A stretch of DNA of 64,000 bases from Halorubrum aethiopicum (GTDB lineage Archaea > Halobacteriota > Halobacteria > Halobacteriales > Haloferacaceae): NCBI RefSeq assembly GCF_001542905.1, contig NZ_LOAJ01000001.1, forward strand, positions 1,302,001-1,366,000. Direction: 5' to 3'. The number at the start of each line of letters is the position of its first letter. Positions within the stretch are counted from its first letter, which is position 1. Below the pieces are notes generated by a model. It made no database searches and was not told the origin of the DNA. It saw only the letters and a list, made by a program, of their open reading frames with translations. Made by a program: the position numbers and the translations under genes. Shown here piece by piece: positions 1-64,000 of the stretch.

Positions 1-1
1 G

Positions 2-718
2 GTGCGACTCCACGAGACCTGGATGGAGATCGTCTTCCCCAGACAGCTCGACCCCAGCACGGTGCTCGGCAAGTGGAAGCCGGAGACCGCCCCTCAGACG
101 GTCGGCTACTACCTCTGGGCGGTCCTCGGCGCGCCGCTCGTCGCGGCGGCGTACCCCCTGCTTCTCGTCGGGTTCGCGACCCGGTTTTACGCCGCGAAGC
201 TCGACTCCGCGGTGGCCCGCATCGGGATCGCGGGCGCGGTGCTCGTCGCGACCGTCGTCTGGGGGGCGCTCACGCTCGTCACCTACCTCCAACTCGCCAC
301 CGCGGACGTGATCGCCGTCGGCGCGGCGAGCGTCGTCGCCGTCGTCTCCGCCGCGCTCGCCGCCGGCTTCTCGAAGACCGGCGGCCGCCTCGTCAGCGTC
401 CTGTTGGCGTACCCCTTCGCGATGACCGCGCTCTTCTTACCGCCCGTCGTGGCCGCGCTCGTCACCCCGACCCTCGAGGCGATCATCCTCCCGCCGAGCT
501 ACGACCTGGCCGTCTGGATCCTCGACACGTTCCTCGCGTTCGGCGACGTCAACGACACGCTCCGGAACGCCTTCGACCTCGAGACCTTCGGCGAGCAGTG
601 GGGGCTTCCGGGGCTCGGCTACGTCCTGATGTGGATCGGGATCTCCGTCCCGCTCGGCTGGTTCCTCGGCGCGCTCGTCGCGCTCGCGAACCTGGTCCGC
701 CCGAAACCCGAGGAGTAG
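2..718 (+). CDS. Multi-spanning membrane protein of unknown function (5' end may lie outside window)
   Basis: The frame opens with GTG at the very edge of the window and codes for 238 residues, so the true start may lie further upstream. From residue 35 onward it is mostly hydrophobic, with about six likely membrane segments (near 37-60, 72-98, 104-122, 130-152, 165-180 and 205-228) and a short charged C-terminus ending in KPEE. Long runs of Ala, Val and Leu separated by few charges mark an integral membrane protein of the cytoplasmic membrane. I recognise no catalytic or transport motif and assign no function. The next gene is convergent (minus strand, ending at 818), so nothing can be inferred from an operon. 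Confidence 0.75.
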   Translation: MRLHETWMEIVFPRQLDPSTVLGKWKPETAPQTVGYYLWAVLGAPLVAAAYPLLLVGFATRFYAAKLDSAVARIGIAGAVLVATVVWGALTLVTYLQLATADVIAVGAASVVAVVSAALAAGFSKTGGRLVSVLLAYPFAMTALFLPPVVAALVTPTLEAIILPPSYDLAVWILDTFLAFGDVNDTLRNAFDLETFGEQWGLPGLGYVLMWIGISVPLGWFLGALVALANLVRPKPEE

Positions 719-817
719 CTCCGCCCCGAACCCGGAGAATAGCCTCTCCTTCGGGCGGCTCGACGGTCGTGTCGCGGTCGGTGGATCCCTCGTCGTTCGT
801 ATCGTGGGGCCGCCCCG

Positions 818-1639
818 TCAGACGACGACCTCCGGATCGGTGAGGAGGGCCCGCTTGGCCCGTTCGGCTTCCGGCCCCTCCGGAACCAGGCCGGGTGCCG
901 ACGCCTCGTCGTCGAACCGATCCGGATCCGGCGTCCGGGAGTCGAGTATCTCCGCGAACGTCGGTCCGTCCCGACCGGTGATGTGTACGAACCCCCCGTA
1001 CTGACGCCGATCGAACGGTGTCGTGTCGGGATCCGGGAACGCCTCGCGAATACACGCCACGTTCTCCCGAAGGTACGCCGCGGCCTCGTGTTGTGAGTAC
1101 TGGCAGTCGCCGTAGTACTGTTCCCGGTCGTGGTCGCTGAGGTCCGCTTCGACGTGCGTCGAGGACTCGTATCGAACCGCGTCCGGGCCGACCTCCCCGT
1201 CGAGAAAACAGAGGTTCACGGTGAAACAGTCCGGGTAGCGGAGGATCAGCAGGAAGAAGATCTGCTCGTCGACGGTGTATCGTTCCTGTAATCGATAGTA
1301 ACACTCCAGGTAGTACGCCGCGAGCGCGCCGATCCAGTCGTCGCGCTCGCCGTCGACGTACGCGAGCGCGATGTCGTAGTAGTCCTCGCCGGCGACCTGT
1401 CGCAGGCGGTGCTCGAAGCTCCGTCGCATCTCGTCCAGTTCGTCCTCGTACACCTCCGTCAGCGGAACGTCCGGATCGTCGAGCAGTTCGCTCTTCCGCT
1501 CGCCGGCGTCCGCGATCCGCATCATGTTCTCGTGGAGCGACCGCTCCGCCTCCGCGTCCGGGAGGGGAACGCGCACGGCTCGCCCTCGCAGGACGTTCGA
1601 GCCCGACTTCAGCCGCTCGTGGCGCTCGTCCATGTTCAC
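818..1639 (-). CDS. Hypothetical acidic cytoplasmic protein
   Basis: This 273-residue protein is rich in Asp, Glu and Tyr, as expected of a haloarchaeal cytosolic protein, with no membrane segment or signal peptide. The centre (about residues 60-130) looks alpha-helical and contains a Tyr-rich stretch (AAYYLECYYRLQERY). A Cys is present in each of CFTVNLC, YGDCQYS and NVACI, but their spacing is not that of a zinc site. The start could be the Met at 1639 or the second Met two codons later. A TATA-like tttagt (minus-strand reading, near 1662) lies about 25 bp upstream, consistent with a leaderless transcript. I recognise no family; the call rests on codon bias and amino-acid composition. Confidence 0.7.
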   Translation of the reverse strand: MNMDERHERLKSGSNVLRGRAVRVPLPDAEAERSLHENMMRIADAGERKSELLDDPDVPLTEVYEDELDEMRRSFEHRLRQVAGEDYYDIALAYVDGERDDWIGALAAYYLECYYRLQERYTVDEQIFFLLILRYPDCFTVNLCFLDGEVGPDAVRYESSTHVEADLSDHDREQYYGDCQYSQHEAAAYLRENVACIREAFPDPDTTPFDRRQYGGFVHITGRDGPTFAEILDSRTPDPDRFDDEASAPGLVPEGPEAERAKRALLTDPEVVV

Positions 1640-1815
1640 GGCTTCCGCGTACCGACACTAAAGTCCGATCGTGGGCCCGACCGCGAGCCCGTCCGCCAGT
1701 CCGACCGCAAGCGTCGGGTCGCTCGCGACGCGTGCCGTGATCCCTCCGCCCGAGTCCCGATCGGTGGCGACACGCCTCCCCGGCGGGCCCGGCCCACGCT
1801 CCCCTCGTCCCCGCC

Positions 1816-2382
1816 TCACTCGTCGCCACCGTCGGAACCGTACCGCTCGCGAGCCGTCTCGAACGCCGACTCCTCGCGCTCCCTGGTCCGGCGACCCTCC
1901 CGCTCGGCGATCGCCTCCGGGTCCGGGCTCGCGTCGTCGTCGATCCGGGCGAACGACGCGTGGACCTTGGCGTGACACCACCGACAGAGGGCGACCGTGA
2001 TCTCGTGGGGACCGGCGTCGGGGTGGTCGTCGTCCGACTCGTCGATCTCGCCGCCCCCGTCCGCGTCGCCGTACGAGAGGTGGTGTTCCTCGACCAGCGG
2101 CCGGGCGTCCTCGTGCGCCAGCCGGACCTCGGCGATCCCGCAGCGCGCGCACTCGCGGCCGTCGGTCGTCGACCGGTAGTGCGGGCACGCACGCCACTCG
2201 CCGCCGGGCCCGACGTGGCAGGCGTAGTCGTCGGCGCGCCGGGCGGCCGCGAACGCCGGGTCGTCGCCGGCCCGCGTCAGCGCGAACCGGCACCGCCCGT
2301 CGTCGGTGAGGTGGTCGCACGCCCCGGCGACCGCGTAGGGGTCGTCGACCCCGACGGGCGTCCCGTCCGGCGTCCGTTCCAT
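1816..2382 (-). CDS. HNH-like zinc-binding protein
   Basis: The reading frame extends far upstream, but ATG at 2380-2382 is the sensible start: it gives 188 residues of coherent haloarchaeal protein (MERTPDGTPV...). The N-terminal part has scattered Cys and His (ACDHLTDDGRC, ACHVGPGGEWRACPHY). The second half has a CxxC pair (ECARCGIAEV), an EHH dyad (VEEHHLSYG) and a CRWCHAKVH segment, the order of a Cys4-type HNH fold (CxxC - HH - CxxCH). The C-terminus is a charged helix rich in Arg and Glu. What is seen is the zinc-knuckle spacing; nuclease activity is inference, and many haloarchaeal homologues are only DUF families. It could equally be a nucleic-acid-binding zinc protein. Confidence 0.75.
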   Translation of the reverse strand: MERTPDGTPVGVDDPYAVAGACDHLTDDGRCRFALTRAGDDPAFAAARRADDYACHVGPGGEWRACPHYRSTTDGRECARCGIAEVRLAHEDARPLVEEHHLSYGDADGGGEIDESDDDHPDAGPHEITVALCRWCHAKVHASFARIDDDASPDPEAIAEREGRRTREREESAFETARERYGSDGGDE

Positions 2383-2570
2383 ACCCGTCGATCCGTCCCG
2401 GTACACTTCAACTCGACGCGAGCGGTCGCACGCCGCGAACGTCGCTCCGGCACGGGAACGGTCCGTCCGAGCGTCCGACCGTCCGAGATCCGGCGGTATC
2501 GACGCGGGACGGCGGAGGTCGCGGTGCCGCGCGGAAGCCGGCTCCTTCGGTGCGTCCGTGGACCGGTGTC

Positions 2571-3272
2571 TCATCCGGTCGCGGCGGTTCGAACGGCCTC
2601 GAGCGCGACGCCGAGACAGACCGCGCCGACGAACAGGAGGACGGTGCTCCCGACGACGGCCGCGTCCGCGAGCCGCGGGACCTGCTCGGCGATCGGCACG
2701 AACGTCCGAACGTCGAACGCGACCACCGCGACCGCGCCGACGCCGTTGAACGCCATGTCGAGCACCGTGTCCCGGAGGCCGTAGTACTCGAGCACCGGCG
2801 GCCTGTCGACGTACTCGCCGAGTTCGCGGGCGGCGAGTTCCACGAACTCCCAGAACACGCCGGCTCCGAGCGTGAACAACACGGTGAAGACGGCCGCGTA
2901 GGCGTCCGTGACATGCGCTCCGAGGCCGTACCGGCTCTGGAGGCTCGCGTAGACGAGCGCCGCGACGAGCGCGGCGGAGACGGTGTGCGTGAGGTGGTCC
3001 CACCACCGGACGGTGTCGTACCATCCCAACATTCCCAGCATGTGGAGAAACCCCGCGACCGCGATCCACGACGAGAGTTCGGGTCCGAACGCGACGTCCG
3101 CCCCGCCCACGGACGCGATCGCGAGTTCGGCGAGCGTCGGCGTCGCGGCCGCGACGAGGGACGCGATCCCGTTCACGACCGACTGGAGGTCCCGGGACAG
3201 CGCCCCGAGGACGGTCGTCCCGAGGATCCCCGCGAGGAACGCGACGAAAACGAGCTGTAGAACGTCCGTCAT
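2571..3272 (-). CDS. YjdF/DUF2238-like integral membrane protein
   Basis: A 233-residue membrane protein with about six hydrophobic segments. The centre carries WWDHLTHTVSAAL and FWEFVELAARE, aromatic-acidic motifs inside membrane helices that I associate with the YjdF/DUF2238 family, plus a later segment ending DMAFNGVGA that matches the family's usual 'D..N..G' helix. No biochemical role is established for the family. The start at 3272 gives a normal N-terminal helix (MTDVLQLVFVAFLAG). It is transcribed in the same direction as the phosphodiesterase-like gene ending at 3318; the gap of about 45 bp allows co-transcription but does not prove it. Confidence 0.75.
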   Translation of the reverse strand: MTDVLQLVFVAFLAGILGTTVLGALSRDLQSVVNGIASLVAAATPTLAELAIASVGGADVAFGPELSSWIAVAGFLHMLGMLGWYDTVRWWDHLTHTVSAALVAALVYASLQSRYGLGAHVTDAYAAVFTVLFTLGAGVFWEFVELAARELGEYVDRPPVLEYYGLRDTVLDMAFNGVGAVAVVAFDVRTFVPIAEQVPRLADAAVVGSTVLLFVGAVCLGVALEAVRTAATG

Positions 3273-3317
3273 GGGACGAGATCACGGTGAAGGGCCACGC
3301 GAACCGTTCGACGACGG

Positions 3318-4664
3318 CTACACCAGGCTCGCGCCGTCGCAGTCGGTCCGGGCGTACTCCACGTCGAGCAGTTTCAGGAGGGTGGGCGCGACGTCGAGGA
3401 GGTCCGCGTCCTCGACGGTCGCGGCGGGGTGGTCGACGAAGAGCGAGGCGTTCTCGAAGGAGTGCATGCCCGTCCGCGGCCCGTCGGGGTCGAAGACGCG
3501 GTCGCGCGGCCGGAACCCGGCCTTCAGGTCGAACCCCGGGTTCGGGATCGCCACGAGGTCGGGCGCGATCGCGTCGTGGTCGCCCCGGAAGGCGGTCTCG
3601 CGCTCGACGACGCGGTCGACGACGGGATTTCCATTCGGCCCCTCCCACGACTCCAGGTCCGCGATCAGGTCGGCGCGGACCTCGTCGTACTCGGCCTCCG
3701 GGACGACCCCCTCCGGCTCGCGTCCCTCGAGGTTGAGGTAGAAGCGGCCGGGGACGAGCGAGTACGCGCGGGCGTCGCCGCCGAGGTCCGCGAGCGAGCC
3801 GTGGTCGTCGTCCGCGTACTCGAGCCACCCCTCCCGCTCGAGCCACTCGTTACAGTACACGTCGTGGTCGAGCCGCGTGAACCCGTGCGTCGAGCCGACG
3901 ACGAGCGTCACGTCGTCGGGCAGGGACTTCCGGATCGACCCGATGTGCGAGTCGAGCGCGGCGTAGAAGTCGACGAAGTCCTCGCGGTACTCCCCCGAGT
4001 CGCGGTAGTCGCCCCACAGGAAGTGGTTGATACGGTCCGGGGCGGTGAACGCGCCGACGAACAGGTCCCAGTCGTCGCGCTCGACGTAGCGGTCGAACAG
4101 CGCCGCCCGGCCGTCGAGCGTCTCGCGGGCGTGCTCGACGAACGCGGTCTTGTCCGCCTTGTGGCCGAGCTTCGCGTTGACGGAGAGGGTGTAGTCGGCC
4201 TCCGCGAGGTACGTCCTGAGCTCCTCGGGGTGTGCCGCCTTGTCGACCTCCGGCGAGAGGTAGCCGGAGAGCATGCGCTGGAGGTCCCGCTGCGGCGGGA
4301 ACGTGACGGGGACGTTCAACACCGTCGCGTCGAGGCCGGCGGCCGTGGCCCGGTCCCACACCCGCGTCGCCTGGACGTCCCGGCCCATCGGGACGTAGGT
4401 GTCGTAGGAGCCGACCTCGCGGTCCTGAAAGCCGTACACGCCGGTCTCTCCCGGGTTCACGCCGGTCGTGAGGACGGGCCAGCAGGCGCTCGATTCCGGC
4501 GGGACGATGCTGTCTATCGCCCCGCCGTCGCCCGCCTCGGCGATCGCCGAGAGCGTCGGGAACGTCTCGGGATCGTTCGCCACGAGGTCGTACGGAAGCC
4601 CGTCGATCCCGAGGAACGCCACGCGCGGGGTGTCGTTCCCCCGCAACCGGTCGAAGAGGCCCAT
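3318..4664 (-). CDS. Alkaline phosphatase superfamily protein (type I phosphodiesterase/nucleotide pyrophosphatase-like)
   Basis: This 448-residue protein has the fold markers of the superfamily in order: FLGIDGLPYD (first metal Asp) near residue 17, a Ser/Thr nucleophile region (SSACWPVLTTG, about 58-68), APDRINHFLW (Asp and His ligands, about 209), then a segment aligning with the canonical SDHG motif, and RTGMHSFEN (last His). The family hydrolyses phosphate mono- or diesters with two bound divalent metals. The SDHG position here reads G-S-T-H-G (Thr259-His260), so one metal-binding Asp is replaced by Thr; activity may be altered. It has no signal peptide and is probably cytoplasmic. It is divergent from the histidine kinase starting at 4791. 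The exact substrate cannot be read from the sequence. Confidence 0.85.
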   Translation of the reverse strand: MGLFDRLRGNDTPRVAFLGIDGLPYDLVANDPETFPTLSAIAEAGDGGAIDSIVPPESSACWPVLTTGVNPGETGVYGFQDREVGSYDTYVPMGRDVQATRVWDRATAAGLDATVLNVPVTFPPQRDLQRMLSGYLSPEVDKAAHPEELRTYLAEADYTLSVNAKLGHKADKTAFVEHARETLDGRAALFDRYVERDDWDLFVGAFTAPDRINHFLWGDYRDSGEYREDFVDFYAALDSHIGSIRKSLPDDVTLVVGSTHGFTRLDHDVYCNEWLEREGWLEYADDDHGSLADLGGDARAYSLVPGRFYLNLEGREPEGVVPEAEYDEVRADLIADLESWEGPNGNPVVDRVVERETAFRGDHDAIAPDLVAIPNPGFDLKAGFRPRDRVFDPDGPRTGMHSFENASLFVDHPAATVEDADLLDVAPTLLKLLDVEYARTDCDGASLV

Positions 4665-4790
4665 ACGTCTCCATCAACGGAGAGAAGCAAAAGGGTTGAT
4701 ATCGATCGCCCGGCGAGCCGCCGCCGGAGATCCGGCACGGACCGCCGGCTCCCCGCCACACACAAGTGATCCCGTCGAGAACGGGGGCTC

Positions 4791-7133
4791 GTGACAGAGC
4801 GTCCGGCCTCCGTACTCCTCGCGGACCCCCACGACGACTTCGCCGCGGCGCTCGAGTCGGCGCTGACCGACGCGGCGGGGGCGTTCGACCTCGAGCGCGT
4901 CGGCGACCTCGAGAGCGCCCGCGACGCGTTCGATCCGGCCCGGCACGGCTGCGTCGTCGCCGAGCGCGACCTCGGTTCGGGGACCGGGCTCGACCTGCTC
5001 GCCGCCGTCCGCGGGGTCGACCCCGCGGTCCCCGTGATCCTCGCCACCGCCGACGGCGACGAGGGGTTCGCGGCGTCCGCGGTCGACGCCGACGCGACCG
5101 GCTACGTGCGGAAGGCCGACCCGGACGCGCTCGCCGACCTCCGCGACCGGATCGTCCGGGCGACGAACGCCGACGCCGGAGCTGTCGAGGACCCGGAAAG
5201 CCGCGCCGGAGCCGTTGAGGGCCCGGAAGGCCGCGCCGAAGCCGCCGAGGACCCCACCGAAACGATGGAGCGGCTCCGGGCGTCCGCGGAGCGGCTGGAG
5301 ACGATCCTCGAACACACGACGAACCTGGTGTTCATGAAGGACACCGACGACCGGTACCTCCTCGTCAACGACGCGTTCGCGTCGCTGGTCGGGAAGCCGC
5401 GCGAGGCGATCATCGGCTCGACGACCGCCGAGGTCCACGGCGGGGAGTTCGCGGACCGCTACCGCGCCAACGACGCGGCGGCCGTCGAGGCGGGCGAGCC
5501 CCGTCGGTTCGACGAGCGGTACCCCGCCCCCGACGGGGAGCGCCGGTTCGTCACGGTCCGCGTCCCGCTGTTCGACGAGGCGGGCGAGCCGTACGCCGTC
5601 TACGGGATCGCGACCGACGTCACCGCGGAGCTGAAACTCGCCGAGGAGCGCGCGGACCTGCTCGACCGGATGACCGACGCGTTCGTCGCGCTCGACGGCG
5701 ACGACCGGATCACCTACCTCAACGCGCGGGCGGCCGCGCTCGCCGCCGGCGACCGCACTCGAGACGACCTCGTCGGCGAGGACGCCTGGGACGCCTTCCC
5801 CGGCGTGCTCGACACCGAGTTCGAGGCGGCATTCGAGCGCGCCCGCGAGACCGGGGAGTCGGCGACGGCGACCATCCACTACGAGCCGGCGGACCGGTTC
5901 TTCGAGACGCGGATCTACCCGTCCGACTCCGGCGTCTCGGTGTACTCCCGCGACGTCACGGAGGCGATGCTCGAGCGGCGCGAGCTCGAGCGGCGCGAGT
6001 CGGTCATGCACCGCCTCCACGAGGCCATCTCGGAGAAGGGCGCGACCTTCGAGGAGAAGGTCGGAGCGCTGCTCGCGCTCGGCAGGGACGTGCTCGGCGT
6101 CGAGTCGGGGCTGCTCTCGCAGGTCCACGGCGACCGCTACCGGGCGGTCGTCGTCGACGACGCCACCGGCGAGCTGGCCGAGGGCGACGTCGTCCCCCTG
6201 TCGGCGACGGTCTGCGAGCGGGTCGTCTCGACGGAGCGGTCCCTCCAGGTCGAGTCGGCGGCCGACGACCCCGCGTTCGCCGACCGCGACGGCGTCGTCG
6301 CGCTCGAGCTCAGCTGTTACGTGGGCGCGCCGGTCGTCGTCGACGACGAGGTGTACGGCACGTTCTGTTTTTACGACCGCGACGCCCGGTCGGAGCCGTT
6401 CTCGACGTGGGAGGTGACGCTCGTCGAGCTGATGGGTCGGTGGGTCAGCTACGAGCTGGAGCGCCGGGAGTCCCAACTCGAGGTCGCCCGCGAGCGCGAC
6501 CGGCTCGAGCGGTTCGCGAGCGTGGTCTCACACGACCTGCGGAACCCGCTGTCGGTGGCGATCGGCAACCTCGAGTTGGCTCGCGAGACGGGCGACGAGG
6601 GGCGGCTCGACACCGCGTCGCGGGCGCTCGACCGGATGACGGAGCTGATCGAGGACGCGCTCTCGTTCGCCCGGATGGGCGAGCGCGTCGTCGACGCCGA
6701 GTCGGTGGACGTCGCGGCGGTCGCCGAGCGGGCGTGGGAGACGGTCGAGACCGCGGACGCGACCCTGCGGGTCGAGGATCCCGGCGAGGTCGTCGGCGAC
6801 GCCTCGCGGCTCCGGACGCTGTTCGAGAACCTGTTTCGCAACGCGGTCGAGCACGGCGGCGCGGGCGTGACCGTCACGGTCGGCCGCAAGGGGACGACCC
6901 TGTTCGTCGCCGACGACGGCCCGGGGATCCCGGAGGCGGACCGCGAGGCGGTCTTCGAGGCCGGGTACTCCACCAACCCCGAGGGCACCGGCTTCGGGCT
7001 GGGCATCGTCTCGCAGATCGCGGCCGCACACGGGTGGACCGCGGCCGCGGCGGAGGCGGCGGGGGGCGGCGCGCGGATCGAGCTTCGCGGCGCCACGTCG
7101 GTCAACCCGGCCGAGTCGGTGACCCACGACTGA
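4791..7133 (+). CDS. Multidomain sensor histidine kinase (receiver-like, PAS-PAS, GAF, HisKA, HATPase)
   Basis: A 780-residue soluble kinase starting with GTG. Domains in order: receiver-like (about 7-120), linker with Ala/Glu-rich repeats, PAS (about 169-285), a second PAS-like domain (about 286-400), GAF (about 420-556), HisKA with phospho-acceptor His581 in SHDLRNPL, and an HATPase with N box ([10 protein letters not shown]) and G boxes ([15 protein letters not shown]). No membrane segment is seen, so it should sense a cytoplasmic signal such as redox, light or a small ligand. The receiver keeps a C-terminal Lys (GYVRKAD), but the phospho-acceptor position reads A-E-R-D (Glu58 instead of Asp), suggesting a pseudo-receiver. 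No response regulator lies beside it, which is common in haloarchaea. Confidence 0.92.
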
Positions 7134-7235
7134 CGCCGTGGGCGTCCGCCGTGCCCGTCCGTGAGCCGACCGTCCGGATCCGCGGTCCCGCCCGCTCCCC
7201 CGTGCGCTTTTTTACGGGCACGACGAGGAGAGAGC

Positions 7236-8264
7236 ATGGAGACGCGACGCACCCTGCTCGTCGACGCGTTCACCGACGACCCTCTCGCCGGCAACGTCGC
7301 CGGCGTGGTCCCCGACGCCGCGGGCCTGAGCGACGACCGAATGTCCCGGATCGCGGCCGAACTCGGCGCGTCCGAGACCGCCTTTCTCACGCCAGTCGAA
7401 GGGGACGGCGGCGACGGGGACGGGGACGGGGACGAGGACGGGAACGGAGACGGGGACGACGCCGACAGGCACGGGGACGACGACGTCCAGTCCCGCCGCC
7501 GGATCCGGTATTTCACCCCCACCGACGAGGTCGACCTCTGCGGGCACGCCACGGTCGCCTCGTACGCCGCGCTGTTCGCGGACGGCGCGGTCGAGGCGGG
7601 CGAGCACCTCCTCCGGACGAACGTCGGCGACCTGACGATCAGGGTGACCGAGTCGGGCCGGATCTGGATGCGCCAGGAGCCGCCGACGGTCGAGACCGTC
7701 GATCCCGCCGATCTCGACGCCGACCGACTCGGGTCCGCGCTCGGGATCGACCCGGCCGCGCTGCGCGACGTGGGCGCGGACCTCCCCGTCGCCGTCGCCT
7801 CCACCGGCCTCCCGTTCCTCGTCGTCCCCGTCAACTTCCTCGAGCGGCTGGGCGAGGCCGACCCGGACATGCGCGCGGTCGAGGAGCTGTCGGCCGAGTT
7901 CGACGTCGCGGGCGTCTACGCGTTCACCTTCGACGCGCTCGAGGCCGACTCGACGCTCCACGGTCGGGCGTTCGCGCCCGCCCTCGGCGTCCCGGAGGAC
8001 CCGGTAACGGGCACCGCGAGCGGCGCGGTCGGCGGCTACCTCCACGAGGTGGGGGCCTTCGAGGGCGACTTTCCGGAGGAGATCCGGTGTGAGCAGGGCC
8101 ACTTCCTCGACCGCCCCGGCTACGTCCGGGTTCGGGTCGAGGAGGGCGAAGGGGGTGCGGAGGACGGCGACGTGACCGTCGCGGTCGGCGGCGACGCTGT
8201 CGTCTCGCTCGACGGGGAGCTTCGGATCCCCGAGGAGGACGACGACGAGATCATCGAGGCGTAG
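7236..8264 (+). CDS. PhzF family isomerase/epimerase-like protein
   Basis: PhzF-fold proteins resemble diaminopimelate epimerase and isomerise small substrates; the haloarchaeal substrate is unknown. The start at 7236 is chosen because METRRTLLVDAFTDDPLAGN is the family N-terminus and gagga precedes it; the frame is open upstream, but that part has no homology-like sequence. Family signatures seen: SETAFLTP with the conserved acidic residue near residue 45, FTPTDEVDLCGHAT, and GVPEDPVTGTASGAVGGYL near the C-terminal third. The length is 342 residues. An odd Asp/Gly-rich low-complexity insert (about residues 55-82, encoded by ggggac-type repeats at 7400-7460) sits right after the SETAF motif and probably forms a surface loop. 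Confidence 0.88.
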   Translation: METRRTLLVDAFTDDPLAGNVAGVVPDAAGLSDDRMSRIAAELGASETAFLTPVEGDGGDGDGDGDEDGNGDGDDADRHGDDDVQSRRRIRYFTPTDEVDLCGHATVASYAALFADGAVEAGEHLLRTNVGDLTIRVTESGRIWMRQEPPTVETVDPADLDADRLGSALGIDPAALRDVGADLPVAVASTGLPFLVVPVNFLERLGEADPDMRAVEELSAEFDVAGVYAFTFDALEADSTLHGRAFAPALGVPEDPVTGTASGAVGGYLHEVGAFEGDFPEEIRCEQGHFLDRPGYVRVRVEEGEGGAEDGDVTVAVGGDAVVSLDGELRIPEEDDDEIIEA

Positions 8265-8291
8265 GTTCGAGTCGCTCGGTGGTACGTGGTT

Positions 8292-8516
8292 GCCGGCGCG
8301 GTGACCACCGCCAAAGTCCCGCCCGACCGCCCCGCAACCGCACCTCACGCCTCCCCAACCTCGCGACTCCCTCCGCTCCGCTTCGGTCGCCGCGTCCAGC
8401 GAGAATCGAAGATTCTCTGGCAGCCGGCGGCGGAGCCGCCGGCGACCTCGCGGGCTCCTCGCGGCCCCGGGCCGCTCGGAGGCGCGCCACCGTTCCGGAC
8501 GACGGTCGCCGGCTCG
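8292..8516. repeat. Dispersed non-coding hairpin repeat, copy A
   Basis: This lies in the 299-bp gap between the PhzF gene and the small membrane protein gene. It shares two blocks with copy B: a 5' module gcggtgaccaccgccaaag, which is itself an inverted repeat (GCGGTG/CACCGC), and a core cgcacctcacgcctcccca-like block (here with one mismatch) beginning near 8338. Downstream are a 7-bp hairpin (gagaatc/gattctc, 8402-8418) and an 8-bp GC-rich hairpin (GCCGGCGG/CCGCCGGC, 8423-8443), then gcgcgccaccg near 8482. No coding potential in keeping with its neighbours is seen. Confidence 0.7.
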
Positions 8517-8563
8517 TGAGTCATCGACCGAACCCTTACGTCCGCGAGTCCCGTAACGATCAC

Positions 8564-8758
8564 ATGGAGTTCGACCTCCCGCGTGCGGCCGGTCTCGTGG
8601 CGCTTCTGATCGCCCTCGGCGTCGCCGGGCTCGTCGGCGGCGGCATGATGCCGCTCTCGACGACGCTGATGATGGTCCTCCCGTCGATGGTCGTCTTCGG
8701 CGCGATCGTCTTCGTCGTCGGGATGAAACACGGCGAGTTCCGCGCGACCCGGACGTAG
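8564..8758 (+). CDS. Small two-helix membrane protein
   Basis: A 64-residue protein starting MEFDLPRAAG, with two hydrophobic helices (about residues 8-27 and 32-53) and a short charged C-terminal tail (KHGEFRATRT). A longer frame runs upstream through the repeat element, but ATG at 8564 is preferred because the upstream part is repeat sequence with no protein character. It is followed at a 68-bp gap by the Na+/Ca2+ exchanger gene on the same strand. I recognise no family; small two-helix proteins of this kind are common and functionally unassigned in haloarchaea. Confidence 0.65.
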   Translation: MEFDLPRAAGLVALLIALGVAGLVGGGMMPLSTTLMMVLPSMVVFGAIVFVVGMKHGEFRATRT

Positions 8759-8826
8759 GGGTCGAGACCGCCGACGTCGTCGAGCCGTATCGCGTCGTTT
8801 TTGGGCGGCGGCGAGAACCGCGGAGC

Positions 8827-9777
8827 ATGGTTCTCGGCTCGCCCGTCACCGAACTCGGCCTCCTCCTCGTCGGCATCGGCCTGCTGTACGCCGGCGCGGA
8901 GCTCCTGGTGGCGGGCGCCCGCGACCTCGCGCTCGCGGTGGGGCTGAAGGCCTCGACGGTCGGCGTGACCGTCGTCGCGTTCGCGACGACCACGCCGGAG
9001 CTGTTCGTGTCGGTCCTCGGCGCGCTCACCGTCTCGACCGACATCGGGCTGGGCGCGATCGTCGGGTCGAACGTCGCCAACATCGGGCTCGTGTTGGGCG
9101 TCTCCGCGCTGATCCGCCCGCTCGGCGTCTCCGAGACGGTGTTCCGTCGAGACGTGCCGTTCATGGTCCTCGCCGCGCTGCTGCTCGTCGCACTGGGGTG
9201 GAACGGTCGGATCGGGCCCCTCGAGGGTGCCGTCCTCCTCGCGGCGCTCGTCGCGTTCACCCTGGTGGTGTTGCGTCGCGTCCGGCGGACCCAGGCGGGG
9301 ATCTCCGACGCGGAACGCGACGGGATGCCGGACGCGGAGGCGCGGGACGTCCTCGCCGTGGTCGCCGGGATCGCCGCGCTCGTCCTCGGCTCGCGCTGGC
9401 TGATCGACGGCGGCCGCGACCTGCTCGCCGCGGCCGGCTTCTCGGACCTCTTCATCGGCCTCACCGTGCTCGCGGTGGGCACCTCGCTGCCCGAACTCGC
9501 CGCGAGCGTCGTCGCCGCCGCGCGCGACGAGGCGAGCTTCAGCGTCGGCAACGTCGTCGGCTCGAACATCTACAACGTCCTGGCCGTGATCGGCCTGCTC
9601 GCGTTCGTCTCCCCGATCGACGTGAGCCCCGGCGTTCGGGCGTTCGAGTTCCCGGCGCTCCTCGCGTTCACGCTGCTCGTCGTCGGCCTGATGTACCGCG
9701 GCGACCGGCTCACCCGCGTCGACGGCGCGGTCCTCGTGGCCGCGTACGCTGGGTTCGTCTACCTGCTGTTGCCGTGA
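8827..9777 (+). CDS. Calcium/sodium antiporter (CaCA family, YrbG-like)
   Basis: A 316-residue membrane exchanger of the cytoplasmic membrane with about ten helices in two inverted halves. Each half has the alpha-repeat signature: ATTTPELFVSV...GAIVGSNVANIGLVLG in the first (about residues 56-90) and GTSLPELAASV...GNVVGSNIYNVLAVIG in the second (about 218-260). The conserved Glu in PELF and PELA and the Asn in GSN form the cation site in this family. The length is normal for prokaryotic CaCA proteins. Exchange of Ca2+ (or another divalent cation) for Na+ is known for the family; the precise ion here is inferred. Confidence 0.92.
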   Translation: MVLGSPVTELGLLLVGIGLLYAGAELLVAGARDLALAVGLKASTVGVTVVAFATTTPELFVSVLGALTVSTDIGLGAIVGSNVANIGLVLGVSALIRPLGVSETVFRRDVPFMVLAALLLVALGWNGRIGPLEGAVLLAALVAFTLVVLRRVRRTQAGISDAERDGMPDAEARDVLAVVAGIAALVLGSRWLIDGGRDLLAAAGFSDLFIGLTVLAVGTSLPELAASVVAAARDEASFSVGNVVGSNIYNVLAVIGLLAFVSPIDVSPGVRAFEFPALLAFTLLVVGLMYRGDRLTRVDGAVLVAAYAGFVYLLLP

Positions 9778-9850
9778 GATCCGTCGCCGCCGCGGATCCG
9801 CACCGACCGGAACCGACGGCTATTCGGTCGACGGCGACCCAGCCGGAGTC

Positions 9851-11347
9851 GTGATAGCGATCGTCGTCAGCCGGGCCGACAGCGCCTCCGTACACGTCGG
9901 CGAGCGGCTGCTCGAGGTCGGCGACTGGACGAGCCGCGAGGACGGGAGCCGCCCGGACGCCGCGGGCGGGGGAACCTACTACCGGACCGAGGGGTTCGAG
10001 CTCCGCGAGTTCGCCGACCTCCACATCGAGCTGTCGAACCCCGCGGCCGCCTTCGGCCGCGGGGACGGCGGGGGAGACGGCAGGGCCGAGGTCGACCGGG
10101 AGGACGGGATCGACGAGAACGACCGGGAGGACGGGAGCGACGAGCCGCGCGGGGGCGATCCTGATCTCCTCGTGTTCGTCTCGCGGCACTCGGGAAACAC
10201 CGGGCCGCTCCTCACCGCCCACGTCACCGGCAACTTCGGGCCGGCGGAGTACGGCGGGGAGCCGCGGACGCTCGCGCGGGCCGCGCCCGGCGCGGTCGAC
10301 CGCGTCGTCGACGCGATGGCGACCCACGCCCCGGAGGGGTACGACGTGGGCATCGAGTGTACCCACCACGGCCCGACCGACACCGCGGTCCCGTCGCTGT
10401 TCGCCGAGCTCGGCTCCGACGAGTCCGAGTGGAGCGACCCCGATGGTGCCCGCGCGGTCGCGAGGGCCGTCCTCGCGCTCCGGGGGACAGGCCCGAACCG
10501 GACCGGACCCGACGGTCGGAACCGCCACGTCGTCGGCTTCGGCGGCGGCCACTACGCCCCGCGGTTCACCCGCATCGTCCGCGAGACGGAGTGGGCGGTC
10601 GGGCACGTCGGGGCCGACTGGGCGCTCGGCGAGATGGGCGCGCCGGACGCGAACCGCGACGTGATCGAGGCGGCGTTCGAGCGGAGCCGCGCCGACCACG
10701 CCGTGATCGAGGGCGACCGCCCCACGCTCGCCGACGCGATCCGGGGCCTCGGCCACCGGGTCGTGAGCGAGACGTGGGTGCGCGAGGTCGGCGACCGCCC
10801 GCTCGACCTCGTCGACCACCTGGAGGCAGCGATCGAGTCGGTCGACGAGGGACTCCGGTTCGGGTCGGTCGTTCCCGAGGACGACGCGATCGACCGCGAC
10901 GATGAGGACATTCCCGCCGACCCCGCGGACACGGTGGTCGTCCGGGAGCTACCGGCCGACCTGCTGGCGCGGGCACAGGGGGTCGACGCCGCGGCTGCGC
11001 GCGCTGCCGTCGAGGTGAACGCGGTCGCGTTCGGGACCGAACAGGCGGGAACGCGCGCGGCCGGGAAGGCCGCCTTCGCGGCCGACGGGGCGAGCCCCGG
11101 CCACGCGGACCTCGTCGCCGACCTCGCGGCCGTCCTCGAGGCCGGCTACGAGGAGGTCGTCGTCGAGGGGGACGCCGTCGTCGCCCGCGAGACCGCCTTC
11201 GACCCGGCGCTGGCGGCCGATCTGGGCGTGCCGGAGGGTCCGGCGTTCGGTCGGCTCGCGTCCGGCGAGCCGGTCGAGGTCGACGGCGAGACGATCGATC
11301 CGGAGGCGGTCTCGACGCGCTCGGAGGAGCGGTTCCCGATCGAGTGA
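9851..11347 (+). CDS. dtdA: D-aminoacyl-tRNA deacylase (DTD2/GEK1 type)
   Basis: This enzyme hydrolyses D-amino acids wrongly attached to tRNA, recycling the tRNA. The 498-residue protein begins MIAIVVSRADSAS from a GTG codon, the usual archaeal DTD2 start. Motifs seen: LLVFVSRHSGN-type segment, ECTHHGPTDTAVPSLFAELG (about residues 171-190) and GGGHYAPRFTRIV (about 232-245), the His-rich motifs typical of the GEK1 fold. The C-terminal 100 residues are the extra domain often found in haloarchaeal members. An acidic spacer (about residues 72-100, rich in Asp, Glu and Gly) is inserted in the first third. It stands just upstream of ftsZ1 but the 115-bp gap contains a separate promoter. Confidence 0.93.
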   Translation: MIAIVVSRADSASVHVGERLLEVGDWTSREDGSRPDAAGGGTYYRTEGFELREFADLHIELSNPAAAFGRGDGGGDGRAEVDREDGIDENDREDGSDEPRGGDPDLLVFVSRHSGNTGPLLTAHVTGNFGPAEYGGEPRTLARAAPGAVDRVVDAMATHAPEGYDVGIECTHHGPTDTAVPSLFAELGSDESEWSDPDGARAVARAVLALRGTGPNRTGPDGRNRHVVGFGGGHYAPRFTRIVRETEWAVGHVGADWALGEMGAPDANRDVIEAAFERSRADHAVIEGDRPTLADAIRGLGHRVVSETWVREVGDRPLDLVDHLEAAIESVDEGLRFGSVVPEDDAIDRDDEDIPADPADTVVVRELPADLLARAQGVDAAAARAAVEVNAVAFGTEQAGTRAAGKAAFAADGASPGHADLVADLAAVLEAGYEEVVVEGDAVVARETAFDPALAADLGVPEGPAFGRLASGEPVEVDGETIDPEAVSTRSEERFPIE

Positions 11348-11428
11348 GCGGTTACCGGCGTGAACGGCCCCTTCGAACCGACTGCGGGGGCCTCCCGGCG
11401 TCTGACGCGAGTCGGACGATCGGGCAAG

Positions 11429-11436
11429 AATAAATA
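11429..11436 (+). promoter_or_regulatory. TATA element of ftsZ1
   Basis: The A/T-rich stretch aataaata stands out in very GC-rich DNA 27-34 bp before the ftsZ1 ATG at 11463. That is the spacing expected of an archaeal TATA box for a leaderless or nearly leaderless transcript. Confidence 0.6.
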
Positions 11437-11462
11437 CGTCGGGGTCGCAACGGCACCATATA

Positions 11463-12617
11463 ATGGACTCCATCGTTGAGGACGCCATCGACGAAGCCGA
11501 GGAATCCCCGGCGGACGGCTCCGGGGGTCCCGGCGACCCCGCACAGGACGGACACGCCGGCGCGGCCCCCCAGACCGGCACCATGACCGACGACGAGCTG
11601 GAGGACGTTCTCCAGGACCTCCAGACCAACATCACCGTCGTCGGCTGCGGCGGCGCGGGCGGCAACACGGTCAACCGGATGACCGAGGAGGGGATCCACG
11701 GCGCGAAGCTCGTCGCGGCCAACACCGACGTCCAACACCTCGTCAACATCGAGGCCGACACCAAGATCCTGATGGGCCAACAGAAGACGCAGGGTCGCGG
11801 CGCGGGCTCGCTCCCGCAGGTCGGCGAGGAGGCCGCCATCGAGTCCCAAGAGGAGATCTCCGACGCCATCGACGGCTCCGACATGGTGTTCGTCACCGCC
11901 GGGCTCGGCGGGGGAACCGGAACGGGCTCCGCCCCGGTCGTCGCGAAGGCCGCCCGCGACTCCGGCGCGCTCACCATCGCCATCGTCACGACCCCGTTCA
12001 CCGCCGAGGGCGAGGTGCGACGGACGAACGCGGAGGCCGGCCTCGAGCGCCTCCGCGACGTGAGCGACACCGTGATCGTCGTCCCCAACGATCGCCTGCT
12101 CGACGCGGTCGGGAAGCTCCCGGTCCGGCAGGCGTTCAAGGTGTCCGACGAGGTGCTGATGCGCTCGGTGAAGGGGATCACGGAGCTGATCACCAAACCC
12201 GGCCTCGTCAACCTCGACTTCGCCGACGTCCGCACCGTGATGGAGAAGGGCGGCGTCGCGATGATCGGGCTCGGCGAGTCCGACTCCGAGTCGAAGGCGC
12301 AGGACTCGGTGAAATCGGCGCTCCGCTCGCCGCTGCTCGACGTCGACATCTCCGGAGCGAACTCCGCGCTCGTGAACGTCACCGGCGGACAGGACATGTC
12401 CATCGAGGAGGCCGAGGGCGTCGTCGAGGAGATCTACGACCGGATCGACCCCGACGCCCGGATCATCTGGGGGACCTCCGTCGACGAGGACCTCGAGGGC
12501 GAGATGCGGACGATGATCGTCGTCACGGGCGTCGAGTCGCCGCAGATCTACGGCCAGAACGACGGCGACGCCGAACAGGTCGCCGCCGAGATGGAGGACA
12601 TCGACTACGTCGAGTGA
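11463..12617 (+). CDS. ftsZ1: Cell division GTPase FtsZ1
   Basis: A tubulin-like GTPase that assembles at the division plane; haloarchaea carry FtsZ1 and FtsZ2 with distinct roles. The 384-residue product starts [14 protein letters not shown], an N-terminal extension characteristic of haloarchaeal FtsZ1. It holds the P-loop-like [13 protein letters not shown] (about residues 60-72), the tubulin signature [13 protein letters not shown] (about 149-161), and a T7-loop region [11 protein letters not shown] (about 250). The C-terminal tail after residue 360 is acidic and lacks an obvious bacterial-type conserved peptide. The order ftsZ1 - small membrane protein - secE - nusG is a conserved haloarchaeal arrangement and supports the assignment to FtsZ1. 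Confidence 0.95.
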
Positions 12618-12710
12618 CCGGTCGGCCGTAGGATCGCGGCTGCTCTCACCCCCCGCGGAACCGTATCGCCCCCCGTCTCGCCGGACCGTACCGCTCCCCG
12701 CCCTCACACG

Positions 12711-12983
12711 ATGTCACGCCCGTCCCTCCTCGGCGATTCCGACGACTCCCCGTCCGTCGACGAGCCGCGGCTGGAGACGGACCGCGGCCTGCCGGGGTTC
12801 GTCGACGCCTCGCTTCTCGCGTTCGTCGCGACCCTCCTCGCGCTCGTCGTTCTCGGCGCGGTGACCGGCGACCCGGTCACCTGGAACGACGCGCCAGGGG
12901 CCCTCTCGAACGCCCTGACGGCGGCCGGCGTCGTCGGCGGGGTTCGGTGGGTCGCGGAGCGAGGAGACGGCGAGCGTGGGTGA
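12711..12983 (+). CDS. Small membrane protein of unknown function
   Basis: A 90-residue protein with an acidic, Ser/Pro-rich N-terminus (residues 1-30) followed by a strong hydrophobic helix (about 36-58) and a weaker one (about 66-82). It sits between ftsZ1 and secE on the same strand, 93 bp after ftsZ1 and 64 bp before secE. A hypothetical protein at this place is usual in haloarchaea. No motif is recognised. The position suggests, without proof, some link with division or secretion. Confidence 0.7.
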   Translation: MSRPSLLGDSDDSPSVDEPRLETDRGLPGFVDASLLAFVATLLALVVLGAVTGDPVTWNDAPGALSNALTAAGVVGGVRWVAERGDGERG

Positions 12984-13047
12984 GGTCGGTCGCCCGGCGG
13001 CTCGCATCAAAAGGTAAAAACCGTCCCGTCACGAACTCGCTCGTAAC

Positions 13048-13224
13048 ATGGACGTCCCGTACGACCTCAACAGCTATATCCGCGTGTTGAAGCTGGCGAG
13101 CACGCCGAGCACCGACGAGTTCCTCCAGGTGTCGAAGATCGCCGGTGCCGGGATCCTGCTCATCGGCTTCCTCGGCTTCCTGATGTTCGCGATCATGAGC
13201 CTCCTGCCGGGGGTCGGCGCGTAA
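13048..13224 (+). CDS. secE: Preprotein translocase subunit SecE (Sec61-gamma)
   Basis: Subunit of the SecYEbeta protein-conducting channel in the cytoplasmic membrane. The 58-residue product (starts [17 protein letters not shown]) has a short amphipathic N-terminal helix, the segment [19 protein letters not shown] that matches the conserved SecE/Sss1 hinge, and one C-terminal membrane helix, the normal archaeal single-span form. The stop TAA overlaps the ATG of nusG by one base (TAATG), so the two are translationally coupled, a widespread archaeal secE-nusG arrangement. A TATA-like run (ggtaaaaacc, near 13014-13023) precedes it. Confidence 0.93.
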
Positions 13225-13676
13225 TGCCGATCTTCTCGGTCAAGACGACCGCCCGCCAGGAGCGGACCGTCGCGGACATGCTCGCCGAAAAGGAGATGCC
13301 GGAGATCCAGGCCGTCATCGCCCCCGACCAGCTCACGAGCTACGTGATGGTCGAGGCCTCGGACGGCAGCGTCTTCGCCCGGATCCTCGACGAGATCCCG
13401 CACGCCCGCGGCGTCATCCAGGGCTCCGACGGCCCCGCCGAGAGCCCCTTCTCGGAGGTCGAACACTTCCTCTCGCCGACCCCCGACGTGGAGGGGATCG
13501 CCGAGGGCGACATCGTCGAACTCATCGCCGGCCCGTTCAAGGGCGAGAAGGCCCGCGTCCAGCGCATCGACGAGGGGAAAGACCAGGTGACCGTCGAGCT
13601 GTACGAGGCGACCGTCCCCATCCCGGTCACGGTCCGCGGCGACCAGATCCGCGTGCTCGACAGCGAGGAGCGATAG
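13224..13676 (+). CDS. nusG: Transcription elongation factor Spt5 (NusG)
   Basis: Spt5/NusG binds the RNA polymerase clamp and keeps it processive. The 150-residue protein has an NGN domain (about residues 1-90, starting [20 protein letters not shown]) and a C-terminal KOW domain (EGDIVELIAGPFKGEKARVQRID, about 93-116). The length equals that of other archaeal Spt5 proteins. The ATG overlaps the secE stop by one base, implying co-translation. Confidence 0.95.
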   Translation: MPIFSVKTTARQERTVADMLAEKEMPEIQAVIAPDQLTSYVMVEASDGSVFARILDEIPHARGVIQGSDGPAESPFSEVEHFLSPTPDVEGIAEGDIVELIAGPFKGEKARVQRIDEGKDQVTVELYEATVPIPVTVRGDQIRVLDSEER

Positions 13677-13722
13677 CTCGGCACACCGGCGGCGTAACGC
13701 GGATCGCCGACAACGACAAGGG

Positions 13723-13729
13723 CTTTATT
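13723..13729 (+). promoter_or_regulatory. TATA element of artA
   Basis: ctttatt lies 24-30 bp ahead of the artA ATG (13753), in the position expected for a leaderless archaeal transcript; the surroundings are GC-rich. Confidence 0.5.
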
Positions 13730-13752
13730 CGACGACCTCCGACCCTCTCTAC

Positions 13753-14715
13753 ATGTTCGGTTCCGGCGTCCCCGCGATACTGAGCGTGGTCCCCGACACG
13801 TTCACGTTCGCGTGGATCGTCGCGATCCTCTTCGCGGCCGCCTGGCTGCTCGACGCCCGCGGGTACGCGGCGGGACGGGCGCTCGCGGCGGGCACGTGGG
13901 GACTGTTCGGGCTGTTCTGGTTGACGACGGTGCCGTACTTCGCGTTCGAACACCAGAGCTACGTCGAGTCGATCCTCGCGCTCGTCGGCGTCCCCGCCTG
14001 TCTCTACGTCGGCTACCTGCTGTACGACGGGCGGGCGTCGCTCTTCACGCTCACCCGGGCGGTCTCGATCATGCTGTTCATCTACCTGCCGTTCGAGACG
14101 ATCCCGGCGTTCACGCTCGCCGGCGTGGCGGTCCCGGAGCCCCGGCGGATCCTCATCGAGATCGTCGCGAACCACACCGGCGCGATGATCGACCTCCTCG
14201 GGTACGCCCCCGAGCGCGTGACGAGCTACGAGGGGTACGACGCCGCCTTCGGGTGGACGCTCGCGGACGGCCACCGCATGCGGATCAACGTCGTGTTGGC
14301 GTGTACGGGCCTCGGCAGCATGGCGATCTTCGGCGGGCTCGTCGCCGCCGTGGAGGGGCCGCTCGACCGGAAGATCCGGGCGCTCGTGGTCTCCATCCCG
14401 CTCATCTACGTGCTCAACATCCTCCGGACGACGTTCATCACGATCGTCGCCGGCAACCAGTACATGCAGTGGCAGCCGGAGCTGGTGTTGGCGATGTTCG
14501 GCGCGAGCAACCCCTATCGCGTCTCGTTTCTGGTCTCCGACCGGATCATCAGCCAGCTGCTCGCGGTCGTCGCGCTGATCGGGATCACCTACCTCGTCGC
14601 CAGACAGCTCCCGGAGCTCGTCGTCATCCTCGAGGACGTGCTCTACGTGCTCACCGGCGAGGAACACGACCTCACGGAGGCGCTCGACCTCCCGCGGGAG
14701 CCGACGAACCGGTGA
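13753..14715 (+). CDS. artA: Archaeosortase A
   Basis: ArtA is a membrane transpeptidase-like enzyme that removes the C-terminal helix of PGF-CTERM proteins such as the S-layer glycoprotein and couples lipid attachment. The 320-residue protein has about eight membrane helices. The catalytic Cys is Cys184 in VLACTGLGSMAIFGG, followed by Arg225 in NILRTTFIT and Arg264 in SDRIIS. The Cys-Arg-Arg spacing (41 and 39 residues) agrees with what I recall of the essential residues of Haloferax ArtA. A plausible substrate is in this window: the S-layer protein at 48860-51868 ends with TPGFGALVALVALI plus an RRRD tail. Confidence 0.93.
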   Translation: MFGSGVPAILSVVPDTFTFAWIVAILFAAAWLLDARGYAAGRALAAGTWGLFGLFWLTTVPYFAFEHQSYVESILALVGVPACLYVGYLLYDGRASLFTLTRAVSIMLFIYLPFETIPAFTLAGVAVPEPRRILIEIVANHTGAMIDLLGYAPERVTSYEGYDAAFGWTLADGHRMRINVVLACTGLGSMAIFGGLVAAVEGPLDRKIRALVVSIPLIYVLNILRTTFITIVAGNQYMQWQPELVLAMFGASNPYRVSFLVSDRIISQLLAVVALIGITYLVARQLPELVVILEDVLYVLTGEEHDLTEALDLPREPTNR

Positions 14716-14752
14716 CCCCGGAGGTGACGAGGGATGCGACCCGCTCGCGATG

Positions 14753-14815
14753 ATTTCGGCGATTTCGACGGTTTCGGCGATTTCGGCGATCTCGGCGATT
14801 CCGACGGTTTCGACC
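14753..14815. repeat. Short tandem repeat, 9-bp unit ttcggcgat
   Basis: About seven imperfect copies of a 9-bp unit (ttcggcgat and variants such as ttcgacggt) fill the gap between artA and the DUF4010 gene. They form an open frame on both strands (Ile-Ser-Ala-type repeats on plus) but out of frame with the downstream gene. I read them as a simple-sequence repeat, not protein. Confidence 0.7.
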
Positions 14816-14828
14816 GGGGTGACCGGCC

Positions 14829-16118
14829 GTGACGGGCGGCGCGGTCGCCTCGACCCTCGCCACGGTCGCCTCGACCGTCGGCGTCGACCCCCTGATCTAC
14901 CTGGAGACGAACGTCGCCAAGCTGGTGTTGGCGACGCTCCTGGGGATGTTCCTCGGACTCGAACGGGAGTGGTCACAGAAGTCGGCGGGGATCCGGACGT
15001 TCGCGCTCGTCAGCCTCGTCGCGGCGGTGTTCTCGGTCGCCGACGAGCCAGGACTGCTCGTCGTCGGCGGCGCGTTGATCGTCGCCAGCGCGGTGCTTCT
15101 GGCGGTCCGGAGCTTCGTCGAGCCGGACGTCGACGGCCTCTCGCTCACCACCTCCGTCTCGATGCTCGTCGCCTACGGGGTCGGCGTGCTCGTCGCGGCG
15201 AGCCTCTTCTTAGAGGCGGTGACGGTGGCGGTGCTCTCCTCGTTCCTGCTCGTGTTGAAACGCGAGCTCCACCAGTTCGCGTGGGAGCTCTCCCGCGAGG
15301 AGGTGCGCAGCGCCGTCGAGTTCACCATCCTCGCGTTCGTCGTCTTCCCGATCCTCCCCGCCGAGACGGTCGACCCGTGGGGGGCGGTCCAGCCGCGGCT
15401 GGTCTGGTCGCTCGTCGTCGCGATAAGCGCGATCGGCTTCGTCAACTACGTGCTCGTCAAGAGGTACCAGGGCCGCGGCTACGCCGTCACGGGCTTTTTC
15501 GGCGGGCTCGTGAACTCCACCGCGGTCGTCGCCGAGATGGCCAAACGCGCCGCCGGGCGGACGGACCTGCTCGACATCGCCGTCGGCTCGATCCTGCTCG
15601 CGAACGCGGCGATGGCGCTGCGGAACGCGGCGCTCGTCGTCGTCTTCGTCCCCGAGGCGGCGCTCGCCGTCGGCGCGCCCCTCGGCGCGATCACGGTCGC
15701 GGGGGTCGCGCTCGCGCTCTGGCGGAGCGACTGGCGGACCGGCGTGGAGGCGGAGCTCACCTCCCCGTTCAGCATGCGGAACGCGCTCTCCTTCGGCGGG
15801 CTGTTCCTCCTCGTGCTGCTCGTCTCCGCCGGGGCCGAGCGGGCGTTCGGCGCGACCGGCTTCGTCGCCACCGCCTTCCTCGCGGGGCTCGTCTCCTCGG
15901 GAACGGCGACGACGACCGCGGTCTCGCTCCTGGGCACCGGGCAGGTCACGGTCGACACCGCGGTCGCGGGGATCGTCGCCGGCACGGTCTCGAGCATCCT
16001 CGTGAAGACCGCCTTCGCCGCGAGCGTCGGTCGCGACCTCGTCCGCCCGGTGTTGATCTGGAACCTCGTGCTCATCGCCGTCGGGCTGGCGGTCGGCGTG
16101 CCGCTGCTGCTGTTTTGA
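14829..16118 (+). CDS. MgtC/SapB and DUF4010 family membrane protein
   Basis: A 429-residue protein with about 12-13 hydrophobic segments, starting with GTG. The N-terminal third (LATLLGMFLGLEREWSQKSAGIRTFALVSLVAAV, about residues 37-70) is the MgtC/SapB signature: a Gly-rich helix followed by an Arg-Glu motif and IRTF. The rest matches the DUF4010 C-terminal part, with NSTAVVAEMAKRA and FLAGLVSSGTATTTAVSLL as conserved polar sites in helices. Members of this group are membrane proteins of uncertain function, sometimes linked to Mg2+ homeostasis. It follows artA on the same strand after a simple repeat. Confidence 0.85.
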   Translation: MTGGAVASTLATVASTVGVDPLIYLETNVAKLVLATLLGMFLGLEREWSQKSAGIRTFALVSLVAAVFSVADEPGLLVVGGALIVASAVLLAVRSFVEPDVDGLSLTTSVSMLVAYGVGVLVAASLFLEAVTVAVLSSFLLVLKRELHQFAWELSREEVRSAVEFTILAFVVFPILPAETVDPWGAVQPRLVWSLVVAISAIGFVNYVLVKRYQGRGYAVTGFFGGLVNSTAVVAEMAKRAAGRTDLLDIAVGSILLANAAMALRNAALVVVFVPEAALAVGAPLGAITVAGVALALWRSDWRTGVEAELTSPFSMRNALSFGGLFLLVLLVSAGAERAFGATGFVATAFLAGLVSSGTATTTAVSLLGTGQVTVDTAVAGIVAGTVSSILVKTAFAASVGRDLVRPVLIWNLVLIAVGLAVGVPLLLF

Positions 16119-16251
16119 GCGGAGCGAGGCGGAAGGGGTTCGGTCGAACCCACTTTCGTACGCTCGTTGCGCCACGAGACGGTCGCTAGAATTCGGTTGC
16201 TAGTAGAGTGGGTGTTACAGGTGGTCTTACTCTGACAGAAACGCGACCGTT

Positions 16252-16511
16252 GCTGGCGCGGTGAACACCGCCAAAGCCCCAGTCGCGAGGGCTCGGAGGC
16301 CTTGCTGTGCTCCTCGCTCGCTTCGCTCGCTGCGGTGCTTACGTCGCCGAGCGTCGCCCTCGCGACTGCCCCTTTGAGTCCCCCCGCTCCCCACAGCCCC
16401 GCACCTCACACCTCCCCAGCCTCGCGGCTCGCTCCGCTCGCCGCGTCCCTCGCGTTCCGGTCGCGGGCCTCCGGCCCGCTCCCGGGCGCGCCACCGCTCC
16501 GGCGGTCGCTC
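16252..16511. repeat. Dispersed non-coding hairpin repeat, copy B
   Basis: This copy occupies most of the 483-bp gap between the DUF4010 gene and the CBS gene. It repeats the 5' module of copy A (gcggtgaacaccgccaaag, 16259-16277) and the core block gcacctcacacctccccagc (near 16401). Between the two is an extra section bounded by a perfect 13-bp inverted repeat (CAGTCGCGAGGGC at 16280-16292, complement at 16356-16368). The core block is followed by a hairpin with 7-bp arms (GCGGGCC/GGCCCGC, 16463-16479) and gcgcgccaccg. The flanks 16119-16251 and 16512-16601 hold nothing I can name. Confidence 0.7.
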
Positions 16512-16601
16512 GTTGCTTCGACTTTACTGACCGAACCGCGAGGGGAACCGACGCCGCTGGCGTGTTCGAAGCGGGCGGAACCGGGCATCGCGCCCTCGCT
16601 T

Positions 16602-16976
16602 TTACGAGAGGTGCGCGGTCACGTCGGTCGAGGAGATCATCCCGACGTAGTCGTCGTCGACCACCGGGAGGTGTTTCACGCCGTACATCGTCATCATGGC
16701 GGCGACCTCCTCCATCAGCAGGTCCGGGGTGACGGTCTCGACGTCCTCCGTCATGACGTCGCGGACGAGCGTCTCCTCCGTGTCGAGCCCGTCGGCGACC
16801 GCGCCGACGATGTCGCTCTGGGTGACGATACAGCCGCTGCCGGCGGTGACGACGAGCGCGCTGATGTCCTTCTCGCGCATGCGACGGGCGGCGTCGCGGA
16901 TCGGCTCGTCGCCGCCGATCGTCTCCAGCGGCGTCGACATGACCTCGCTGACTCGGGTGCGATCGTGTAAGTCCAT
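16602..16976 (-). CDS. Two-CBS-domain protein
   Basis: A 124-residue protein made of two CBS modules: DRTRVSEVMSTPLETIGG...DISALVVTAGSGCIVTQSDIVG (about 5-62) and VRDVMTEDVETVTPD...VKHLPVVDDDYVGMISSTDV (about 70-122). CBS pairs bind adenosine-type ligands such as AMP, ATP or SAM and act as regulatory sensors. ATG at 16974-16976 was chosen because the frame upstream has no CBS-like sequence. Another CBS-pair gene lies 65 bp upstream on the same strand (17042-17425), so the two probably arose by duplication and may be co-transcribed. No fused effector domain is present. Confidence 0.88.
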   Translation of the reverse strand: MDLHDRTRVSEVMSTPLETIGGDEPIRDAARRMREKDISALVVTAGSGCIVTQSDIVGAVADGLDTEETLVRDVMTEDVETVTPDLLMEEVAAMMTMYGVKHLPVVDDDYVGMISSTDVTAHLS

Positions 16977-17041
16977 ACCACACCTCGTCCGTGGGACGTG
17001 TTGGGTCTTCCGGATGGCGCAAGGGGGCGCTCCTCGGAAGA

Positions 17042-17425
17042 CTACCGGCCGGCGAGGTGTTTCGTGAGGTCGGTCGTCGACAGCATTCCGACGACGACGC
17101 CGTCCTCGTCGGTCACCGGGAGGTGGCTGTACTCGCCGTCCGCGAGGTCGGCGAGCGCCTCGACCGAGTCGTCCTCGGACGCGGTGACGACGTCGGCGGT
17201 CATACACTCGCCGACGAGCGTCTCGTCGTGCGGGTCGTTCTCGCGGACGAGCCGAACGAAGTCCCACCCGGTGAGCAGTCCCTCGAGACGGCCGGCCTCG
17301 TCGACGACGAGGATCGAGTTCACGCCCGTCTCCAGCATTCGTTCGGCCGCCTCCGCCGCGGTGGCGTCGGCGGCGACCGTCACGAGCTCCGTCGACATGA
17401 GCCGACCGACGGGTACGTCAGTCAT
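17042..17425 (-). CDS. Two-CBS-domain protein
   Basis: A 127-residue protein with two CBS modules: VGRLMSTELVTVAADAT...VNSILVVDEAGRLEGLLTGWDFVR (about 6-60) and VGECMTADVVTASEDD...YSHLPVTDEDGVVVGMLSTTDLTKHL (about 71-124). It resembles its downstream neighbour (16602-16976) in length and architecture but is clearly diverged. Ligand and partner cannot be told from the sequence; adenosine-nucleotide sensing is the family's usual role. Confidence 0.88.
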   Translation of the reverse strand: MTDVPVGRLMSTELVTVAADATAAEAAERMLETGVNSILVVDEAGRLEGLLTGWDFVRLVRENDPHDETLVGECMTADVVTASEDDSVEALADLADGEYSHLPVTDEDGVVVGMLSTTDLTKHLAGR

Positions 17426-17533
17426 GTTCCACGTCGACGAGGGCCACCATCATTAATCGTGAGGGTCGGCGGGCCGTTCCGGCTCACTCCTCGGGAGGAC
17501 TCATTCCTCGGGGGACTTACTCCTCGGGAGGAT

Positions 17534-18331
17534 TTACTCCTCGAGGATCGACTCGGGCGCGCCGGCCAGCCCGACGAGCGCCTCCGCCTCGACGTGGTGG
17601 AGGTCGCCGGGGATCACGAGCAGGTGGAGCGGGTCGCCGAACTCGCGGCCGGCGAGCGCCGAGAGCCGGTCCGCGGCGACGACCGCGTCCGGCGAGCCGG
17701 CGCGAGCGACCACGACCGCGAGCGCGTCGCGCCAGCCGTCCGCGAGCAGGCCCGCGGCGTAGTCGGCGGTCATGTACTCCTCGTGGTCGGGGTCGGGGCC
17801 CGACGGGCCGGTGCCGACCTTGATGTCGAGGTAGACGACGGTGTGGAGCCCGCGCTCGCGGTTCGCCTCGATCGTCTCGCGTACGCTTCCCGGCACGTCG
17901 TCGCCGCCGTGGGCGTACGGGAACGGGAGCGTCACGGCCTTTCCGAAGCGGTAGTTCTGGAGCCCGGTGAGACTCGAGGCGGCCGACTGGGCGGTGACGC
18001 CGTGGACCACTCGCGTCTCGATCCCCCGTTCTTCGGCCCGGAGGCGGAGGTCCGTGTGCGTCGTCGAGATCATGGTGTCGCCGGCGGTGAGGAAGGCGGC
18101 GTCGCCGTCTTCCGCGGCCGCGAGGATCGGCTCCGGGTCGCGCTCGACACCCTCCCGGTCGCGCACCTCGATCTCGACGCCGTGGGCCGCCTCGAGGTCC
18201 GCGATGTCCGCGCCGACCAGCCGGCTGGTGTAGAACTCCGCGAAGACGCGGTCCGCCGACCGGAGCGCCTCGCGCCCCTCGACGGTGATCGAGCGCTCGT
18301 CGTAGAGGCCGAGGCCGATGAACGTGAGCAT
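17534..18331 (-). CDS. dphB: Diphthine synthase
   Basis: DphB (Dph5) is a SAM-dependent methyltransferase that trimethylates the 3-amino-3-carboxypropyl group on the diphthamide His of elongation factor 2. The 265-residue protein begins MLTFIGLGLYDERSITVEGREAL, the conserved Dph5 N-terminus with the GLGL loop, then FAEFYTSRL, FLTAGDTMISTTHTDLR (tetrapyrrole-methylase-type SAM loop) and VHGVTAQSAASSLTGLQNYRFGKAVTLPF. The length matches archaeal homologues. It is divergent from porA with a 242-bp gap. Confidence 0.94.
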   Translation of the reverse strand: MLTFIGLGLYDERSITVEGREALRSADRVFAEFYTSRLVGADIADLEAAHGVEIEVRDREGVERDPEPILAAAEDGDAAFLTAGDTMISTTHTDLRLRAEERGIETRVVHGVTAQSAASSLTGLQNYRFGKAVTLPFPYAHGGDDVPGSVRETIEANRERGLHTVVYLDIKVGTGPSGPDPDHEEYMTADYAAGLLADGWRDALAVVVARAGSPDAVVAADRLSALAGREFGDPLHLLVIPGDLHHVEAEALVGLAGAPESILEE

Positions 18332-18475
18332 ACCGCCGTTCGGCGGAGGACGGTCTAAAAGGGCGCGGACCGCCGCCGCCCGGCCGCCGAACGCGAGCGC
18401 CTCCGGCTCGACGCTCGGGCTCCACGCCGGATCCCGGAACCCCCGTACGCGCCGACGTGGGGCCCTCGCTCCGGG

Positions 18476-18496
18476 GATCGTTCATGATCGTTTCAT
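18476..18496. repeat. Tandem direct repeat gatcgttcat / gatcgtttcat in the dphB-porA intergenic region
   Basis: Two adjacent near-identical 10- and 11-bp units (18476-18485 and 18486-18496) lie about 80 bp ahead of the porA start. The placement would suit a regulator site. The 242-bp gap otherwise shows only moderately A/T-rich sequence and no clear TATA box. Confidence 0.4.
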
Positions 18497-18573
18497 GTGA
18501 ATCCATAGCAAACCCTAAGAGGTGACCGACACAACGTCTGGCTACTGGGCCTTACCGGGCCAAGATCCACGAT

Positions 18574-20469
18574 ATGACTGATCAAGAACTCATCTGGCGG
18601 ATATCGGGAGGATCCGGCGACGGGATCGCTTCCACCAGCCAGAACTTCGCGAAGGCCCTGATGCGATCGGGGCTGAACGTGTTCACACACCGGCACTATC
18701 CGTCCCGGATCCGTGGGGGCCACACGTACACGGAGATCCGCGCGTCGGCGGACCCGGTACGCTCCCGCGGCGACGGCTACAACTTCCTGTTGGCGCTCGG
18801 CGACTCCTTCGCCCGAAACCCGCAGGAGGGTGCCGTCTACGGGAACGAGGAGATCAAGCCGCTCTCGGAGAACCTCGACGAGCTCCGCGAGGGCGGCGTC
18901 ATCGTCTACGACGAGGGCCTCCTCGACCCCTCCGAGATCCCGAACTTCGACGAGCGCGTCGAGGAGAACGACTGGCACGTCTTCCCGCTCGACCTCCGCG
19001 GGCTCGCCCGCGACATGGGCCGGGAAGTGATGCGTAACACCGCCGGCGTCGGCGCGACCTGCGCGCTGATCGGCATGGACCTCGAGCACGTCGAGGACCT
19101 GATGCGCGACGCGATGCCCGAGAAGATCCTCGACCCCAACCTCGAGATCCTCGAGACCGCCTACGACCAGGTCCGCGAGGAGTACGACGTCGAGGAGGTC
19201 GGGGTCTCGGTCCCGACCGGCGAACACGAGGAGACGCAGCTCCTCATGTCCGGGTCCGACGCCATCTCGTACGGCGCGATCGACGAGGGGTGCCGCTTCA
19301 TCGCGGGCTACCCCATGACGCCGTGGACGGAAGTGTTCACGATCATGACCCAGAACCTGCCCGAGCTGGGCGGGATCTCGGAGCAGGTCGAAGACGAGAT
19401 CGCGGCGGCGGCGCTGGCCGTGGGAGCCTCCCACGCCGGCGTCAAGGCGATGTCCGGATCCTCGGGCGGCGGCTTCGCGCTGATGTCCGAGCCGCTCGGG
19501 CTCGCGGAGATGACGGAGACGCCGGTCGTCCTGGTGGAGGCGATGCGCGCCGGCCCCTCGACCGGGATGCCGACGAAGCCGGAGCAGTCCGACCTCGAGC
19601 ACGTCCTGTACACCTCCCAGGGCGACTCCCAGCGGGTCGTCTTAGCCCCCGGCACGGTCGAGGAGGCGTACGAGCAGTCGCGGCTCGCCTTCCGGCTCGC
19701 CTACGAGTACCAGATCCCGACGATCCTCCTGTACGACCAGAAGCTCGGCGGGGAGCTCGTGAGCGTCCCCAAGAGCCACTTCGACCGCGAGCCGAACCCG
19801 ACGCTCGGCAAGACGCTCACGGAGGAGGAGCTCGCCGAACAGCCCCACTCGGCCGACGGGAAGTTCCACCGCTTCCAACACGACGCCGAGGACGGCGTCA
19901 CCCCCCGATCCATCCCCGGCCAGAAGGGCGGTCGCTTCCTCGCGACGGGCAACGAGCACGACCCGACGGGCCACATCAGCGAGTCGCCCGACAACCGGGT
20001 CGCACAGATCGACCGCCGGACGCAGAAGCTCGAGGCGATCCGCGCGGACCTGGACACCGTGGACACGAGCTCGTACGCTGGCCCCGCCGACGCCGAGTAC
20101 GGGATCCTCACGTTCGGGAGCCAGCAGGGGACCGTCGAGGAGGCCGTCGACCGGCTCAACGACGCCGGCGTCTCGGTGAAGTCGCTCGGCGTCTCCGACA
20201 TGCTCCCGTTCCCGACCGAGGAGGTCGAGGCGTTCGTCGAGAGCGTCGACGAGGTCCTCGTGGTCGAGATGACCGCCTCCGGGCAGTTCCGCGGGCTCGT
20301 CCAGAAGAACCTCGGCCGGTACGGCGAGAAGCTGTCGAGCCTCCTGAAGTACAACGGCAACCCGTTCGAGCCGGCCGAGGTCGTCGACGGCTTCGAGGCG
20401 GCGATCGTCGAGGGCGACGGCGACGCGTCCGGCCATCAGACCACCTTCGTCCCAGCAGCAGGTGATTAA
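18574..20469 (+). CDS. porA: 2-oxoacid:ferredoxin oxidoreductase alpha subunit, probably pyruvate (PorA)
   Basis: Alpha subunit of the heterodimeric haloarchaeal oxidoreductase that decarboxylates a 2-oxoacid to acyl-CoA and reduces ferredoxin. The 631-residue protein has a fused gamma-like domain at the N-terminus (MTDQELIWRISGGSGDGI..., about 1-190) and then the alpha domain (ISYGAIDEGCRFIAGYPMTPWTE, about 232-254; GGGFALMSEPLGLAEMTETPVV). The C-terminus has a transketolase-C-like part (FGSQQGTVEEAVDRLND). Haloarchaea have two such enzymes; the sizes 631/312 fit the pyruvate enzyme better than the smaller 2-oxoglutarate pair, but substrate assignment is inference. porB begins 3 bp after its stop. 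Confidence 0.85.
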   Translation: MTDQELIWRISGGSGDGIASTSQNFAKALMRSGLNVFTHRHYPSRIRGGHTYTEIRASADPVRSRGDGYNFLLALGDSFARNPQEGAVYGNEEIKPLSENLDELREGGVIVYDEGLLDPSEIPNFDERVEENDWHVFPLDLRGLARDMGREVMRNTAGVGATCALIGMDLEHVEDLMRDAMPEKILDPNLEILETAYDQVREEYDVEEVGVSVPTGEHEETQLLMSGSDAISYGAIDEGCRFIAGYPMTPWTEVFTIMTQNLPELGGISEQVEDEIAAAALAVGASHAGVKAMSGSSGGGFALMSEPLGLAEMTETPVVLVEAMRAGPSTGMPTKPEQSDLEHVLYTSQGDSQRVVLAPGTVEEAYEQSRLAFRLAYEYQIPTILLYDQKLGGELVSVPKSHFDREPNPTLGKTLTEEELAEQPHSADGKFHRFQHDAEDGVTPRSIPGQKGGRFLATGNEHDPTGHISESPDNRVAQIDRRTQKLEAIRADLDTVDTSSYAGPADAEYGILTFGSQQGTVEEAVDRLNDAGVSVKSLGVSDMLPFPTEEVEAFVESVDEVLVVEMTASGQFRGLVQKNLGRYGEKLSSLLKYNGNPFEPAEVVDGFEAAIVEGDGDASGHQTTFVPAAGD

Positions 20470-20472
20470 CCC

Positions 20473-21411
20473 ATGAGCACGTTTTCAGCCATCGGAGAGG
20501 AACGAGAGATCGACCGCGACGAGTACACCCCCGGCGTCGAGCCCCAGCCCACCTGGTGTCCCGGCTGCGGCGACTTCAGCGTCCTGAAGGCGCTGAAACA
20601 GGCGCTCCCCGAGGTCGGGCGCACGCCCGAGGAGACGCTGCTCTGTACCGGGATCGGCTGTTCGGGCAAGCTGAACAGCTACCTCGACACGTACGGCTTC
20701 CACACGATCCACGGGCGCTCGCTGCCCGTGGCCCGCGCCGCGAAGCTCGCGAACCCCGACCTGGAGGTCATCGCCGCCGGCGGCGACGGCGACGGCTACG
20801 GGATCGGCGGGAACCACTTCATCCACACGGCCCGGGAGAACCACGACATGACCTACATCGTGTTCAACAACGAGATCTTCGGGCTCACGAAGGGCCAGAC
20901 CTCGCCGACGAGCCCGAAGGGTCACAAGTCGAAGACCCAGCCCTCGGGCAGCGCCAAGGAGCCGCTCAAGCCGCTCTCGATGTCGCTCAACGCCGGGGCC
21001 TCCTACGTCGCCCGGACGGCCGCGGTCAACCCGAACCAGGCCAAGGAGATCCTCATCGAGGCGATCGAACACGACGGGTTCGCCCACGTCGACTTCCTGA
21101 CGCAGTGTCCGACCTGGAACAAGGACGCCCGCCAGTACGTCCCGTACATCGACGTCAACGACTCCGACGACTACGAGTTCGACAGGACCGACCGCGTCGA
21201 GGCCGCCGAGATGATGCGGACGACGGAGGAGGCGCTGTACGACGGCGAGGTGCTCACCGGCCGCTTCTACGTCGACGAGGACCGCCCCTCCTACGGCCAG
21301 GAGAAGCGCCAGATCGGCGAGATGCCGGAGGAGCCGCTGGCCGAGCGCTACTGGGACGACGACTACGAGTGGGAGCGCTCGTACGACCGATTCGTCGGCA
21401 AACACGAGTAG
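20473..21411 (+). CDS. porB: 2-oxoacid:ferredoxin oxidoreductase beta subunit, probably pyruvate (PorB)
   Basis: The beta subunit carries thiamine diphosphate and a [4Fe-4S] cluster. In the 312-residue protein, TWCPGCGDF (about residues 27-35) and CTGIGCSGK (about 57-65) supply cluster Cys residues. AGGDGDGYGIGGNHF (about 98-112) is the TPP-binding GDGD...N motif. EIFGLTKGQTSPTS (about 136) is the usual TPP-proximal loop. It follows porA with only 3 bp between them, so they form an operon; an Lrp/AsnC gene starts 80 bp further on and may regulate it. Confidence 0.88.
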   Translation: MSTFSAIGEEREIDRDEYTPGVEPQPTWCPGCGDFSVLKALKQALPEVGRTPEETLLCTGIGCSGKLNSYLDTYGFHTIHGRSLPVARAAKLANPDLEVIAAGGDGDGYGIGGNHFIHTARENHDMTYIVFNNEIFGLTKGQTSPTSPKGHKSKTQPSGSAKEPLKPLSMSLNAGASYVARTAAVNPNQAKEILIEAIEHDGFAHVDFLTQCPTWNKDARQYVPYIDVNDSDDYEFDRTDRVEAAEMMRTTEEALYDGEVLTGRFYVDEDRPSYGQEKRQIGEMPEEPLAERYWDDDYEWERSYDRFVGKHE

Positions 21412-21491
21412 CCCCGCCGGCCCGGTTCGGCGTTTCGACTCCCGTTTTCGGGTTCGCAAGGTATTTTTTCCGTGGTGACAAAGGAGTTCGT

Positions 21492-21920
21492 ATGAGTACC
21501 GTATCGACGGAAGAGCGTATCCTCTCGGTGTTGGAGGAGGACGCGCAGGCCTCCTGCGGGGAGATCGCCGAGCGGGCGGAGGTCTCGAAGCCAACGGTGC
21601 GAAAGTACATCGACAAGCTCGAGGAGGAAGGCGTCATCGTCGGCTACTCGGCCGACGTCGACCCGAAGAAGCTCTCGACGCAGTCGATCGCGATGGTGGG
21701 GATGGACGTGGACTCCGGCAAGTACGTCTCCGCGACCCGCGAGCTGAAGGCGCTCGACGAGATCGAGGCGCTGTACACCTCCTCCGGCGACCACATGCTG
21801 ATGGCGGAGGTGCGCGCCGCCGACGGCGACGAGCTCGGCGACGTGATCAACGACGAGCTGCTCGCCGTCGACGGGGTCACCGCCGCACACCCCTCCTTTC
21901 TCCAGGAACGTCTGAAGTAA
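21492..21920 (+). CDS. Lrp/AsnC family transcriptional regulator
   Basis: A 142-residue regulator with an N-terminal winged helix (ERILSVLEEDAQASCGEIAERAEVSKPTVRKYIDKLEEEGVI, about residues 8-50) and a C-terminal RAM/ligand domain (IAMVGMDVDSGKYVSATRELKAL...ADGDELGDVINDELLAVDGV). ATG at 21492 gives the standard family length; the frame is open upstream only by chance. A TATA-like ggtatttttt lies at about 21461-21470. The position directly after porAB suggests control of that operon in response to an amino acid or other small molecule, which is inference. Confidence 0.9.
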   Translation: MSTVSTEERILSVLEEDAQASCGEIAERAEVSKPTVRKYIDKLEEEGVIVGYSADVDPKKLSTQSIAMVGMDVDSGKYVSATRELKALDEIEALYTSSGDHMLMAEVRAADGDELGDVINDELLAVDGVTAAHPSFLQERLK

Positions 21921-21927
21921 CCTCCTT

Positions 21928-22422
21928 CTAGCGATACGCGGCGGCGACGGCGAGCGTCGAGAGGACCGCGGTCGCGAGCACGGCGACGGCGACGGTCGAC
22001 TCTCCAGCGCCGAAAAGCACCGCCGCCAGCGGGACACAGAGGAGCCCGCCGGTCAGCATGGCCGCGGCGCCGAGCCGGCGGGCGCGCTCGCGGTCGACGT
22101 TCGGCGTCGTCAGGAGTTCGCGGCGGTCGCGGTAGCGGACGAGCCAGCCGAGCAGGACCGTCCCCGCGGCGGCGACGGCGAGCGTTCCGGCCGCGACGGA
22201 TCGATCCGGGACCGCGGCGCGGATCGCGGCCGCGAGCGCGAGGAGGAACGCGCCGGTCGCGGCGAGCACGGCGGCGTTCGCGCGAGCGCCGGCGTCGTCG
22301 TCGGGGTCGATCCCGTACGCCCGGCGGACGCGGCTGCCGGCCGGGAGGCTCGCGAGGGCGACGAACAGCAGGGTGCCGCCGAGCGCGACGAGGAGGGCGG
22401 GACCGAGGTCGGGAGCGGTCAT
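21928..22422 (-). CDS. Membrane protein of unknown function
   Basis: A 164-residue protein with four or five hydrophobic helices (about 8-25, 50-69, 77-92, 117-134 and 140-160) and a polar loop after the first (RVRRAYGIDPDDDAGAR) and third helices (RYRDRRELLTTPNVDRERARR). The composition is Ala- and Val-rich. Its 3' end nearly touches that of the convergent Lrp-type gene, only 7 bp away. No family is recognised. Confidence 0.7.
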   Translation of the reverse strand: MTAPDLGPALLVALGGTLLFVALASLPAGSRVRRAYGIDPDDDAGARANAAVLAATGAFLLALAAAIRAAVPDRSVAAGTLAVAAAGTVLLGWLVRYRDRRELLTTPNVDRERARRLGAAAMLTGGLLCVPLAAVLFGAGESTVAVAVLATAVLSTLAVAAAYR

Positions 22423-22474
22423 GTCGGTGGGATGGATCGATGGCGGGAGGTGTCTCGAGTCGAGCCCGTCGCGG

Positions 22475-22945
22475 TCACGCGACGGTCTCGATGTCGGCCA
22501 CCACTATCGCCTCGTCGCCGGCGGGGCCCCGCCGCACCGTGCGCCGGTCGAACCCGTGGGCGCGGTAGAACTCGTGGGCGCTCGGCCGGTCGTCGGGCAC
22601 GCTCGCGCGGAGGGTCTCGACGCCGCGGTCGGAGAGCGCCGACGCGACGCGCGAGAGCAGCTCCTCGGTGACGCCCTCTCCGACGTGCTCCGGGTGGACC
22701 CACAGCGCGAGGAGCTCGGCCTCGGTTCCCTCCTCGTCGGGGTGGGCGATCGCCACCCCGATCGGGCCGTCGTCGTCCTCCATGAGGAAGCAGCACTCCG
22801 CGCCCACGGCCGCCTCCCGGACGCCGGCCGCCGAGACGTCCAGAAGGGGCGCGCCGATGTCGTCGAACACCGTCGCCTCGCGGGCGCGGGAAACCGTCGT
22901 CCGAAGCGTCTCGGCGTCGCCGGGACGCGCCGGTCGAACACGCAT
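22475..22945 (-). CDS. GNAT family N-acetyltransferase
   Basis: A 156-residue protein with the GNAT layout: MRVRPARPGDAETLRTTV (beta1-alpha1), GPIGVAIAHPDEEGTEAELLALWVHPEHVGEGVTEELLSRV (motif A, with the acetyl-CoA loop G-E-G-V in place of the common Q/RxxGxG/A), and AHEFYRAHGFDRRT (motif B). The substrate cannot be deduced. The loop reads EHVGEGVTEEL, which keeps the small residues needed to bind pyrophosphate. It is on the same strand as the membrane protein downstream, 52 bp away. Confidence 0.85.
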   Translation of the reverse strand: MRVRPARPGDAETLRTTVSRAREATVFDDIGAPLLDVSAAGVREAAVGAECCFLMEDDDGPIGVAIAHPDEEGTEAELLALWVHPEHVGEGVTEELLSRVASALSDRGVETLRASVPDDRPSAHEFYRAHGFDRRTVRRGPAGDEAIVVADIETVA

Positions 22946-23070
22946 ACACGGACCGTGGTGAGGGGACTAGGTATACGTTTCGGGGTCGACCGAGCGCCGC
23001 CGGCGATCGTCACGCGGTCGTCGCGGATGGCGGGGGACCGTCCCGAAAGCGGGAGCGTCGCGCGACGCGG

Positions 23071-26000
23071 CTACGCGACCGGCTCGATCCCGATCGTCAC
23101 CGCGACGTCCTCGACGTTCCACTCCTCGACGAGCCCGCCCTCCGCGGCGTCGGCCGGATCGTCGAGCCAGCCGTCGGCGCGGACCTCGCCCGCGATCAGG
23201 TCGGCGTGCTCGTCGACGAAGCCCGCCACGCGATCGTCGTCGACGGCGACGCCGAGTCGGATCCGCGCCTCGACGTCGAGGTCGAGCTCCTTGCGCATCT
23301 CCTGGACCCGGCGGATCACGTCGCGGGCGTACCCCTCGGACTCGATTCCGGGGGTGAGCGAGGTGTCGACGTACACCGTTCCGCCGTCGAAGTCGACGCC
23401 GGTGACGTTCTCCGGCGGCTCGGCGACGTACTCGACCATCTCGTCGTCGAGGTCGACGGAGTCGCCGTCGACCGCCACCTCGCCGCCCTCTATCGCCGCG
23501 CGGGTCGCGCCCTGGACCGCCTCCATCACCTTCTGCGCGTCGCCGCCGAAGGCGGGGCCGATCGCCGCCATCCGCGGCTCGGCGGTCTCGACCAGCTCGT
23601 CGAAGGCGTCCGTGACGTGAACCTCGCGGGCGTTGACGCGGTCGGCGATCAGATCGGCGAGCCGGTCGACCGCGCCGGCGACCGCGTCGTCGTCGGTCTC
23701 GACGACGACCCGCGGGACGGGCCAGCGGAGCTTGCGGCCGGCCTGCTGGCGGGCGTTCGCCGCGGCCTCCTCCACGTCGCGGAGGACCGCCACGTCGCGT
23801 TCGAGGTCGGGGTCGCGCAGGTCGTCGTCGGGCTCGGGGTACGCGAGCTGGTGGACCGTGGTCGCCTCGCCGTCGAGCGTCCGGTACATCCGCTCGGTGA
23901 GGTAGGGCGCGATCGGCGCGAGCAGCCGGACGACCTCGTCGAGGACGGTCGCGAGCGTGGCGTAGGCCCCGCGCTTCGAGGCGGAGTCGGCCTCCTCCCA
24001 CATGCGGTCGCGAACGGCCTTCACGTAGAACCGGGAGACGTCCTGGGTGACGAACTCGATGGTCGCGTTGACCGCGTCGCTGACGCGGTAGTCGTCCCAG
24101 GCCTCGGTGACCTCCGTCTCCACGGACTGGAGCCGCGAGAGCACCCACCGATCGACGAGTTCCAGTTCGCCGTCGTCGAGGGAGGCCTCGGCCGGGTCGT
24201 AGCCGTCGAGCTCCATGTACTCGAGCGGGAACCGGAACACGTTCCAGAGGATGTTGAGCTTCCCCTGTAACTCGGCGAGTCCGTCCCACTCGAACGCGAG
24301 GTCGACGCCCTGCTGGTCGTGGCTGAGGAGGTACGTCCGGAGCGGGTCGCGGCCGGCCCGCTCGATCGCCTCCTCGGGCGTGACGATGTTGCCGACGGAC
24401 TTGGACATCTTGCGGCCGTCCTCGTCGTTGGCGAACCCGTGCATGATCACCTCCTCGTAGGGGATCTCGCCGACCGCGGCGGTCCCCATCCCGAGCTGCG
24501 ACCAGAACCAGCCGCGCGTCTGGTCGTGCGCCTCGATGATCAGGTCGGCGGGCCACAGCTCGTCGTGCGCGTCCGCGTCGCTCGGGTAGCCGAGCGTCCC
24601 CCACGAGGCGACCGAGGAGTCGAGCCACACGTCGAAGACGTCCTCGACGCGGCGGTAGGTGGTCCCGTCCTCGACGATCGTGAGGTCGTCGACGGAGGGT
24701 CGGTGGAGGTCGATCGAGTCGGGGTCGACCTCCTCCTCGACGCGCTCGGCGAGCTCCTCGCGGGTCCCGATCACGATCATGTCGTCGTCGAGGTCCCCGG
24801 CCGCCGCGTCCTCGGGCACCCAGATCGGGATCGGGATCCCCCAGTAGCGCTGCCGGGAGACGTTCCAATCGGGGGCGTCCTCGATGAAGTCGCGGAAGCG
24901 GTTGTCCCGCGCCCACTGCGGGTGCCACTCCGAGGCCTCCATGTTGTCGAGGAGGTCGTCCTTCACGTCCGTGATGGAGATGAACCACTGGTCGGTGACG
25001 AGCTGGATGATCCCGGTGTCACACCGCCAGCAGTGGCCGTAGCTGTGATCGACGGTGCCGTGCGCGAGCATGTGTCCGTCGGCGACGAGATCCGCGATGA
25101 TCGCCTCGTTGGCGTCGCGCACGAACCGCCCGGCGTACTCGCCGGCCGCGTCCGTGAACTCGCCGTTCGGGGCGACGGGACAGAATATCTCGAGGCCGAG
25201 CTCGGTGCCGCGCTGGAAGTCCTCCTCCCCGTGGCCCGGCGCGGAGTGAACGAGCCCGGTGCGGTCCGCCTCCACGTAGTCGGCGGCGTACACCTCGCCC
25301 GCGCCCTCGAAGTCGGGGTAGTCGGCGACGTGGTCGGCGAGCGGGTGGTCGTACGCCCAGCCGAGCATGTCCGCGCCCGAGAGCTCGGCCTCCACCTCGT
25401 AGTCGTCGTACCGACCCTCCCGGAGCACGTCCTCGACGCACGCCTCGGCGACGTACAGCAGCTCCTCCTCGCCGTCCGTCTCCGCGCGGACGGCGTTGTA
25501 CGTGAGGTCCTCGTCGACGGCGACGAAGGTGTTCGCGGGGATCGTCCACGGCGTCGTCGTCCAGATCACGAGGCTGCCCTCGCGGTCTGCGAGGGGGAAC
25601 TTCACGTAGATCGAGGGGTCCTCGACGTCCTCGTACTCCACCTCGTTGTTGGCGAGCCCGGTCTCACAGCGCGGGCACTGCGAGATGGAGCGTTTCCCCT
25701 GCTCGACGAGGCCGTTCTCGGCGACGTTCGAGAACGCCCACCACGCCGCCTCCATGTACTCGGGCGAGACGGTCTCGTAGGGGTCCTCCCAGTCCATCCA
25801 GACGCCGATCGACTTGAAGTCCTCGTCCATCGCCGCCCGGTTCTCCAAGGCGAACTCCTTGCACCGCTCGATGAACGGCTCCATCCCGTACTCCTCGATG
25901 TCCCGCTTGTTCTCGAAGCCGAGTTCCTCCTCGACTTTCACCTCGATCGGGAGGCCGTGCATGTCGTAGCCCGGCCGGTCCGTGACGCGGTGGCCGGTCA

Positions 26001-26217
26001 TCCGCTTATGCCGGATGACGGCGTCCTTCAGCGTCTTGTTCCAGGCGGTCCCGAGGTGCATCTGTCCGGAGGTGTACGGCGGCCCGTCGACGAAGAAGAA
26101 GGGCGGGTCGTCGGCGTGTGCCTCCTTCGCCGCCTCGTAGGCGTCCGCGTCGTCCCAGTACTCCGCGACCGCCGACTCGACGTCGGCCGGCGTGTACTGG
26201 TCGTCGATCTGCTCCAT
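23071..26217 (-). CDS. ileS: Isoleucyl-tRNA synthetase
   Basis: A class I synthetase that charges tRNA-Ile. The 1048-residue protein has the HIGH-like motif in PPYTSGQMHLGTAWNK (about residues 45-60), a CP1 editing domain in the first half, WFISITDVKDDLLDNM, the KMSKS motif as GRKMSKSVGN, the anticodon-binding domain (RWVLSRLQSVETEVTEAW) and a long C-terminal part. The length is normal for archaeal IleS. The start at 26217 (MEQIDDQYTPADVE) is the usual haloarchaeal one. cobT ends 63 bp upstream on the same strand. Confidence 0.96.
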   Translation of the reverse strand: MEQIDDQYTPADVESAVAEYWDDADAYEAAKEAHADDPPFFFVDGPPYTSGQMHLGTAWNKTLKDAVIRHKRMTGHRVTDRPGYDMHGLPIEVKVEEELGFENKRDIEEYGMEPFIERCKEFALENRAAMDEDFKSIGVWMDWEDPYETVSPEYMEAAWWAFSNVAENGLVEQGKRSISQCPRCETGLANNEVEYEDVEDPSIYVKFPLADREGSLVIWTTTPWTIPANTFVAVDEDLTYNAVRAETDGEEELLYVAEACVEDVLREGRYDDYEVEAELSGADMLGWAYDHPLADHVADYPDFEGAGEVYAADYVEADRTGLVHSAPGHGEEDFQRGTELGLEIFCPVAPNGEFTDAAGEYAGRFVRDANEAIIADLVADGHMLAHGTVDHSYGHCWRCDTGIIQLVTDQWFISITDVKDDLLDNMEASEWHPQWARDNRFRDFIEDAPDWNVSRQRYWGIPIPIWVPEDAAAGDLDDDMIVIGTREELAERVEEEVDPDSIDLHRPSVDDLTIVEDGTTYRRVEDVFDVWLDSSVASWGTLGYPSDADAHDELWPADLIIEAHDQTRGWFWSQLGMGTAAVGEIPYEEVIMHGFANDEDGRKMSKSVGNIVTPEEAIERAGRDPLRTYLLSHDQQGVDLAFEWDGLAELQGKLNILWNVFRFPLEYMELDGYDPAEASLDDGELELVDRWVLSRLQSVETEVTEAWDDYRVSDAVNATIEFVTQDVSRFYVKAVRDRMWEEADSASKRGAYATLATVLDEVVRLLAPIAPYLTERMYRTLDGEATTVHQLAYPEPDDDLRDPDLERDVAVLRDVEEAAANARQQAGRKLRWPVPRVVVETDDDAVAGAVDRLADLIADRVNAREVHVTDAFDELVETAEPRMAAIGPAFGGDAQKVMEAVQGATRAAIEGGEVAVDGDSVDLDDEMVEYVAEPPENVTGVDFDGGTVYVDTSLTPGIESEGYARDVIRRVQEMRKELDLDVEARIRLGVAVDDDRVAGFVDEHADLIAGEVRADGWLDDPADAAEGGLVEEWNVEDVAVTIGIEPVA

Positions 26218-26280
26218 ACGGACGTGTTCCCGCCCGCGTATTTGAATACGGCGGACTGCGGCGTTCGGCGGAGCGTTCCG

Positions 26281-27450
26281 TTACCGCTCGATGCCCGCCT
26301 CCGCGAACGTCGCCATCCGGTCGTGGGTCCGGCAGGCGGCGCGGTAGGTCGAAAGCGCCAGCGCCGCGCCGGAGCCCTCGCCCAGCCGGAGCCCGTGATC
26401 GAAGAGCGGCTCCAGACCGAGGGCGTCGAGCTGGACGGCGTGGCCCGGCTCGTCGCCCAGATGCGAGGGGAGCAGGTACGGCCGCACGTCCCCCGCGACC
26501 GCGTCGGCGACGAGCGCGGCCGCGCCCGAGACCGCGCCGTCGACGACGACCGGCGTCCGGTCGGCCGCACAGCCGATCGCGACGCCGGCGAGAAGCCCGA
26601 CCTCGTAGCCACCGACGCGCCGGAGCACCTCGACGGGGCCGACGTCGAAACCGGCGTCGGGCTCCTCGCCGCGGTCGATCCCCCCGTCGAGATCGTCGTC
26701 GCGGTCGATCCCTCCGTCGTCGTCGACGAGCCCGTTCGTCGCGAGCGCGCGCTCCACGACCGCGACCTTGTGCGCGCGGGTCTCCTCGTCGACGCCGGTC
26801 CCGTGACCGGTGACCCGGTCCGGGTCCGCCCCGGTGAGCGCCGCCGTGAGCGCGGCGGCGACCGTGGTGTTGCCGATCCCCATCTCCCCGAGCGCGACGA
26901 TCCCGGCGTCCGCGAGCCGCGTTCGAGCGGTCCGGACGCCGCCCGACAGCGCCGCGACCGCGTCGGCGCGGGACATCGCCGGTCCCGCGGCGACGTCGTC
27001 CGTGCCGGGGCCGATCCGCTCGTCGACGATCTCGACGGGACCGCCGGCCTCGATCGCCGGCCCCTCGACGCCCGCGTCGACGACGAGCGTCTCCGCGCCG
27101 ACGACCTCGCTTATCGCGGAGACGGCGGTCCCGCCGGCCGCGAAGTTCCGGAGCATGGCGCGGGTCACGGACTTCGGGTACGCCGAGACGCCCCGGTCGA
27201 CCACGCCGTGGTCCGCGGCGGCGACGACGACGGTCGGGTCCGCGAGCGTCGGGCGGGGATCGCCGGTCAGCCCGGCGAGCGCGACCGCGAGGTCCTCGAG
27301 CCGGCCGAGGCTCCCCGGCGGCTTCGTCAGGTCGCCCTGTCGCTCGCGGGCCGTCTCGGCCGCCTCGGCGTCGAACGCCGGGATCGGCGGCGGCGAGAAG
27401 CCGGCCGGCGGCGAGGGGTCGGGCGACTCCGTGGGATCGTCCTCGGACAC
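26281..27450 (-). CDS. cobT: Nicotinate-nucleotide-dimethylbenzimidazole phosphoribosyltransferase-like protein CobT
   Basis: This enzyme activates the lower ligand base in cobamide (vitamin B12) synthesis by transferring phosphoribose from nicotinate mononucleotide. The GTG at 27448-27450 gives 389 residues and begins 2 bp after the stop of the upstream gene. Motifs: TKPPGSLGRLEDLAVALAG (about 48-66), VVVAAADHGVVDRGVSAYP (about 78-96), ALGEMGIGNTTVAAAL (about 178) and GEGSGAALAL near the C-terminus with the catalytic-type Glu. An Asp/Gly/Glu-rich insert of about 30 residues (near 240-270) is unusual and probably a surface loop. Substrate range in haloarchaea is not settled. Confidence 0.88.
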   Translation of the reverse strand: MSEDDPTESPDPSPPAGFSPPPIPAFDAEAAETARERQGDLTKPPGSLGRLEDLAVALAGLTGDPRPTLADPTVVVAAADHGVVDRGVSAYPKSVTRAMLRNFAAGGTAVSAISEVVGAETLVVDAGVEGPAIEAGGPVEIVDERIGPGTDDVAAGPAMSRADAVAALSGGVRTARTRLADAGIVALGEMGIGNTTVAAALTAALTGADPDRVTGHGTGVDEETRAHKVAVVERALATNGLVDDDGGIDRDDDLDGGIDRGEEPDAGFDVGPVEVLRRVGGYEVGLLAGVAIGCAADRTPVVVDGAVSGAAALVADAVAGDVRPYLLPSHLGDEPGHAVQLDALGLEPLFDHGLRLGEGSGAALALSTYRAACRTHDRMATFAEAGIER

Positions 27451-27452
27451 GG

Positions 27453-27911
27453 TCAGGCGTCGAAGTCCGGGAGGTCGTCGGGGGCCTCGTACTCCGACTC
27501 CCACTCGATGTACTCCGCTTTGAGCACGTCACAGACGACCTGGCCGAGCTCCGTGAGCCCGGCGTTGATCGCGGAGACGGAGCCCCACGAGTCGAGGTCG
27601 GCGTGGTAGTTCCGCTCCTTCCAGTCCTCGGGGACGCCCGGCGCGTGGTAGCCCACGCGGTCGGCGAAGGAGTCCCAGAAGAAGTCGAACCGGGAGACCA
27701 ACTCGAGATCCTCGACTATCCGCCAGTCCGACTCGTCGAGGTCGGTGTCGGCGGCCCACTCCGCGAACGCCTCCTCCCAGGCCCCCTCGCGCAGGAACGC
27801 CGACAGCTCGTCGCGGCGGTACTCGCCGCCGGCGACCTCGGCGTCCTCGTACTCGTTCGGGTCGACGGCGGACAGCTCCGGCGGGTCCGGCGTCTCGATG
27901 TCGAGCGACAT
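27453..27911 (-). CDS. Hypothetical acidic protein
   Basis: A 152-residue, strongly acidic and Trp-rich soluble protein (WEEAFAEWAADTDLDESDW, FDFFWDSFADRVGYHAPGVPEDWKERNYH). ATG at 27909-27911 was chosen; the frame remains open far upstream but lacks protein character there. The conserved-looking core, about residues 30-140, ends in YIEWESEYEAPDDLPDFDA. It is encoded directly upstream of cobT (2-bp gap), so the two are co-transcribed. I recognise it only as a haloarchaeal conserved hypothetical protein. Confidence 0.75.
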   Translation of the reverse strand: MSLDIETPDPPELSAVDPNEYEDAEVAGGEYRRDELSAFLREGAWEEAFAEWAADTDLDESDWRIVEDLELVSRFDFFWDSFADRVGYHAPGVPEDWKERNYHADLDSWGSVSAINAGLTELGQVVCDVLKAEYIEWESEYEAPDDLPDFDA

Positions 27912-28022
27912 GTCCGCCCGTCCGCGCCGCGGGGCCAAAACGGTGCGGGCTCGGCGGCGGGGCTCGGTGGAGAACCGACCGCGATCCGGTCCTTTTACCG
28001 CGCCGACCGAGTATCTCGGGAC

Positions 28023-28430
28023 ATGAACGTTCGCGCCCGCTCCCGACAGGTCGGGATCGCCGCCGCCCTCGTCAGCGCGCTCCTGCTCGCCGTCCCGTAC
28101 GCGCTCGTCTCCGGGTTCGACGCCCAGCTCGCCGGGTACTACACGGCCGGGCCGGTCGGAGCCGGGGGAGTCGCGCTGCTCGCGCTGTTGAGCGCGGTCG
28201 TGTTCGCCTCCGTCGAGCAGGGAAACGTCGACCCGGGGACGCTCGCCGGCGCGCTCGTCGTCCTCGGGGTCGCGACGACGCTGCTCTCGGCGCTCTGGTG
28301 GCTCTCGGTCGAGCCGACGACCATGTTCGGGGAGCACCGGTGGCTGGAGTACCACGCGGCCGCCGTGACCGTCGCGTCGCTGCCGATTCCGCTCTCCGCC
28401 GGCGTGTACGCCCGGGAGCTGCTCGGGTAG
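28023..28430 (+). CDS. Four-helix membrane protein of unknown function
   Basis: A 135-residue protein with four hydrophobic helices (about 9-29, 43-63, 72-93 and 110-130) and a Trp pair in ALWWLSVEPTTMFGEHRWLEYH. ATG at 28023 follows an A/T-rich stretch (ccttttacc, 28-36 bp upstream) suited to a leaderless transcript. It is divergent from the acidic protein gene at 27453-27911. No function is assigned. Confidence 0.72.
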   Translation: MNVRARSRQVGIAAALVSALLLAVPYALVSGFDAQLAGYYTAGPVGAGGVALLALLSAVVFASVEQGNVDPGTLAGALVVLGVATTLLSALWWLSVEPTTMFGEHRWLEYHAAAVTVASLPIPLSAGVYARELLG

Positions 28431-28489
28431 GCTCGGGAGCCGAGCGCCGGCGCCGGCGACCGTGCGCGCCTCCCGCGAACGAAAGGCCC

Positions 28490-28495
28490 TTATGG
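28490..28495 (+). promoter_or_regulatory. Possible TATA element of the SRP RNA gene
   Basis: ttatgg in GC-rich surroundings lies 13-18 bp before the predicted 5' end of the SRP RNA. The spacing is short, so either the RNA begins a few bases later than drawn or the element is a neighbour of the real box. Confidence 0.35.
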
Positions 28496-28507
28496 GGCAC
28501 CGATGTA

Positions 28508-28822
28508 GTGGAAACCGGACTAGGTCGGGCGGTTAGGCCCCGCTCGTCACCCGCGAGGTAGTCTTCAGCGGGGACCGAACACCGGGCGCGTCCGGATAGA
28601 CCGGCGCGGGCCCCGAGAGCCAACGTGGAAGCCTCGTCCGCCGGGGACAGCGGTCCGTGGCGCCCGCTCGCAGGAGCGGCCCGTCGCGGTTCGTCGGCGA
28701 CAACGGGTCAGGCGCGGAAGCGAGCAGCCCACCGCCGGACGCCCGTCGCTCGTCGGGTCGCGGGGTGGAGGAGGCAACCGGGATACCCCGTGCCGGAACA
28801 CCGGGCTAGCTCGGCCGTCCAC
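28508..28822 (+). ncRNA. ffs: Signal recognition particle RNA (7S RNA)
   Basis: The gene falls in a 502-bp gap with no good reading frame. The 5' part has aggtcgggcggttaggcccc, typical of the archaeal Alu-domain 5' region. The strictly conserved SRP54-binding helix 8 is at 28706-28730 (gggtcaggcgcggaagcgagcagccc, with GGAAGC and GAGCAGCC). The ends can pair as helix 1 (gtgga at 28508-28512 with tccac at 28818-28822). About 315 nt is normal for haloarchaea. Ends are accurate to perhaps 10 nt. The RNA scaffolds SRP19 and SRP54 for co-translational membrane targeting. Confidence 0.92.
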
Positions 28823-28932
28823 CATTCATACCGGATCCGCAGTCGCGTAGCGGCCGTGCTCCCGCCCCCGCGCTCCCGTCCGATCGACCCGGAACGGTCG
28901 GCGTCAAATCGGCGGCGAGATCGGCGGCGTTC

Positions 28933-30552
28933 TCAGTGCTCGCCGCCCGTCCCGCGCCGGTCGGAGTCGAGGTCGATGTCGAGATCCTCGAGGAGTTCCT
29001 CGGCCTCCGCGCGTTTCTCCTGGTGCTCCGAGAGGAACTCGCGCATCAGTTCGGCCGCCTGCTCCTTACAGCCGCCACAGAGCCGCTCGCCGTTGACGCA
29101 CTCGGAGTACACCTCCGTCGCGAGCCCGTCGTCGTCGCCCGCGAGCAGGTAGGCGTACAGCTCGTAGACGGGGCACTCGTCGGCCTCGCCGCCCAGTTCG
29201 CGCTGCTTCTCGGCCGTGTCGCGTCCGCCGGTCGTCGCCGACCGCACCTTGTCGTAGCCGTCCTCGGGGTCGTCCAGGAGCGAGATGTGACTCGCCGGGA
29301 TCGACGAGGACATCTTCCCGCCGGTGAGCCCGGTCATGAAGCGGTGGTATATCGAGGAGGGCTGGCGGAAGCCGAAGCCGTCGTGGTCGATCTCCACCTC
29401 CCGCGCCAGCGACTCGGCCGCCTCGCGCGTCATCTCGAACGCGTCGACGTGGCCCTCGAAGACGCGCTTTTCGCCCGCTATCGCCTCGATCAGCGCCTCG
29501 AACGCCTCGTCGGTGGCGTTGCGGTCGAGGAAGCGGACGCGCGGGCGGAGCGGCTCCTTGCCGCCCGCGCGGAGCTTGTCGAGGGCGCTCGTCTTTGCCT
29601 CCTCGAGGTCGACCGCCTCGGCGTCGACCTCGGGCGGCTCGTAGTCGGCGAGCCACGCGGCGGCGTCCTCACAGCGCACGTCGGAGTCGTCCGCCTCGTC
29701 GCCGGCCGCGCCGTCGTCGCCGCCCGCCAGCGCGTCGTAGGCGGCCCGCACCAGCGTCCGCTCCTCGTCGTCGAGCTCGAAGCTCGCGAACGCCTCGGTC
29801 ACCTTGAAGTAGCGCATCCGCGTCGCCAGGTCGCGCGTGAGCCGGACGTGCGGGTCCTGGTCGGGGCCGACCGGGATCACGGTGGGTTTCGGCTCGTCGA
29901 CCAGCTGCGGGTAGAGGATGTCCGCGGTCTGGGTGACGACGCTCTGCATGTGCGAGATGTTCGTCTCGCCGTCGAAGCCGTAGATCGCCTCGAACTCCGA
30001 GAAGTTCGCCTTCGACCCCAGCTCGAAGCCGAGGTCCTGGACCGCGCGGTTGTCGGACTGCCGGTAGAGCTCGCCCTCCTCGGGATCGAACCCGAGCGCG
30101 AGAAGCGAGAGGAGGTAGCTCCGAGCGTGCTCGTCGATCTCGTCCCAGGACATCCCGCGGGCCGAGTGGGCCTCGAGGTCGGCGATCAGCCCGAACACGT
30201 CGCCGCCCCGCCGTTGGTGCCAGATCAGCTCGTCGAACACGAGCTTGTGGCCGATGTGCGGGTCGCCGGTGGGCATGAACCCCGAGAGCGCGGCGAACGG
30301 CTCGCCGTTCGCCATCGCCTCCGCGACCGCGTCGTACTCGCGGTGGCCGAAGATGACGCCGCGGCGCATCAGGTAGTGCGGGTCGACCACGTCGTCGGCG
30401 ACGTCGTCGAACGCCTCGATGCCGAACTCGGCGAACAGGTCGGCGTAGTCGCCGACCGACGCCGACCCCCACGGGTCGAGCGCGACGTCCTCGCTCGGCT
30501 CGCCGTCGGCGCGCTCGGTCCCGCCGTCCGTGCGGGGGGTGTCCTCGTTCAT
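28933..30552 (-). CDS. trpS: Tryptophanyl-tRNA synthetase
   Basis: A class I synthetase charging tRNA-Trp. ATG at 30550-30552 gives 539 residues; the frame is open further upstream but that part has no protein character. After an acidic N-terminus, GFMPTGDPHIGHKLVFDELIWHQ (about residues 102-124) holds the HIGH motif. EDPEDGYD-type loops and GGKMSSSIP, the KMSKS motif in its archaeal/eukaryal form, are in the C-terminal half. An insert rich in Asp and Ala (about 290-330) is a typical halophilic loop. The C-terminal CVNGERLCGGCKEQAAELMREFL has a cluster of Cys residues seen in archaeal TrpS. Confidence 0.95.
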   Translation of the reverse strand: MNEDTPRTDGGTERADGEPSEDVALDPWGSASVGDYADLFAEFGIEAFDDVADDVVDPHYLMRRGVIFGHREYDAVAEAMANGEPFAALSGFMPTGDPHIGHKLVFDELIWHQRRGGDVFGLIADLEAHSARGMSWDEIDEHARSYLLSLLALGFDPEEGELYRQSDNRAVQDLGFELGSKANFSEFEAIYGFDGETNISHMQSVVTQTADILYPQLVDEPKPTVIPVGPDQDPHVRLTRDLATRMRYFKVTEAFASFELDDEERTLVRAAYDALAGGDDGAAGDEADDSDVRCEDAAAWLADYEPPEVDAEAVDLEEAKTSALDKLRAGGKEPLRPRVRFLDRNATDEAFEALIEAIAGEKRVFEGHVDAFEMTREAAESLAREVEIDHDGFGFRQPSSIYHRFMTGLTGGKMSSSIPASHISLLDDPEDGYDKVRSATTGGRDTAEKQRELGGEADECPVYELYAYLLAGDDDGLATEVYSECVNGERLCGGCKEQAAELMREFLSEHQEKRAEAEELLEDLDIDLDSDRRGTGGEH

Positions 30553-30695
30553 ACCACTCCTCCCGTCGGTCGACGCAAAAACCGTTCGCTTGCGCGGGAG
30601 CGGCTCGCACGCGGCGGGCGGCCGGCACGCGGTCGCCGGCACGCGAGCCGCCGCCGGCTTGCGGGCTTTATGCCTCCGCCGATCGATCGGCCGAT

Positions 30696-31127
30696 ATGAC
30701 CCCCGACCACGTGCTCGTTCCCCTCGACGGCTCGCCGCTGGCCGCGGAGGCGCTGGCGCACGCGCTCGCGACCTTCGACTGCCCGGTGACGGTGCTGAAC
30801 GTCGTCACCCCGCTGGACGCCGGCATGACCGAGGGCGGCGTGCTGGAGCCGGACGGGGAACGCGAGCGGGAGGCAGCAGAGCGCGCGGAGCGGCTGGTCG
30901 CGGACGCCCGCGAGCGGGCCGCCGCCGCGGACCGACCCGTCGAGACGACGGTCGAGACCGGCGACCCGGCGGAGACGATCCTCGCGTACGTCGCGGACCA
31001 CGACGTCGACCACGTCGTGATGGGCGGCCACGGCGGCGAGCGCGGCTCGATCGCCCGGCGGCTCCTGGGGACGATCGCGAGCACGGTCGTGGGGGAGGCC
31101 CCCGTCACCGTCACCGTCGTCCGGTGA
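30696..31127 (+). CDS. Universal stress protein family (UspA-like)
   Basis: A single-domain 143-residue Usp: HVLVPLDGSPLAAEALAHAL at the N-terminus (beta1 and the conserved Asp), then a mid helix and VDHVVMGGHGGERGSIARRLLGTIASTVV at the C-terminus, which corresponds to the nucleotide-binding loop (GxxG...G). The loop spacing is two residues longer than the textbook G-2x-G-9x-G, so ATP binding is uncertain. Divergent from trpS, with a TATA-like tttatg about 27 bp upstream. Confidence 0.88.
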   Translation: MTPDHVLVPLDGSPLAAEALAHALATFDCPVTVLNVVTPLDAGMTEGGVLEPDGEREREAAERAERLVADARERAAAADRPVETTVETGDPAETILAYVADHDVDHVVMGGHGGERGSIARRLLGTIASTVVGEAPVTVTVVR

Positions 31128-31159
31128 TCGGGACGGACGGCTCGGTCGCGATCCTCCGT

Positions 31160-32182
31160 CTACGTCCTCACCGAGCTCTCCGCTCGCCCCGGCTCCATCC
31201 CCTGTTCTTCCATTTCCCAGCGCATGTACTCGCGGACCCCGTCCTCGAGCGATCGGTGCTCGATGTCGAGTTCACGCCGCGCCTTCGAGTTATCGACCAA
31301 CGCTTCTCCGGTGGCGAAGAACCCGAGCAACTCGCTCTCGAACCCTTCGGGGGGTCTGGTGATCCCCTCGAGAGCGGCGACGCCATACCGCAGCAGGCCG
31401 AACAAGGATCCCGGTACCGCTCGTGGGGCCGGGACGCCGGTACAGTCCTCGGCGATGTCGAAGTAGTCGACCAGATCACGCGGCTCCCCGGCGATGATGT
31501 ACTCTTCACCGGGAGACCCGCGCTCCATCGCCCGCTGAAGGTTCGCGGCCGTGTCCTCGACGTGATCGAACGACATGACGAAATCGCTCGGTATCATCGG
31601 TAGCTCCCCGTGGAGGTAGTCGATCGCCGCCGCCCGTGGCGTTCCGCCGTACGGCTTGTCGCCCGGCCCGTAGATCGCCCCGAGCGTCGCCACCACCAGC
31701 GGGAGTCCGTTCTCCATCATGGGATCCGCGACCTCGTAATGCGCTCGCCACTTCGTCTCCTGGTACACCGTCGGGAAATCGTTCGGAGAGCGATACGACT
31801 CGTCGACGTACTCGCCGCCGGTATTGCCGTACACGCCGACGGTACTGGCGTAGACGCCCTTGGGAACGTCGAGTTCGTCCATCAGTTCGAGGACGTTTCT
31901 CGTTCCGTCGACGTTGATACGCTCGGCCAGCCGTTCGTTCCAGGGCCCGGGTCCAAGCTGGAACCAGGCGGCGAGGTGGAAGACGCCATCGACGCCCTCG
32001 ATCCCCTCTCGCATGCTCGCCTTCTCGGTGATGTCCCCCTCGAGGACCGAGACCGAGTCGGGGAGGTGTGTGGCGTTCGATCGATCCCGCGTCAGCACCG
32101 TCAGCGCGTGTCCGTCGGCAGCGAGTCGCTCGACCAGCCGCGTGCCGATGAATCCCGTTCCCCCCGTGAGGAAGTACTCCAT
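31160..32182 (-). CDS. NAD-dependent epimerase/dehydratase (extended SDR)
   Basis: A 340-residue Rossmann protein: MEYFLTGGTGFIGTRLVERLAADGH (NAD-binding GxxGxxG, residues 1-25), DGVFHLAAWF, and the catalytic pair in YQETKWRAHYEV (YxxxK). ATG at 32180-32182 was chosen because it is the first residue of the Rossmann strand; the frame upstream is not protein-like. An A/T-rich run (cttattatcg on the minus strand, near 32191-32200) lies close upstream. The substrate is unknown; it could be a nucleotide sugar or a small alcohol/ketone as in dihydroflavonol reductase-like SDRs. Confidence 0.87.
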   Translation of the reverse strand: MEYFLTGGTGFIGTRLVERLAADGHALTVLTRDRSNATHLPDSVSVLEGDITEKASMREGIEGVDGVFHLAAWFQLGPGPWNERLAERINVDGTRNVLELMDELDVPKGVYASTVGVYGNTGGEYVDESYRSPNDFPTVYQETKWRAHYEVADPMMENGLPLVVATLGAIYGPGDKPYGGTPRAAAIDYLHGELPMIPSDFVMSFDHVEDTAANLQRAMERGSPGEEYIIAGEPRDLVDYFDIAEDCTGVPAPRAVPGSLFGLLRYGVAALEGITRPPEGFESELLGFFATGEALVDNSKARRELDIEHRSLEDGVREYMRWEMEEQGMEPGRAESSVRT

Positions 32183-32358
32183 ACCAGTGGTACGATAATA
32201 AGTCACATAATTTTGTTCGTTGATACGATCTCGTCCCCGTCGAGGGGTCACGACGCTTCAGGACCGTACGCTCAGGCGTCTCGTTTCAGTAGGAAGCCAC
32301 CTCTCCCGAGGCGGACGAATCGGTGTCTCCCGAGGCGGACGAATCGGATCCGCCGCGC

Positions 32359-33579
32359 TCACGCGATCCCGAGCGTCGTCGAGAGGAGCCGGTAGAGGCC
32401 GAACCCGATCGCGACGGACGTGACGAGCGTGATCCCCCAGAACCCGACCGTCACGCCGATCTTCCGGCGGGAGACGCCCGCGGACCCCGCCGCGAGCCCG
32501 CCGCCGATGACGCCCGAGATGATGATGTTGTTGAACGAGATGGGGATCCCGAGCGTGATCGCCGCCTGCGCGATGACGAACCCCGGCACGAGCGCCGCGA
32601 TCGACCGCCGGAGGCCGAGCTGGGCGTACTCCCGCGAGGTCGCCTGGAGGAGCCGCGGCGCGCCCATCCACGCGCCCGCGAGGATCCCGCTCGCGCCGAC
32701 GCCCATCAGCACGATCGCGGGCAGCCCGAGCGCCGTCCCGTAGAGGTTCTCCAGCGGCCCGGTCGCGAGCCCCACCTGGCTGCCGCCGCTCGAGAAGGCG
32801 ACGACGCTCCCGAGGACGAGCAGGAACGTCCGGATCCCCTTCTCCACCGAGGCCCGCGTCCGGCGGCGGATGAACCGGAACCCGACGGCCGCGAACGCGA
32901 GCGTCACGAGGACGACGACGGGATCCACGCCGAGCGCGGTCGGGACCTCAATACTCCCGCCGACCGCCGCCGCGACCGCCTCGGCGACGGAGCCCTGCGC
33001 GCGCTCCGGATGCGGGATCACCCCGAGCCGGACGTTCGCGAGGATCCCGGCGACCACGCCGGCCAACAGTGGGACGCCGACCGTGTCGGGCACGTCGTCG
33101 CGCCGAAGCAGCGTCGCCGTGAGGTACGCGAGCCCGCCGGAGACGGGGGGTACGAGCAGCCAGAACGTCCCGATCCGGCGGTAGGTGTCGAGCGCGGGGT
33201 CGCCGCCGAGCGAGAGGCCGACGCCGACCATCGCGCCCGTCGTCGCGAACGCCGCGGGGACCGGATAGCCGCTGTAGACGCCGAACGCCATGAACGACGC
33301 GGCCACGAGCAGGCCGGTCGTCGCCCCGAGCGGCGTGATCGCGACGCCGTCGATCAGGTCCGCGCCGACCGTCTCGGAGATCGCCCCGCCCTGCGTCAGC
33401 GCGCCCGCGGCGGCGAGGATCCCGATCAGGAACGCCGCGCGCATCGTCGACACCGCGTTCGCCCCGATCGCCGGCGCGAACGGCGGGGAGTTGCTGTTGG
33501 CCCCGAGCGACCAGGCCATGAACAGACACGAGACCGTCGCGAAGACGACGAGCGCCCAGAAGGAGACCGCGAGGGTCAC
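32359..33579 (-). CDS. Inorganic phosphate transporter, PiT family
   Basis: A 406-residue membrane permease with about ten helices and the two inverted PiT repeats. The first is FMAWSLGANSNSPPFAPAIGANAVSTMRAAFLIGILAAAGALTQGGAI near the N-terminus, the second ISFNNIIISGVIGGGLAA near the C-terminus, with ANS/FNN as the conserved phosphate site region. The family couples Pi uptake to Na+ or H+. Codons for the end overlap no neighbour; endA ends 61 bp upstream on the same strand. Confidence 0.9.
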   Translation of the reverse strand: MTLAVSFWALVVFATVSCLFMAWSLGANSNSPPFAPAIGANAVSTMRAAFLIGILAAAGALTQGGAISETVGADLIDGVAITPLGATTGLLVAASFMAFGVYSGYPVPAAFATTGAMVGVGLSLGGDPALDTYRRIGTFWLLVPPVSGGLAYLTATLLRRDDVPDTVGVPLLAGVVAGILANVRLGVIPHPERAQGSVAEAVAAAVGGSIEVPTALGVDPVVVLVTLAFAAVGFRFIRRRTRASVEKGIRTFLLVLGSVVAFSSGGSQVGLATGPLENLYGTALGLPAIVLMGVGASGILAGAWMGAPRLLQATSREYAQLGLRRSIAALVPGFVIAQAAITLGIPISFNNIIISGVIGGGLAAGSAGVSRRKIGVTVGFWGITLVTSVAIGFGLYRLLSTTLGIA

Positions 33580-33640
33580 GGGGATCCCCTCGGCCGACTC
33601 CGCGGCGTCCGGTCCCGCCCCGATCGACCTCGACCGCCCC

Positions 33641-34819
33641 TCACGGCGTCAGCCTCCCGACCGAGAGCCACTCGATCCGGTCGTCGGTCCCGGCGTCTCC
33701 CGCGCTTCCACTCCCGTCGGTCAGCGCGAACACCAGCTCCTTCCGGACGCCGCCGGCGAGCCGCACGTCGAGCGAGAGCTCGCGCGGCGCGAGGACGTGG
33801 TCGGGCTCGACCACCCGCACGAGGTGCTCGGAGTGCGGGAGGTCCTCGACGGTGTCGACGTCGAGGTACGTCCGGAAGTCCGCGCCGAACTTGAACCCCG
33901 TCTTGGGGACGGTCCGGCGCTCGCGGAGGTCGCGGTAGGCCGCGAGCCGGCGGTCGAACCGGTCGCCCTCCACGGCGCGGCCGCGGGCGACGATCGCGGC
34001 GGCGGCGCTCGCGGGGTCGTCGCCCGCGAGATCGCCGTCGCCGTCGTCCGCCCCCCCGCCGGCGACGACCGCCGAGAGCCGGAGGCTCCCGTCGGCCGCG
34101 AGCGACGCGGCCTCGACGAGCGAGAGCTGAACGATCCCCTCGACCGCGGCCGCCCGCCCCGAGAGCGGCTGGCCGTAGAACCCGCGCTCGTAGAGGTCGG
34201 GCGGGGCGTCCCAGAGCACGACGCGGTCGGAGAGGAGGACTCCGGTCAGGTCGGCCGGCGGGTCGTAGGCGGTCGAGCCCGCAAGCTTCGGGGTGGCGGC
34301 CTCGAAGTAGGTGATGTCGCTCTCCTCGTCGACGACCGCGAGGGTCTGGCCGGCGAGGTCGCCGGCGGGGACCGACTCGCGTTCGCCCACGACGCGCACC
34401 GGGTAGCGGACGTTTCCGGTGTCGGGCGTCGACCCGCGCTCGTAGGCGACGACGTCGACCGCGTCGGGCACGTCCGCCCGGCCGCCCGGCCACGGATCGC
34501 GGGCGGGCGAGAGGTAGAACCCGCGGTCGCGGAGGTCGGCGTAGACGAGGTAGCGCACCGCGAAGCGGTCGGTCGCGGCGGCGCTGTCGACGAAGAACCG
34601 CTCGAAGCCGGCGGGGTCGGCGTCCGCGCCGCCGTCGCCGGACTCGAGGCGAACCCCGGCGAGATCGCCGCGGAACAGCAGGTGGGCGGCCTCGACCCGC
34701 GAGAGCTCGATCGCGTTCCCGCCGAGCGGGCGGCCGTAGCCGCGCGAGTCGTAGAACCGCTGTCTGGCGTCCCCGCCGACGTGGACGGCGTCGCCGCGGA
34801 GGTCGCCTGTCGGTTGCAT
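33641..34819 (-). CDS. endA: tRNA-splicing endonuclease EndA
   Basis: EndA cuts introns from precursor tRNAs at bulge-helix-bulge sites. ATG at 34817-34819 gives 392 residues in two tandem half-repeats, the long homodimeric euryarchaeal form. The first half has RFYDSRGYGRPLGGNAIELSRVEAAHLLFRGDL (about 20-50) and the second FYGQPLSGRAAAVEGIVQLSLVEAASL. The C-terminal catalytic domain has FKFGADFRTY (Tyr317), LPHSEHLVRV (His328) and GGVRKELVFAL (Lys360), the Tyr/His/Lys triad at the expected spacing. An Asp/Ala-rich insertion (GGADDGDGDLAGDD) lies between the halves. Confidence 0.92.
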   Translation of the reverse strand: MQPTGDLRGDAVHVGGDARQRFYDSRGYGRPLGGNAIELSRVEAAHLLFRGDLAGVRLESGDGGADADPAGFERFFVDSAAATDRFAVRYLVYADLRDRGFYLSPARDPWPGGRADVPDAVDVVAYERGSTPDTGNVRYPVRVVGERESVPAGDLAGQTLAVVDEESDITYFEAATPKLAGSTAYDPPADLTGVLLSDRVVLWDAPPDLYERGFYGQPLSGRAAAVEGIVQLSLVEAASLAADGSLRLSAVVAGGGADDGDGDLAGDDPASAAAAIVARGRAVEGDRFDRRLAAYRDLRERRTVPKTGFKFGADFRTYLDVDTVEDLPHSEHLVRVVEPDHVLAPRELSLDVRLAGGVRKELVFALTDGSGSAGDAGTDDRIEWLSVGRLTP

Positions 34820-34966
34820 GCCCGCATTCGCGGCCGGCCGGGGTAAGGGGGTTGCGGTCGGCGGAGGCGGCTGCGGTCGGTGAAGGCGGTTACGGCCGGC
34901 GGAGGAGCGTCGCGGACGGCGGAGCCCCCGAGTAAGGGTAAAGGGCCAGCGGACGGAAGACGCTCC

Positions 34967-37243
34967 ATGAACGAGACCGCCGGCGTCAGGCTCACCGTTC
35001 GCGCCGCCGAGAAGCGCGACGCGGGCCGCGGCATCGCCAGGCTCCCCGAACCCGCGCGCAAGCGACTCGGCCTCCTCAGCGGCGACACGGTCCGGATCGA
35101 CGGCGAGCGCTCGGCCGTCGCGAAGGTGTGGCCCGGCGGCCCCGACGCGGAGGACGGCTCCGTCCTCATCGACGCCGACACCCGCGCCAACGCCGGCGTG
35201 AAGGTCGGCGACGTCGTCACCGTCAGCCCCGTCGACGTGGTCGACGCCGACCGGGTCGTCCTCGCCGCGCCCGCCCGGCTGGCGTCGGTCGACGTGAGCC
35301 GCGAGGTCGTCGAGCGCGCGCTCGCCCGCGACCTCCGCGACCGACCGATCTCCCGCGGCGAGGCCGTCCACGTCGAGCGGCTCGGCGGCCTCCGGTTCGT
35401 CGTCCGTGAGACGCGGCCGAGCGGCACCGTCCGGGTCGCGAGCGGCACCGACGTGTCGGTCGACTACGAGGGCGGAGACCGGGATCGGTCCGGGTCGGCC
35501 GCCGACGGGGAGCAGGGTGGAGCCGGAACCGGAGCCGAGGCGGGAACCGGCTCCGGGACCGGCGCGTCCGACGCGACGCGGGAGGCCGGCTCGACGCCCG
35601 GAACCGACGGCCGTCCGGCGGGCGAGGGGGAGGCCCCGCCGGCCGAACACACCGCCGGCGCGACCTACGAGGACATCGGCGGATTGGACGAGGAGCTGGA
35701 GCTGGTGCGCGAGACGATCGAGCTGCCGCTCTCGGAGCCGGGCGTGTTCACCCGGCTCGGGGTCGACCCGCCGAAGGGAGTCCTGTTGTACGGGCCGCCG
35801 GGCACCGGGAAGACGCTCATCGCTCGCGCCGTCGCCAACGAGGTGGACGCGACGTTCATCACGGTCGACGGCCCGGAGATCATGTCGAAGTACAAGGGGG
35901 AATCCGAGGAGCGGCTCCGCGAGGTGTTCGAGCGCGCGAGCGAGGACGCGCCCGCGATCGTTTTCTTCGACGAGATCGACTCGATCGCGGGCAAGCGCGA
36001 CGACGGCGGCGACGTGGAGAACCGCGTCGTCGGCCAGCTGCTCTCGCTCATGGACGGGCTCGACGCCCGCGGCGACGTGATCGTCATCGGCGCGACCAAT
36101 CGGGTGGACTCGCTCGATCCCGCGCTCCGGCGCGGCGGCCGGTTCGACCGCGAGATCGAGATCGGCGTTCCCGGCGAGGCGGGCCGCAGGCAGATCCTCG
36201 ACGTCCACACGCGGCGGATGCCGCTCGCCGACGACGTGGACTTGGACCGGATCGCGAGCCGGACCCACGGCTTCGTCGGCGCGGACATCGAGGGGCTGAC
36301 CCAGGAGGCGGCGATGACCGCGCTCCGCCGCGCCCGCGAGAGCGACGCCCGTGCGCTCGACTCGGTGACCGTCACGCGGGCCGACTTCGAGGCCGCCCAC
36401 GCCGCGGTCGAGCCGAGCGCGATGCGCGAGTACGTCGCCGAACAGCCCACCACCGACTTTGACGACGTTGGCGGGCTCGACGGGGCGAAGGAGAAGCTCG
36501 AGCGGGCGGTGAGCTGGCCGCTGACGTACGGTCCGCTCTTCGACGCGGCGAACGCCGACCCGCCGACGGGCGTCCTGTTACACGGGCCGCCGGGCACCGG
36601 GAAGACGCTGCTCGCGCGGGCGATCGCGGGCGAGAGCGGCGTCAACTTCGTTCAGGTCGCCGGCCCGGAGCTGCTCGACCGGTACGTCGGCGAGTCCGAG
36701 AAGGCGGTGCGAGACCTCTTCGACCGCGCCAGACAGGCCGCGCCGGTGATCGTCTTCTTCGACGAGATCGACGCGATCGCGACCGACCGCGACGCGGCCG
36801 GCGGGGGCGACTCCGGCGTCGGCGAGCGCGTGGTCTCGCAGCTTTTGACCGAGCTGGACCGCGCGAGCGACAACCCGAACCTCGTCGTGCTCGCCGCGAC
36901 GAACCGCCGGTCGGCGATCGACCGCGCGCTGTTGCGTCCCGGCCGGCTGGAGACGCACGTCGAGGTGCCCGAGCCGGACCGGGAGGCGCGGCGGGCGGTG
37001 TTCGCGGTCCACACCCGCGAGAAGCCGGTCGCCGACGACGTGGACCTCGACCGGCTCGCCGACGAGACGGACGGCTACTCCGGAGCGGAGATCGCGGCGG
37101 TCTGCCGGGAGGCGGCGATGACCGCGATCGAGCGGGTCGCGGACGCACACGGCGAGGCGGCCAACGACCACGCCGACGAGGTCGCGATCACGGACGCCGA
37201 CTTCGCGACCGCGATCGCGACCGTGACGGCCTCGAAGTTGTAG
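34967..37243 (+). CDS. CDC48/VAT-type AAA+ ATPase with two ATPase modules
   Basis: A hexameric unfoldase of the CDC48/p97 group. ATG at 34967 gives 758 residues: N-domain ([21 protein letters not shown], about 6-180), a Gly/Glu/Thr-rich linker (about 170-225) and D1 with Walker [14 protein letters not shown] (about 280) and Walker [17 protein letters not shown]2 follows with Walker [14 protein letters not shown] (about 540) and Walker [17 protein letters not shown]. No proteolytic motif is present, so it would work with separate proteases or adaptors. It is divergent from endA. Haloarchaea carry several CDC48 paralogues; which one this is cannot be told here. No intein is present. Confidence 0.93.
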
Positions 37244-37270
37244 GCCGTAGTCCGTGGGCGCGGTTCCGGT

Positions 37271-37756
37271 TCAGTCGTCCTCGTCGTCGGCGTGTCCGTG
37301 TCCGTGTTCGTGACCCTCCGCCCCGTCGAGGGCCTCCAGTCCGTCCGCGCCGAACTCGTCGACGGGAGTGACGCTGTAGTCGACGGTGAGCGTGTCCTTC
37401 GTGGCGCGGACCTTCCCGACGAAGGTGGATATCTCGGCGAGGCTCCCCTCGAGGACGAAGAGTTCCATACAGTACCGGGAGCCGACGTGGTTGTGGAAGT
37501 TGGAGGCGACGAGCCCCTCGTGTTCGTGTCGGAGCCGCATCATGCGCTCCTCGACGCTCGTCGTCTCGTAGTCGAAGAGCACCGTCACGACCGCCATCAG
37601 CCGGCGGTCCTCCAGCCGCGCGTCCTCGAACTCGCCGAGGAGGTTCCGGGAGGCCTCCCGAACCACCTCGCTGCGCCCGGTGTAGCCGTGTTCGTCGGCG
37701 AACTCGTCGATCCGGTTGAGCAACTCCTCGGGCATCGACACGCTGACGACGGTCAT
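37271..37756 (-). CDS. nikR: Nickel-responsive regulator NikR
   Basis: A 161-residue ribbon-helix-helix repressor. The N-terminal RHH domain ([39 protein letters not shown], residues 2-40) is followed by an ACT-like metal-binding domain. The four Ni ligands of NikR are all present at the right spacing: His77, His88, His90 and Cys96 ([20 protein letters not shown]). The C-terminus is a His- and Asp-rich tail ([13 protein letters not shown]), which may bind metal as well. NikR normally represses nickel uptake genes; none is adjacent. The gene follows a PadR-like regulator gene by 27 bp on the same strand, so the two are probably co-transcribed. Confidence 0.92.
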
Positions 37757-37783
37757 GTATAATAATTTACTCCCTCGATGTTG

Positions 37784-38188
37784 TTAACCTTTGAGGTCGG
37801 CCTCGTCGCTGCCGGCGTCATCGGGGTGATCGTCGTCGGATCGGTCGGCGTCGTCGTCGGGTCGGTGGGTGTCCTCATCGGATCGGTCGGCGTCGTCGGA
37901 TCGGGCGTTCCCGGCCTCGACCCGGTCGGAGAGCCACTCGTGGTGGTCGAGGAGGGCGGTCTCGCCGGCGTCGGTGAGCCCGTAGACGTCCGCGAGCCCC
38001 TGGGCACGGCGGGTGAGGTACCCCGCCTCGACCAGTGCCGTGAGCGTCGCGTAGAAGCTCTGCGGGTCGATTCGCTCGTCGTAGTGGGTCTCGAGCCGGC
38101 TCTTGAGCGACTGCGCCCGCAGCTCGCCGGCCTCGTAGATCAGCGCACAGCAGTCGCGCCGCCGCCCGCTGTGGAACCACTTCGTCAT
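37784..38188 (-). CDS. PadR-like winged-helix regulator with acidic repeat tail
   Basis: ATG at 38186-38188 (MTKWFHSGRRRDCCALIY) gives 134 residues; the upstream open frame lies in the repeat element and is not protein-like. Residues 1-90 form a winged helix of PadR type (LKSRLETHYDERIDPQSFYATLTALVEAGYLTRRAQGLADVYGLTDAGETALL). The last 45 residues are a low-complexity Asp/Ser tail encoded by repeats of about 20 bp around tcggatcggtcggcgtcgtc. It lies upstream of nikR and may serve with it in metal regulation (inference). Confidence 0.82.
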   Translation of the reverse strand: MTKWFHSGRRRDCCALIYEAGELRAQSLKSRLETHYDERIDPQSFYATLTALVEAGYLTRRAQGLADVYGLTDAGETALLDHHEWLSDRVEAGNARSDDADRSDEDTHRPDDDADRSDDDHPDDAGSDEADLKG

Positions 38189-38295
38189 ACGCCGGGTTCC
38201 GGTCGCGGCCTCACGACGGTTTCGGTCGAGGGGCGTGAACCGGAGGGACACGATCGAGTCCTCGCGGAAGTCACGGGCGCGAATTCCCGCTCCGT

Positions 38296-38415
38296 CCCGC
38301 ACCGCACCTCACGCCTCCCCAGCCTCGCCGCGGCCGCCACCGGCGGCCGCGGGCTCCCTCGCGCGCGACTCGCGGCGTCGCCGCTCGTTTCGCACGCGCC
38401 ACCGCGACGGAGGGT
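38296..38415. repeat. Dispersed non-coding hairpin repeat, copy C
   Basis: This partial copy fills much of the 243-bp gap between the PadR-like gene and the HAD phosphatase gene. It has the core block ccgcacctcacgcctcccca shared with copies A and B, then a perfect 11-bp hairpin (CCGCGGCCGCC/GGCGGCCGCGG at 38328-38352 with loop acc) at the place where the other copies also have a hairpin, and gcgccaccgcg near 38396. The 5' module gcggtg..caccgc is absent. Confidence 0.65.
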
Positions 38416-38431
38416 CGATCGGGTATCCCCG

Positions 38432-39082
38432 TCAGGTCGCTTCCAGCAGTTCGTCGAACGCCTCCACGCGGCGGTCGCCGAGGACGCACCGGCCCCGGTC
38501 CGCGTGGCCGACGCGCTCGACGTGGACCGCGTCGAGCCCGGCGTTCCAGGCCGCGCCCACGTCGCTCTCGCCGTCGCCGGCGTAGTACCCCCGGTCGCGG
38601 GCGTCGACGCCCATCGCGTCCATCGCGACCTCCAGGGGGCCCGGGTCCGGCTTCCAGCCGGTCTCGTCGGTACAGCAGACGACCGCGTCGAATCGGGAGC
38701 CGAGGTCAAGCCGGTCGAGGACGGGCTCGGCGAGGAACCGCTGGCAGTGGGTGACGAGTCCGACCGGCCGGTTCGCGGCGTCGAGCCGGTCGAGGAAGCG
38801 AGCGGCGTCGTCGTGGAGGTACGTCGCCTCCGCGCGGGCGATCGGGTCCTCCACGTCGTGGAAGGCCGGCCAGAAGCGGTCGGGATCGACGCCCATCCCG
38901 CGGAGGGTCTCGCCGCGCGACCCGCCGAGCCCGTGCCAGAGGACATACGCCTCGCGGTCGGAGAAGCGCCGGCCGAGCCGGTCGCCGACGCGGTCGAACA
39001 CCCCGCGGGTGTACGCCCACTCGGCGTCGACGAGCGTCCCGTCGAGGTCGAACAGGTGGAAATCGTACTCGGCGAGGACCAT
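38432..39082 (-). CDS. HAD family hydrolase (phosphoglycolate phosphatase-like)
   Basis: A 216-residue haloacid-dehalogenase-fold phosphatase. HLFDLDGTLVDAEWAY (about residues 8-23) holds motif I DxDGT. VGLVTHCQRF is motif II (Thr), GWKPDPGPLEVAMDAMGV is motif III (Lys), and YYAGDGESDVGAAWNAGL is motif IV (GDGxxD). A helical cap lies between I and II. ATG at 39080-39082 directly precedes the first strand. The substrate is unknown. Confidence 0.88.
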   Translation of the reverse strand: MVLAEYDFHLFDLDGTLVDAEWAYTRGVFDRVGDRLGRRFSDREAYVLWHGLGGSRGETLRGMGVDPDRFWPAFHDVEDPIARAEATYLHDDAARFLDRLDAANRPVGLVTHCQRFLAEPVLDRLDLGSRFDAVVCCTDETGWKPDPGPLEVAMDAMGVDARDRGYYAGDGESDVGAAWNAGLDAVHVERVGHADRGRCVLGDRRVEAFDELLEAT

Positions 39083-39174
39083 GGGGGCATCCGTAGGCGC
39101 CGACCCGATAAGTGCGTTGTGGGAGTCTGATCGAAGCGCCCGAGGCGCCCGAGGCGCCCGACGCGGCCGGGGTC

Positions 39175-39567
39175 TCACTCCCGGACGTGGATCGACGACC
39201 CGAGGTACTTGTGGAGGACCTCGTCGACCGAGTCCGCGTTGAACCGGTCCAGATCCGCGTCGATCGCGGCCTCGAGCGCGTCGAGGAACGCCCGGTCGGT
39301 CCGGAGCTCGCGGAACGACGCTGCCACCACCTCGACGCCCAGCCGATCGCCGAGGAACCGGCGGGCCGACGGCTCGTCGCCGACCTCCCCGCGCCAGAGC
39401 CGGTCGCGGAAGAACAGCCACCCCTCCGCGCCGGGCTCCGCCGCGGGGACCTCCACCGTCGTCTCGAACCGGTCCGGGTCGGCGTGCGCCTCGTCGGGAT
39501 CGATCCGGAAGGCGACGCGGAAGACGTACGCGGCGTTCACGCCCGTTTCGTCTACCGATCGGGGCAT
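39175..39567 (-). CDS. LWR-salt protein
   Basis: This 130-residue protein, starting at ATG 39565-39567 (MPRSVDETGVNAAYVFRVAF), contains the FFRDRLWRGEVGDE motif near residues 57-70 that defines the small 'LWR-salt' family of halophilic archaea. It is acidic and soluble, with no known function. The product ends VLHKYLGSSIHVRE. It is divergent from the cis-prenyltransferase gene starting at 39660. Confidence 0.85.
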   Translation of the reverse strand: MPRSVDETGVNAAYVFRVAFRIDPDEAHADPDRFETTVEVPAAEPGAEGWLFFRDRLWRGEVGDEPSARRFLGDRLGVEVVAASFRELRTDRAFLDALEAAIDADLDRFNADSVDEVLHKYLGSSIHVRE

Positions 39568-39659
39568 AACGGTTTCGCCGGGCGTCGGGGCGCGTCCGTT
39601 CCTCCCGTCGGCGAGGGCGAACGACAAGCTACATACGACCGCGCGGCGTTGTCCCGGCC

Positions 39660-40679
39660 ATGCTGGACCGGCTCCGTTCGGCCGTCGAACGCGCCTACCT
39701 GCGGTACCTCCGCCGGCGGGTGGAGACGGTCCCGACCCACGTCGCCGTCATCCAGGACGGGAACCGACGGTACGCCCGCGAGCGCGGCGACGACGCGCCG
39801 GACGGCCACCGCGCCGGCGCGGACACGACCGAGCGCGTCCTCGACTGGTGTGCGGATCTGGGCGTCTCGGAGCTGACGCTGTACGCCTTCTCGACGGAGA
39901 ACTTCGAGCGGCCCGACGAGGAGCTCGAGCCACTCTTCGACCTTCTCGAGGCCAAGCTCCTCGAGTTCGCCGACGCCGATCGCGTCCACGACCAGGGGGT
40001 CCAGGTCCGCGCCATCGGCGACGTCGAGCGGCTCCCGCCGCGGGTGCGCGAGGCGGTCGACTACGCCGAGCGCCGGACCGCCGACAACGACCGCTTCACG
40101 CTCAACGTCGCCCTCGCATACGGCGGGCGCACGGAGCTGCTCGACGCGGCCCGCGGCGTCGCCCGCGAGGTCGCCGAGGGCGATCTCGACCCCGCGGACG
40201 TGGACGTCGAGACGGTGGAGCGCCGGCTGTACGACCGCCCGATCCGCGACGTGGACCTCATCGTCCGGACCGGCGGCGACGAGCGCACCTCGAACTTCCT
40301 GCCGTGGCACGCCAACGGCAACGAGGCGGCCGTCTACTTCTGTACACCCTACTGGCCCGAGTTCTCCGAGGTGGACTTCATGCGCGCGATCCGGACCTAC
40401 CAGGCCCGGGAGGCGTCCTGGCGGCGCGCCCGCGCCGAGCGCGCCGCGGCGCTGGTCCGGGCGGTCGCCGAGGTGGAGATCGCGGAGGCGCGGCGCGTGG
40501 CGCGGCGGCTCCGCGGGCGGCTGCCGCGGAGCGAGATCGACGTCGTCGCCGAGGGGCTTCCGGAAGACGAGGAGGCCCCCGCGGCCGAGCGCCTCTCGTC
40601 GACTCCGAGCGAGGCGGCCCGCTCGACCGCGACCGCCGCCGCCGTCGACGCCGACGGCGACTCGGAGCCGGCGGACTGA
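39660..40679 (+). CDS. uppS: Undecaprenyl diphosphate synthase family cis-prenyltransferase
   Basis: It extends an allylic diphosphate with isopentenyl diphosphate in cis, supplying polyprenyl (dolichyl) phosphate carriers for archaeal N-glycosylation. The 339-residue protein has VAVIQDGNRRYARERG (about 33-47; the catalytic Asp), TLYAFSTENFERP (about 79-91), IVRTGGDERTSNFLPWHA (about 200-217) and YWPEFSEVDFMRAI (about 231-244), all diagnostic. The C-terminal 80 residues are an Ala/Glu-rich extension not needed for catalysis. Product chain length cannot be read. It could supply the lipid used by the glycosylation genes at 52-57 kb. Confidence 0.92.
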   Translation: MLDRLRSAVERAYLRYLRRRVETVPTHVAVIQDGNRRYARERGDDAPDGHRAGADTTERVLDWCADLGVSELTLYAFSTENFERPDEELEPLFDLLEAKLLEFADADRVHDQGVQVRAIGDVERLPPRVREAVDYAERRTADNDRFTLNVALAYGGRTELLDAARGVAREVAEGDLDPADVDVETVERRLYDRPIRDVDLIVRTGGDERTSNFLPWHANGNEAAVYFCTPYWPEFSEVDFMRAIRTYQAREASWRRARAERAAALVRAVAEVEIAEARRVARRLRGRLPRSEIDVVAEGLPEDEEAPAAERLSSTPSEAARSTATAAAVDADGDSEPAD

Positions 40680-40727
40680 TCGGCCCTGCGGGTGATCGGG
40701 GACGAGATCGACGGGTGAAGGGGGACG

Positions 40728-41186
40728 CTACGCCGGGTTCTTGCGCGTGAGGTCGCTGCCGCAGACGGGGCAGCGCTCGCGGTTCTCCTCGAAGGTCCGG
40801 CTACAGCCGACACACTGGAATCGCCACTCGCGCTCCTCCGTGATCCCGTCGCGGGCGATGGGTTCCACGCCCAGATCCAGCCGCTCGGCGACGTTCTGCA
40901 TCGCGTAGTCGTCGGTGACGAGGGTGGCGTCGAGCTCGAGGGCGGTCGCGATCAGCCGCACGTCCGTCTCCGAGAGCTCGGCGGCGTCGCCGGAGCCGCG
41001 GGCCGCGCGCTGGACGTTCGTCACCGCCTCCGGGGCCGGCACGTGGATCGTCATCCCCGACCCCTCCATCGCGTCGAACCGGAGCGCGGTCTCGCCGCTG
41101 AGCTCGTCGTGGACCTCCGGGACGGAGACCACGGGGTCGTCGGTGGTGTACTCGTGGATGAACGCGGACGTGTCGAGAACTCTCAT
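40728..41186 (-). CDS. Nob1-like PIN endonuclease with zinc ribbon (pre-rRNA maturation)
   Basis: A 152-residue protein with a PIN domain (LDTSAFIHEY at residues 4-13, SETDVRLIATA, LVTDDYAMQNVA supply the acidic residues) and a C-terminal zinc ribbon (CVGCSRTF...RCPVCGS). This PIN plus ribbon layout is the archaeal Nob1 form, which trims the 3' end of 16S rRNA. Its ATG overlaps the stop of the PRC-barrel gene upstream by one base, so they are translationally coupled. The pair is divergent from infB, placing two ribosome-related genes together. Confidence 0.92.
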   Translation of the reverse strand: MRVLDTSAFIHEYTTDDPVVSVPEVHDELSGETALRFDAMEGSGMTIHVPAPEAVTNVQRAARGSGDAAELSETDVRLIATALELDATLVTDDYAMQNVAERLDLGVEPIARDGITEEREWRFQCVGCSRTFEENRERCPVCGSDLTRKNPA

Positions 41187-41431
41187 CAGCGGCCGACGAC
41201 GATGTAGTCTTTCACCGCCTGCACGTTCGCGACCGGGACCCGGAGCCGCCCCGTCTCGTCGACGTCGAACGTGACGCGCTCGGGGTTGAGCTGCTCGTGC
41301 GGGCTCACGAGCAGGTGGTGGAGCTGCCCCGACTTCAGGTCCATCGTGATGTTGTACAGATCGCCGAGTTCGGTCCCGTCCGAGCCCATCACCGCCTTCC
41401 CCGAGAGGTTCTCCGCCAGGATGTTCGCCAT
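41186..41431 (-). CDS. PRC-barrel domain protein
   Basis: An 81-residue single PRC-barrel: MANILAENLSGKAVMGSDGTELGDLYNITMDLKSGQLHHLLV, then VTFDVDETGRLRVPVANVQAVKDYIVVGR. ATG at 41429-41431 is the family start. PRC-barrels occur in the rRNA-processing protein RimM and as stand-alone archaeal proteins thought to bind protein or RNA partners. The one-base overlap with the Nob1-like gene hints at a shared role in ribosome maturation. Confidence 0.88.
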   Translation of the reverse strand: MANILAENLSGKAVMGSDGTELGDLYNITMDLKSGQLHHLLVSPHEQLNPERVTFDVDETGRLRVPVANVQAVKDYIVVGR

Positions 41432-41637
41432 GTGCGCACGCTTTCGGCCGACGGTATTAAACGCCACGGGCCGTCGGACGGACGACCGACGGATCGCGGG
41501 GTCGTCGTCCCCGGAACGCGTTCCGCGGCCGCCGTCCCCCGGCGGTCGTCTCGGGTCCGGCGTCGCGGGCGCGTGATGAAACACTTAACTGACGGCCGAG
41601 CCGAACGGGAGACAACGACCTTCTTGGGGCGATTCTC

Positions 41638-43431
41638 ATGACTGACGACACACACACGGACACCCTTCGGACGCCGATCGTCGCCGTGCTCGGCCACGTC
41701 GACCACGGGAAGACGAGCCTCCTTGACGAGATCCGCGGCTCCGCGGTGAGCGAGGGCGAGGCGGGCGCGATCACCCAACACATCGGCGCGACCGACATCC
41801 CGCTCTCGACCATCTCGACGATGGCGGGCGAGCTCGTGAACCCGGACGACTTCGACCTGCCCGGACTGCTGTTCATCGACACGCCCGGCCACCACTCCTT
41901 CTCGACGCTTCGCGCCCGCGGGGGCGCGCTCGCCGACATCGCGGTGCTCGTCGTCGACGTCAACGACGGCTTCCAGCCGCAGACGGAGGAGGCGATAGAC
42001 ATCCTCCGGCGCACGGGGACGCCCTTCGTCGTCGCCGCCAACAAGGTGGACACGACGCCCGGCTGGAACCCGCAGGAGGGCGAGCCGATCCAGCGGAGCC
42101 TGGAGGCGCAGTCCGAGCGCGCGGAGTCGATGCTCAACGAGAAGCTCTACGAGATCATCGGTCAGCTCTCCGACGCCGGCTTCTCCGCCGACCTCTACTG
42201 GCGGGTTCAGGACTTCCAGAAGAACATCGGGGTCGTCCCCGTCTCCGCGCTCACCGCCGAGGGGATCCCGGACCTCCTCGCCGTGCTCATGGGCCTCTCC
42301 CAGCGGTTCATGAAAGAGGAGATGGCGATCGACGTCTTCGGTCCCGGCGAGGGGACCGTCCTCGAGGTGAAAGACGAGCGCGGCTTCGGGGCCACGATCG
42401 ACACCGTGGTGTACGACGGCGTGGTGCGAAACGGCGATCGGGTCGTCGTCGGCGGACAGAACGACCCGATCGTCACCGAGGTGCGCGCGCTCCTCCAGCC
42501 CCGGCCGCTCGAGGAGATCCGCACGGAGAAGAAGTTCGAGAAGGTCGCGGAGGTCGGCGCGGCCGCCGGGGTGAAGATCGCCGCGCCAGACCTCGACGAC
42601 GCGATGGCCGGCGCGCCCGTCCGGGTCGTCCGCGACCGCCCGGTCGAGGAGGTCATCGAGGAGGTGAAAGCCGAACTCGCGGAGATCGAGGTCGACACCG
42701 CGGAGGACGGCGTCGTGATCAAGGCGGACACGCTCGGCTCGCTGGAGGCGATGGCGAACGCGCTCCGCGAGGCGGAGGTGCCGATCCTGCGCGCCGAGGT
42801 CGGCGACATCGCGCCCCGCGACATCGCGGTCGCGGAGACCGCGAACCAGGACGAGCACAAGGCGATCCTGGGCTTCAACGTCGACCTGCTCGCGAACGCC
42901 GAGCGGGAGCTCGAGAGCGCCGACGTGAAGCTGTTCACGAACGACGTGATCTACCAGCTGATCGAGGACTACGAGACGTACGTCGAGGAGCGCCAGCGCG
43001 CCCAACAGGAGACGGTGCTGGACAAGGTGGTCCGCCCCGCGCGGTTCCGACTCCTCCCCGATCACACCTTCAGACAGAACGACCCCGCGGTCGTCGGCGT
43101 CGAGGTCATCTCCGGGACGCTCCAGAACAACCGCAACGTCGGCTACTTCGAGGGCAACGAGTTCGAGCGGGTCGGCGGGCTCTCGGGGATCCAGAAACAG
43201 GGCGACGACGTCGACGAGGCCCGCGCCGGCGAGCGCGTGAGCATCGCCATCGACGGTCCCACCGTCGGCCGCGACATCGAGGAGGGTGACACCCTCTGGA
43301 CGGAACTGCCCGAGAAACACGCGAAGATCCTCGAGCAGGAGTTAAAAGAGGAGATCACCGCAGACGAGCGCGAGGCGCTCGCCGGCTACCTCGAGACGCG
43401 TCGGAAGCGGGACCCCTTCTGGGGGAAGTGA
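41638..43431 (+). CDS. infB: Translation initiation factor aIF5B (IF-2)
   Basis: A GTPase that places initiator tRNA and joins ribosomal subunits. The 597-residue protein starts near the G domain: VAVLGHVDHGKTSLLDEI (G1, about 14-31), FIDTPGHHSFSTLR (G3, about 79-92), AANKVDTTPGW (G4, about 134-144) and SALTAEGIPDLL (G5). Domains II to IV follow, ending at LAGYLETRRKRDPFWGK, as in archaeal aIF5B. No intein is inserted. The end is 18 bp from the convergent halorhodopsin gene. Confidence 0.96.
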   Translation: MTDDTHTDTLRTPIVAVLGHVDHGKTSLLDEIRGSAVSEGEAGAITQHIGATDIPLSTISTMAGELVNPDDFDLPGLLFIDTPGHHSFSTLRARGGALADIAVLVVDVNDGFQPQTEEAIDILRRTGTPFVVAANKVDTTPGWNPQEGEPIQRSLEAQSERAESMLNEKLYEIIGQLSDAGFSADLYWRVQDFQKNIGVVPVSALTAEGIPDLLAVLMGLSQRFMKEEMAIDVFGPGEGTVLEVKDERGFGATIDTVVYDGVVRNGDRVVVGGQNDPIVTEVRALLQPRPLEEIRTEKKFEKVAEVGAAAGVKIAAPDLDDAMAGAPVRVVRDRPVEEVIEEVKAELAEIEVDTAEDGVVIKADTLGSLEAMANALREAEVPILRAEVGDIAPRDIAVAETANQDEHKAILGFNVDLLANAERELESADVKLFTNDVIYQLIEDYETYVEERQRAQQETVLDKVVRPARFRLLPDHTFRQNDPAVVGVEVISGTLQNNRNVGYFEGNEFERVGGLSGIQKQGDDVDEARAGERVSIAIDGPTVGRDIEEGDTLWTELPEKHAKILEQELKEEITADEREALAGYLETRRKRDPFWGK

Positions 43432-43449
43432 CCCGCGGGACCGGTCGAC

Positions 43450-44304
43450 TCAGTCGTCCGCGGGCGCAGCGCCCGGCGTCGCCGCGCCGAGCCCGGACGC
43501 CATCCCCGCGACGACGCGCTCGTTGTCGGCGACCCACCGGAGCAGCAGGAACGCGAAGACGTACTTCGCGACGATGTCCATGCCGCTGTAGGCCCATGAG
43601 GTGATCGCGACGTCGAGCAGCGCGAATCCCTCCGCGCCGAGCGCCCAGAAGACCGGGTAGCCGATCCACAACACCACGGTCAGTACTTTCAGCGTGTCGA
43701 AGATCTCGGCGGTGCCGGCCGCCTCGGCGTCGGCGGACCACTCGACGAGGAGCACGTACAGCACCACGGCGAAGAACGCGCAGCTGATCGCGTACCAGAA
43801 CCAGCGGAGCGCGTACGACGACGTGGTCAACGCGGCGGCGAGCCCCGTGACGCACATCCCGATGTCCATCACGATCGCCGTGAACAGCTTGGTGACGTTC
43901 GAGCCGGCGAGCAGCCCGAGCGCGAGCAGGATCATCGGCGTCGACAGCGCCCACGTGAGGTACCGCCCCCACATCGTGAGCACCTCCTCGCCGGCCAGCG
44001 GGTGGCCGGCCGGCATCTCGAGGAAACTCACCGTGAGCCCGGAGGCCAACCCCAGATAGCTCGAGATGGAGACGAGCGGGACCATGAGCGTCGCGACGAA
44101 GATGAGTCGTGAACGGGGGTCCTCGACGTTTCGACCCATGTAGACGAAGAGCAGGATCGACAGCCCCGCGAGCGCGATGTTCGCCCAGAAGGAGAGGTTC
44201 AACAGCCGGTCGGCCCGTATCTCTCGATACACCTCGGTCTGTGTCAGCTCCAGCGGGAGGGACTGTGACGCCACCGCCAGGTCAGCCGCGGCCGTCTCTA
44301 TCAT
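43450..44304 (-). CDS. hop: Halorhodopsin (light-driven inward chloride pump)
   Basis: A seven-helix retinal protein of 284 residues (ATG at 44302-44304; MIETAAADLAV). The segment MWGRYLTWALSTPMILLALGLL carries the chloride-pump T-S-A triad as Thr117, Ser121 and Ala128, in place of the two carboxylates of bacteriorhodopsin. The Schiff-base Lys is Lys247 in SGMDIVAKYVFAF. The order of helices and the C-terminus (ending GAAPADD) strongly resemble Natronomonas halorhodopsin, but the BC loop after EMPAGH is about ten residues shorter. It imports Cl- under light. The gene is divergent from a blue copper lipoprotein gene, and no bacterio-opsin activator or brp/blh gene is seen in the window. Confidence 0.96.
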   Translation of the reverse strand: MIETAAADLAVASQSLPLELTQTEVYREIRADRLLNLSFWANIALAGLSILLFVYMGRNVEDPRSRLIFVATLMVPLVSISSYLGLASGLTVSFLEMPAGHPLAGEEVLTMWGRYLTWALSTPMILLALGLLAGSNVTKLFTAIVMDIGMCVTGLAAALTTSSYALRWFWYAISCAFFAVVLYVLLVEWSADAEAAGTAEIFDTLKVLTVVLWIGYPVFWALGAEGFALLDVAITSWAYSGMDIVAKYVFAFLLLRWVADNERVVAGMASGLGAATPGAAPADD

Positions 44305-44332
44305 GCGGTAGCCTTCGGTTAGGGGGAGACAC

Positions 44333-44338
44333 AATAAG
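44333..44338 (-). promoter_or_regulatory. TATA element of hop
   Basis: On the minus strand, cttatt stands 29-34 bp before the hop ATG (44304) in otherwise GC-rich DNA, the right place for a leaderless transcript. Confidence 0.5.
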
Positions 44339-44430
44339 CGAGATACCCAACCAGTGTGGTGTTCGATCGGAAGTCGAGGACTGCGAGGCGGTCGTCGGGG
44401 GCGATTCCCGTTCGACGGGGCCAACCGCGG

Positions 44431-44438
44431 TATTCAAA
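44431..44438 (+). promoter_or_regulatory. TATA-like element of the blue copper gene
   Basis: tattcaaa lies 24-31 bp before the ATG at 44462, the expected spacing for a leaderless haloarchaeal gene. Confidence 0.45.
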
Positions 44439-44461
44439 CGGCCGAAACCCCGAGGGCGAGT

Positions 44462-44875
44462 ATGTACCGGAGACGGTTCCTGAAGCGGGCCGGGGGGGCC
44501 GGCGTCGCGGTCGGAACCTCGCTCTCGCTCGCCGGCTGTCTCGCGGACCAGTACGACGTCGGGATGACCGCGACCCAGTTCCGTCCGGAGGAGATCACCG
44601 TCGAGGTCGGGGACCGCGTCGTCTGGGAGAACACGAGCGTCCGCGGCCACACCGTCACCGCCTACGAGGACGCGATCCCCGATGGGGCGGAGTACTTCGC
44701 CTCCGGCGGGTTCGAGAGCGAGGCCGCCGCCCGCGAGGCGTGGTCCGACTTCGGCGGCCGCCTCGAGAACGGCGACCGCTTCTCGCACACGTTCTCCGTC
44801 CCCGGCCGCTACGACTACGTCTGTATCCCCCACGAGACGGGCGGGATGGTCGGGGCCGTGATCGTCGAGGAGTGA
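44462..44875 (+). CDS. Halocyanin-like blue copper lipoprotein
   Basis: The 137-residue product begins MYRRRFLKRAGGAGVAVG, a Tat signal with the RR motif, followed by a lipobox LAGC (Cys26). The mature protein is thus exported by Tat and lipid-anchored outside the membrane. The cupredoxin domain has all four type 1 copper ligands: His63 (RGHTV) and Cys121, His124, Met129 (YVCIPHETGGM). Such proteins shuttle electrons in haloarchaeal respiration. ATG at 44462 is chosen because the signal peptide starts there. Two copper-linked genes follow. Confidence 0.93.
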   Translation: MYRRRFLKRAGGAGVAVGTSLSLAGCLADQYDVGMTATQFRPEEITVEVGDRVVWENTSVRGHTVTAYEDAIPDGAEYFASGGFESEAAAREAWSDFGGRLENGDRFSHTFSVPGRYDYVCIPHETGGMVGAVIVEE

Positions 44876-45001
44876 GATGCCGGTCGCCGCCCGCCCTTCT
44901 CCACACGGTTCGCCGGCCCCACACGGTTCGCCGGTTCCACGCCGACCGGAACCGACGAAACCCATTACCGCACGCGTCCCCAACCCGCGGTGAACCACGC
45001 G

Positions 45002-45928
45002 ATGGACCCATCCACCCTGCTCGGCGTCGACGTCCTGTTGTTCCTCGCCATCGGCCTGCTCGGCGGGGCCCACTGTATCGGGATGTGCGGGCCGCTCGTC
45101 ACGACGTACGCGGCCCGGATGGACCCCGACGCGGGCCGGACCGACGGCGGCGGACACGGGACCCGCGGCTCGCGCGGAGCCGACGGCGGCGCGGGCGGCG
45201 CGGCGACGACCCGGACCGACCGCGACGCCCGCGGCGGCCACCTCACCACCTACGAGGTGCGCCAGCACGCGCTGTTCAACCTCGGCCGGACGGCGAGCTA
45301 CGCGCTCATCGGGACGGCGCTCGGCGGGCTCGGCGGGATCGTCCTCGTGACGACCGCGACGCTGACGGGCGCGGCGGGGACGGTCCGCGGCGTCGTCGGC
45401 CTCGGCGTCGGCGCGCTCGTGATGGCGGTCGGCGCTCGGTACGTCCTCGGCGGCGCGACCGGCGGCGTCCACCTGCCGGGACTCGAACGGGTCACCGGCT
45501 GGCTGACCGGCCACGTCGACCGGCTCGCCAACGGGCCGGGGATCGTCGCGCTCGGCGCGGTCCACGGGCTCCTCCCCTGTCCGATCCTCTACCCGGCGTA
45601 CCTCTACGCCTTCGCCAGCGGGTCGGCGCTGTCGGGGGGACTCGCGCTGGCCGCGCTCGGCGTCGGGACGATGCCCGCGGTGTTCCTGTACGGCACCCTG
45701 ATCGGGAGCGTCGACGCGGTCCACCGCCGGCGGGTCCACCGCCTGCTCGGGGTCGCGTTCCTCGCGCTCGGCTACGTCCTGTTCGCCCACGGGCTGATGT
45801 CGGTCGGGGTCCACGTCCCGCACCCGCGGCTCCCGTTCTGGAACCCGCTCGACGCGGGAATGGGCGGGATGAGCGGGATGAGCGGAACGGATTCGATGGC
45901 CGGAATAATCGGTCTCGGAGGTGCCTGA
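45002..45928 (+). CDS. TauE/SafE (DsbD_2)-like membrane protein
   Basis: A 308-residue protein with six or more helices. The N-terminal helix carries GLLGGAHCIGMCGPLVTTYA, with the HC..MC Cys pair typical of the family sitting beside Cu-transport ATPases, and a later helix has GLLPCPILYPAYLYAFASG with another Cys-Pro. A Gly/Arg/Asp-rich loop (about 45-80) is an insertion. The C-terminus is Met/Gly-rich (GMGGMSGMSG), which may bind copper. The start could also be GTG at 44990 (four codons earlier). The next gene begins 3 bp after its stop, so it forms an operon with the P-type ATPase; a role in copper delivery to a terminal oxidase is inference. Confidence 0.85.
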   Translation: MDPSTLLGVDVLLFLAIGLLGGAHCIGMCGPLVTTYAARMDPDAGRTDGGGHGTRGSRGADGGAGGAATTRTDRDARGGHLTTYEVRQHALFNLGRTASYALIGTALGGLGGIVLVTTATLTGAAGTVRGVVGLGVGALVMAVGARYVLGGATGGVHLPGLERVTGWLTGHVDRLANGPGIVALGAVHGLLPCPILYPAYLYAFASGSALSGGLALAALGVGTMPAVFLYGTLIGSVDAVHRRRVHRLLGVAFLALGYVLFAHGLMSVGVHVPHPRLPFWNPLDAGMGGMSGMSGTDSMAGIIGLGGA

Positions 45929-45931
45929 TCG

Positions 45932-48502
45932 ATGGCCGCGGAGGACGGGACGCCAGTCGACGCGAACGGTGACCGCCCGTTCCCCGACTGTACGCTCTGT
46001 GACCTCCCGACCGAGGGCGTCGACGTCGTCGACGACGACGGCAACCGGTTCTGCTGTACCGGCTGCCGGGACGTGTACGACGCGCTCGGCGACGTCGACG
46101 CCGACGCCGAGGACGTCGCGGCGCGGCGGGACCGGAACGCCGCGGCCGCCGTCGACGAGGAGGAGCCCGACCCCGACTCCGGATCGGTCCCCGCGGACCA
46201 CGAGGCGACGTTCCTCGAGGTGGACGGGATGCACTGTGCGACCTGCGAGGCGTTCATCGAGACGGTCGCGACCGACACCGAGGGCGTCAGCGCCGCGAGC
46301 GCCAGCTACGTCACCGACACCGTGCGGATCGACCACGACCCCGAGAGCGTCTCCGCCGACGACCTGGCCGACGCGGTGAGCGGCCTCGGCTACAGCGCGT
46401 ACTCCCGCGACGACGCCTTCTCGCGGCGGCAGTCGGACAACATGGCGACCGCGCGGCTCGCGATCGGCGTGCTCGTCGGGATGGCGGTCATGCTCCAGTA
46501 CGTCGTGTTGATCTACCCGACGTACTTCGCGTTCCCGTTCTACAACGAGCGGACCCTGGAGTACCTCAACCAGGCGATGTCGTCGACGTCGGGGACGTAC
46601 TTCTTCATCGTGATCGGCGTGTTGACGACGATCGTCCTCCTCGTCACCGGCAAGCCGACCCTCAGGGGGGCGTACGTGAGCGCGCGGACGCGCTCGCCGA
46701 ACATGGACCTGCTCGTGGCGATCGCCGCCGTCAGCGCGTACCTCTACAGCACGCTGGCAGTCGCGCTGCTCCCCGACCCCTCCATCTACTACGACGTGAC
46801 GGTCGCTATCATCGTGATCGTCACCGTCGGCAACCACTACGAGTCTTCGGTCAAGCGGCGGGCCACGGAGCTCCTCTCCGACCTCACCGCGGTCCAGGTC
46901 GACACGGCGCGGCGGGTCGGGCGGGCGGGAGCGGGGGAACACGACGAGAACGGGGCCGACGGCGAGCCGACCGAGGTCGCGCTCGACGCGCTGGAGCCGG
47001 GCGACCGCGTGCTCGTTCGCGCGGGCGAACGAATCCCAGTCGACGGCGAGGTCCTCAAGGGGGACGCCGCCGTCGACGAGTCGGTCGTGACGGGGGAGTC
47101 GATGCCGGTCCGCAAGGAGCCGGGCGACGCGGTCGTCGGCGGCTCCGTCGTCGCCGACGGCTCGCTGGCGGTGGCCGTGGGCGAGGACGCGAGCTCGAGT
47201 CTCGACCGCGTCGCGGAGCTCGTCTGGGACCTCCAGAGCGGCAACCACGGCGTCCAGAAGCTCGCCGACCGGCTCGCGACCGTCTTCGTCCCCGTGGTGC
47301 TCGCGATCGCGGTCGTCGCCGCCGCCGCCAATCTCGCGCTCGGGAACGGAGTCGCGACCGCGATGCTCGTCGGACTCACGGTGCTCATCGTCTCGTGTCC
47401 GTGCGCGCTCGGGCTCGCGACCCCGCTCGCGGTCGCCGCCGGGATCCGTGACGCGCTCGAGCGCTCCATCGTCGTCTTCGACGACACCGTCTTCGAGCGG
47501 ATCCGCGGGGCAGACACCGTCGTCTTCGACAAGACTGGGACGCTCACGACCGGCGAGATGCGCCTGCTCGAGCGCGACATCGAGGACGACCTGCTCGCGC
47601 TCGCGTCGGCACTGGAGTCCCGCTCGGCGCACCCGGTCGGCCGGGCGATCGCGGCGGCACGGGCGGACGGAGGGGGGAAGGCCCGCGGCGGCGGCCCCGC
47701 CACCGACGGCGGGACGGTGGCCGAGGGGACGGTCGAGGCTCCGGACGACGTCCCCGCCGACCCGACCGTCGATTCCTTCGAGAGCCACCCGCGGGGCGTC
47801 TCCGGCATCGTCGAGGGAAGCGAGGTCGTCGTCGGCCACCCGGCCCTGTTCGACGAGCGGGGCTGGACCGTTCCGGAGGCGGTCCGCGAGGCGGTCGCGG
47901 CCGCCCGAGACGTGGGGCGCGTGCCGGTCGCGATCGGTCGCGACGGCGCTGCCGAGGGGCTCGTCGTCGTCGGCGACGAGCTTCGCGAGGGGTGGGAGGA
48001 GACGGTGACCGCGCTCGCCGACTCCGGGATCGAGATTGTCGTGCTGACGGGCGACGACGTCCGCGCGGCGACCGTCTTCCGCGAGCACGACGCGGTCTCG
48101 GAGGTGTTCGCGGGGGTGCCGCCGGAGGGGAAAGCCGAGACGGTCGAGCGGCTGAAGGGCCGCGGGCGGACCGTGATGGTCGGCGACGGCACGAACGACG
48201 CGCCCGCGCTCGCGGCCGCGGACCTCGGGATCGCGCTCGGCGGCGGCACCGCGATGGCGGCCGACGCCGCCGACGTGGCGGTCGTCGACGACGACCTCGC
48301 GTCCATCGAGACGGTCTTCGAGCTGTCGCGAGCGGCAGGCCGGCGCGTGAAGGGGAACATCGGCTGGGCGTTCCTGTACAACGCGGTCGCGGTCCCGCTC
48401 GCGGTGGCCGGGCTCCTGAACCCGCTCTTCGCCGCGGTCGCGATGGGACTCTCCAGCCTGCTCGTGGTGACGAACTCCTCGCGGCCGCTGTTGAAGGAGT
48501 GA
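45932..48502 (+). CDS. Heavy-metal P1B-type ATPase, Cu-type (CcoI/CopA-like)
   Basis: An 856-residue ATP-driven metal pump. The N-terminus has a Cys-rich metal-binding domain (CTLCDLP...FCCTGCRDVYDAL, about 15-50), then an HMA domain with MHCATC (about 100-105), eight membrane helices, TGES in the actuator domain, the Cu-type SCPCALGLATP site in helix 6 (CPC near 489), DKTGTLT (phosphorylated Asp near 533), HP in SAHPVGR and GDGTNDAPAL. The pairing of PF12156-like Cys-rich N-terminus with a TauE/SafE partner matches CcoI/CtpA-type exporters that supply copper to cytochrome oxidase. Cu+ specificity is well supported by CPC; the physiological role is inferred. Confidence 0.93.
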   Translation: MAAEDGTPVDANGDRPFPDCTLCDLPTEGVDVVDDDGNRFCCTGCRDVYDALGDVDADAEDVAARRDRNAAAAVDEEEPDPDSGSVPADHEATFLEVDGMHCATCEAFIETVATDTEGVSAASASYVTDTVRIDHDPESVSADDLADAVSGLGYSAYSRDDAFSRRQSDNMATARLAIGVLVGMAVMLQYVVLIYPTYFAFPFYNERTLEYLNQAMSSTSGTYFFIVIGVLTTIVLLVTGKPTLRGAYVSARTRSPNMDLLVAIAAVSAYLYSTLAVALLPDPSIYYDVTVAIIVIVTVGNHYESSVKRRATELLSDLTAVQVDTARRVGRAGAGEHDENGADGEPTEVALDALEPGDRVLVRAGERIPVDGEVLKGDAAVDESVVTGESMPVRKEPGDAVVGGSVVADGSLAVAVGEDASSSLDRVAELVWDLQSGNHGVQKLADRLATVFVPVVLAIAVVAAAANLALGNGVATAMLVGLTVLIVSCPCALGLATPLAVAAGIRDALERSIVVFDDTVFERIRGADTVVFDKTGTLTTGEMRLLERDIEDDLLALASALESRSAHPVGRAIAAARADGGGKARGGGPATDGGTVAEGTVEAPDDVPADPTVDSFESHPRGVSGIVEGSEVVVGHPALFDERGWTVPEAVREAVAAARDVGRVPVAIGRDGAAEGLVVVGDELREGWEETVTALADSGIEIVVLTGDDVRAATVFREHDAVSEVFAGVPPEGKAETVERLKGRGRTVMVGDGTNDAPALAAADLGIALGGGTAMAADAADVAVVDDDLASIETVFELSRAAGRRVKGNIGWAFLYNAVAVPLAVAGLLNPLFAAVAMGLSSLLVVTNSSRPLLKE

Positions 48503-48511
48503 GGAGGGGGA

Positions 48512-48539
48512 GTCGAGCGTCGGGCTCGTTTTGCTCGAC
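48512..48539 (+). terminator. Possible terminator hairpin after the P-type ATPase gene
   Basis: gtcgagc (48512-48518) can pair with gctcgac (48533-48539) across a loop containing tttt. It lies 10 bp after the ATPase stop. There is no long T-run, so it is tentative. Confidence 0.35.
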
Positions 48540-48689
48540 GCTTCGGATCCATGTCGTCTCTGACGCGTCCACCTGCGGAACTGATGTGAACGGTTCTAAC
48601 GCGCGTTTTCAGAACCGAAAACGAGCGTCTGACGGGGGTCAGACCACCTTGTGCCGCGTTCACACACCCTGGCCAATTCACACAAAGCA

Positions 48690-48696
48690 TTTATAC
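48690..48696 (+). promoter_or_regulatory. TATA element of the S-layer gene
   Basis: tttatac in the stretch gcatttatactg is the clearest TATA-like motif before the S-layer gene. Transcription from it would start near 48718-48722 and leave an untranslated leader of about 140 nt before the ATG at 48860, unusual in a group where most genes are leaderless. Highly expressed S-layer genes of haloarchaea are known to have long leaders. The rest of the 357-bp gap (48503-48859) contains no gene I can support. Confidence 0.55.
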
Positions 48697-48859
48697 TGAA
48701 CCCTACAACACACGGTCGCAACCCCTATCCGAAATGCGTCAGTGGACGAGTAATCCCCGACCGAGTCCGGCTGTACAACGAGACAGGGTAGGCGACGACG
48801 ACCGGGCGCGTCTCGAAGGTCAGGAGAAAGCCGCTGATGCGATGCGAACGAAATAAACA

Positions 48860-51800
48860 ATGACAAACGACAATAACTCAACGCGGAAGAAGGCTAATGC
48901 GGTCTTCTTCAGCTTGATCGTGGTACTGTCCATGGTCGGCGTTGGCTTTGCCGGGTCCGCGACAGCACTCGGTACCAACGACGACTATCTGGACGTGAAC
49001 GGCGACGAGAAACAGGGAGGCGTTGTCTTCCAGGGTCAGGACCTTTACCTGGTTGGCGACTCGGTTAATGGCAGCAACGGCGCAACCGTTAACCTTCGCC
49101 GAGTCACCGAGTACAACGACTCCAACGCTGTCACGAACAGCGAGCAGGTCGAACAGCTTACTGTCGAGGCGTTAGATAGTGACTTCCCGAGTGCTGTGGG
49201 CTCGGGAGGCCAGGTCGTCGAGATCGACACAGACGATCTCGAGGCCGGTGACTACTTCGTCCGTGGCGTCGGTGACTTGGCAGTCAATCCTCAGCAGTCT
49301 GAGACATTCGAGGTCACGGTGCAGGACCTCTCTGCTGAGTTTGACGATGAGGAAGTCACCGATGAAGGTGCGAACTCGGTGACCGAACTCGATGTCAGTT
49401 CCGACCGTGGAACGTACTCCACGAACGTGAGTGCTAACGGCGATCTCAGTGAGACGGAACTGATTAATGTCCTGGTAACTGGTGAGAACGTGGATGTCGA
49501 CAGCAACGGATACATTAACGGCTCCACAATCACCCCCAGTGATGCGGTTACTGTACAGGATCTCCGTAACATCCTGGTCAACGTGCGTGGTAACGTCAGC
49601 GTTGATGATGCTGGGAACCCGACACTCGAAAGTAGTAGCACTGAGATAGGTGATTCCAACATCACGCTGGATGAGGCCATCGCTACGGACGCTAACCCAT
49701 TCGGTGCTGTCGTTTACAACACAAACGAAGAGGATGCTGACGAAAAGGTCGGCCTGTACCAGCAGCCCGACACCGCGGCTGACGTCAGCTTTGCCGGAGT
49801 TGACACGGGCGACTACGAGTTCAACTTCGACGTCGGTGACACAGAAGCCTCGGATAACGCGTCGATCACGGTGAACGAGCAGGACACGACCGGTGACTTC
49901 AGTCAGGGTGTCTACACCCAGACTGCGGGTGACGTCGTGAACATGACGCTCGAGCTCGAGGACACCGACGACGCATACATCCAGGTTGGTGACGAGGAAT
50001 CCGGCTTCGTCGATGTCCTCTACGTTGAGGACGACGACGACGACGGCGAGGTCACCTTCCAGGTTAACACTCGTCTGCTGGGAACGTACGGACCTGATGA
50101 TGACGTGTACAACACTGAGGATGACATCGTCGAGAGCCTAACCCACGGTGGCATTAGCGACGCAGACGACGTGCCTCGGTTCGAGGATGAGGATGGAAAC
50201 GGCATCGGGTTCAACGGTTATCTCGAACAGCTGGATCTGATCGACTCTGGAGAGAGTCCGGAAGACCAGCTCGTCCGGCCGCTTCAGCCCACCAGCTACG
50301 AAGTTGCCGCGAACGGGAACGATCTCTTCGTCGTGAACGAGGACGATGAGTCCGAGCTCGACAACGAGATCGACCTCGCGACGCTCGAACTGACTGAACC
50401 TGGTGTCGGCAACATCCAGACATGGACCGCTCCGTCCGACAACGCGGATGCGGACACTGACCTTCAGGATGTCCTCGATACCGTGAATCAGACGAGCGAG
50501 ATCGCAGAAGACGACCGTCTCGTCATCCAGGCCGAGGCAACCGGTATCTACGGTCACATGGTTGCCATTGACGACGACGGCTTCGACGCGCTTAACAACG
50601 GCTTCAGCGCGTCCACGCTGGATACGCTCGACAACCGCGAGGGTGAGGGTGTGAACATCGAAATCGAGGCTGACGACGCGACTGGCAACCAGGACGCGAC
50701 GTCACTCGATCTCGCTGGTGCATCTGAGAGTGATATCATCGTGCTCGTTGACAACGACAGCGGCCAGATGTTCATTGTCGTTGACACGAGTTCCAGCGAT
50801 GCCTTCGACGGTACGCTCGATCCGGACGCCGAGTTCACGGCCGAGATCGAGTACGAAGGTGACGCGGACAACCGCTTCGAATTCAACGGAACCAGCGTCC
50901 TCGGCGGTGCGGGCGGCGATTCCACCGAGGCTGCGTTCCCGTACTTCCAGGCCGGTGACGACGTGACTCAGACCTCAACGGGCGACTTCACGATCGCCGA
51001 GCGCGACGCGACCTTCGACAACATGGACGGTGAGGAAGTCCAGGTCGCTCTCAGCGAATCTGCGACGGTCAGCGGAATGACGAACGTTGCGCCCGGTTCA
51101 GATGCCAGCGTGCGCATCCAGTCGGCTGAGGGCGTTTCGCCCTCGTTCGTTGAGACGTCTGATGTCCAGATCAACAGCGACGGAACCTTCAGCGCCGAGT
51201 TCGACGTGAGCGCCCAGTCCGTCAACGACACGGGTACGGTCAGCTTCCGTGTCGACGGCAGCTCCGTTGCTGACTCCGACATGCGGATCGTCGAGACGGT
51301 CGGCGAACCCGCCAACTTCGCCGTCTCCGATCTCAACCCGCAGGACGTGACCGTCACGTCCGGTGACGTCATCGATGTCTCCGCAACGGTTGAGAACACG
51401 GGCGAGAACGAGGCGACCCAGACCGTGACGTTCCAGGTCGGCGGTAACACCATCGCCGAGCAGGACGTCACGCTCGACGGCGGCGAGAGCATGACCGTCG
51501 AGTTCACCGACATCGACACGTCCAGTCTCGATGCCGGTGACTACGAGCACGGCGTCTTCACCGACGACGACAGCCAGACGGCCACGCTGACCGTCGAGGC
51601 TGCCGACACCGGTGGTGACGACGGTGCCTCCGACGACGGAGAGACTGACGACGGTGCCTCCGACGACGGAGAGACTGACGACGGTGCCTCCGACGACGGA
51701 GAGACCGACGACGGTGCCTCCGACGACGGAGAGACCGACGACGGTGCCTCCGACGACGGCTCCGGTGATGACGGCTCGACGGACGACAGCACGCCCGGCT

Positions 51801-51868
51801 TCGGCGCGCTCGTCGCCCTCGTCGCCCTCATCGCTGCTGCCCTGCTCGCGACGCGGCGTCGCGACTAA
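48860..51868 (+). CDS. S-layer glycoprotein with PGF-CTERM anchor
   Basis: The 1002-residue secreted protein forms the surface lattice. It has a Sec signal peptide (about 1-37: NNSTRKKANAVFFSLIVVLSMVGVGFAGSATAL), a long acidic ectodomain with many N-x-S/T sequons, and a linker of DDGASDDGET repeats (about residues 920-967). The C-terminus TPGFGALVALVALIAAALLATRRRD is a PGF-CTERM signal: PGF, membrane helix, Arg-rich tail. ArtA (encoded at 13753-14715) is the known processor of such signals. Codon use is less GC-rich than neighbouring genes (many gtt, act, gat codons), suggesting a different history or selection for expression. It is flanked by surface-glycan genes. Confidence 0.95.
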   Translation: MTNDNNSTRKKANAVFFSLIVVLSMVGVGFAGSATALGTNDDYLDVNGDEKQGGVVFQGQDLYLVGDSVNGSNGATVNLRRVTEYNDSNAVTNSEQVEQLTVEALDSDFPSAVGSGGQVVEIDTDDLEAGDYFVRGVGDLAVNPQQSETFEVTVQDLSAEFDDEEVTDEGANSVTELDVSSDRGTYSTNVSANGDLSETELINVLVTGENVDVDSNGYINGSTITPSDAVTVQDLRNILVNVRGNVSVDDAGNPTLESSSTEIGDSNITLDEAIATDANPFGAVVYNTNEEDADEKVGLYQQPDTAADVSFAGVDTGDYEFNFDVGDTEASDNASITVNEQDTTGDFSQGVYTQTAGDVVNMTLELEDTDDAYIQVGDEESGFVDVLYVEDDDDDGEVTFQVNTRLLGTYGPDDDVYNTEDDIVESLTHGGISDADDVPRFEDEDGNGIGFNGYLEQLDLIDSGESPEDQLVRPLQPTSYEVAANGNDLFVVNEDDESELDNEIDLATLELTEPGVGNIQTWTAPSDNADADTDLQDVLDTVNQTSEIAEDDRLVIQAEATGIYGHMVAIDDDGFDALNNGFSASTLDTLDNREGEGVNIEIEADDATGNQDATSLDLAGASESDIIVLVDNDSGQMFIVVDTSSSDAFDGTLDPDAEFTAEIEYEGDADNRFEFNGTSVLGGAGGDSTEAAFPYFQAGDDVTQTSTGDFTIAERDATFDNMDGEEVQVALSESATVSGMTNVAPGSDASVRIQSAEGVSPSFVETSDVQINSDGTFSAEFDVSAQSVNDTGTVSFRVDGSSVADSDMRIVETVGEPANFAVSDLNPQDVTVTSGDVIDVSATVENTGENEATQTVTFQVGGNTIAEQDVTLDGGESMTVEFTDIDTSSLDAGDYEHGVFTDDDSQTATLTVEAADTGGDDGASDDGETDDGASDDGETDDGASDDGETDDGASDDGETDDGASDDGSGDDGSTDDSTPGFGALVALVALIAAALLATRRRD
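51617..51759 (+). repeat. 30-bp tandem repeat inside the S-layer gene
   Basis: Four complete copies and a partial fifth of a 30-bp unit beginning gacgacggtgcctccgacg encode DDGASDDGET. Copies differ by only one base (gagact/gagacc), so the array is recent or kept homogeneous and could change length by slippage. Confidence 0.9.
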
Positions 51869-51892
51869 GGCAGCCACCTCGTTCGAGTAACC

Positions 51893-51932
51893 ACCGGCCC
51901 CGCGCCGGTCATCCACGCGGGCTTTCTTTATT
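51893..51932 (+). terminator. Likely terminator of the S-layer gene
   Basis: A 6-bp hairpin (accggc 51893-51898 and gccggt 51904-51909, loop cccgc) is followed about 12 bp later by ctttctttatt, a T-rich run typical of archaeal termination. It starts about 25 bp after the S-layer stop. Confidence 0.55.
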
Positions 51933-51944
51933 CGAGCGCTACAC

Positions 51945-52269
51945 CGACCAGCGACGGCGAACGTGTTGACCGACGTTCTCGAGGAAGTCCTCACTATCTT
52001 CAGGCACGAGCCGGGCACAATGTCGCTATCGAAACGCTCGATGCGCTCATCGAGAGTAGCAGGTTCTCACTCGTCCGGATGTCGAAGTCGGACTTCGACG
52101 CCGGCCGCTCGTTGTTCCGTCGTCACGAGCAACTCTCGTTGACGGATACCGTGATCGCTGCGACGATACATCGCAAAAGGATCGAACACGTCTAGTTTCG
52201 ATGACGGCCTTCGACGCCGTTCCCGATCTCACTCGTCTCACGACATCTGAGAATCCGTTCGAGAGCTAG
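51945..52269 (+). pseudogene. Decayed VapC-like PIN toxin gene remnant
   Basis: There is no usable open frame here, yet pieces in different frames align in order with VapC proteins such as the intact one at 61542-61973. From about 51952 one reads PATANVLTDVLEEVLTIFRHE, then after a frame change HNVAIETLDALIESSRFSLV...FRRHEQLSLTDTVIAATIHRKRIEHV, then a TAG, then another frame giving FDAVPDLTRLTTSENPFES and a stop at 52267-52269. The N-terminus with the first catalytic Asp is absent. At least two frameshifts or deletions and one in-frame stop are present, so it is dead. No matching antitoxin is seen between it and the S-layer gene. Confidence 0.85.
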
Positions 52270-52329
52270 ATCGACCGTCCCACCGCAGTCGAAACGGATT
52301 CTAGACCCCTTTCGGAAACGGGTTTCCCT

Positions 52330-52776
52330 CTACTCCACGGGAACCCGGAGGTCCTCGACGCGGCGGGCGCGATAGAAGCGCACGTAGCGGGTCGCGATCC
52401 GCCAGCCGACGACCGCGAGCCCAGCGCCGCTTGCGTTGGTGAGCACGTCGTCGTAGGCCGCGGTACGGACCGACAGCGTCGACTGGAGCAGCTCGATCCC
52501 GATCCCGTAGGCGGCGACCGCGAGGAAGACGAGCGCGAGGACCTGCCAGTCGGGTCGCGGCGTATCGTGGAGGGTGTACGCGAGCGCCGCGGCGAGCCCG
52601 CCGTACGCCAGCAGGTGGAGCCACGTCGAGTAGCCGAGCACGCCGAAGGGCCCGGTGCGGAAGGTGCCGCTGCCCGGCGCGGGCACGACGGAATAGAGAA
52701 GGATGACGAGCGCGACGAGCACGACGGCACCCCAGCGGACGCCCCGCGGGATCAGCGGCAGCCGGATCCGAGCCAT
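52330..52776 (-). CDS. VanZ family membrane protein
   Basis: A 148-residue protein with four helices in the VanZ layout: RWGAVVLVALVILLYSVVPAPGSG (about 13-36), YSTWLHLLAYGGLAAALAYTL (the conserved D/S-x-x-x-H-x-x-x-Y pattern, about 49-69), VLALVFLAVAAYGIGIELLQST (conserved Glu), and AAYDDVLTNASGAGLAVVGW (conserved D..N..G). The molecular function of VanZ-like proteins is not settled; they often sit near surface-polysaccharide genes, as here. ATG at 52774-52776 is chosen as the first before the helix. It is divergent from the STT3-like gene starting at 52891. Confidence 0.88.
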   Translation of the reverse strand: MARIRLPLIPRGVRWGAVVLVALVILLYSVVPAPGSGTFRTGPFGVLGYSTWLHLLAYGGLAAALAYTLHDTPRPDWQVLALVFLAVAAYGIGIELLQSTLSVRTAAYDDVLTNASGAGLAVVGWRIATRYVRFYRARRVEDLRVPVE

Positions 52777-52890
52777 GTACGCTCGGTGGCGGAGGGGCGG
52801 ACCTAAAACGCCCGGTCTTCGGCAGGATGGAGTGCGTACGACCCGGCGACAACGGAGGGTTTTACCCGGTCGCCCGCACAGGGTCGGGTA

Positions 52891-55347
52891 ATGGCGGACC
52901 CGCACGCGGCGACGCGGGAGCTCCTCAAGGAGCGACCGGCGGTCGAGTCGGCGCTTGAATCGATCCTCGAAGCGGACGAGTCCGGCCCCTGGGAGTTCGA
53001 CGACGTCGACGTCGATTCCGGCACCTTCGGCGAGCTGGTCTCGCGGGGGATCGTCGAGCGCGAGGGCGACGAGTATCGCGTGGCCGATCGGGAGGCCGTT
53101 CGGGCCGCGCTGGAGGGGGAGACGTACGGATCGGCCGAAGCTGATCAGGGTGGAAGTGTACATGACGACGTAGTGGAAGCTCTTGTTGGGGCCGTCACTG
53201 GCATCGTTCGCGACTGGCGAGTGACGTTTCATCGAGATATTGTCATCGGACTATCTGGGGCCTTACTCTGTCTGTTTGCGTTCCGGATCGTCACGATCGG
53301 GAGCGTGTTCCGCGACGGTCGAGTAGTGCTACCGGGAAACGACCCGTACTACTACCTCTACTGGGTTGAGCAGTTGGCAGCAGCGGATCCGGCTCCATTC
53401 GCATTCGAGACGATAGCTGAGGCTCTCGGTGGACGTGCCACGGGAGAACCATTCGTACACACTCTTGGCTGGTGGGCGACCAAGCTCGTCGGTGTCGGGA
53501 TCGAGGATGCGGTGGCAGTCGTCGCGTGGATTCCCGTTGTCGCTGCCCTTATTGTCGGGATCGGGGTCTATCTGGTCGCACTCTGGACGATGAACGACGA
53601 ACGTATCGCGGTAGCATCCGTCCTCGTCTTTGCGTTGCTTCCCGGGCACGCGCTCTACTCTGGGATCGGCTTCTTCGATCACCACGCGATCGACTACGTC
53701 TGGCTCACGCTCTCCATCGTCGGCGTGACGTGGCTCGCACGGGACCACGAGACGCGACATTCGGAGGCACGGCTCGGTCACCTCACCTCACCGATCACGT
53801 GGCTGGTGGTAGCCGGACTCGGCATCGTCTTCGCCGCGATGGCACATTCCTGGAACGGCTCGCCGATCCTCCTCGTCGGGCTTGCCGTGTACGCGACGTT
53901 ACGGGCGGCCTCGGACATACGAGCCGGGTGGAATCCGATGATTGCTGCCACTCCGATCGTAGGTGCGCTTGGATTCGGATTCTCCCTCGCGTACGTACTC
54001 CACAGCCAAGCGGGGTGGCAAGAACCAGTCGCAGTCTACGCACCAGGACTCGTCGCGTTCGGCGTGGTCCTCGTCGCGGTTGTCGCTGTCGTCCTCCAGC
54101 GACTCGGCGTACATCCGGGCGTCCACTTGGGAATCTCGGCGTTGAGTATTATTCCGTTTTGGATCGGAGTGAACCGATTCTTCCCGGAGATTGGTTCCAG
54201 ATTAGCCCAGCGAATATCCGGATCGCTTCTCGGGCGTGAGGGAATCATCGAGACACAGAGTCTGTTTACTACTGAACTCGGGGTTATCTTGGGGCCGATT
54301 CCCCACTTCGGCTGGTTCCTGTTCTTGACGGTGCCCGCACTCGTGTGGCTGACGTGGCATTGCGTCCGTTCTCACGAGCCTCGATGGCTCGTCATTGTCG
54401 GGTATACGACCGTCCTCGTCGGGTTTGCTATCATCCAGAACCGATTTGCGGGCGAAGCTACTGCGCTCGTCGCGATCTGTTCTGGCCTCAGTCTGGTTTA
54501 TCTTCTCTCGATAATCGATCTCGCCAAACGACCGAGTCCGTTTGGAGACAGATCAAAGCGGGTTCGACTCAATCTCTATCCCGATGGTTTCTCGTGGCAG
54601 GAGGTTGCCTATGTCACGGCAAGCATACTGCTGGTTGCTAGTTTGAGCCTGTTCATGGTCCCCGCAGCTATGGATAATCTAGCCGCGACCGATGAGGAGG
54701 TGGAGGCGATCGAGTGGATCGACGCTGATGCGGCTGACCGTGAGGGTCCCGATTACGTTTTGACTGAATGGGGACGTAGTAGGATGTTCAACTACGGAGT
54801 GAACGGCCAGTCAAGCAGCTATGCCTACGCACAAGCTACCTACGAACCGTTTGTTAATGATCCGAACCCCGATTCGTACGCCGATGAATTCCAAGACCGC
54901 GTGGGATACGTGGCGATACACGAGATCGAGGACGCCGACGCGCCTCCGAATTCCGGGTACGCCCAGCTGTTTGAGGCAAACGGAAGCACGACACCAGCAG
55001 CGAACGGATCCGGTCGATTCCAGCTGGCGTACGTCACCAACGACGACGGGATCAAAGTGTTCCGTCCCATGAACGGCGCGATGATCGCCGGACAGACCGC
55101 GCCGAACGCGACCCTGACGGTCGAGACGAACGTCACCGTTCCCGGCGCGTCGTTCGCCTACGAGCGGCGGACGACCGCGGACACGAACGGGAGCTACGCG
55201 GTCGTCGTCGCTCATCCCGGCGAGTATACGGTTGAGCTGGAGAGAGATTCCAGCGAAGAAGCTACCGAGACCACGGAGGGCAACCGAACGGTAACCGTCC
55301 CCGAATCTGCCGTCTCCGACGGCGAGCGCGTCGCGGTCGCCGACTGA
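52891..55347 (+). CDS. STT3/AglB-like membrane protein lacking the WWDYG motif
   Basis: An 818-residue protein with a soluble acidic N-terminus (about 1-95), about 11-13 membrane helices (about 105-590) and a C-terminal extracellular domain. Features of oligosaccharyltransferases are visible: GNDPYYYLYWVEQL in the first external loop (about 149-162) and GFFDHHAIDYVW (about 261-272), the acidic metal-site motifs. However, where AglB has WWDYG in its C-terminal domain, this protein reads VLTEWGRSRMFNYG (about 622-635). So it is an AglB paralogue or a related glycosyltransferase-C protein whose activity is unproven. The centre of the gene is less GC-rich than its two ends. Confidence 0.82.
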   Translation: MADPHAATRELLKERPAVESALESILEADESGPWEFDDVDVDSGTFGELVSRGIVEREGDEYRVADREAVRAALEGETYGSAEADQGGSVHDDVVEALVGAVTGIVRDWRVTFHRDIVIGLSGALLCLFAFRIVTIGSVFRDGRVVLPGNDPYYYLYWVEQLAAADPAPFAFETIAEALGGRATGEPFVHTLGWWATKLVGVGIEDAVAVVAWIPVVAALIVGIGVYLVALWTMNDERIAVASVLVFALLPGHALYSGIGFFDHHAIDYVWLTLSIVGVTWLARDHETRHSEARLGHLTSPITWLVVAGLGIVFAAMAHSWNGSPILLVGLAVYATLRAASDIRAGWNPMIAATPIVGALGFGFSLAYVLHSQAGWQEPVAVYAPGLVAFGVVLVAVVAVVLQRLGVHPGVHLGISALSIIPFWIGVNRFFPEIGSRLAQRISGSLLGREGIIETQSLFTTELGVILGPIPHFGWFLFLTVPALVWLTWHCVRSHEPRWLVIVGYTTVLVGFAIIQNRFAGEATALVAICSGLSLVYLLSIIDLAKRPSPFGDRSKRVRLNLYPDGFSWQEVAYVTASILLVASLSLFMVPAAMDNLAATDEEVEAIEWIDADAADREGPDYVLTEWGRSRMFNYGVNGQSSSYAYAQATYEPFVNDPNPDSYADEFQDRVGYVAIHEIEDADAPPNSGYAQLFEANGSTTPAANGSGRFQLAYVTNDDGIKVFRPMNGAMIAGQTAPNATLTVETNVTVPGASFAYERRTTADTNGSYAVVVAHPGEYTVELERDSSEEATETTEGNRTVTVPESAVSDGERVAVAD

Positions 55348-55440
55348 GGCGAGAACGACGACCGGGGAGTCCCGCACGAGTTCGGAGTCGCGGACTGCCG
55401 TCCCGCTCCCGGCGTCATACGAGCACCCGCAACTTCACAG

Positions 55441-55449
55441 TATTTTTAT
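55441..55449 (+). promoter_or_regulatory. TATA element of the sugar transferase gene
   Basis: tatttttat, in cacagtatttttatcattt, lies 25-33 bp before the ATG at 55474. It is one of the clearest TATA-like sequences in the window and supports a leaderless start at 55474, not the GTG at 55465. Confidence 0.6.
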
Positions 55450-55473
55450 CATTTCGCCCGATACGTGTCTCCG

Positions 55474-56889
55474 ATGCTCTCCGGATGGCGGTATCGGCTC
55501 GAAAGCGTCGCGGGCGTCGCGCTGTTGACCGCGGTCGCCGTCGCGGTCGCGAACAGCGCGGCCGTTCACGCGCTGTTGGGCCGGCTTCCGGTCGTCGGCC
55601 GGCTGGCGGCGGACGCGCCGATGGGTGCGGAGCTGTTGTTCGAGGTCGCGACGACGGTCGTCGTCGTCACCGCCGCCTTCGTTCCGCTGTACAAGCCGCG
55701 GCCGCGGCGCATCCTCGACACCGTCGCGCTCGCACAGAAGCGGGTCATGGTCGCGATGTTCGCGCTCGCGGCCGTGGGCTACTTCGATTACACCTACCGA
55801 CTCCCCCGAACGACGCTCATCGCGATCACGCCGGCGTTGCTCGTCGTTCTCCCCGCGTGGTTCGTGTGGATCCGGCGGCGGCCGACTGCCGAGACGGATC
55901 GGGTGATCGTCGTCGGCGACGATCCCGCGGAGATCGGGCGTCTCGCCGGCGACGTGGACGTTCCTCTGATCGGGTACCTCTGTCCGACGAGTTCGCTCGA
56001 CTCGGTCGCGGAGTCGGAGGAGTCGCGTGCGGTCGCGACCGCGGTCGCCGACGGTGGGGCGCAGATCCGGGGATTGGATCGGCTCGGCGGACTCTCGCGC
56101 ATCGAGGACGTGCTCGTCGAGTACGACGTGGACACCGCAGTGCTCGCCTTCGAACACACCGACCGCGCGGAGTTCTTCGGCGCGCTCGACGCGTGTTACG
56201 AACACGGCGTCGCGGCGAAGGTCCACCGCGAGCACGCGGACCGGGTGTTGACCGCCGACGACGACGTGGGGACGCTCGTCGACGTCGACGTCGAGCCGTG
56301 GGACGTCCAGGACCACGTCCTGAAACGCGGATTCGACGTGGCGTTCTCGCTGTTCGGTTTGATCGCCTTGAGCCCCGTTATCGCGGCGATCGCCGGCGCG
56401 ATCAAGCTGGACGACGGCGGGCCGATCCTCTACAGCCAGGAGCGGACGGCGGTGTTCGGCGAGACGTTCGACGTGTACAAGTTCCGATCGATGGTTCCCG
56501 AGAGCGAGTCGGTCGAACCGGTCGACGACGAGTCGAACGACCGGATCACTCGCGTAGGTCGGTTCCTTCGACAGACGCATCTCGATGAGATCCCGCAGCT
56601 GTGGTCGATCCTCGTCGGCGACATGAGCGTGGTCGGCCCGCGGGCGGTGTGGACCGACGAGGAGTCCCTTCTGGAGGCACAGGAGCGATCCTGGCGTAAA
56701 CGGTGGTTCGTCAAGCCTGGCTTGACCGGACTGGCCCAAGTGAACGGTGCGAAGAGCACCGAACCGGAGGAGAAGCTGCGGTACGACCTCCAGTACGTGA
56801 AACGCCAGTCGTTCTCGTACGACATGAAACTCGTCACTCGTCAGATATGGAAGGTCGGTGCGGACGTGGTCGAGACGATTCGCGCGTGA
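55474..56889 (+). CDS. Polyprenyl-phosphate sugar-1-phosphate transferase (bacterial sugar transferase family)
   Basis: A 471-residue protein with four N-terminal helices, a Rossmann-like middle domain (IVVGDDPAEIGRLAGDV) and the C-terminal transferase module: KRGFDVAFSLFGLIALSPVIAAIAGAIKLDDGGPILYSQERTAVFG (helix plus membrane re-entry), YKFRSMVP, LRQTHLDEIPQLWSILVGDMSVVGPR, and KPGLTGLAQVNG. Members transfer hexose-1-phosphate to undecaprenyl or dolichyl phosphate, starting glycan assembly. The GTG at 55465 would add three residues, but TATA spacing favours ATG at 55474. It lies between the STT3-like gene and hyuAB, in the surface-glycan region. Confidence 0.9.
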   Translation: MLSGWRYRLESVAGVALLTAVAVAVANSAAVHALLGRLPVVGRLAADAPMGAELLFEVATTVVVVTAAFVPLYKPRPRRILDTVALAQKRVMVAMFALAAVGYFDYTYRLPRTTLIAITPALLVVLPAWFVWIRRRPTAETDRVIVVGDDPAEIGRLAGDVDVPLIGYLCPTSSLDSVAESEESRAVATAVADGGAQIRGLDRLGGLSRIEDVLVEYDVDTAVLAFEHTDRAEFFGALDACYEHGVAAKVHREHADRVLTADDDVGTLVDVDVEPWDVQDHVLKRGFDVAFSLFGLIALSPVIAAIAGAIKLDDGGPILYSQERTAVFGETFDVYKFRSMVPESESVEPVDDESNDRITRVGRFLRQTHLDEIPQLWSILVGDMSVVGPRAVWTDEESLLEAQERSWRKRWFVKPGLTGLAQVNGAKSTEPEEKLRYDLQYVKRQSFSYDMKLVTRQIWKVGADVVETIRA

Positions 56890-57066
56890 TCGGCGGAATC
56901 GAACGTCGACGGTATCACGTCCGATCGGCCAGCGTACGCACCCCTCGACAACGTTTTGCACCCGGTGGTGAAACAGTTCCGTAACCTCGACGCGATCGAC
57001 ATGGAACGCACACGACACAGTGATGAGAGCCCGGAGACGGTCGGCCGCGCCGCCGGGGTGGCGTAG

Positions 57067-59127
57067 ATGGGTGAACGGCGGATCGGCGTCGATGTCGGCG
57101 GCACGTTCACGGACGTGGCGCTGGCGCTCAACGGCGCGCTCGTGACCGCGAAGGTCCCGACCACGGACGACCAGAGCGAGGGCGTGATGGCCGGGATCGA
57201 GAAGGCCTGCGCCGAGGCGGGGATCGACCCCGAGAGCCTCGCGGAGTTCTCCCACGCGATGACCGTCTCGGTCAATGCGCTGCTCGAGGAAAACGGCGCG
57301 CGGACCGCGCTCGTCACGACCGAGGGGTTCCGGGACGTCCTGGAGATCGGCCGGCAGGACCGGCCGTCGCTGTACGACCTCGACGCCGAGAAGCCCACGC
57401 CGCTCGTCCCGGGACGCCGCCGCTTCGAGGTGGCTGAACGGGCGACCGTCGACGGGATCGAACGACCCGTCGACGGGGAGGACGTTCGCGCGGTCGCCGC
57501 GGCGATCCGCGAGGCCGACGCCGAGAGCGTCGCGGTCTCGTTGCTCCACGCCTACGCGCACCCCGAGAACGAGGCGCGCGTGGCGGAAACGCTCCGCGCG
57601 GAACTCGACGTGCCGGTGTCGGCCTCCCACGAGGTGCTCGCGGAGTTTCGCGAGTACGAGCGAACCTCGACGACCGTCGTCGACGCCTACGTCGGCCCGG
57701 CGATCGACCGCTACGTGGGCCGGCTCACGGAGCGCGCGCGAGACCGCGGCGTCCCGCAGCCGCGGATCATGCAGGCCAACGGCGGGATCACGGACGCCGA
57801 CACCGTCAGGGAAAACGCCGTGACGACCGTCCTCTCGGGGCCCGCCGCGGGCGTCGTGGGCGCGAGCGCGATGGCGACCGCGGGCGGCGAACCGAACCGA
57901 ACTGACGAAGCCGGCCTCGTCACCTTCGACATGGGCGGCACCTCGAGCGACGTGAGCCTCGTTCGCGACGGCGCGGCCGCGCGGACGACCGAGAGCGAGA
58001 TCAACGGCCGGCCGATCCGGACGCCGATGGTCGACATCGAGACGGTCGGCGCGGGCGGCGGGTCGATCGCCTGGGTCGACGCCGGCGGCGCGCTCCGGAT
58101 CGGGCCGCGCTCCGCGGGCGCCGACCCCGGGCCCGCCTGCTACGGAAAGGGCGGGACGGAGCCGACCGTGACGGACGCGAACCTCGTGTTGGGGTACGTC
58201 GGCGCGAGCACCAGTCTCGGGGGCGAGCTGTCGCTCGACGCGGAGGCCGCCCGCGACGCCCTCGCGGGGCTCGCCGAGGAGGCGGGGATGGACGGCCCGC
58301 TCGCGGCCGCCCGCGGCGTCCACCGCGTCGCGAACGCGAACATGACCCGGGCGATCCGTTCGGTGACCGTCGAGCGGGGCCACGACCCGCGGCGGTTCGG
58401 CCTCGTCGCGTTCGGCGGCGCGGGGCCGATGCACGCGATCGCGATCGCCGAGAGCCTCGACGTCGGGAGGGTGGTCGTCCCGCGGGCCTCGGGCGTCCTC
58501 TCGGCGTACGGTCTGCTCGCGGCCGACGAGAAGCGCGACGCGGTCCGGACGCGCCAGCACCCGCTCTCGGCGGTCGACCCCGACGCGATCGACGAGGTGT
58601 ACCGAGAGCTCTCCGAGGAGCTGCTTGCCGAGGTGAGCGATCCCGACGCGGCGACCGTGGAGTACGCCGCCGACCTCCGGTACGCCGGCCAGAGCTTCGA
58701 GCTCACCGTCGACGTGGAGCGCCCCTTCGACCCCGCGGCGGCCGGCGAGGCGTTCGCGGCGGCCCACGACGCCGCGTACGGCTACCGGGCGGACGAGCCG
58801 GTCGAACTCGTGAACTGCCGGGCGACGGCCACGCGCTCCCGGAGCGCGCCGCCGCTCGAGTACGACGCCGCCGGCGACCCGCGGAAGGGGACCCGCGAGG
58901 CGGCGTTCGGCGAGGTGGGCGGGACGACTGCCGACGACGACGGCGGGACGGCCGCCGACGGCGTCCGCGACACGGCGGTCTACGACCGGGGGCGGCTGCC
59001 GCCGGGCGAGACGTTCGCGGGACCGGCCGTCGTCGAGGGCGACGAGAGCACGGCCGTGGTTCCGCCGGGCTGGGACGTGCGGGTGCGTGCGGACGGCGCG
59101 CTGGTGGCGGAGGTGAGTGAGTCATGA
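57067..59127 (+). CDS. hyuA: Hydantoinase/oxoprolinase subunit A (HyuA)
   Basis: An ATP-dependent amidohydrolase subunit that acts with HyuB on hydantoins, 5-oxoproline or related cyclic amides. The 686-residue protein starts GERRIGVDVGGTFTDVAL, the actin-like phosphate loop, then FSHAMTVSVNALLEENGARTALVTTEGFRDVLEIGRQDR, TFDMGGTSSDVSLV (about 290-305), GAGGGSIAWVDAGGALRIGPRSAGADPGPACYG and GFGGAGPMHA-type loop (FGGAGPMHAIAIAESL). All are HyuA marks. The ATG abuts the TAG of a 21-codon ORF at 57001-57066. The ATG of hyuB overlaps its stop (ATGA). Confidence 0.92.
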   Translation: MGERRIGVDVGGTFTDVALALNGALVTAKVPTTDDQSEGVMAGIEKACAEAGIDPESLAEFSHAMTVSVNALLEENGARTALVTTEGFRDVLEIGRQDRPSLYDLDAEKPTPLVPGRRRFEVAERATVDGIERPVDGEDVRAVAAAIREADAESVAVSLLHAYAHPENEARVAETLRAELDVPVSASHEVLAEFREYERTSTTVVDAYVGPAIDRYVGRLTERARDRGVPQPRIMQANGGITDADTVRENAVTTVLSGPAAGVVGASAMATAGGEPNRTDEAGLVTFDMGGTSSDVSLVRDGAAARTTESEINGRPIRTPMVDIETVGAGGGSIAWVDAGGALRIGPRSAGADPGPACYGKGGTEPTVTDANLVLGYVGASTSLGGELSLDAEAARDALAGLAEEAGMDGPLAAARGVHRVANANMTRAIRSVTVERGHDPRRFGLVAFGGAGPMHAIAIAESLDVGRVVVPRASGVLSAYGLLAADEKRDAVRTRQHPLSAVDPDAIDEVYRELSEELLAEVSDPDAATVEYAADLRYAGQSFELTVDVERPFDPAAAGEAFAAAHDAAYGYRADEPVELVNCRATATRSRSAPPLEYDAAGDPRKGTREAAFGEVGGTTADDDGGTAADGVRDTAVYDRGRLPPGETFAGPAVVEGDESTAVVPPGWDVRVRADGALVAEVSES

Positions 59128-60782
59128 ACGACGACGAGACGTCGGGCGAAGCGCAGGACCCGACCCACGACCACGGGGCGACGGTCGACCACGACCTTGA
59201 TCCGGTGACGCTGGAGATCCTCCGGAACCAACTCGAGAGCGTCGCCACGGAGATGGGCCACGTGCTCATCCGCGGGGCGTACTCGCCGAACATCAAGGAA
59301 CGACAGGACTGCTCGACCGCGCTCTTCGACGCGTCGGGGCGGATGGTCGCGCAGGCCGAACACATCCCGGTCCACCTCGGGGCGATGCCGGACGCGGTGG
59401 AGACGGTCCTCGAGGAGAACCCGAAGCCGGGCGACGTGTTCGTCCTCAACGACCCGTTCGCGGGCGGGACGCATCTCCCCGACGTCACGCTGGTGTCGAC
59501 GATCGCGCCCGAGGGAGAGGTGATCGGCTTCGCGGTGTCGCGCGCGCACCACGCCGACGTGGGCGGCAGCGCTCCGGGGAGCATGCCCGCGGGGGCCCGA
59601 GAGATCTTCGAAGAGGGACTCCGCCTGCCCGCGGTCCGCCTCGTCGACGGCGGCGAGCCGAACGAGGCGGTCCGCGAGCTGATCCGCGCGAACGTCCGGA
59701 CGCCGGACGAGCGCGAGGCCGACCTCCGCGCGCAGCGCGCCGCGAACGCGCGCGCGGAGGAGCGGGTCGGCGAGCTGCTCGACGAGCACGGGCCGACGCT
59801 GCTCGACGCCTTCGACGCCGTCATCGACTACTCGCGCGAGCGCGTCGAGGCCGAACTCGCCGCCCTCCCGGACGGCACCTACCGGGCACGGGACGTGCTG
59901 GAGGGCGACGGCGTCACAGACGAGGACGTGCCGATCGAGGCGTCCGTCATGATCGACGGCGCGTCGATCGCCGTCGATTTCTCCGGGACCGCAGAGCAGG
60001 TGGCGGGCAACCTGAACGCGCCGCTGTCGGTCGCGAAGAGCGCGGTCTACTTCGTCGTCCGGGCGATCACGGATCCGGAGATCCCGCCGAACCACGGCTG
60101 TTACGAGCCGGTGTCGGTGTCGGCACCCGAGGGGTCGCTTCTCGATCCGCGCCCGCCCGCGGCGGTCGTCGGCGGCAACGTGGAGACGAGCCAGCGGGTC
60201 ACCGACGTCACGCTCGCGGCGCTCGCCTCGGCGGTCCCCGACGTCGTCCCCGCCGGCGGGCAGGGGACGATGAACAACCTGATCATCGGCGACAGAGGTG
60301 GCGAGTTCACCTACTACGAGACGATCGGCGGCGGCTTCGGGGCCCGCCCCGGCAAGGACGGGATGGACGGCGTCCAGGTCGGCATGACGAACACGCTCAA
60401 CACGCCCGTCGAGGCGCTGGAGGCCGCGTACCCGCTCCGCGTCGAGCGCTACGCGTTACGGCCCGGGAGCGGCGGCGACGGCCGGTACCGCGGCGGACTG
60501 GGGCTCGAACGGACCGTGGCCGTCGAGACCGACGCCACCGTCTCGCTTCTGACCGAGCGCCGGCGGACGGCCCCCGCGGGGCTCGCGGGCGGCGCGGACG
60601 GCGCTACGGGAAAGAACCTCGTCGACGGCGAGCCGGTGCCCGCGAAGGCCTCCGTCGATGTCACGGCCGGAGCGACCGTCTCGATCCTGACGCCCGGCGG
60701 CGGCGGCCACGGTGACCCCGCCGAGCGCGACCCGGAAGCGAGGGAGCGCGACCGGCGCGACGGGAAGGTAACCGATCGGTGA
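59124..60782 (+). CDS. hyuB: Hydantoinase/oxoprolinase subunit B (HyuB)
   Basis: The 552-residue partner of HyuA: after an acidic start, LDPVTLEILRNQLESVATEMGHVLIRGAYSPNIKERQDCSTALFDASGRMVAQAEHIPVHLGAMPDAV (about 25-95), NDPFAGGTHLPDVTLVSTIAPEGE (about 111-134) and RAHHADVGGSAPGSMP (about 142-157) carry the metal ligands. The C-terminus has GYRG-type segments (RYRGGLGLERTV) and ends GGGGHGDPAERDPEARERD. Its start overlaps the hyuA stop by four bases, so the pair is translationally coupled and must act as a complex. The true substrate of haloarchaeal versions is unknown. Confidence 0.92.
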   Translation: MNDDETSGEAQDPTHDHGATVDHDLDPVTLEILRNQLESVATEMGHVLIRGAYSPNIKERQDCSTALFDASGRMVAQAEHIPVHLGAMPDAVETVLEENPKPGDVFVLNDPFAGGTHLPDVTLVSTIAPEGEVIGFAVSRAHHADVGGSAPGSMPAGAREIFEEGLRLPAVRLVDGGEPNEAVRELIRANVRTPDEREADLRAQRAANARAEERVGELLDEHGPTLLDAFDAVIDYSRERVEAELAALPDGTYRARDVLEGDGVTDEDVPIEASVMIDGASIAVDFSGTAEQVAGNLNAPLSVAKSAVYFVVRAITDPEIPPNHGCYEPVSVSAPEGSLLDPRPPAAVVGGNVETSQRVTDVTLAALASAVPDVVPAGGQGTMNNLIIGDRGGEFTYYETIGGGFGARPGKDGMDGVQVGMTNTLNTPVEALEAAYPLRVERYALRPGSGGDGRYRGGLGLERTVAVETDATVSLLTERRRTAPAGLAGGADGATGKNLVDGEPVPAKASVDVTAGATVSILTPGGGGHGDPAERDPEARERDRRDGKVTDR

Positions 60783-61011
60783 CGGCGACGCGAGTGGACT
60801 GATCCGTCCTTCTTCGGAACGGATGTCGTCGGATATCCCGTGAGACCTCGACCTGATCGGCGTTGAGCGACGATTATGGATGCTGTAAGGCTAAAACCCC
60901 GCTCTTCACAGTACGCCGAACCACGAGTTGAGTGTCGCTGACTACCAACGGATCGTGTGGACCCCGGTAGATATCCCGGAGACTGGTGGAGTCACTTATA
61001 TACGAATTCAC

Positions 61012-61236
61012 ATGGAGGTAGACCTCAACACTCATTTTCAATTTAAGCGACAAGAATCGATCACAGAAGAATTGATTCGGCAACTACTGTTCAAGGCGGG
61101 GAGGATGTCAACCCGATCCATCGAGTATGCTCTGTTCGTCCCATCCGATTTCACTGCGGATCCCGGCTCGCTGGTGTCATGGGCAGCGGTCCGGATCGGT
61201 CTCGGCATCCTTTCTCACGAAGAACATGTGGCGTAA
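61012..61236 (+). CDS. Possible small hypothetical protein
   Basis: A short open frame (74 residues from ATG at 61012: MEVDLNTHFQFKRQESITEEL) in DNA of clearly lower GC than the neighbours, between hyuB and vapB. The frame extends upstream to a TTG at 60928. Amino-acid composition is not especially acidic. It could be a real small gene brought in with vapBC or chance. The preceding part, 60783-61011, shows no feature I can support. Confidence 0.3.
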   Translation: MEVDLNTHFQFKRQESITEELIRQLLFKAGRMSTRSIEYALFVPSDFTADPGSLVSWAAVRIGLGILSHEEHVA

Positions 61237-61268
61237 CATGTAATGTGGCAAAGCGTGTACCGGTGCGT

Positions 61269-61541
61269 ATGGCAGCCGAAGATTTCCCCGAAGAGACCAC
61301 GGTCAGTGACCGTGGCATGGTTACGATCCCGGCGGCACTCCGACGCCGGCTCGATATCGAGCCCGGCGACAAGCTCCGTTGGAACGTCACGGAGGGCGGG
61401 GATCTCGCCGTCGAGGTCGTCAGACAGCGCTACGGCGCGTTCGAAGACGACGACCTCCAGGCTCCGATGGGCGGTGACGGCGTCGAAACACACGACCTCG
61501 CCGGATACGAAGACGACCCCGCATTCACGGAGAACGCCTGA
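61269..61541 (+). CDS. vapB: AbrB/SpoVT-type antitoxin (VapB-like)
   Basis: A 90-residue swapped-hairpin AbrB protein: TTVSDRGMVTIPAALRRRLDIEPGDKLRWNV (about 10-40) is the DNA-binding fold. The C-terminal 40 residues, acidic with GVETHDLAGYEDDPAF, would wrap the toxin. ATG at 61269 fits the domain start; the frame is open upstream. The stop is directly followed by the ATG of the toxin gene (TGA-ATG), so the two form a coupled VapBC-like toxin-antitoxin operon. VapB usually binds its own operator. Confidence 0.9.
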   Translation: MAAEDFPEETTVSDRGMVTIPAALRRRLDIEPGDKLRWNVTEGGDLAVEVVRQRYGAFEDDDLQAPMGGDGVETHDLAGYEDDPAFTENA

Positions 61542-61973
61542 ATGGCGGTCGCAGTCGTCGATTCGAACGTCCTCATCGACTACAAGGATACGAGTTCTGA
61601 TAGCCGTCACGACCAAGCAGCAGCCATCGTCCACGCGATCGATCGGGGTGACCTTCCCACGGCCCGGGTCACGAACTACGTGCTGTTGGAGTCTCTGAAC
61701 TGGATCCACGAGCGACGGCGGCACGACATCGCAGTCGATCTCCGTGATCGGCTCTCCGACTCGGCAGGATTCGAACTGATCCACTCCGCTCAGAAGGACT
61801 TCCATCGCGCGGTGGAGCTCTTCGAGACCTACGAGGGACTCGCGTTCGGAGACGCGACCATCGTCGCCTACATGGAGCGAGAGAACATCGAGTACCTGTA
61901 CTCGTTCGACGATGACTTCGACACCATCGACGCCATCAGCAGGTTGGAGACCGCCGCCGACCCGTTCAGCTGA
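61542..61973 (+). CDS. vapC: PIN-domain ribonuclease toxin (VapC-like)
   Basis: A 143-residue PIN protein. VAVVDSNVLIDYKD at the N-terminus (catalytic Asp7), TNYVLLESLNW (Glu), LAFGDATIVAYMERENIEYLYSFDDDFD (Asp residues) follow in the standard order, with a C-terminal RLETAADPF tail. VapC toxins are Mg2+-dependent RNases that cut tRNA or rRNA and halt growth. Every catalytic acid is present, so it should be active. A dead relative lies about 9.6 kb upstream at 51945-52269. Confidence 0.92.
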   Translation: MAVAVVDSNVLIDYKDTSSDSRHDQAAAIVHAIDRGDLPTARVTNYVLLESLNWIHERRRHDIAVDLRDRLSDSAGFELIHSAQKDFHRAVELFETYEGLAFGDATIVAYMERENIEYLYSFDDDFDTIDAISRLETAADPFS

Positions 61974-62009
61974 ACCGCGAGAGGACTCGGGTCTCGATCT
62001 CGAGCCGAT

Positions 62010-62942
62010 TCACGCCGTCTCCGTCGTGTCCTCGAGATAGGGTCGACAGACGCGTTCGACGCCTTCTTCGAAGCTGATCCGGGGCTCCCAACCGGTGGCC
62101 TCGTGGAAGGTGGAGTAGTCGGCCATGGTGTCGTGGACGTAGCCGTCGAAGGGGCACTCGACGTAGACGGGGTCGACGTCGGTGCCGAGCGCGTCGTTGA
62201 TCATTGCGACCATCTCGTTGAAGGAGTAGGCCTCCTGGGTGCCGACGTTGTAGACGCCGGTGAGTTCGTGATCCGCGGCGAGCTCGCAGGCGCGCGCGAC
62301 GTCCGCGACGTGGGTAAAATCGCGCGTCTGGCTGCCGTCGCCGAACAGCTCGGGGGCCTCGCCGCGGGCGATCGCGTCCGCGAACTGCGCGACCGTGTTG
62401 GCGTACTCGCCTTTGTGTTCCTCGTTGCCGGCGAAGCCCTGGTACACCGAGAAGAAGCGGAGCCCCGCCACGTTCATCTCGTGGTGGTTGGCGTAGTACT
62501 CGGCGTAGCGTTCGCGGGCGAGTTTGGAGGCCTCGTAGGCGGTGTGGGCCTCCACGTCCATGTCGACGGGGGAGGGTTCGGTTCGGCTGCCGTAGATCGA
62601 GGAGGTGGAGGCGTAGACGACCGTCTCACAGCCCTGTTTTCGGGCGCGCTCGACCGTGTTGACGAACCCCTCGACGTTGACGCGGCAGCCGCGCTGGGGG
62701 TCGCTCTCGTGCATGTTCCGCGAGGAGAGCGCGGCGAGATGGAAGACGACGTCGACGTCGACGGGGTAGTCGTCCTCGAGCACCGAGGCCTCGACGAACT
62801 CCACGTCGTCGGCGAGGTTCTCGGGCGTGCCGAGGTAGGTGTCGTCGACGGCGATCACGTCGTTATCCGCGGCGAGGCGGTTCGCGAGGTTCGAGCCGAT
62901 GAAGCCCGCGCCGCCCGTCACGAGGACGCGTTGACCGTTCAT
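62010..62942 (-). CDS. NAD-dependent nucleotide-sugar epimerase/dehydratase
   Basis: A 310-residue extended SDR: RVLVTGGAGFIGSNLANRLAAD (NAD site, residues 4-25), VVFHLAALSS, SSIYGSRTEPSPVD and the catalytic YEASKLARERYAEYY (YxxxK). The C-terminus contains LFGDGSQTRDFTHVADVARAC and YNVGTQEAYSF, the sugar-nucleotide binding landmarks of UDP-glucose 4-epimerase and dTDP-glucose dehydratase relatives. UDP-sugar epimerisation is likeliest. It may supply sugars to the glycan genes at 52-57 kb, though hyuAB and vapBC intervene. Confidence 0.9.
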   Translation of the reverse strand: MNGQRVLVTGGAGFIGSNLANRLAADNDVIAVDDTYLGTPENLADDVEFVEASVLEDDYPVDVDVVFHLAALSSRNMHESDPQRGCRVNVEGFVNTVERARKQGCETVVYASTSSIYGSRTEPSPVDMDVEAHTAYEASKLARERYAEYYANHHEMNVAGLRFFSVYQGFAGNEEHKGEYANTVAQFADAIARGEAPELFGDGSQTRDFTHVADVARACELAADHELTGVYNVGTQEAYSFNEMVAMINDALGTDVDPVYVECPFDGYVHDTMADYSTFHEATGWEPRISFEEGVERVCRPYLEDTTETA

Positions 62943-63038
62943 GGAGACGGATCCTCGGAGCGGGCGGTTTAGCGCTTCGGTTCGTCCGCGGTTCGCGAAC
63001 GCCTCTCGAACCGGTGAGAGTCACCCGTCTACGAGACA

Positions 63039-64000
63039 CTACCGCGAGCCGTCCGCGAACCGCGCAACCGAGACGGCGTCCGGGATCGACTCTCCGTCGA
63101 GGATCCGGTCTGCGACGACCTTTCCGCTGTAGGGCCCGAGCGTGAGCCCGGTCGCCCCGTGGCCGGTCGCGAGGTGCGCGCCCTCGACGCCGGGGACGGG
63201 GCCGAGGACGGGGACGCCGTCGGCACAGACGGGACGGAGTCCGACGCGGTGCTCGATCACGGTCGCGTCGTCGAGGCCGGGCGCGACCCGGAGCGCCTCC
63301 TCGAGCACCTCCTGCAGTCCGCCGGCCGTGACCCGCGGGTCGAAGCCGCTCCCGGTCTCGCGGGTCGCGCCCGCGACGAGGCGGCCGTCCGGCCAGGGGA
63401 CGATGTAGTGGTGGCGGAACCCCTTCAGCACCGGCCACGAGCCCGTGTCGGCGTCCGGCAGGTCGAGGTGGACGATCTGGCCGCGCTTGGGTTCGACGGG
63501 GATCTCGGTTTCTAGATCATCGCCGAACGCGGACGACCACGCGCCGCCGGCGATCACGACCCGGTTCGCGTCGATCCGCGAGCCGTCGGCGGTCTCGACG
63601 CCAGTCACCTGGGCGTCTCGACTGCCGGGGTGCTCTCGAGTTCGGATCCGGGTCACGTCGCGCTCGGTCGTCTCGAGGCCGTGGGTCCGTCCCGCCTCCC
63701 GCAGCGCCCGCGCGAAGGTCTGCCCGTTCACACGCGCGGCGTCGGGGACGTGGAAGACCCGCTGTGGCTCCGCGAGCGCGGGGACGCGGTCGGTCGCCGT
63801 AGATGGATCGATCTCCTTGATGTCGGGGAGTTCGTCGCGACGGGCCTCGATCCGGGCGGTCGCCTCCTCGTAGGGGGCGAGCTCGTCGTCGTCGACCGCG
63901 GCGGCGATCAGGCCCACCCGCCCGTAGCTCGTGTCGCTCACGCCGTCGGATTCGAGTCGGTCGACGAGGTCGGGGTAGTAGTCGCCGGCGTCGGTCCCGA
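63039..64000 (-). CDS. FAD-dependent oxidoreductase (DAO family), truncated at the window edge
   Basis: C-terminal part of a D-amino acid/glycine oxidase-like flavoenzyme; the N-terminal FAD-binding loop lies beyond base 64000. Seen are RVNGQTFARALREAGRTHGLE, VTGVETADGSRIDANRVVIAGGAWSSAF (internal FAD-binding strand), GRLVAGATRETGSGFDPRVTAGG and GVRPVCADG-type text followed by GHGATGLTLGPYSGKVVADRI, the conserved C-terminal FAD contact. The frame is open to the window's edge (preceding residues read DAGDYYPDLVDRLESDGV), so 320 residues are shown. The substrate could be glycine, sarcosine or D-amino acids. Confidence 0.88.
   Translation of the reverse strand, partial: GTDAGDYYPDLVDRLESDGVSDTSYGRVGLIAAAVDDDELAPYEEATARIEARRDELPDIKEIDPSTATDRVPALAEPQRVFHVPDAARVNGQTFARALREAGRTHGLETTERDVTRIRTREHPGSRDAQVTGVETADGSRIDANRVVIAGGAWSSAFGDDLETEIPVEPKRGQIVHLDLPDADTGSWPVLKGFRHHYIVPWPDGRLVAGATRETGSGFDPRVTAGGLQEVLEEALRVAPGLDDATVIEHRVGLRPVCADGVPVLGPVPGVEGAHLATGHGATGLTLGPYSGKVVADRILDGESIPDAVSVARFADGSR

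Follow-up and report, generated by a model that had tools for sequence, protein, structure and literature searches.

We describe a large dispersed family of non-coding elements in the genome of the haloarchaeon Halorubrum aethiopicum, whose sequence evolves fast while the fold is kept, through compensatory change and through the exchange of whole hairpins between copies. Three copies (A, B and C) lie in the window, the 64,000-nucleotide stretch of this genome that was analysed. The reading we prefer, and to which we give about an even chance, is that of a haloarchaeal, chromosome-borne element lacking a transposase, which is selected for a strand-specific fold acting as single-stranded DNA.

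A dispersed family with a modular layout

The core CACCTCACRCCTCCCCA occurs exactly at three positions in the window (8341, 16402 and 38305), always on the plus strand and as the initial annotation had described, and near matches to it number five, far beyond chance (shuffle mean, 0.39). Across the whole 3.3-Mb genome we counted 118 exact cores (CCTCACRCCTCCCCA; reversed-pattern control, 0) and at least 128 model matches, corresponding to a density of ∼42 per Mb of main chromosome. All model-match counts are lower bounds, because at most 150 candidates were scored for one genome and at most 21 in large scans. Copies A, B and C are thus not a set of three but members of a large dispersed family, in agreement with the many genomic copies that had been predicted. 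An orientation bias, which had been proposed as well, was not found overall: the exact cores divide 55 to 63 between the plus and minus strands, and there are no orientation domains. We extracted 103 distinct copies with their flanks from this genome; apart from the surroundings of copies, the DNA that we read covered the main contig's end and both small contigs.

Read along the plus strand, the element opens with an outer tail and the palindrome GGCGCGGTGAACACCGCCAAAG; next come a large hairpin, a linker containing CTTTGAGTCCCACCC and the core. The core is followed by a first hairpin (SL1), which the linker TCCCTCGCG joins to a second (SL2), and behind SL2 stand GCGCGCCACCGC and a tail that finishes near CTGTACTGACC. 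The conserved body measures ∼230–260 nt in full copies, and the element ∼350–450 nt including the tails; its invariant flanks are GGTGGCGCG and GAGGCTGGGGAGG.

Copy A (model match at 8339–8493 on the minus strand, E 9.5e-9) contains the palindromic 5' module GGCGCGGTGACCACCGCCAAAG (8295–8316, plus strand), which is common to most copies and forms the 3' hairpin on the folded minus strand, and the conserved core CACCTCACGCCTCCCCAACCTCG (8341–8363, plus strand). SL1 has a longer loop (8364–8394, minus strand) and is separated from SL2 by an inserted extra hairpin module GCAGCCGGCGGCGGAGCCGCCGGC (8395–8452, no strand assigned). SL2 and the conserved end GCGCGCCACCG occupy 8453–8492 on the minus strand; read on the plus strand this hairpin is CTCC, TC, GCGGCC ... 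GGCCGC, TC, GGAG, with the tandem GA/GA on the minus strand.

Copy B (model match at 16400–16497 on the minus strand, E 1.8e-17) spans ∼16202–16532. The element is thus larger than the initial annotation had stated, whereas the dispersal it reported is borne out. An outer 5' tail (AGTAGAGTGGGTGTTACAGG..., 16202–16254, plus strand), one of several tail types common to copies, precedes the palindromic 5' module GGCGCGGTGAACACCGCCAAAGCCCCAG (16255–16282, plus strand); the occurrence of this module in both A and B had been noted correctly. The large middle hairpin (16272–16376, minus strand; CAAAG, GGG/GGG, CAG TCGCGAGGGC ..., with a GA zipper at its end) is missing from A and C. It is followed by the conserved core (16402–16424, plus strand), SL1 (16423–16445; CGGC GA GC GGA GC GA GCCG on the minus strand), SL2 with the end GCGCGCCACCGC (16455–16497; CCGG GA GCGGGCC GGA GGCCCGC GA CCGG on the minus strand) and an outer tail TCCGGCGGTCGCTCGTTGCTTCGACTTTACTGACC common to many copies (16498–16532, minus strand).

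Copy C (model match at 38303–38405 on the minus strand, E 1.3e-5) comprises the conserved core (38305–38327, plus strand), an SL1 that is a long perfect hairpin without GA/GA (38328–38352, minus strand) and an SL2 with GA/GA and the end GCACGCGCCACCG (38366–38404, minus strand). All three copies terminate in GCGCCACCG, the common end recognized previously.

Additional repeats are found in and beside the element. Small extra palindromic modules (for example CAGCCGGCGGCTCCGCCGCCGGC beside GAGGCGCTCCGCGCCTC) lie within its hairpin loops and linkers like nested insertions (at 8395–8452 in the window, and at L133, L141, L152, L158, L193 and others). On the RNA 3' side of some copies (L132, L138, L161, L178, L181), a ∼48-nt unit, CAGCAACGACGTACAGCCGAGCGGCTGGGGCTTTGGAGGTGTTCACC, is present in tandem. 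Just past the plus-strand 3' tail of the element, at L135, L140, L148, L151, L164, L186 and L201, lies another dispersed repeat, GAGTGAGCATCCGCGAGCGAAGCGAGCGGTTCACCGACGG...GGAGTCGGCTTTTTCCCTCCAGGTTTTTCG, which likewise contains T-runs and a hairpin with GA mismatches (CCGC GA GCGAAGC GA GCGG).

The hairpin fold is conserved while its sequence varies

Two or three hairpins per element fold on the strand opposite to that read in the initial annotation. Almost every SL1 and SL2 follows a common plan of 4 bp, TC opposite TC, 2–10 bp and 3–4 nt. On the minus strand this plan reads as a stem of 4 bp, a GA/GA mismatch in tandem and an inner stem, capped mostly by a GNA or GNNA loop. GNA/GNNA capping is seen in both SL hairpins and at the tip of the middle one.

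Among 38 aligned copies, 98.9% of the cells are paired and both sides have changed in 17 of 25 pairs. In 500 shuffles, not one of our five covariation measures was matched, and pairing falls to 23–52% with slid partners. Unguided RNAalifold analysis of 31 near-full-length copies yields 63 pairs (both sides changed in 34) and recovers the large hairpin with its 2-bp zipper steps split by GA, a feature that was not imposed. To avoid choosing intact copies, we anchored a test of all 103 copies on the core alone, and found a perfect design hairpin in 94/103 copies versus 1/103 flanks and 0/103 shuffles. Because the letters of the hairpins change while the mismatch shape stays, the fold is what is preserved.

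Selection on structure had been suggested before from a comparison of arms quoted for A, B and C as if they occupied one position. These are three non-homologous hairpins: the A arms GCCGGCGG/CCGCCGGC derive from the extra module at 8395–8452, between SL1 and SL2, the B arms GCGGGCC/GGCCCGC form the inner stem of SL2 (16455–16486) and the C arms represent the perfect-hairpin form of SL1 (38328–38352). The arm comparison thus does not hold, but its conclusion is strongly supported, since homologous stems covary, with compensatory changes on both sides. Neither of the two outcomes that had been named as refuting it, a genome with these three copies alone and arm changes that do not compensate, was observed.

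The covariation counts are of non-independent events, because copies within a genome exchange sequence. This is partly answered by a hairpin swap at one site (see below) and by relatives in other families, in which the hairpin becomes a zipper that alternates 2-bp steps with GA/GA pairs. Many of these relatives carry an SL1 such as GAT-GA-GC-GA-GC-GAA-GC-GA-GC-GA-ATC, with covarying 2-bp steps, or GAT-GA-GC-GA-AC-GAA-GT-GA-GC-GA-ATC; the GC, AC, GT, CT and CC steps vary pairwise, which is independent support for a structural role of the GA pairs.

Gene context, turnover and rearrangement

According to a codon-usage-based gene caller all 103 copies are intergenic and none overlaps a gene; the intergenic location noted earlier for the three window copies is confirmed by these calls. 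No open frame explains the copies and no transposase is linked to them, again as previously stated. Convergent gene gaps harbor 45 copies, compared with 3/27 gaps in the window (p 0.0015), and divergent gaps 15 copies, compared with 9/27 (p 0.047).

We find presence and absence of the element with intact flanks between close relatives. A site near 955 kb (G000:C1) is filled in Halorubrum aethiopicum only and is empty, measuring 17–57 bp, in six relatives. Site B is filled in genomes G203 and G171 and empty in G202 and most others, and at other sites the element is common to subsets of relatives. Comparing occupied and empty sites, we could see no target-site duplication or sharp boundary, the empty sites being too divergent for a perfect test. 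At one site occupied in both this genome (G000) and G203, identical flanks bear different SL1/SL2 arms. The hairpins have thus been exchanged in place, probably through gene conversion.

Another copy marks a rearrangement. The sequences to the left and right of the copy at ∼950.7 kb (G000:C1; L161 ∼5.5–5.9 kb) lie apart in G014, G008 and G203, and in G014 and G008 a part of the element is found beside each of the separated flanks. The presence of element parts on both sides of the breakpoint suggests recombination between copies as the cause of the rearrangement.

The minus strand folds, more likely as DNA than as RNA

We counted stem mismatches in hairpins that contain a single non-Watson-Crick pair, giving G.T and A.C equal treatment. 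In this strict, symmetric parse the minus strand shows 36 G.T versus 10 A.C mismatches (p 1.6e-4), and an earlier count in the same genome gave 20 and 7. A looser strand-bias parse, which includes more copies, gave only 44 versus 33, and we rely on the strict one. The excess of G.T over A.C thus points to the minus strand as the one that must fold.

Both the excess of G.T over A.C and the tandem GA pairs also fit RNA, which counts against a single-stranded DNA fold. The minus strand may be transcribed into a small RNA or into a 3'-untranslated part of a message, with a role in stability, protein binding or end formation. Such a structured RNA is possible, and we rate it clearly behind the DNA reading. 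It would account for the CG, UG and UA states seen in the covariation on the minus strand, for the clustering of copies at gene 3' ends (133/206 flanking gene ends) and for the T-rich tracts in which some copies finish on the RNA 3' side. Yet copies between tandem genes show no sense bias (16 sense, 27 antisense), no conserved sequence is found upstream of the 5' tail, and ∼10 copies begin 4–21 bp from a gene end, several of them too close for a promoter to fit. The lack of a sense bias and the starts close to gene ends disfavor an autonomous RNA gene, and none is evident.

The loops speak for DNA as well. Short-stem hairpins carry GNA loops in 33/38 cases, and the tetraloops are of the GNNA type with no preference for GNRA (14 GNYA, 6 GNRA). 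They match the rule for extra-stable DNA mini-hairpins, a GNA or GNNA loop together with at least two G-C pairs (PMC4686876), and ignore the GNRA preference of RNA. Wobble pairs are rare, an estimated ∼2% of stem pairs versus 12/108 in the fold of the SRP RNA. A search of the window with Rfam 15 returned no match for the element, and in a permissive Rfam search with copy B the best match was far under threshold. The sole Rfam match in the window is an archaeal SRP RNA gene (28513–28824, plus strand, E 5e-37). Taken together, the fold more likely acts as single-stranded DNA than as RNA.

In this genome the element is absent from the secondary contigs

In a sample of the genus Halorubrum the element is present in 22/22 genomes, with at least 16–21 matches in each. 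Exact cores outside our genome come almost all from Halorubrum, and weaker matches occur in other families of the class Halobacteria, whose relatives of the element retain GGTGGCGCG, GAGGGA and GGYTGGGGAGG. Distant genomes with a single copy have ordinary genes as its neighbors. A class-wide count of the short string GAGCGAAGCGAGC was uninformative, its reversed control being itself a GA hairpin.

All 128 model matches in our genome map to the main contig, and the plasmid-like secondary contigs (280 kb) contain none, compared with ∼12 expected (Poisson p 8e-6). We located no exact core in the sampled stretches of contigs C2 and C3, and across all of C2 and C3 no model match fell below E 0.04. 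Public haloarchaeal plasmids, among them at least 14 Halorubrum plasmid records, contain weak relatives only, and a phage collection gave no match. Contig C2 carries an Orc1/Cdc6-like gene, and a plasmid of Halorubrum trapanicum has a counterpart with 94% identity. As copies on plasmids would be expected of a freely mobile element, their absence from the secondary contigs counts against free mobility.

A binding site for a chromosomal protein, another proposal of the initial annotation, would fit this chromosome-only distribution. A host protein of the main chromosome may bind the element for chromosome organization or recombination, the copies being kept for this role. The fold is intact in nearly all copies, and one copy coincides in relatives with a rearrangement breakpoint that has parts of the element to either side. 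However, positions turn over between close species, the spacing of copies along the chromosome looks random, orientation domains are absent, and the secondary contigs, which are lower in G+C (mostly 0.53–0.63 versus 0.68–0.71 in sampled main-contig stretches), may simply be recent. We therefore consider this explanation improbable. Still less probable, and disfavored, is quasi-palindrome correction free of selection, in which intrastrand template switching copies arm onto arm: it would explain paired changes and nested hairpins such as the copy A insert, but would erase mismatches, yet nearly all copies retain GA/GA, and the wobble pairs show a strand-specific bias.

A model for the element

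For the preferred reading, a selected fold acting as single-stranded DNA, we envisage that the minus strand is exposed in replication, repair or supercoiling. A putative hairpin-processing or hairpin-binding protein would recognize the fold by its shape and might let the element seed new intergenic sites, resembling the reading of REP and PATE hairpins or of integron attC sites. Homologous recombination between copies would shuffle the hairpins, and purifying selection would remove insertions within genes and promoters. Against this model, neither a recombinase nor a transposase is linked to the element. More tentatively, and with well under an even chance, the element may be class-wide, with a GA-zipper single-stranded DNA fold (2–4-bp steps, tandem G.A, GNA caps), a putative dedicated reader protein and a restriction to main chromosomes.

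The element would be an abundant one in a well-studied class of archaea, and the evidence of selection on a folded single strand, its non-Watson-Crick pairs included, is unusually clear. It raises the testable question of whether archaea select throughout their genomes for single-stranded folds of chromosomal DNA, and which protein would be responsible. Its hairpins further form a naturally occurring series with GA mismatches in high salt, and the element has probably caused rearrangement breakpoints in Halorubrum.

Comparison with known systems

We found no description of the element in the open-access literature, where its sequence strings return unrelated papers, and it is apparently undescribed. 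The initial annotation had suggested a REP/BIME-like element. REPs are palindromes of 20–50 nt preceded by a GTAG (or CGTC) tag, and the RAYT/TnpAREP transposase reads them as single-stranded DNA in a strand-specific manner (PMC8266576, PMC3733652). Our element likewise is intergenic, has >100 copies and forms imperfect hairpins with conserved mismatches on one strand, but it is several hundred nucleotides long, contains three hairpins, shows no GTAG/CGTC tag and resides in a host without a Y1/RAYT transposase. Because length, tag and transposase all fail, it is not a REP. A search for Y1_Tnp (PF01797) in our genome returned 0 hits, with positive controls detected. Across the genus this domain is patchy (42/53 genomes), and several of the 11 genomes without it carry many copies. 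A model search at the four TnpB loci of our genome returned nothing significant for the element. With no Y1_Tnp in the genome and no element at its TnpB loci, we rejected a link to IS200/IS605. The element also differs from MITEs in that its copies share no inverted ends and show no target-site duplication.

Integron attC sites resemble the element in that structure is kept with little sequence conservation and a single folded DNA strand is used (PMC2727003); the abstract of that paper makes no mention of a GA/GA and GNA-loop design. Copies of our element, in contrast, occur singly, flanked by ordinary genes. DNA mini-hairpins of the d(GCGAAGC) type share the GNA/GNNA loops on G-C stems, with identical loops, but are described as stable DNA fragments rather than as an element that recurs across a genome and has tandem GA steps (PMC4686876).

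The nearest relatives are the PATEs (palindrome-associated transposable elements) of Haloquadratum walsbyi (PMC3119063). Like our element they are haloarchaeal, dispersed and heterogeneous, too short to encode a transposase, and have internal palindromes, no inverted terminal repeats and no target duplication found; other palindromes insert into them, and they vary in presence between relatives. The palindromes of PATEs resemble IS605 ends, whereas our element is unlike the four TnpB loci of its own genome, and its copies are united by the GA/GA hairpin architecture and are nearly all chromosomal.

Follow-up and report, generated by a model that had tools for sequence, protein, structure and literature searches.

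A WWDYG-less AglB/STT3 paralogue of haloarchaea as a candidate oligosaccharyltransferase for N-terminal asparagines of S-layer proteins

The window analysed here, a 64,000-nucleotide stretch of Halorubrum aethiopicum DNA, encodes a membrane protein of the AglB/STT3 fold that lacks WWDYG, the motif usually taken as defining oligosaccharyltransferases. It represents a clade of WWDYG-less haloarchaeal AglB/STT3 paralogues for which the label OSTx was coined in this analysis. Comparisons of sequence and gene content point to OSTx as a second, active oligosaccharyltransferase that would draw on a pyrophosphate-linked donor and, with no need for a sequon, glycosylate an N-terminal Asn of the S-layer protein. 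This reading is judged likely, and in Halobacterium salinarum it would make OSTx the missing Asn-2 enzyme. Neither the OSTx family nor its link to Asn-2 was found in the open-access literature. The gene and its features are given below by window position.

52891..55347, + strand: OSTx, AglB/STT3-fold membrane protein without WWDYG, 818 aa (ATG start; fold match, PF18079, TIGR04154 at 161 bits)
52891..53130, + strand: helix-rich N-terminal domain, residues 1-80, which shares homology with the corresponding domain of haloarchaeal insertases of the EMC3/TMCO1-like type (Oxa1 superfamily)
53335..53343, + strand: first acidic motif, G149-N150-D151; D151 corresponds to the metal ligand Asp47 of A. 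fulgidus AglB (AfAglB) by mapping; N150 and D151 in 49/49 rows
53677..53685, + strand: second acidic motif, D263-H264-H265, corresponding to AfAglB Asp161-His162-His163 (alignment and mapping)
54241..54252, + strand: TIXE equivalent GIIE, residues 451-454; E454 (49/49) corresponds to AfAglB Glu360 (mapping)
54436..54447, + strand: QNRF, residues 516-519; R518 corresponds to AfAglB Arg426, near the donor phosphate (mapping; role from PMC8342417, in excerpt); R518 and F519 in 49/49
54766..54798, + strand: WWDYG replacement, E626-W-G-R-S-R-M-F-N-Y-G636 (motif reading, model and alignment)
55075..55332, + strand: AglB_L1 peripheral domain, residues 729-814 (PF18079, 37.4 bits, above the gathering cut-off of 23.6)

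OSTx matches A. fulgidus AglB at the sequence level. Its score against TIGR04154, the archaeal AglB family, is well below the curated cut-off of 450 bits for both the window protein (161 bits) and the OSTx of Hbt. salinarum (141 bits). The structure of OSTx, predicted from 43 aligned sequences, has a mean pLDDT of 90.4 and a pTM of 0.82, and the top Foldseek matches of this model are AfAglB entries. With VIA-align, 597 residues of the model were aligned to A. fulgidus AglB (PDB: 3WAJ, Z = 36.8, 18 % identity), the AglB fold spanning OSTx residues 119-818; the scores against PglB (Z = 27.7), the C-mannosyltransferase DPY19 (23.6) and the PMT O-mannosyltransferases (22.3) are lower. The model shows a GT-C fold with an AglB/STT3-like globular domain. 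By predicted fold, OSTx is thus a member of AglB/STT3 that falls outside the family definition with respect to WWDYG.

The motifs were counted in an alignment of 49 OSTx family members, the window protein and 48 relatives. The window protein reads GNDPYYY at residues 149-155 and FFDHH at 261-265, so that the acidic motifs NDPYY and FDHH are retained as the sequence-only reading had stated. At the second of these, position 263 is Asp in 39 rows and Glu in 10, while H264 is invariant and H265 is present in 34/49. The same reading had described an STT3/AglB-like protein with WWDYG replaced by EWGRSRMFNYG, which is borne out by the fold match and by the absence of WWD from all 49 rows. In the predicted model the replacement (residues 626-636) lies at the start of a helix, directly after a strand. 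In its place the family carries a motif of its own, W-G-x-N-R-M-Y-N, in which W627 (48/49), G628 (38/49), R631 (48/49) and N634 (49/49) are conserved and residue 630 is Asn in 43 rows and Asn or Ser in 46. The roles of the metal ligands, the TIXE glutamate, the phosphate-binding Arg and WWDYG, which binds Ser/Thr, are taken from PMC8342417 (in part). Since D151, E454, R518 and the residues of the new motif are invariant or well conserved, the change in WWDYG does not reflect chance or decay, and a pseudogene can be ruled out.

Two variants were observed within the family. In one subgroup (L017-L020, L023, L024, L026, L032), L-E-H-R replaces F-D-H-H at the second metal motif, and these proteins may use a different metal or donor. 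On two Haladaptatus plasmids (L081, L082; 15001-17949), OSTx is 982 aa long and annotated as LamG-like, and thus probably has an extra C-terminal domain.

In a tree of 54 proteins calculated by a quick method from 29 OSTx, 10 canonical haloarchaeal AglB and 15 sequences from elsewhere in the phylum, all 29 OSTx rows fall on one side of a branch with an SH-aLRT of 100 and so form one conserved clade. Two observations that would count against the earlier reading, another WWD in the sequence and a fold that groups away from AglB/STT3, were looked for and neither was seen. Of 110 genomes surveyed in the phylum, 11 contain full-length OSTx (at least 760 bits), every one of class Halobacteria. With a threshold of E ≤ 1e-40, genomes with weaker matches being counted as lacking it, OSTx is present in 215/391 Halobacteria genomes, about half of the sample, and its distribution is patchy within Halorubrum (23/46 genomes). 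Canonical AglB scores over the TIGR04154 cut-off in 384/391 Halobacteria genomes, alongside OSTx, and a single canonical AglB with WWDYG is encoded about 96 kb from OSTx in the source genome. As a result of this coexistence, OSTx as a substitute for canonical AglB was ruled out. One genome that is called 100 % complete (G117) contains OSTx, PF02397 and BacA with a best TIGR04154 match of just E = 1.3e-22; this is perhaps a species with OSTx and without canonical AglB.

PF02397 enzymes produce polyprenyl-pyrophosphate-linked sugars and BacA hydrolyses polyprenyl pyrophosphate. The sequence-only reading placed OSTx next to an S-layer gene and a polyprenyl-phosphate sugar transferase, and both genes are found there.

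48860..51868, + strand: S-layer-type surface glycoprotein with PGF-CTERM, proposed acceptor (profile matches)
48977..48979, + strand: Asn40 of the S-layer precursor, proposed acceptor residue outside a sequon, at about mature residue 3-4 (..ATA-L-G-T-N-D-D..; cleavage placed from an A-x-A type rule only)
55465..56889, + strand: polyprenyl-phosphate sugar-1-phosphate transferase (PF02397), proposed first donor step (profile matches)

The PF02397 gene starts 118 bases past the end of OSTx, and the BacA gene of the source genome lies about 31 kb further on, beyond the window. A VanZ-like frame (52330-52989, - strand; NF037970, 30.8 bits, cut-off 20) is situated between the S-layer gene and OSTx and overlaps the start of the latter in part; a VanZ-like cluster occurs near OSTx in 6/50 loci. 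Downstream of the transferase is an apparently unrelated hydantoinase/oxoprolinase A and B pair (57067-60782, + strand).

Across the 391 Halobacteria genomes, PF02397 is present in 202/215 with OSTx versus 39/176 of the others, and BacA in 177/215 versus 33/176. Within Halorubrum, each is found in 23/23 genomes with OSTx and 2/23 without. The association has exceptions: PF02397 is absent from 13 of the 215 OSTx genomes, no BacA was detected in Hbt. salinarum or in 37 more of the 215, and both are absent from 9. Of 50 OSTx loci viewed with about 9-38 kb of context, 24 have a PF02397 gene and 10 a BacA gene in the vicinity of OSTx, often directly beside it. A further conserved pair encodes a DUF4330 protein (10 of the 50 loci) and a membrane protein that matches no Pfam family (11 of the 50; e.g. 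L063, 4398-6364). The co-occurrence of OSTx, PF02397 and BacA probably marks a pyrophosphate-linked donor. Neither PF02397 nor BacA is present in the control genome, that of Hfx. volcanii, where AglB draws on a dolichyl monophosphate donor (PMC6591318, in part). The proposal that OSTx supplies the enzyme missing from the Agl15 route of Hfx. volcanii was also considered and rejected, as there is no strong OSTx in a genus (g6) that is probably Haloferax; a stretch of an Hfx. mediterranei plasmid matches the genomes of g6 over long pieces at only 77-81 %, which leaves this assignment tentative.

The Asn-2 glycan of Hbt. salinarum suggested the question of whether S-layer proteins tied to OSTx carry an early Asn, and a handful were viewed by eye before the test. 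For Halorubrum, proteins with the TIGR04207 surface-glycoprotein signal peptide were collected from 52 genomes, and the mature start was set by an A-x-A type rule that puts some cuts in the wrong place, as in Hbt. salinarum, where the predicted cut follows A-N-A. Proteins were considered linked when encoded within about 17 kb of OSTx, two rows (L175, L189) being placed via the PF02397 gene instead; the count omits genomes G484-G489, for which there is no OSTx assignment, short frames and most sub-cut-off matches, with seven sub-cut-off rows kept (L218-L224, of which L218-L220 are linked). An Asn is found within predicted mature residues 1-5 in 17/18 OSTx-linked proteins versus 12/43 from genomes lacking OSTx (Fisher p = 1.7e-6), where five linked rows come from two genomes, kinship was handled by the within-genus contrast only and shared ancestry of the linked genes inflates the significance. 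Without the five rows viewed beforehand, the linked proportion is 12/13 (p = 5e-5). Further surface proteins of OSTx-positive Halorubrum have an early Asn in 8/20 cases. In the other genera, with one best locus per genome and 30 loci listed for each set out of 58 and 50 genomes searched, an early Asn occurs among the matches listed in 23/30 OSTx-positive versus 8/30 negative loci (p = 2e-4), and an Asn within residues 1-2 in 13/30 versus 1/30.

The density of Asn over residues 1-5 is 0.21 (Halorubrum) and 0.18 (other genera) with OSTx versus 0.05 without; in later windows it is 0.02-0.08 in the OSTx-positive sets and 0.05-0.09 without OSTx. The early Asn residues of the OSTx sets are within N-X-S/T in 7/40 cases (Halorubrum 1/17, other genera 6/23), which is not above the 12/51 for later Asn of the same segments (1/17 and 11/34), while in OSTx-negative genomes the early rate is 5/8. 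An N-terminal Asn thus appears to be selected, and not as a sequon, which is the trace expected from an enzyme without a Ser/Thr pocket. The pattern is not uniform: 1/18 and 7/30 of the OSTx-positive S-layer proteins have no Asn in the first five residues, the early Asn falls at position 2 in only some proteins, and AglB could serve the 6/23 outside Halorubrum that are sequons. Surface-glycoprotein genes lie within about 12 kb of OSTx in 13 of the 14 Halorubrum genomes with a listed OSTx position; outside this genus the main S-layer gene is often far from OSTx.

The S-layer protein of Hbt. salinarum was the first prokaryotic N-glycoprotein and carries two N-glycans. Genome G017 was identified as strain DSM 3754 from 5000 bases that are 100 % identical to the plasmid NZ_CP038633.1 of that strain. 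Its S-layer gene csg (L115, 4446-6986; TIGR04216, 1181 bits) is followed 3.3 kb on by OSTx (L115:10302-12623), after which come glmS, two Arch_glmU-type genes and a PF02397 gene. This clustering of genes for UDP-HexNAc and a sugar-1-phosphate transferase suits a HexNAc-linked pyrophosphate donor. The csg precursor reads ..GGAAA-ANADQ at the expected mature start; if cleavage occurs at the published position, Asn-2 would lie in N-A-D, a natural variant with no Ser/Thr at +2. According to the parts consulted of PMC2952790 and PMC8674786, the Asn-2 glycan is a repeating, GalNAc-linked one made on dolichol pyrophosphate, glycosylation of Asn-2 persists when Ser-4 is changed to Val, Leu or Asn, and bacitracin blocks the transfer of this glycan only, leaving the other unaffected. 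These experiments were performed with a laboratory strain, while OSTx was read here in DSM 3754. In the literature, each source seen in part, a 2010 review left the Asn-2 route unexplained with one oligosaccharyltransferase gene found (PMC2952790), a 2013 paper suggested that an enzyme yet to be identified may exist in Hbt. salinarum too (PMC3871713), and in 2019 it was called unclear whether AglB handles the Asn-2 glycan (PMC6591318). A point against the OSTx reading is that PMC8241124, again in part, attributes the Ser-4 result to AglB and describes three non-canonical glycosites in Hfx. volcanii.

Compared with AglB, OSTx has an extra N-terminal domain. In a search of 8027 ORFs, residues 1-80 of OSTx matched all four of the EMC3/TMCO1-like proteins fetched (E = 3e-11 to 6e-10), and PF01956 was present in both of the two such proteins tested. 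This homology is no more than a hint that OSTx might dock where an Oxa1-type insertase docks. Genome G066 contains a frame of 183 aa (L236), close to a gene for a surface glycoprotein, that matches the OSTx N-terminal domain with 73 bits and looks like a truncated copy.

Several other roles for OSTx were considered. The loss of WWDYG and the occurrence of Glu for Asp263 in 10/49 rows might point to an AglB partner that is catalytically dead or has a regulatory function; this is highly improbable given that D151, E454, R518, F519 and N634 are invariant and that the patchy gain and loss of OSTx keeps step with the donor genes. A ligase that passes exopolysaccharide from polyprenyl pyrophosphate to lipid, polysaccharide or the S-layer lattice, with no defined Asn, would suit the generic polysaccharide genes nearby, namely epimerases at 26 and GT4 at 17 of the 50 loci and an O-antigen ligase-like gene at one plasmid locus. 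The STT3 fold with its amide-activating acids, the proximity of surface-glycoprotein genes in Halorubrum and the early-Asn association make a ligase unlikely.

Two further alternatives keep a protein acceptor. As a Ser/Thr oligosaccharyltransferase with a pyrophosphate-linked donor, OSTx could account for the O-linked disaccharides on the S-layers of Haloarcula hispanica and Hbt. salinarum, which have no identified transferase (PMC9943897 and PMC2952790, in part), and the loss of WWDYG fits an enzyme that no longer handles N-X-S/T. On the other hand, it is the early Asn that goes with OSTx, the metal site for Asn activation retains its residues, and Hfx. volcanii has O-glycans (PMC8241124, in part) but neither PF02397 nor BacA, while the genus that is probably Haloferax has no strong OSTx; O-glycosylation is accordingly also considered unlikely. 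It is even less probable that OSTx reads the ordinary N-X-S/T with a pocket of different build, the donor being its sole difference from AglB. While W627 in 48/49 rows and the early sequons outside Halorubrum (6/23) would be in keeping with such a pocket, the early-Asn sequon rate does not exceed that of later Asn, and Asn-2 tolerates substitution of Ser-4 (PMC2952790, in part). The sequence-only reading had proposed another acceptor, another donor lipid or a regulatory role for this paralogue. The change of acceptor is supported and the donor is probably polyprenyl pyrophosphate; a regulatory role is not supported since the catalytic residues are kept. Its suggestion of a dedicated second glycosylation route fits the evidence and gains strength from the pyrophosphate-donor genes and the early Asn. 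The spread of the family through class Halobacteria, its presence in Hbt. salinarum and its match to the published Asn-2 question go beyond that reading.

Glycosylation of an N-terminal Asn by OSTx may be envisaged as follows. The PF02397 transferase would place a sugar-1-phosphate on polyprenyl phosphate to give a pyrophosphate-linked glycan, which would be extended and flipped. OSTx, perhaps held near the translocon by its insertase-like domain, for which homology is demonstrated and placement is a guess, would activate the Asn amide with its AglB-type metal site and move the glycan onto it, as the invariant catalytic residues suggest. Because the WWDYG pocket that reads the +2 Ser/Thr is gone, OSTx would have no need for a sequon; its target would be an Asn in the opening residues of the mature S-layer protein, right after signal cleavage. 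Recycling of the released polyprenyl pyrophosphate would fall to BacA in most species, though not in all. The OSTx of Hbt. salinarum would use dolichol pyrophosphate as the donor to attach the repeating, GalNAc-linked glycan at Asn-2.

The evidence leans, on balance, toward a broader statement, that the OSTx branch, which occurs in roughly half of the haloarchaeal genomes sampled, performs sequon-independent glycosylation of N-terminal Asn from a polyprenyl-pyrophosphate donor with the freshly cut N-terminus as the position cue, possibly with insertase-type docking, and includes the Asn-2 enzyme of Hbt. salinarum. If so, a puzzle unsolved since 1998 would be explained, with a defined gene to work on in a species open to genetics, and the rule that oligosaccharyltransferases require Ser/Thr at +2 would be broken. 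Monophosphate and pyrophosphate systems of N-glycosylation would also run in parallel within one archaeal cell, and OSTx may serve as a tool for N-terminal glycosylation without a sequon.

With the haloarchaeal AglB proteins (TIGR04154; Hfx. volcanii, Hbt. salinarum), OSTx has in common the fold, both DXD motifs, the TIXE Glu, the QxRF Arg and the AglB_L1 domain; it differs in the replacement of WWDYG, the extra N-terminal domain and the co-occurrence with PF02397 and BacA. The bacterial PglB system begins with PF02397-type initiation of a polyprenyl pyrophosphate glycan, and the donor side inferred for OSTx is alike. PglB requires D/E-Z-N-X-S/T (PMC2952790, in part), and its fold is further from OSTx than that of AglB. 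The best solved match of the OSTx model, A. fulgidus AglB-L (PDB: 3WAJ, 7E9S), reads the +2 Ser/Thr by WWDYG and DK (PMC8342417, in part), whereas OSTx is without WWDYG. Asn-2 glycosylation in Hbt. salinarum, a reaction without a known enzyme, is linked to OSTx by prediction: it uses a Dol-PP donor and a GalNAc link to an N-terminal Asn with no need for Ser at +2, and the OSTx cluster adjoins csg.
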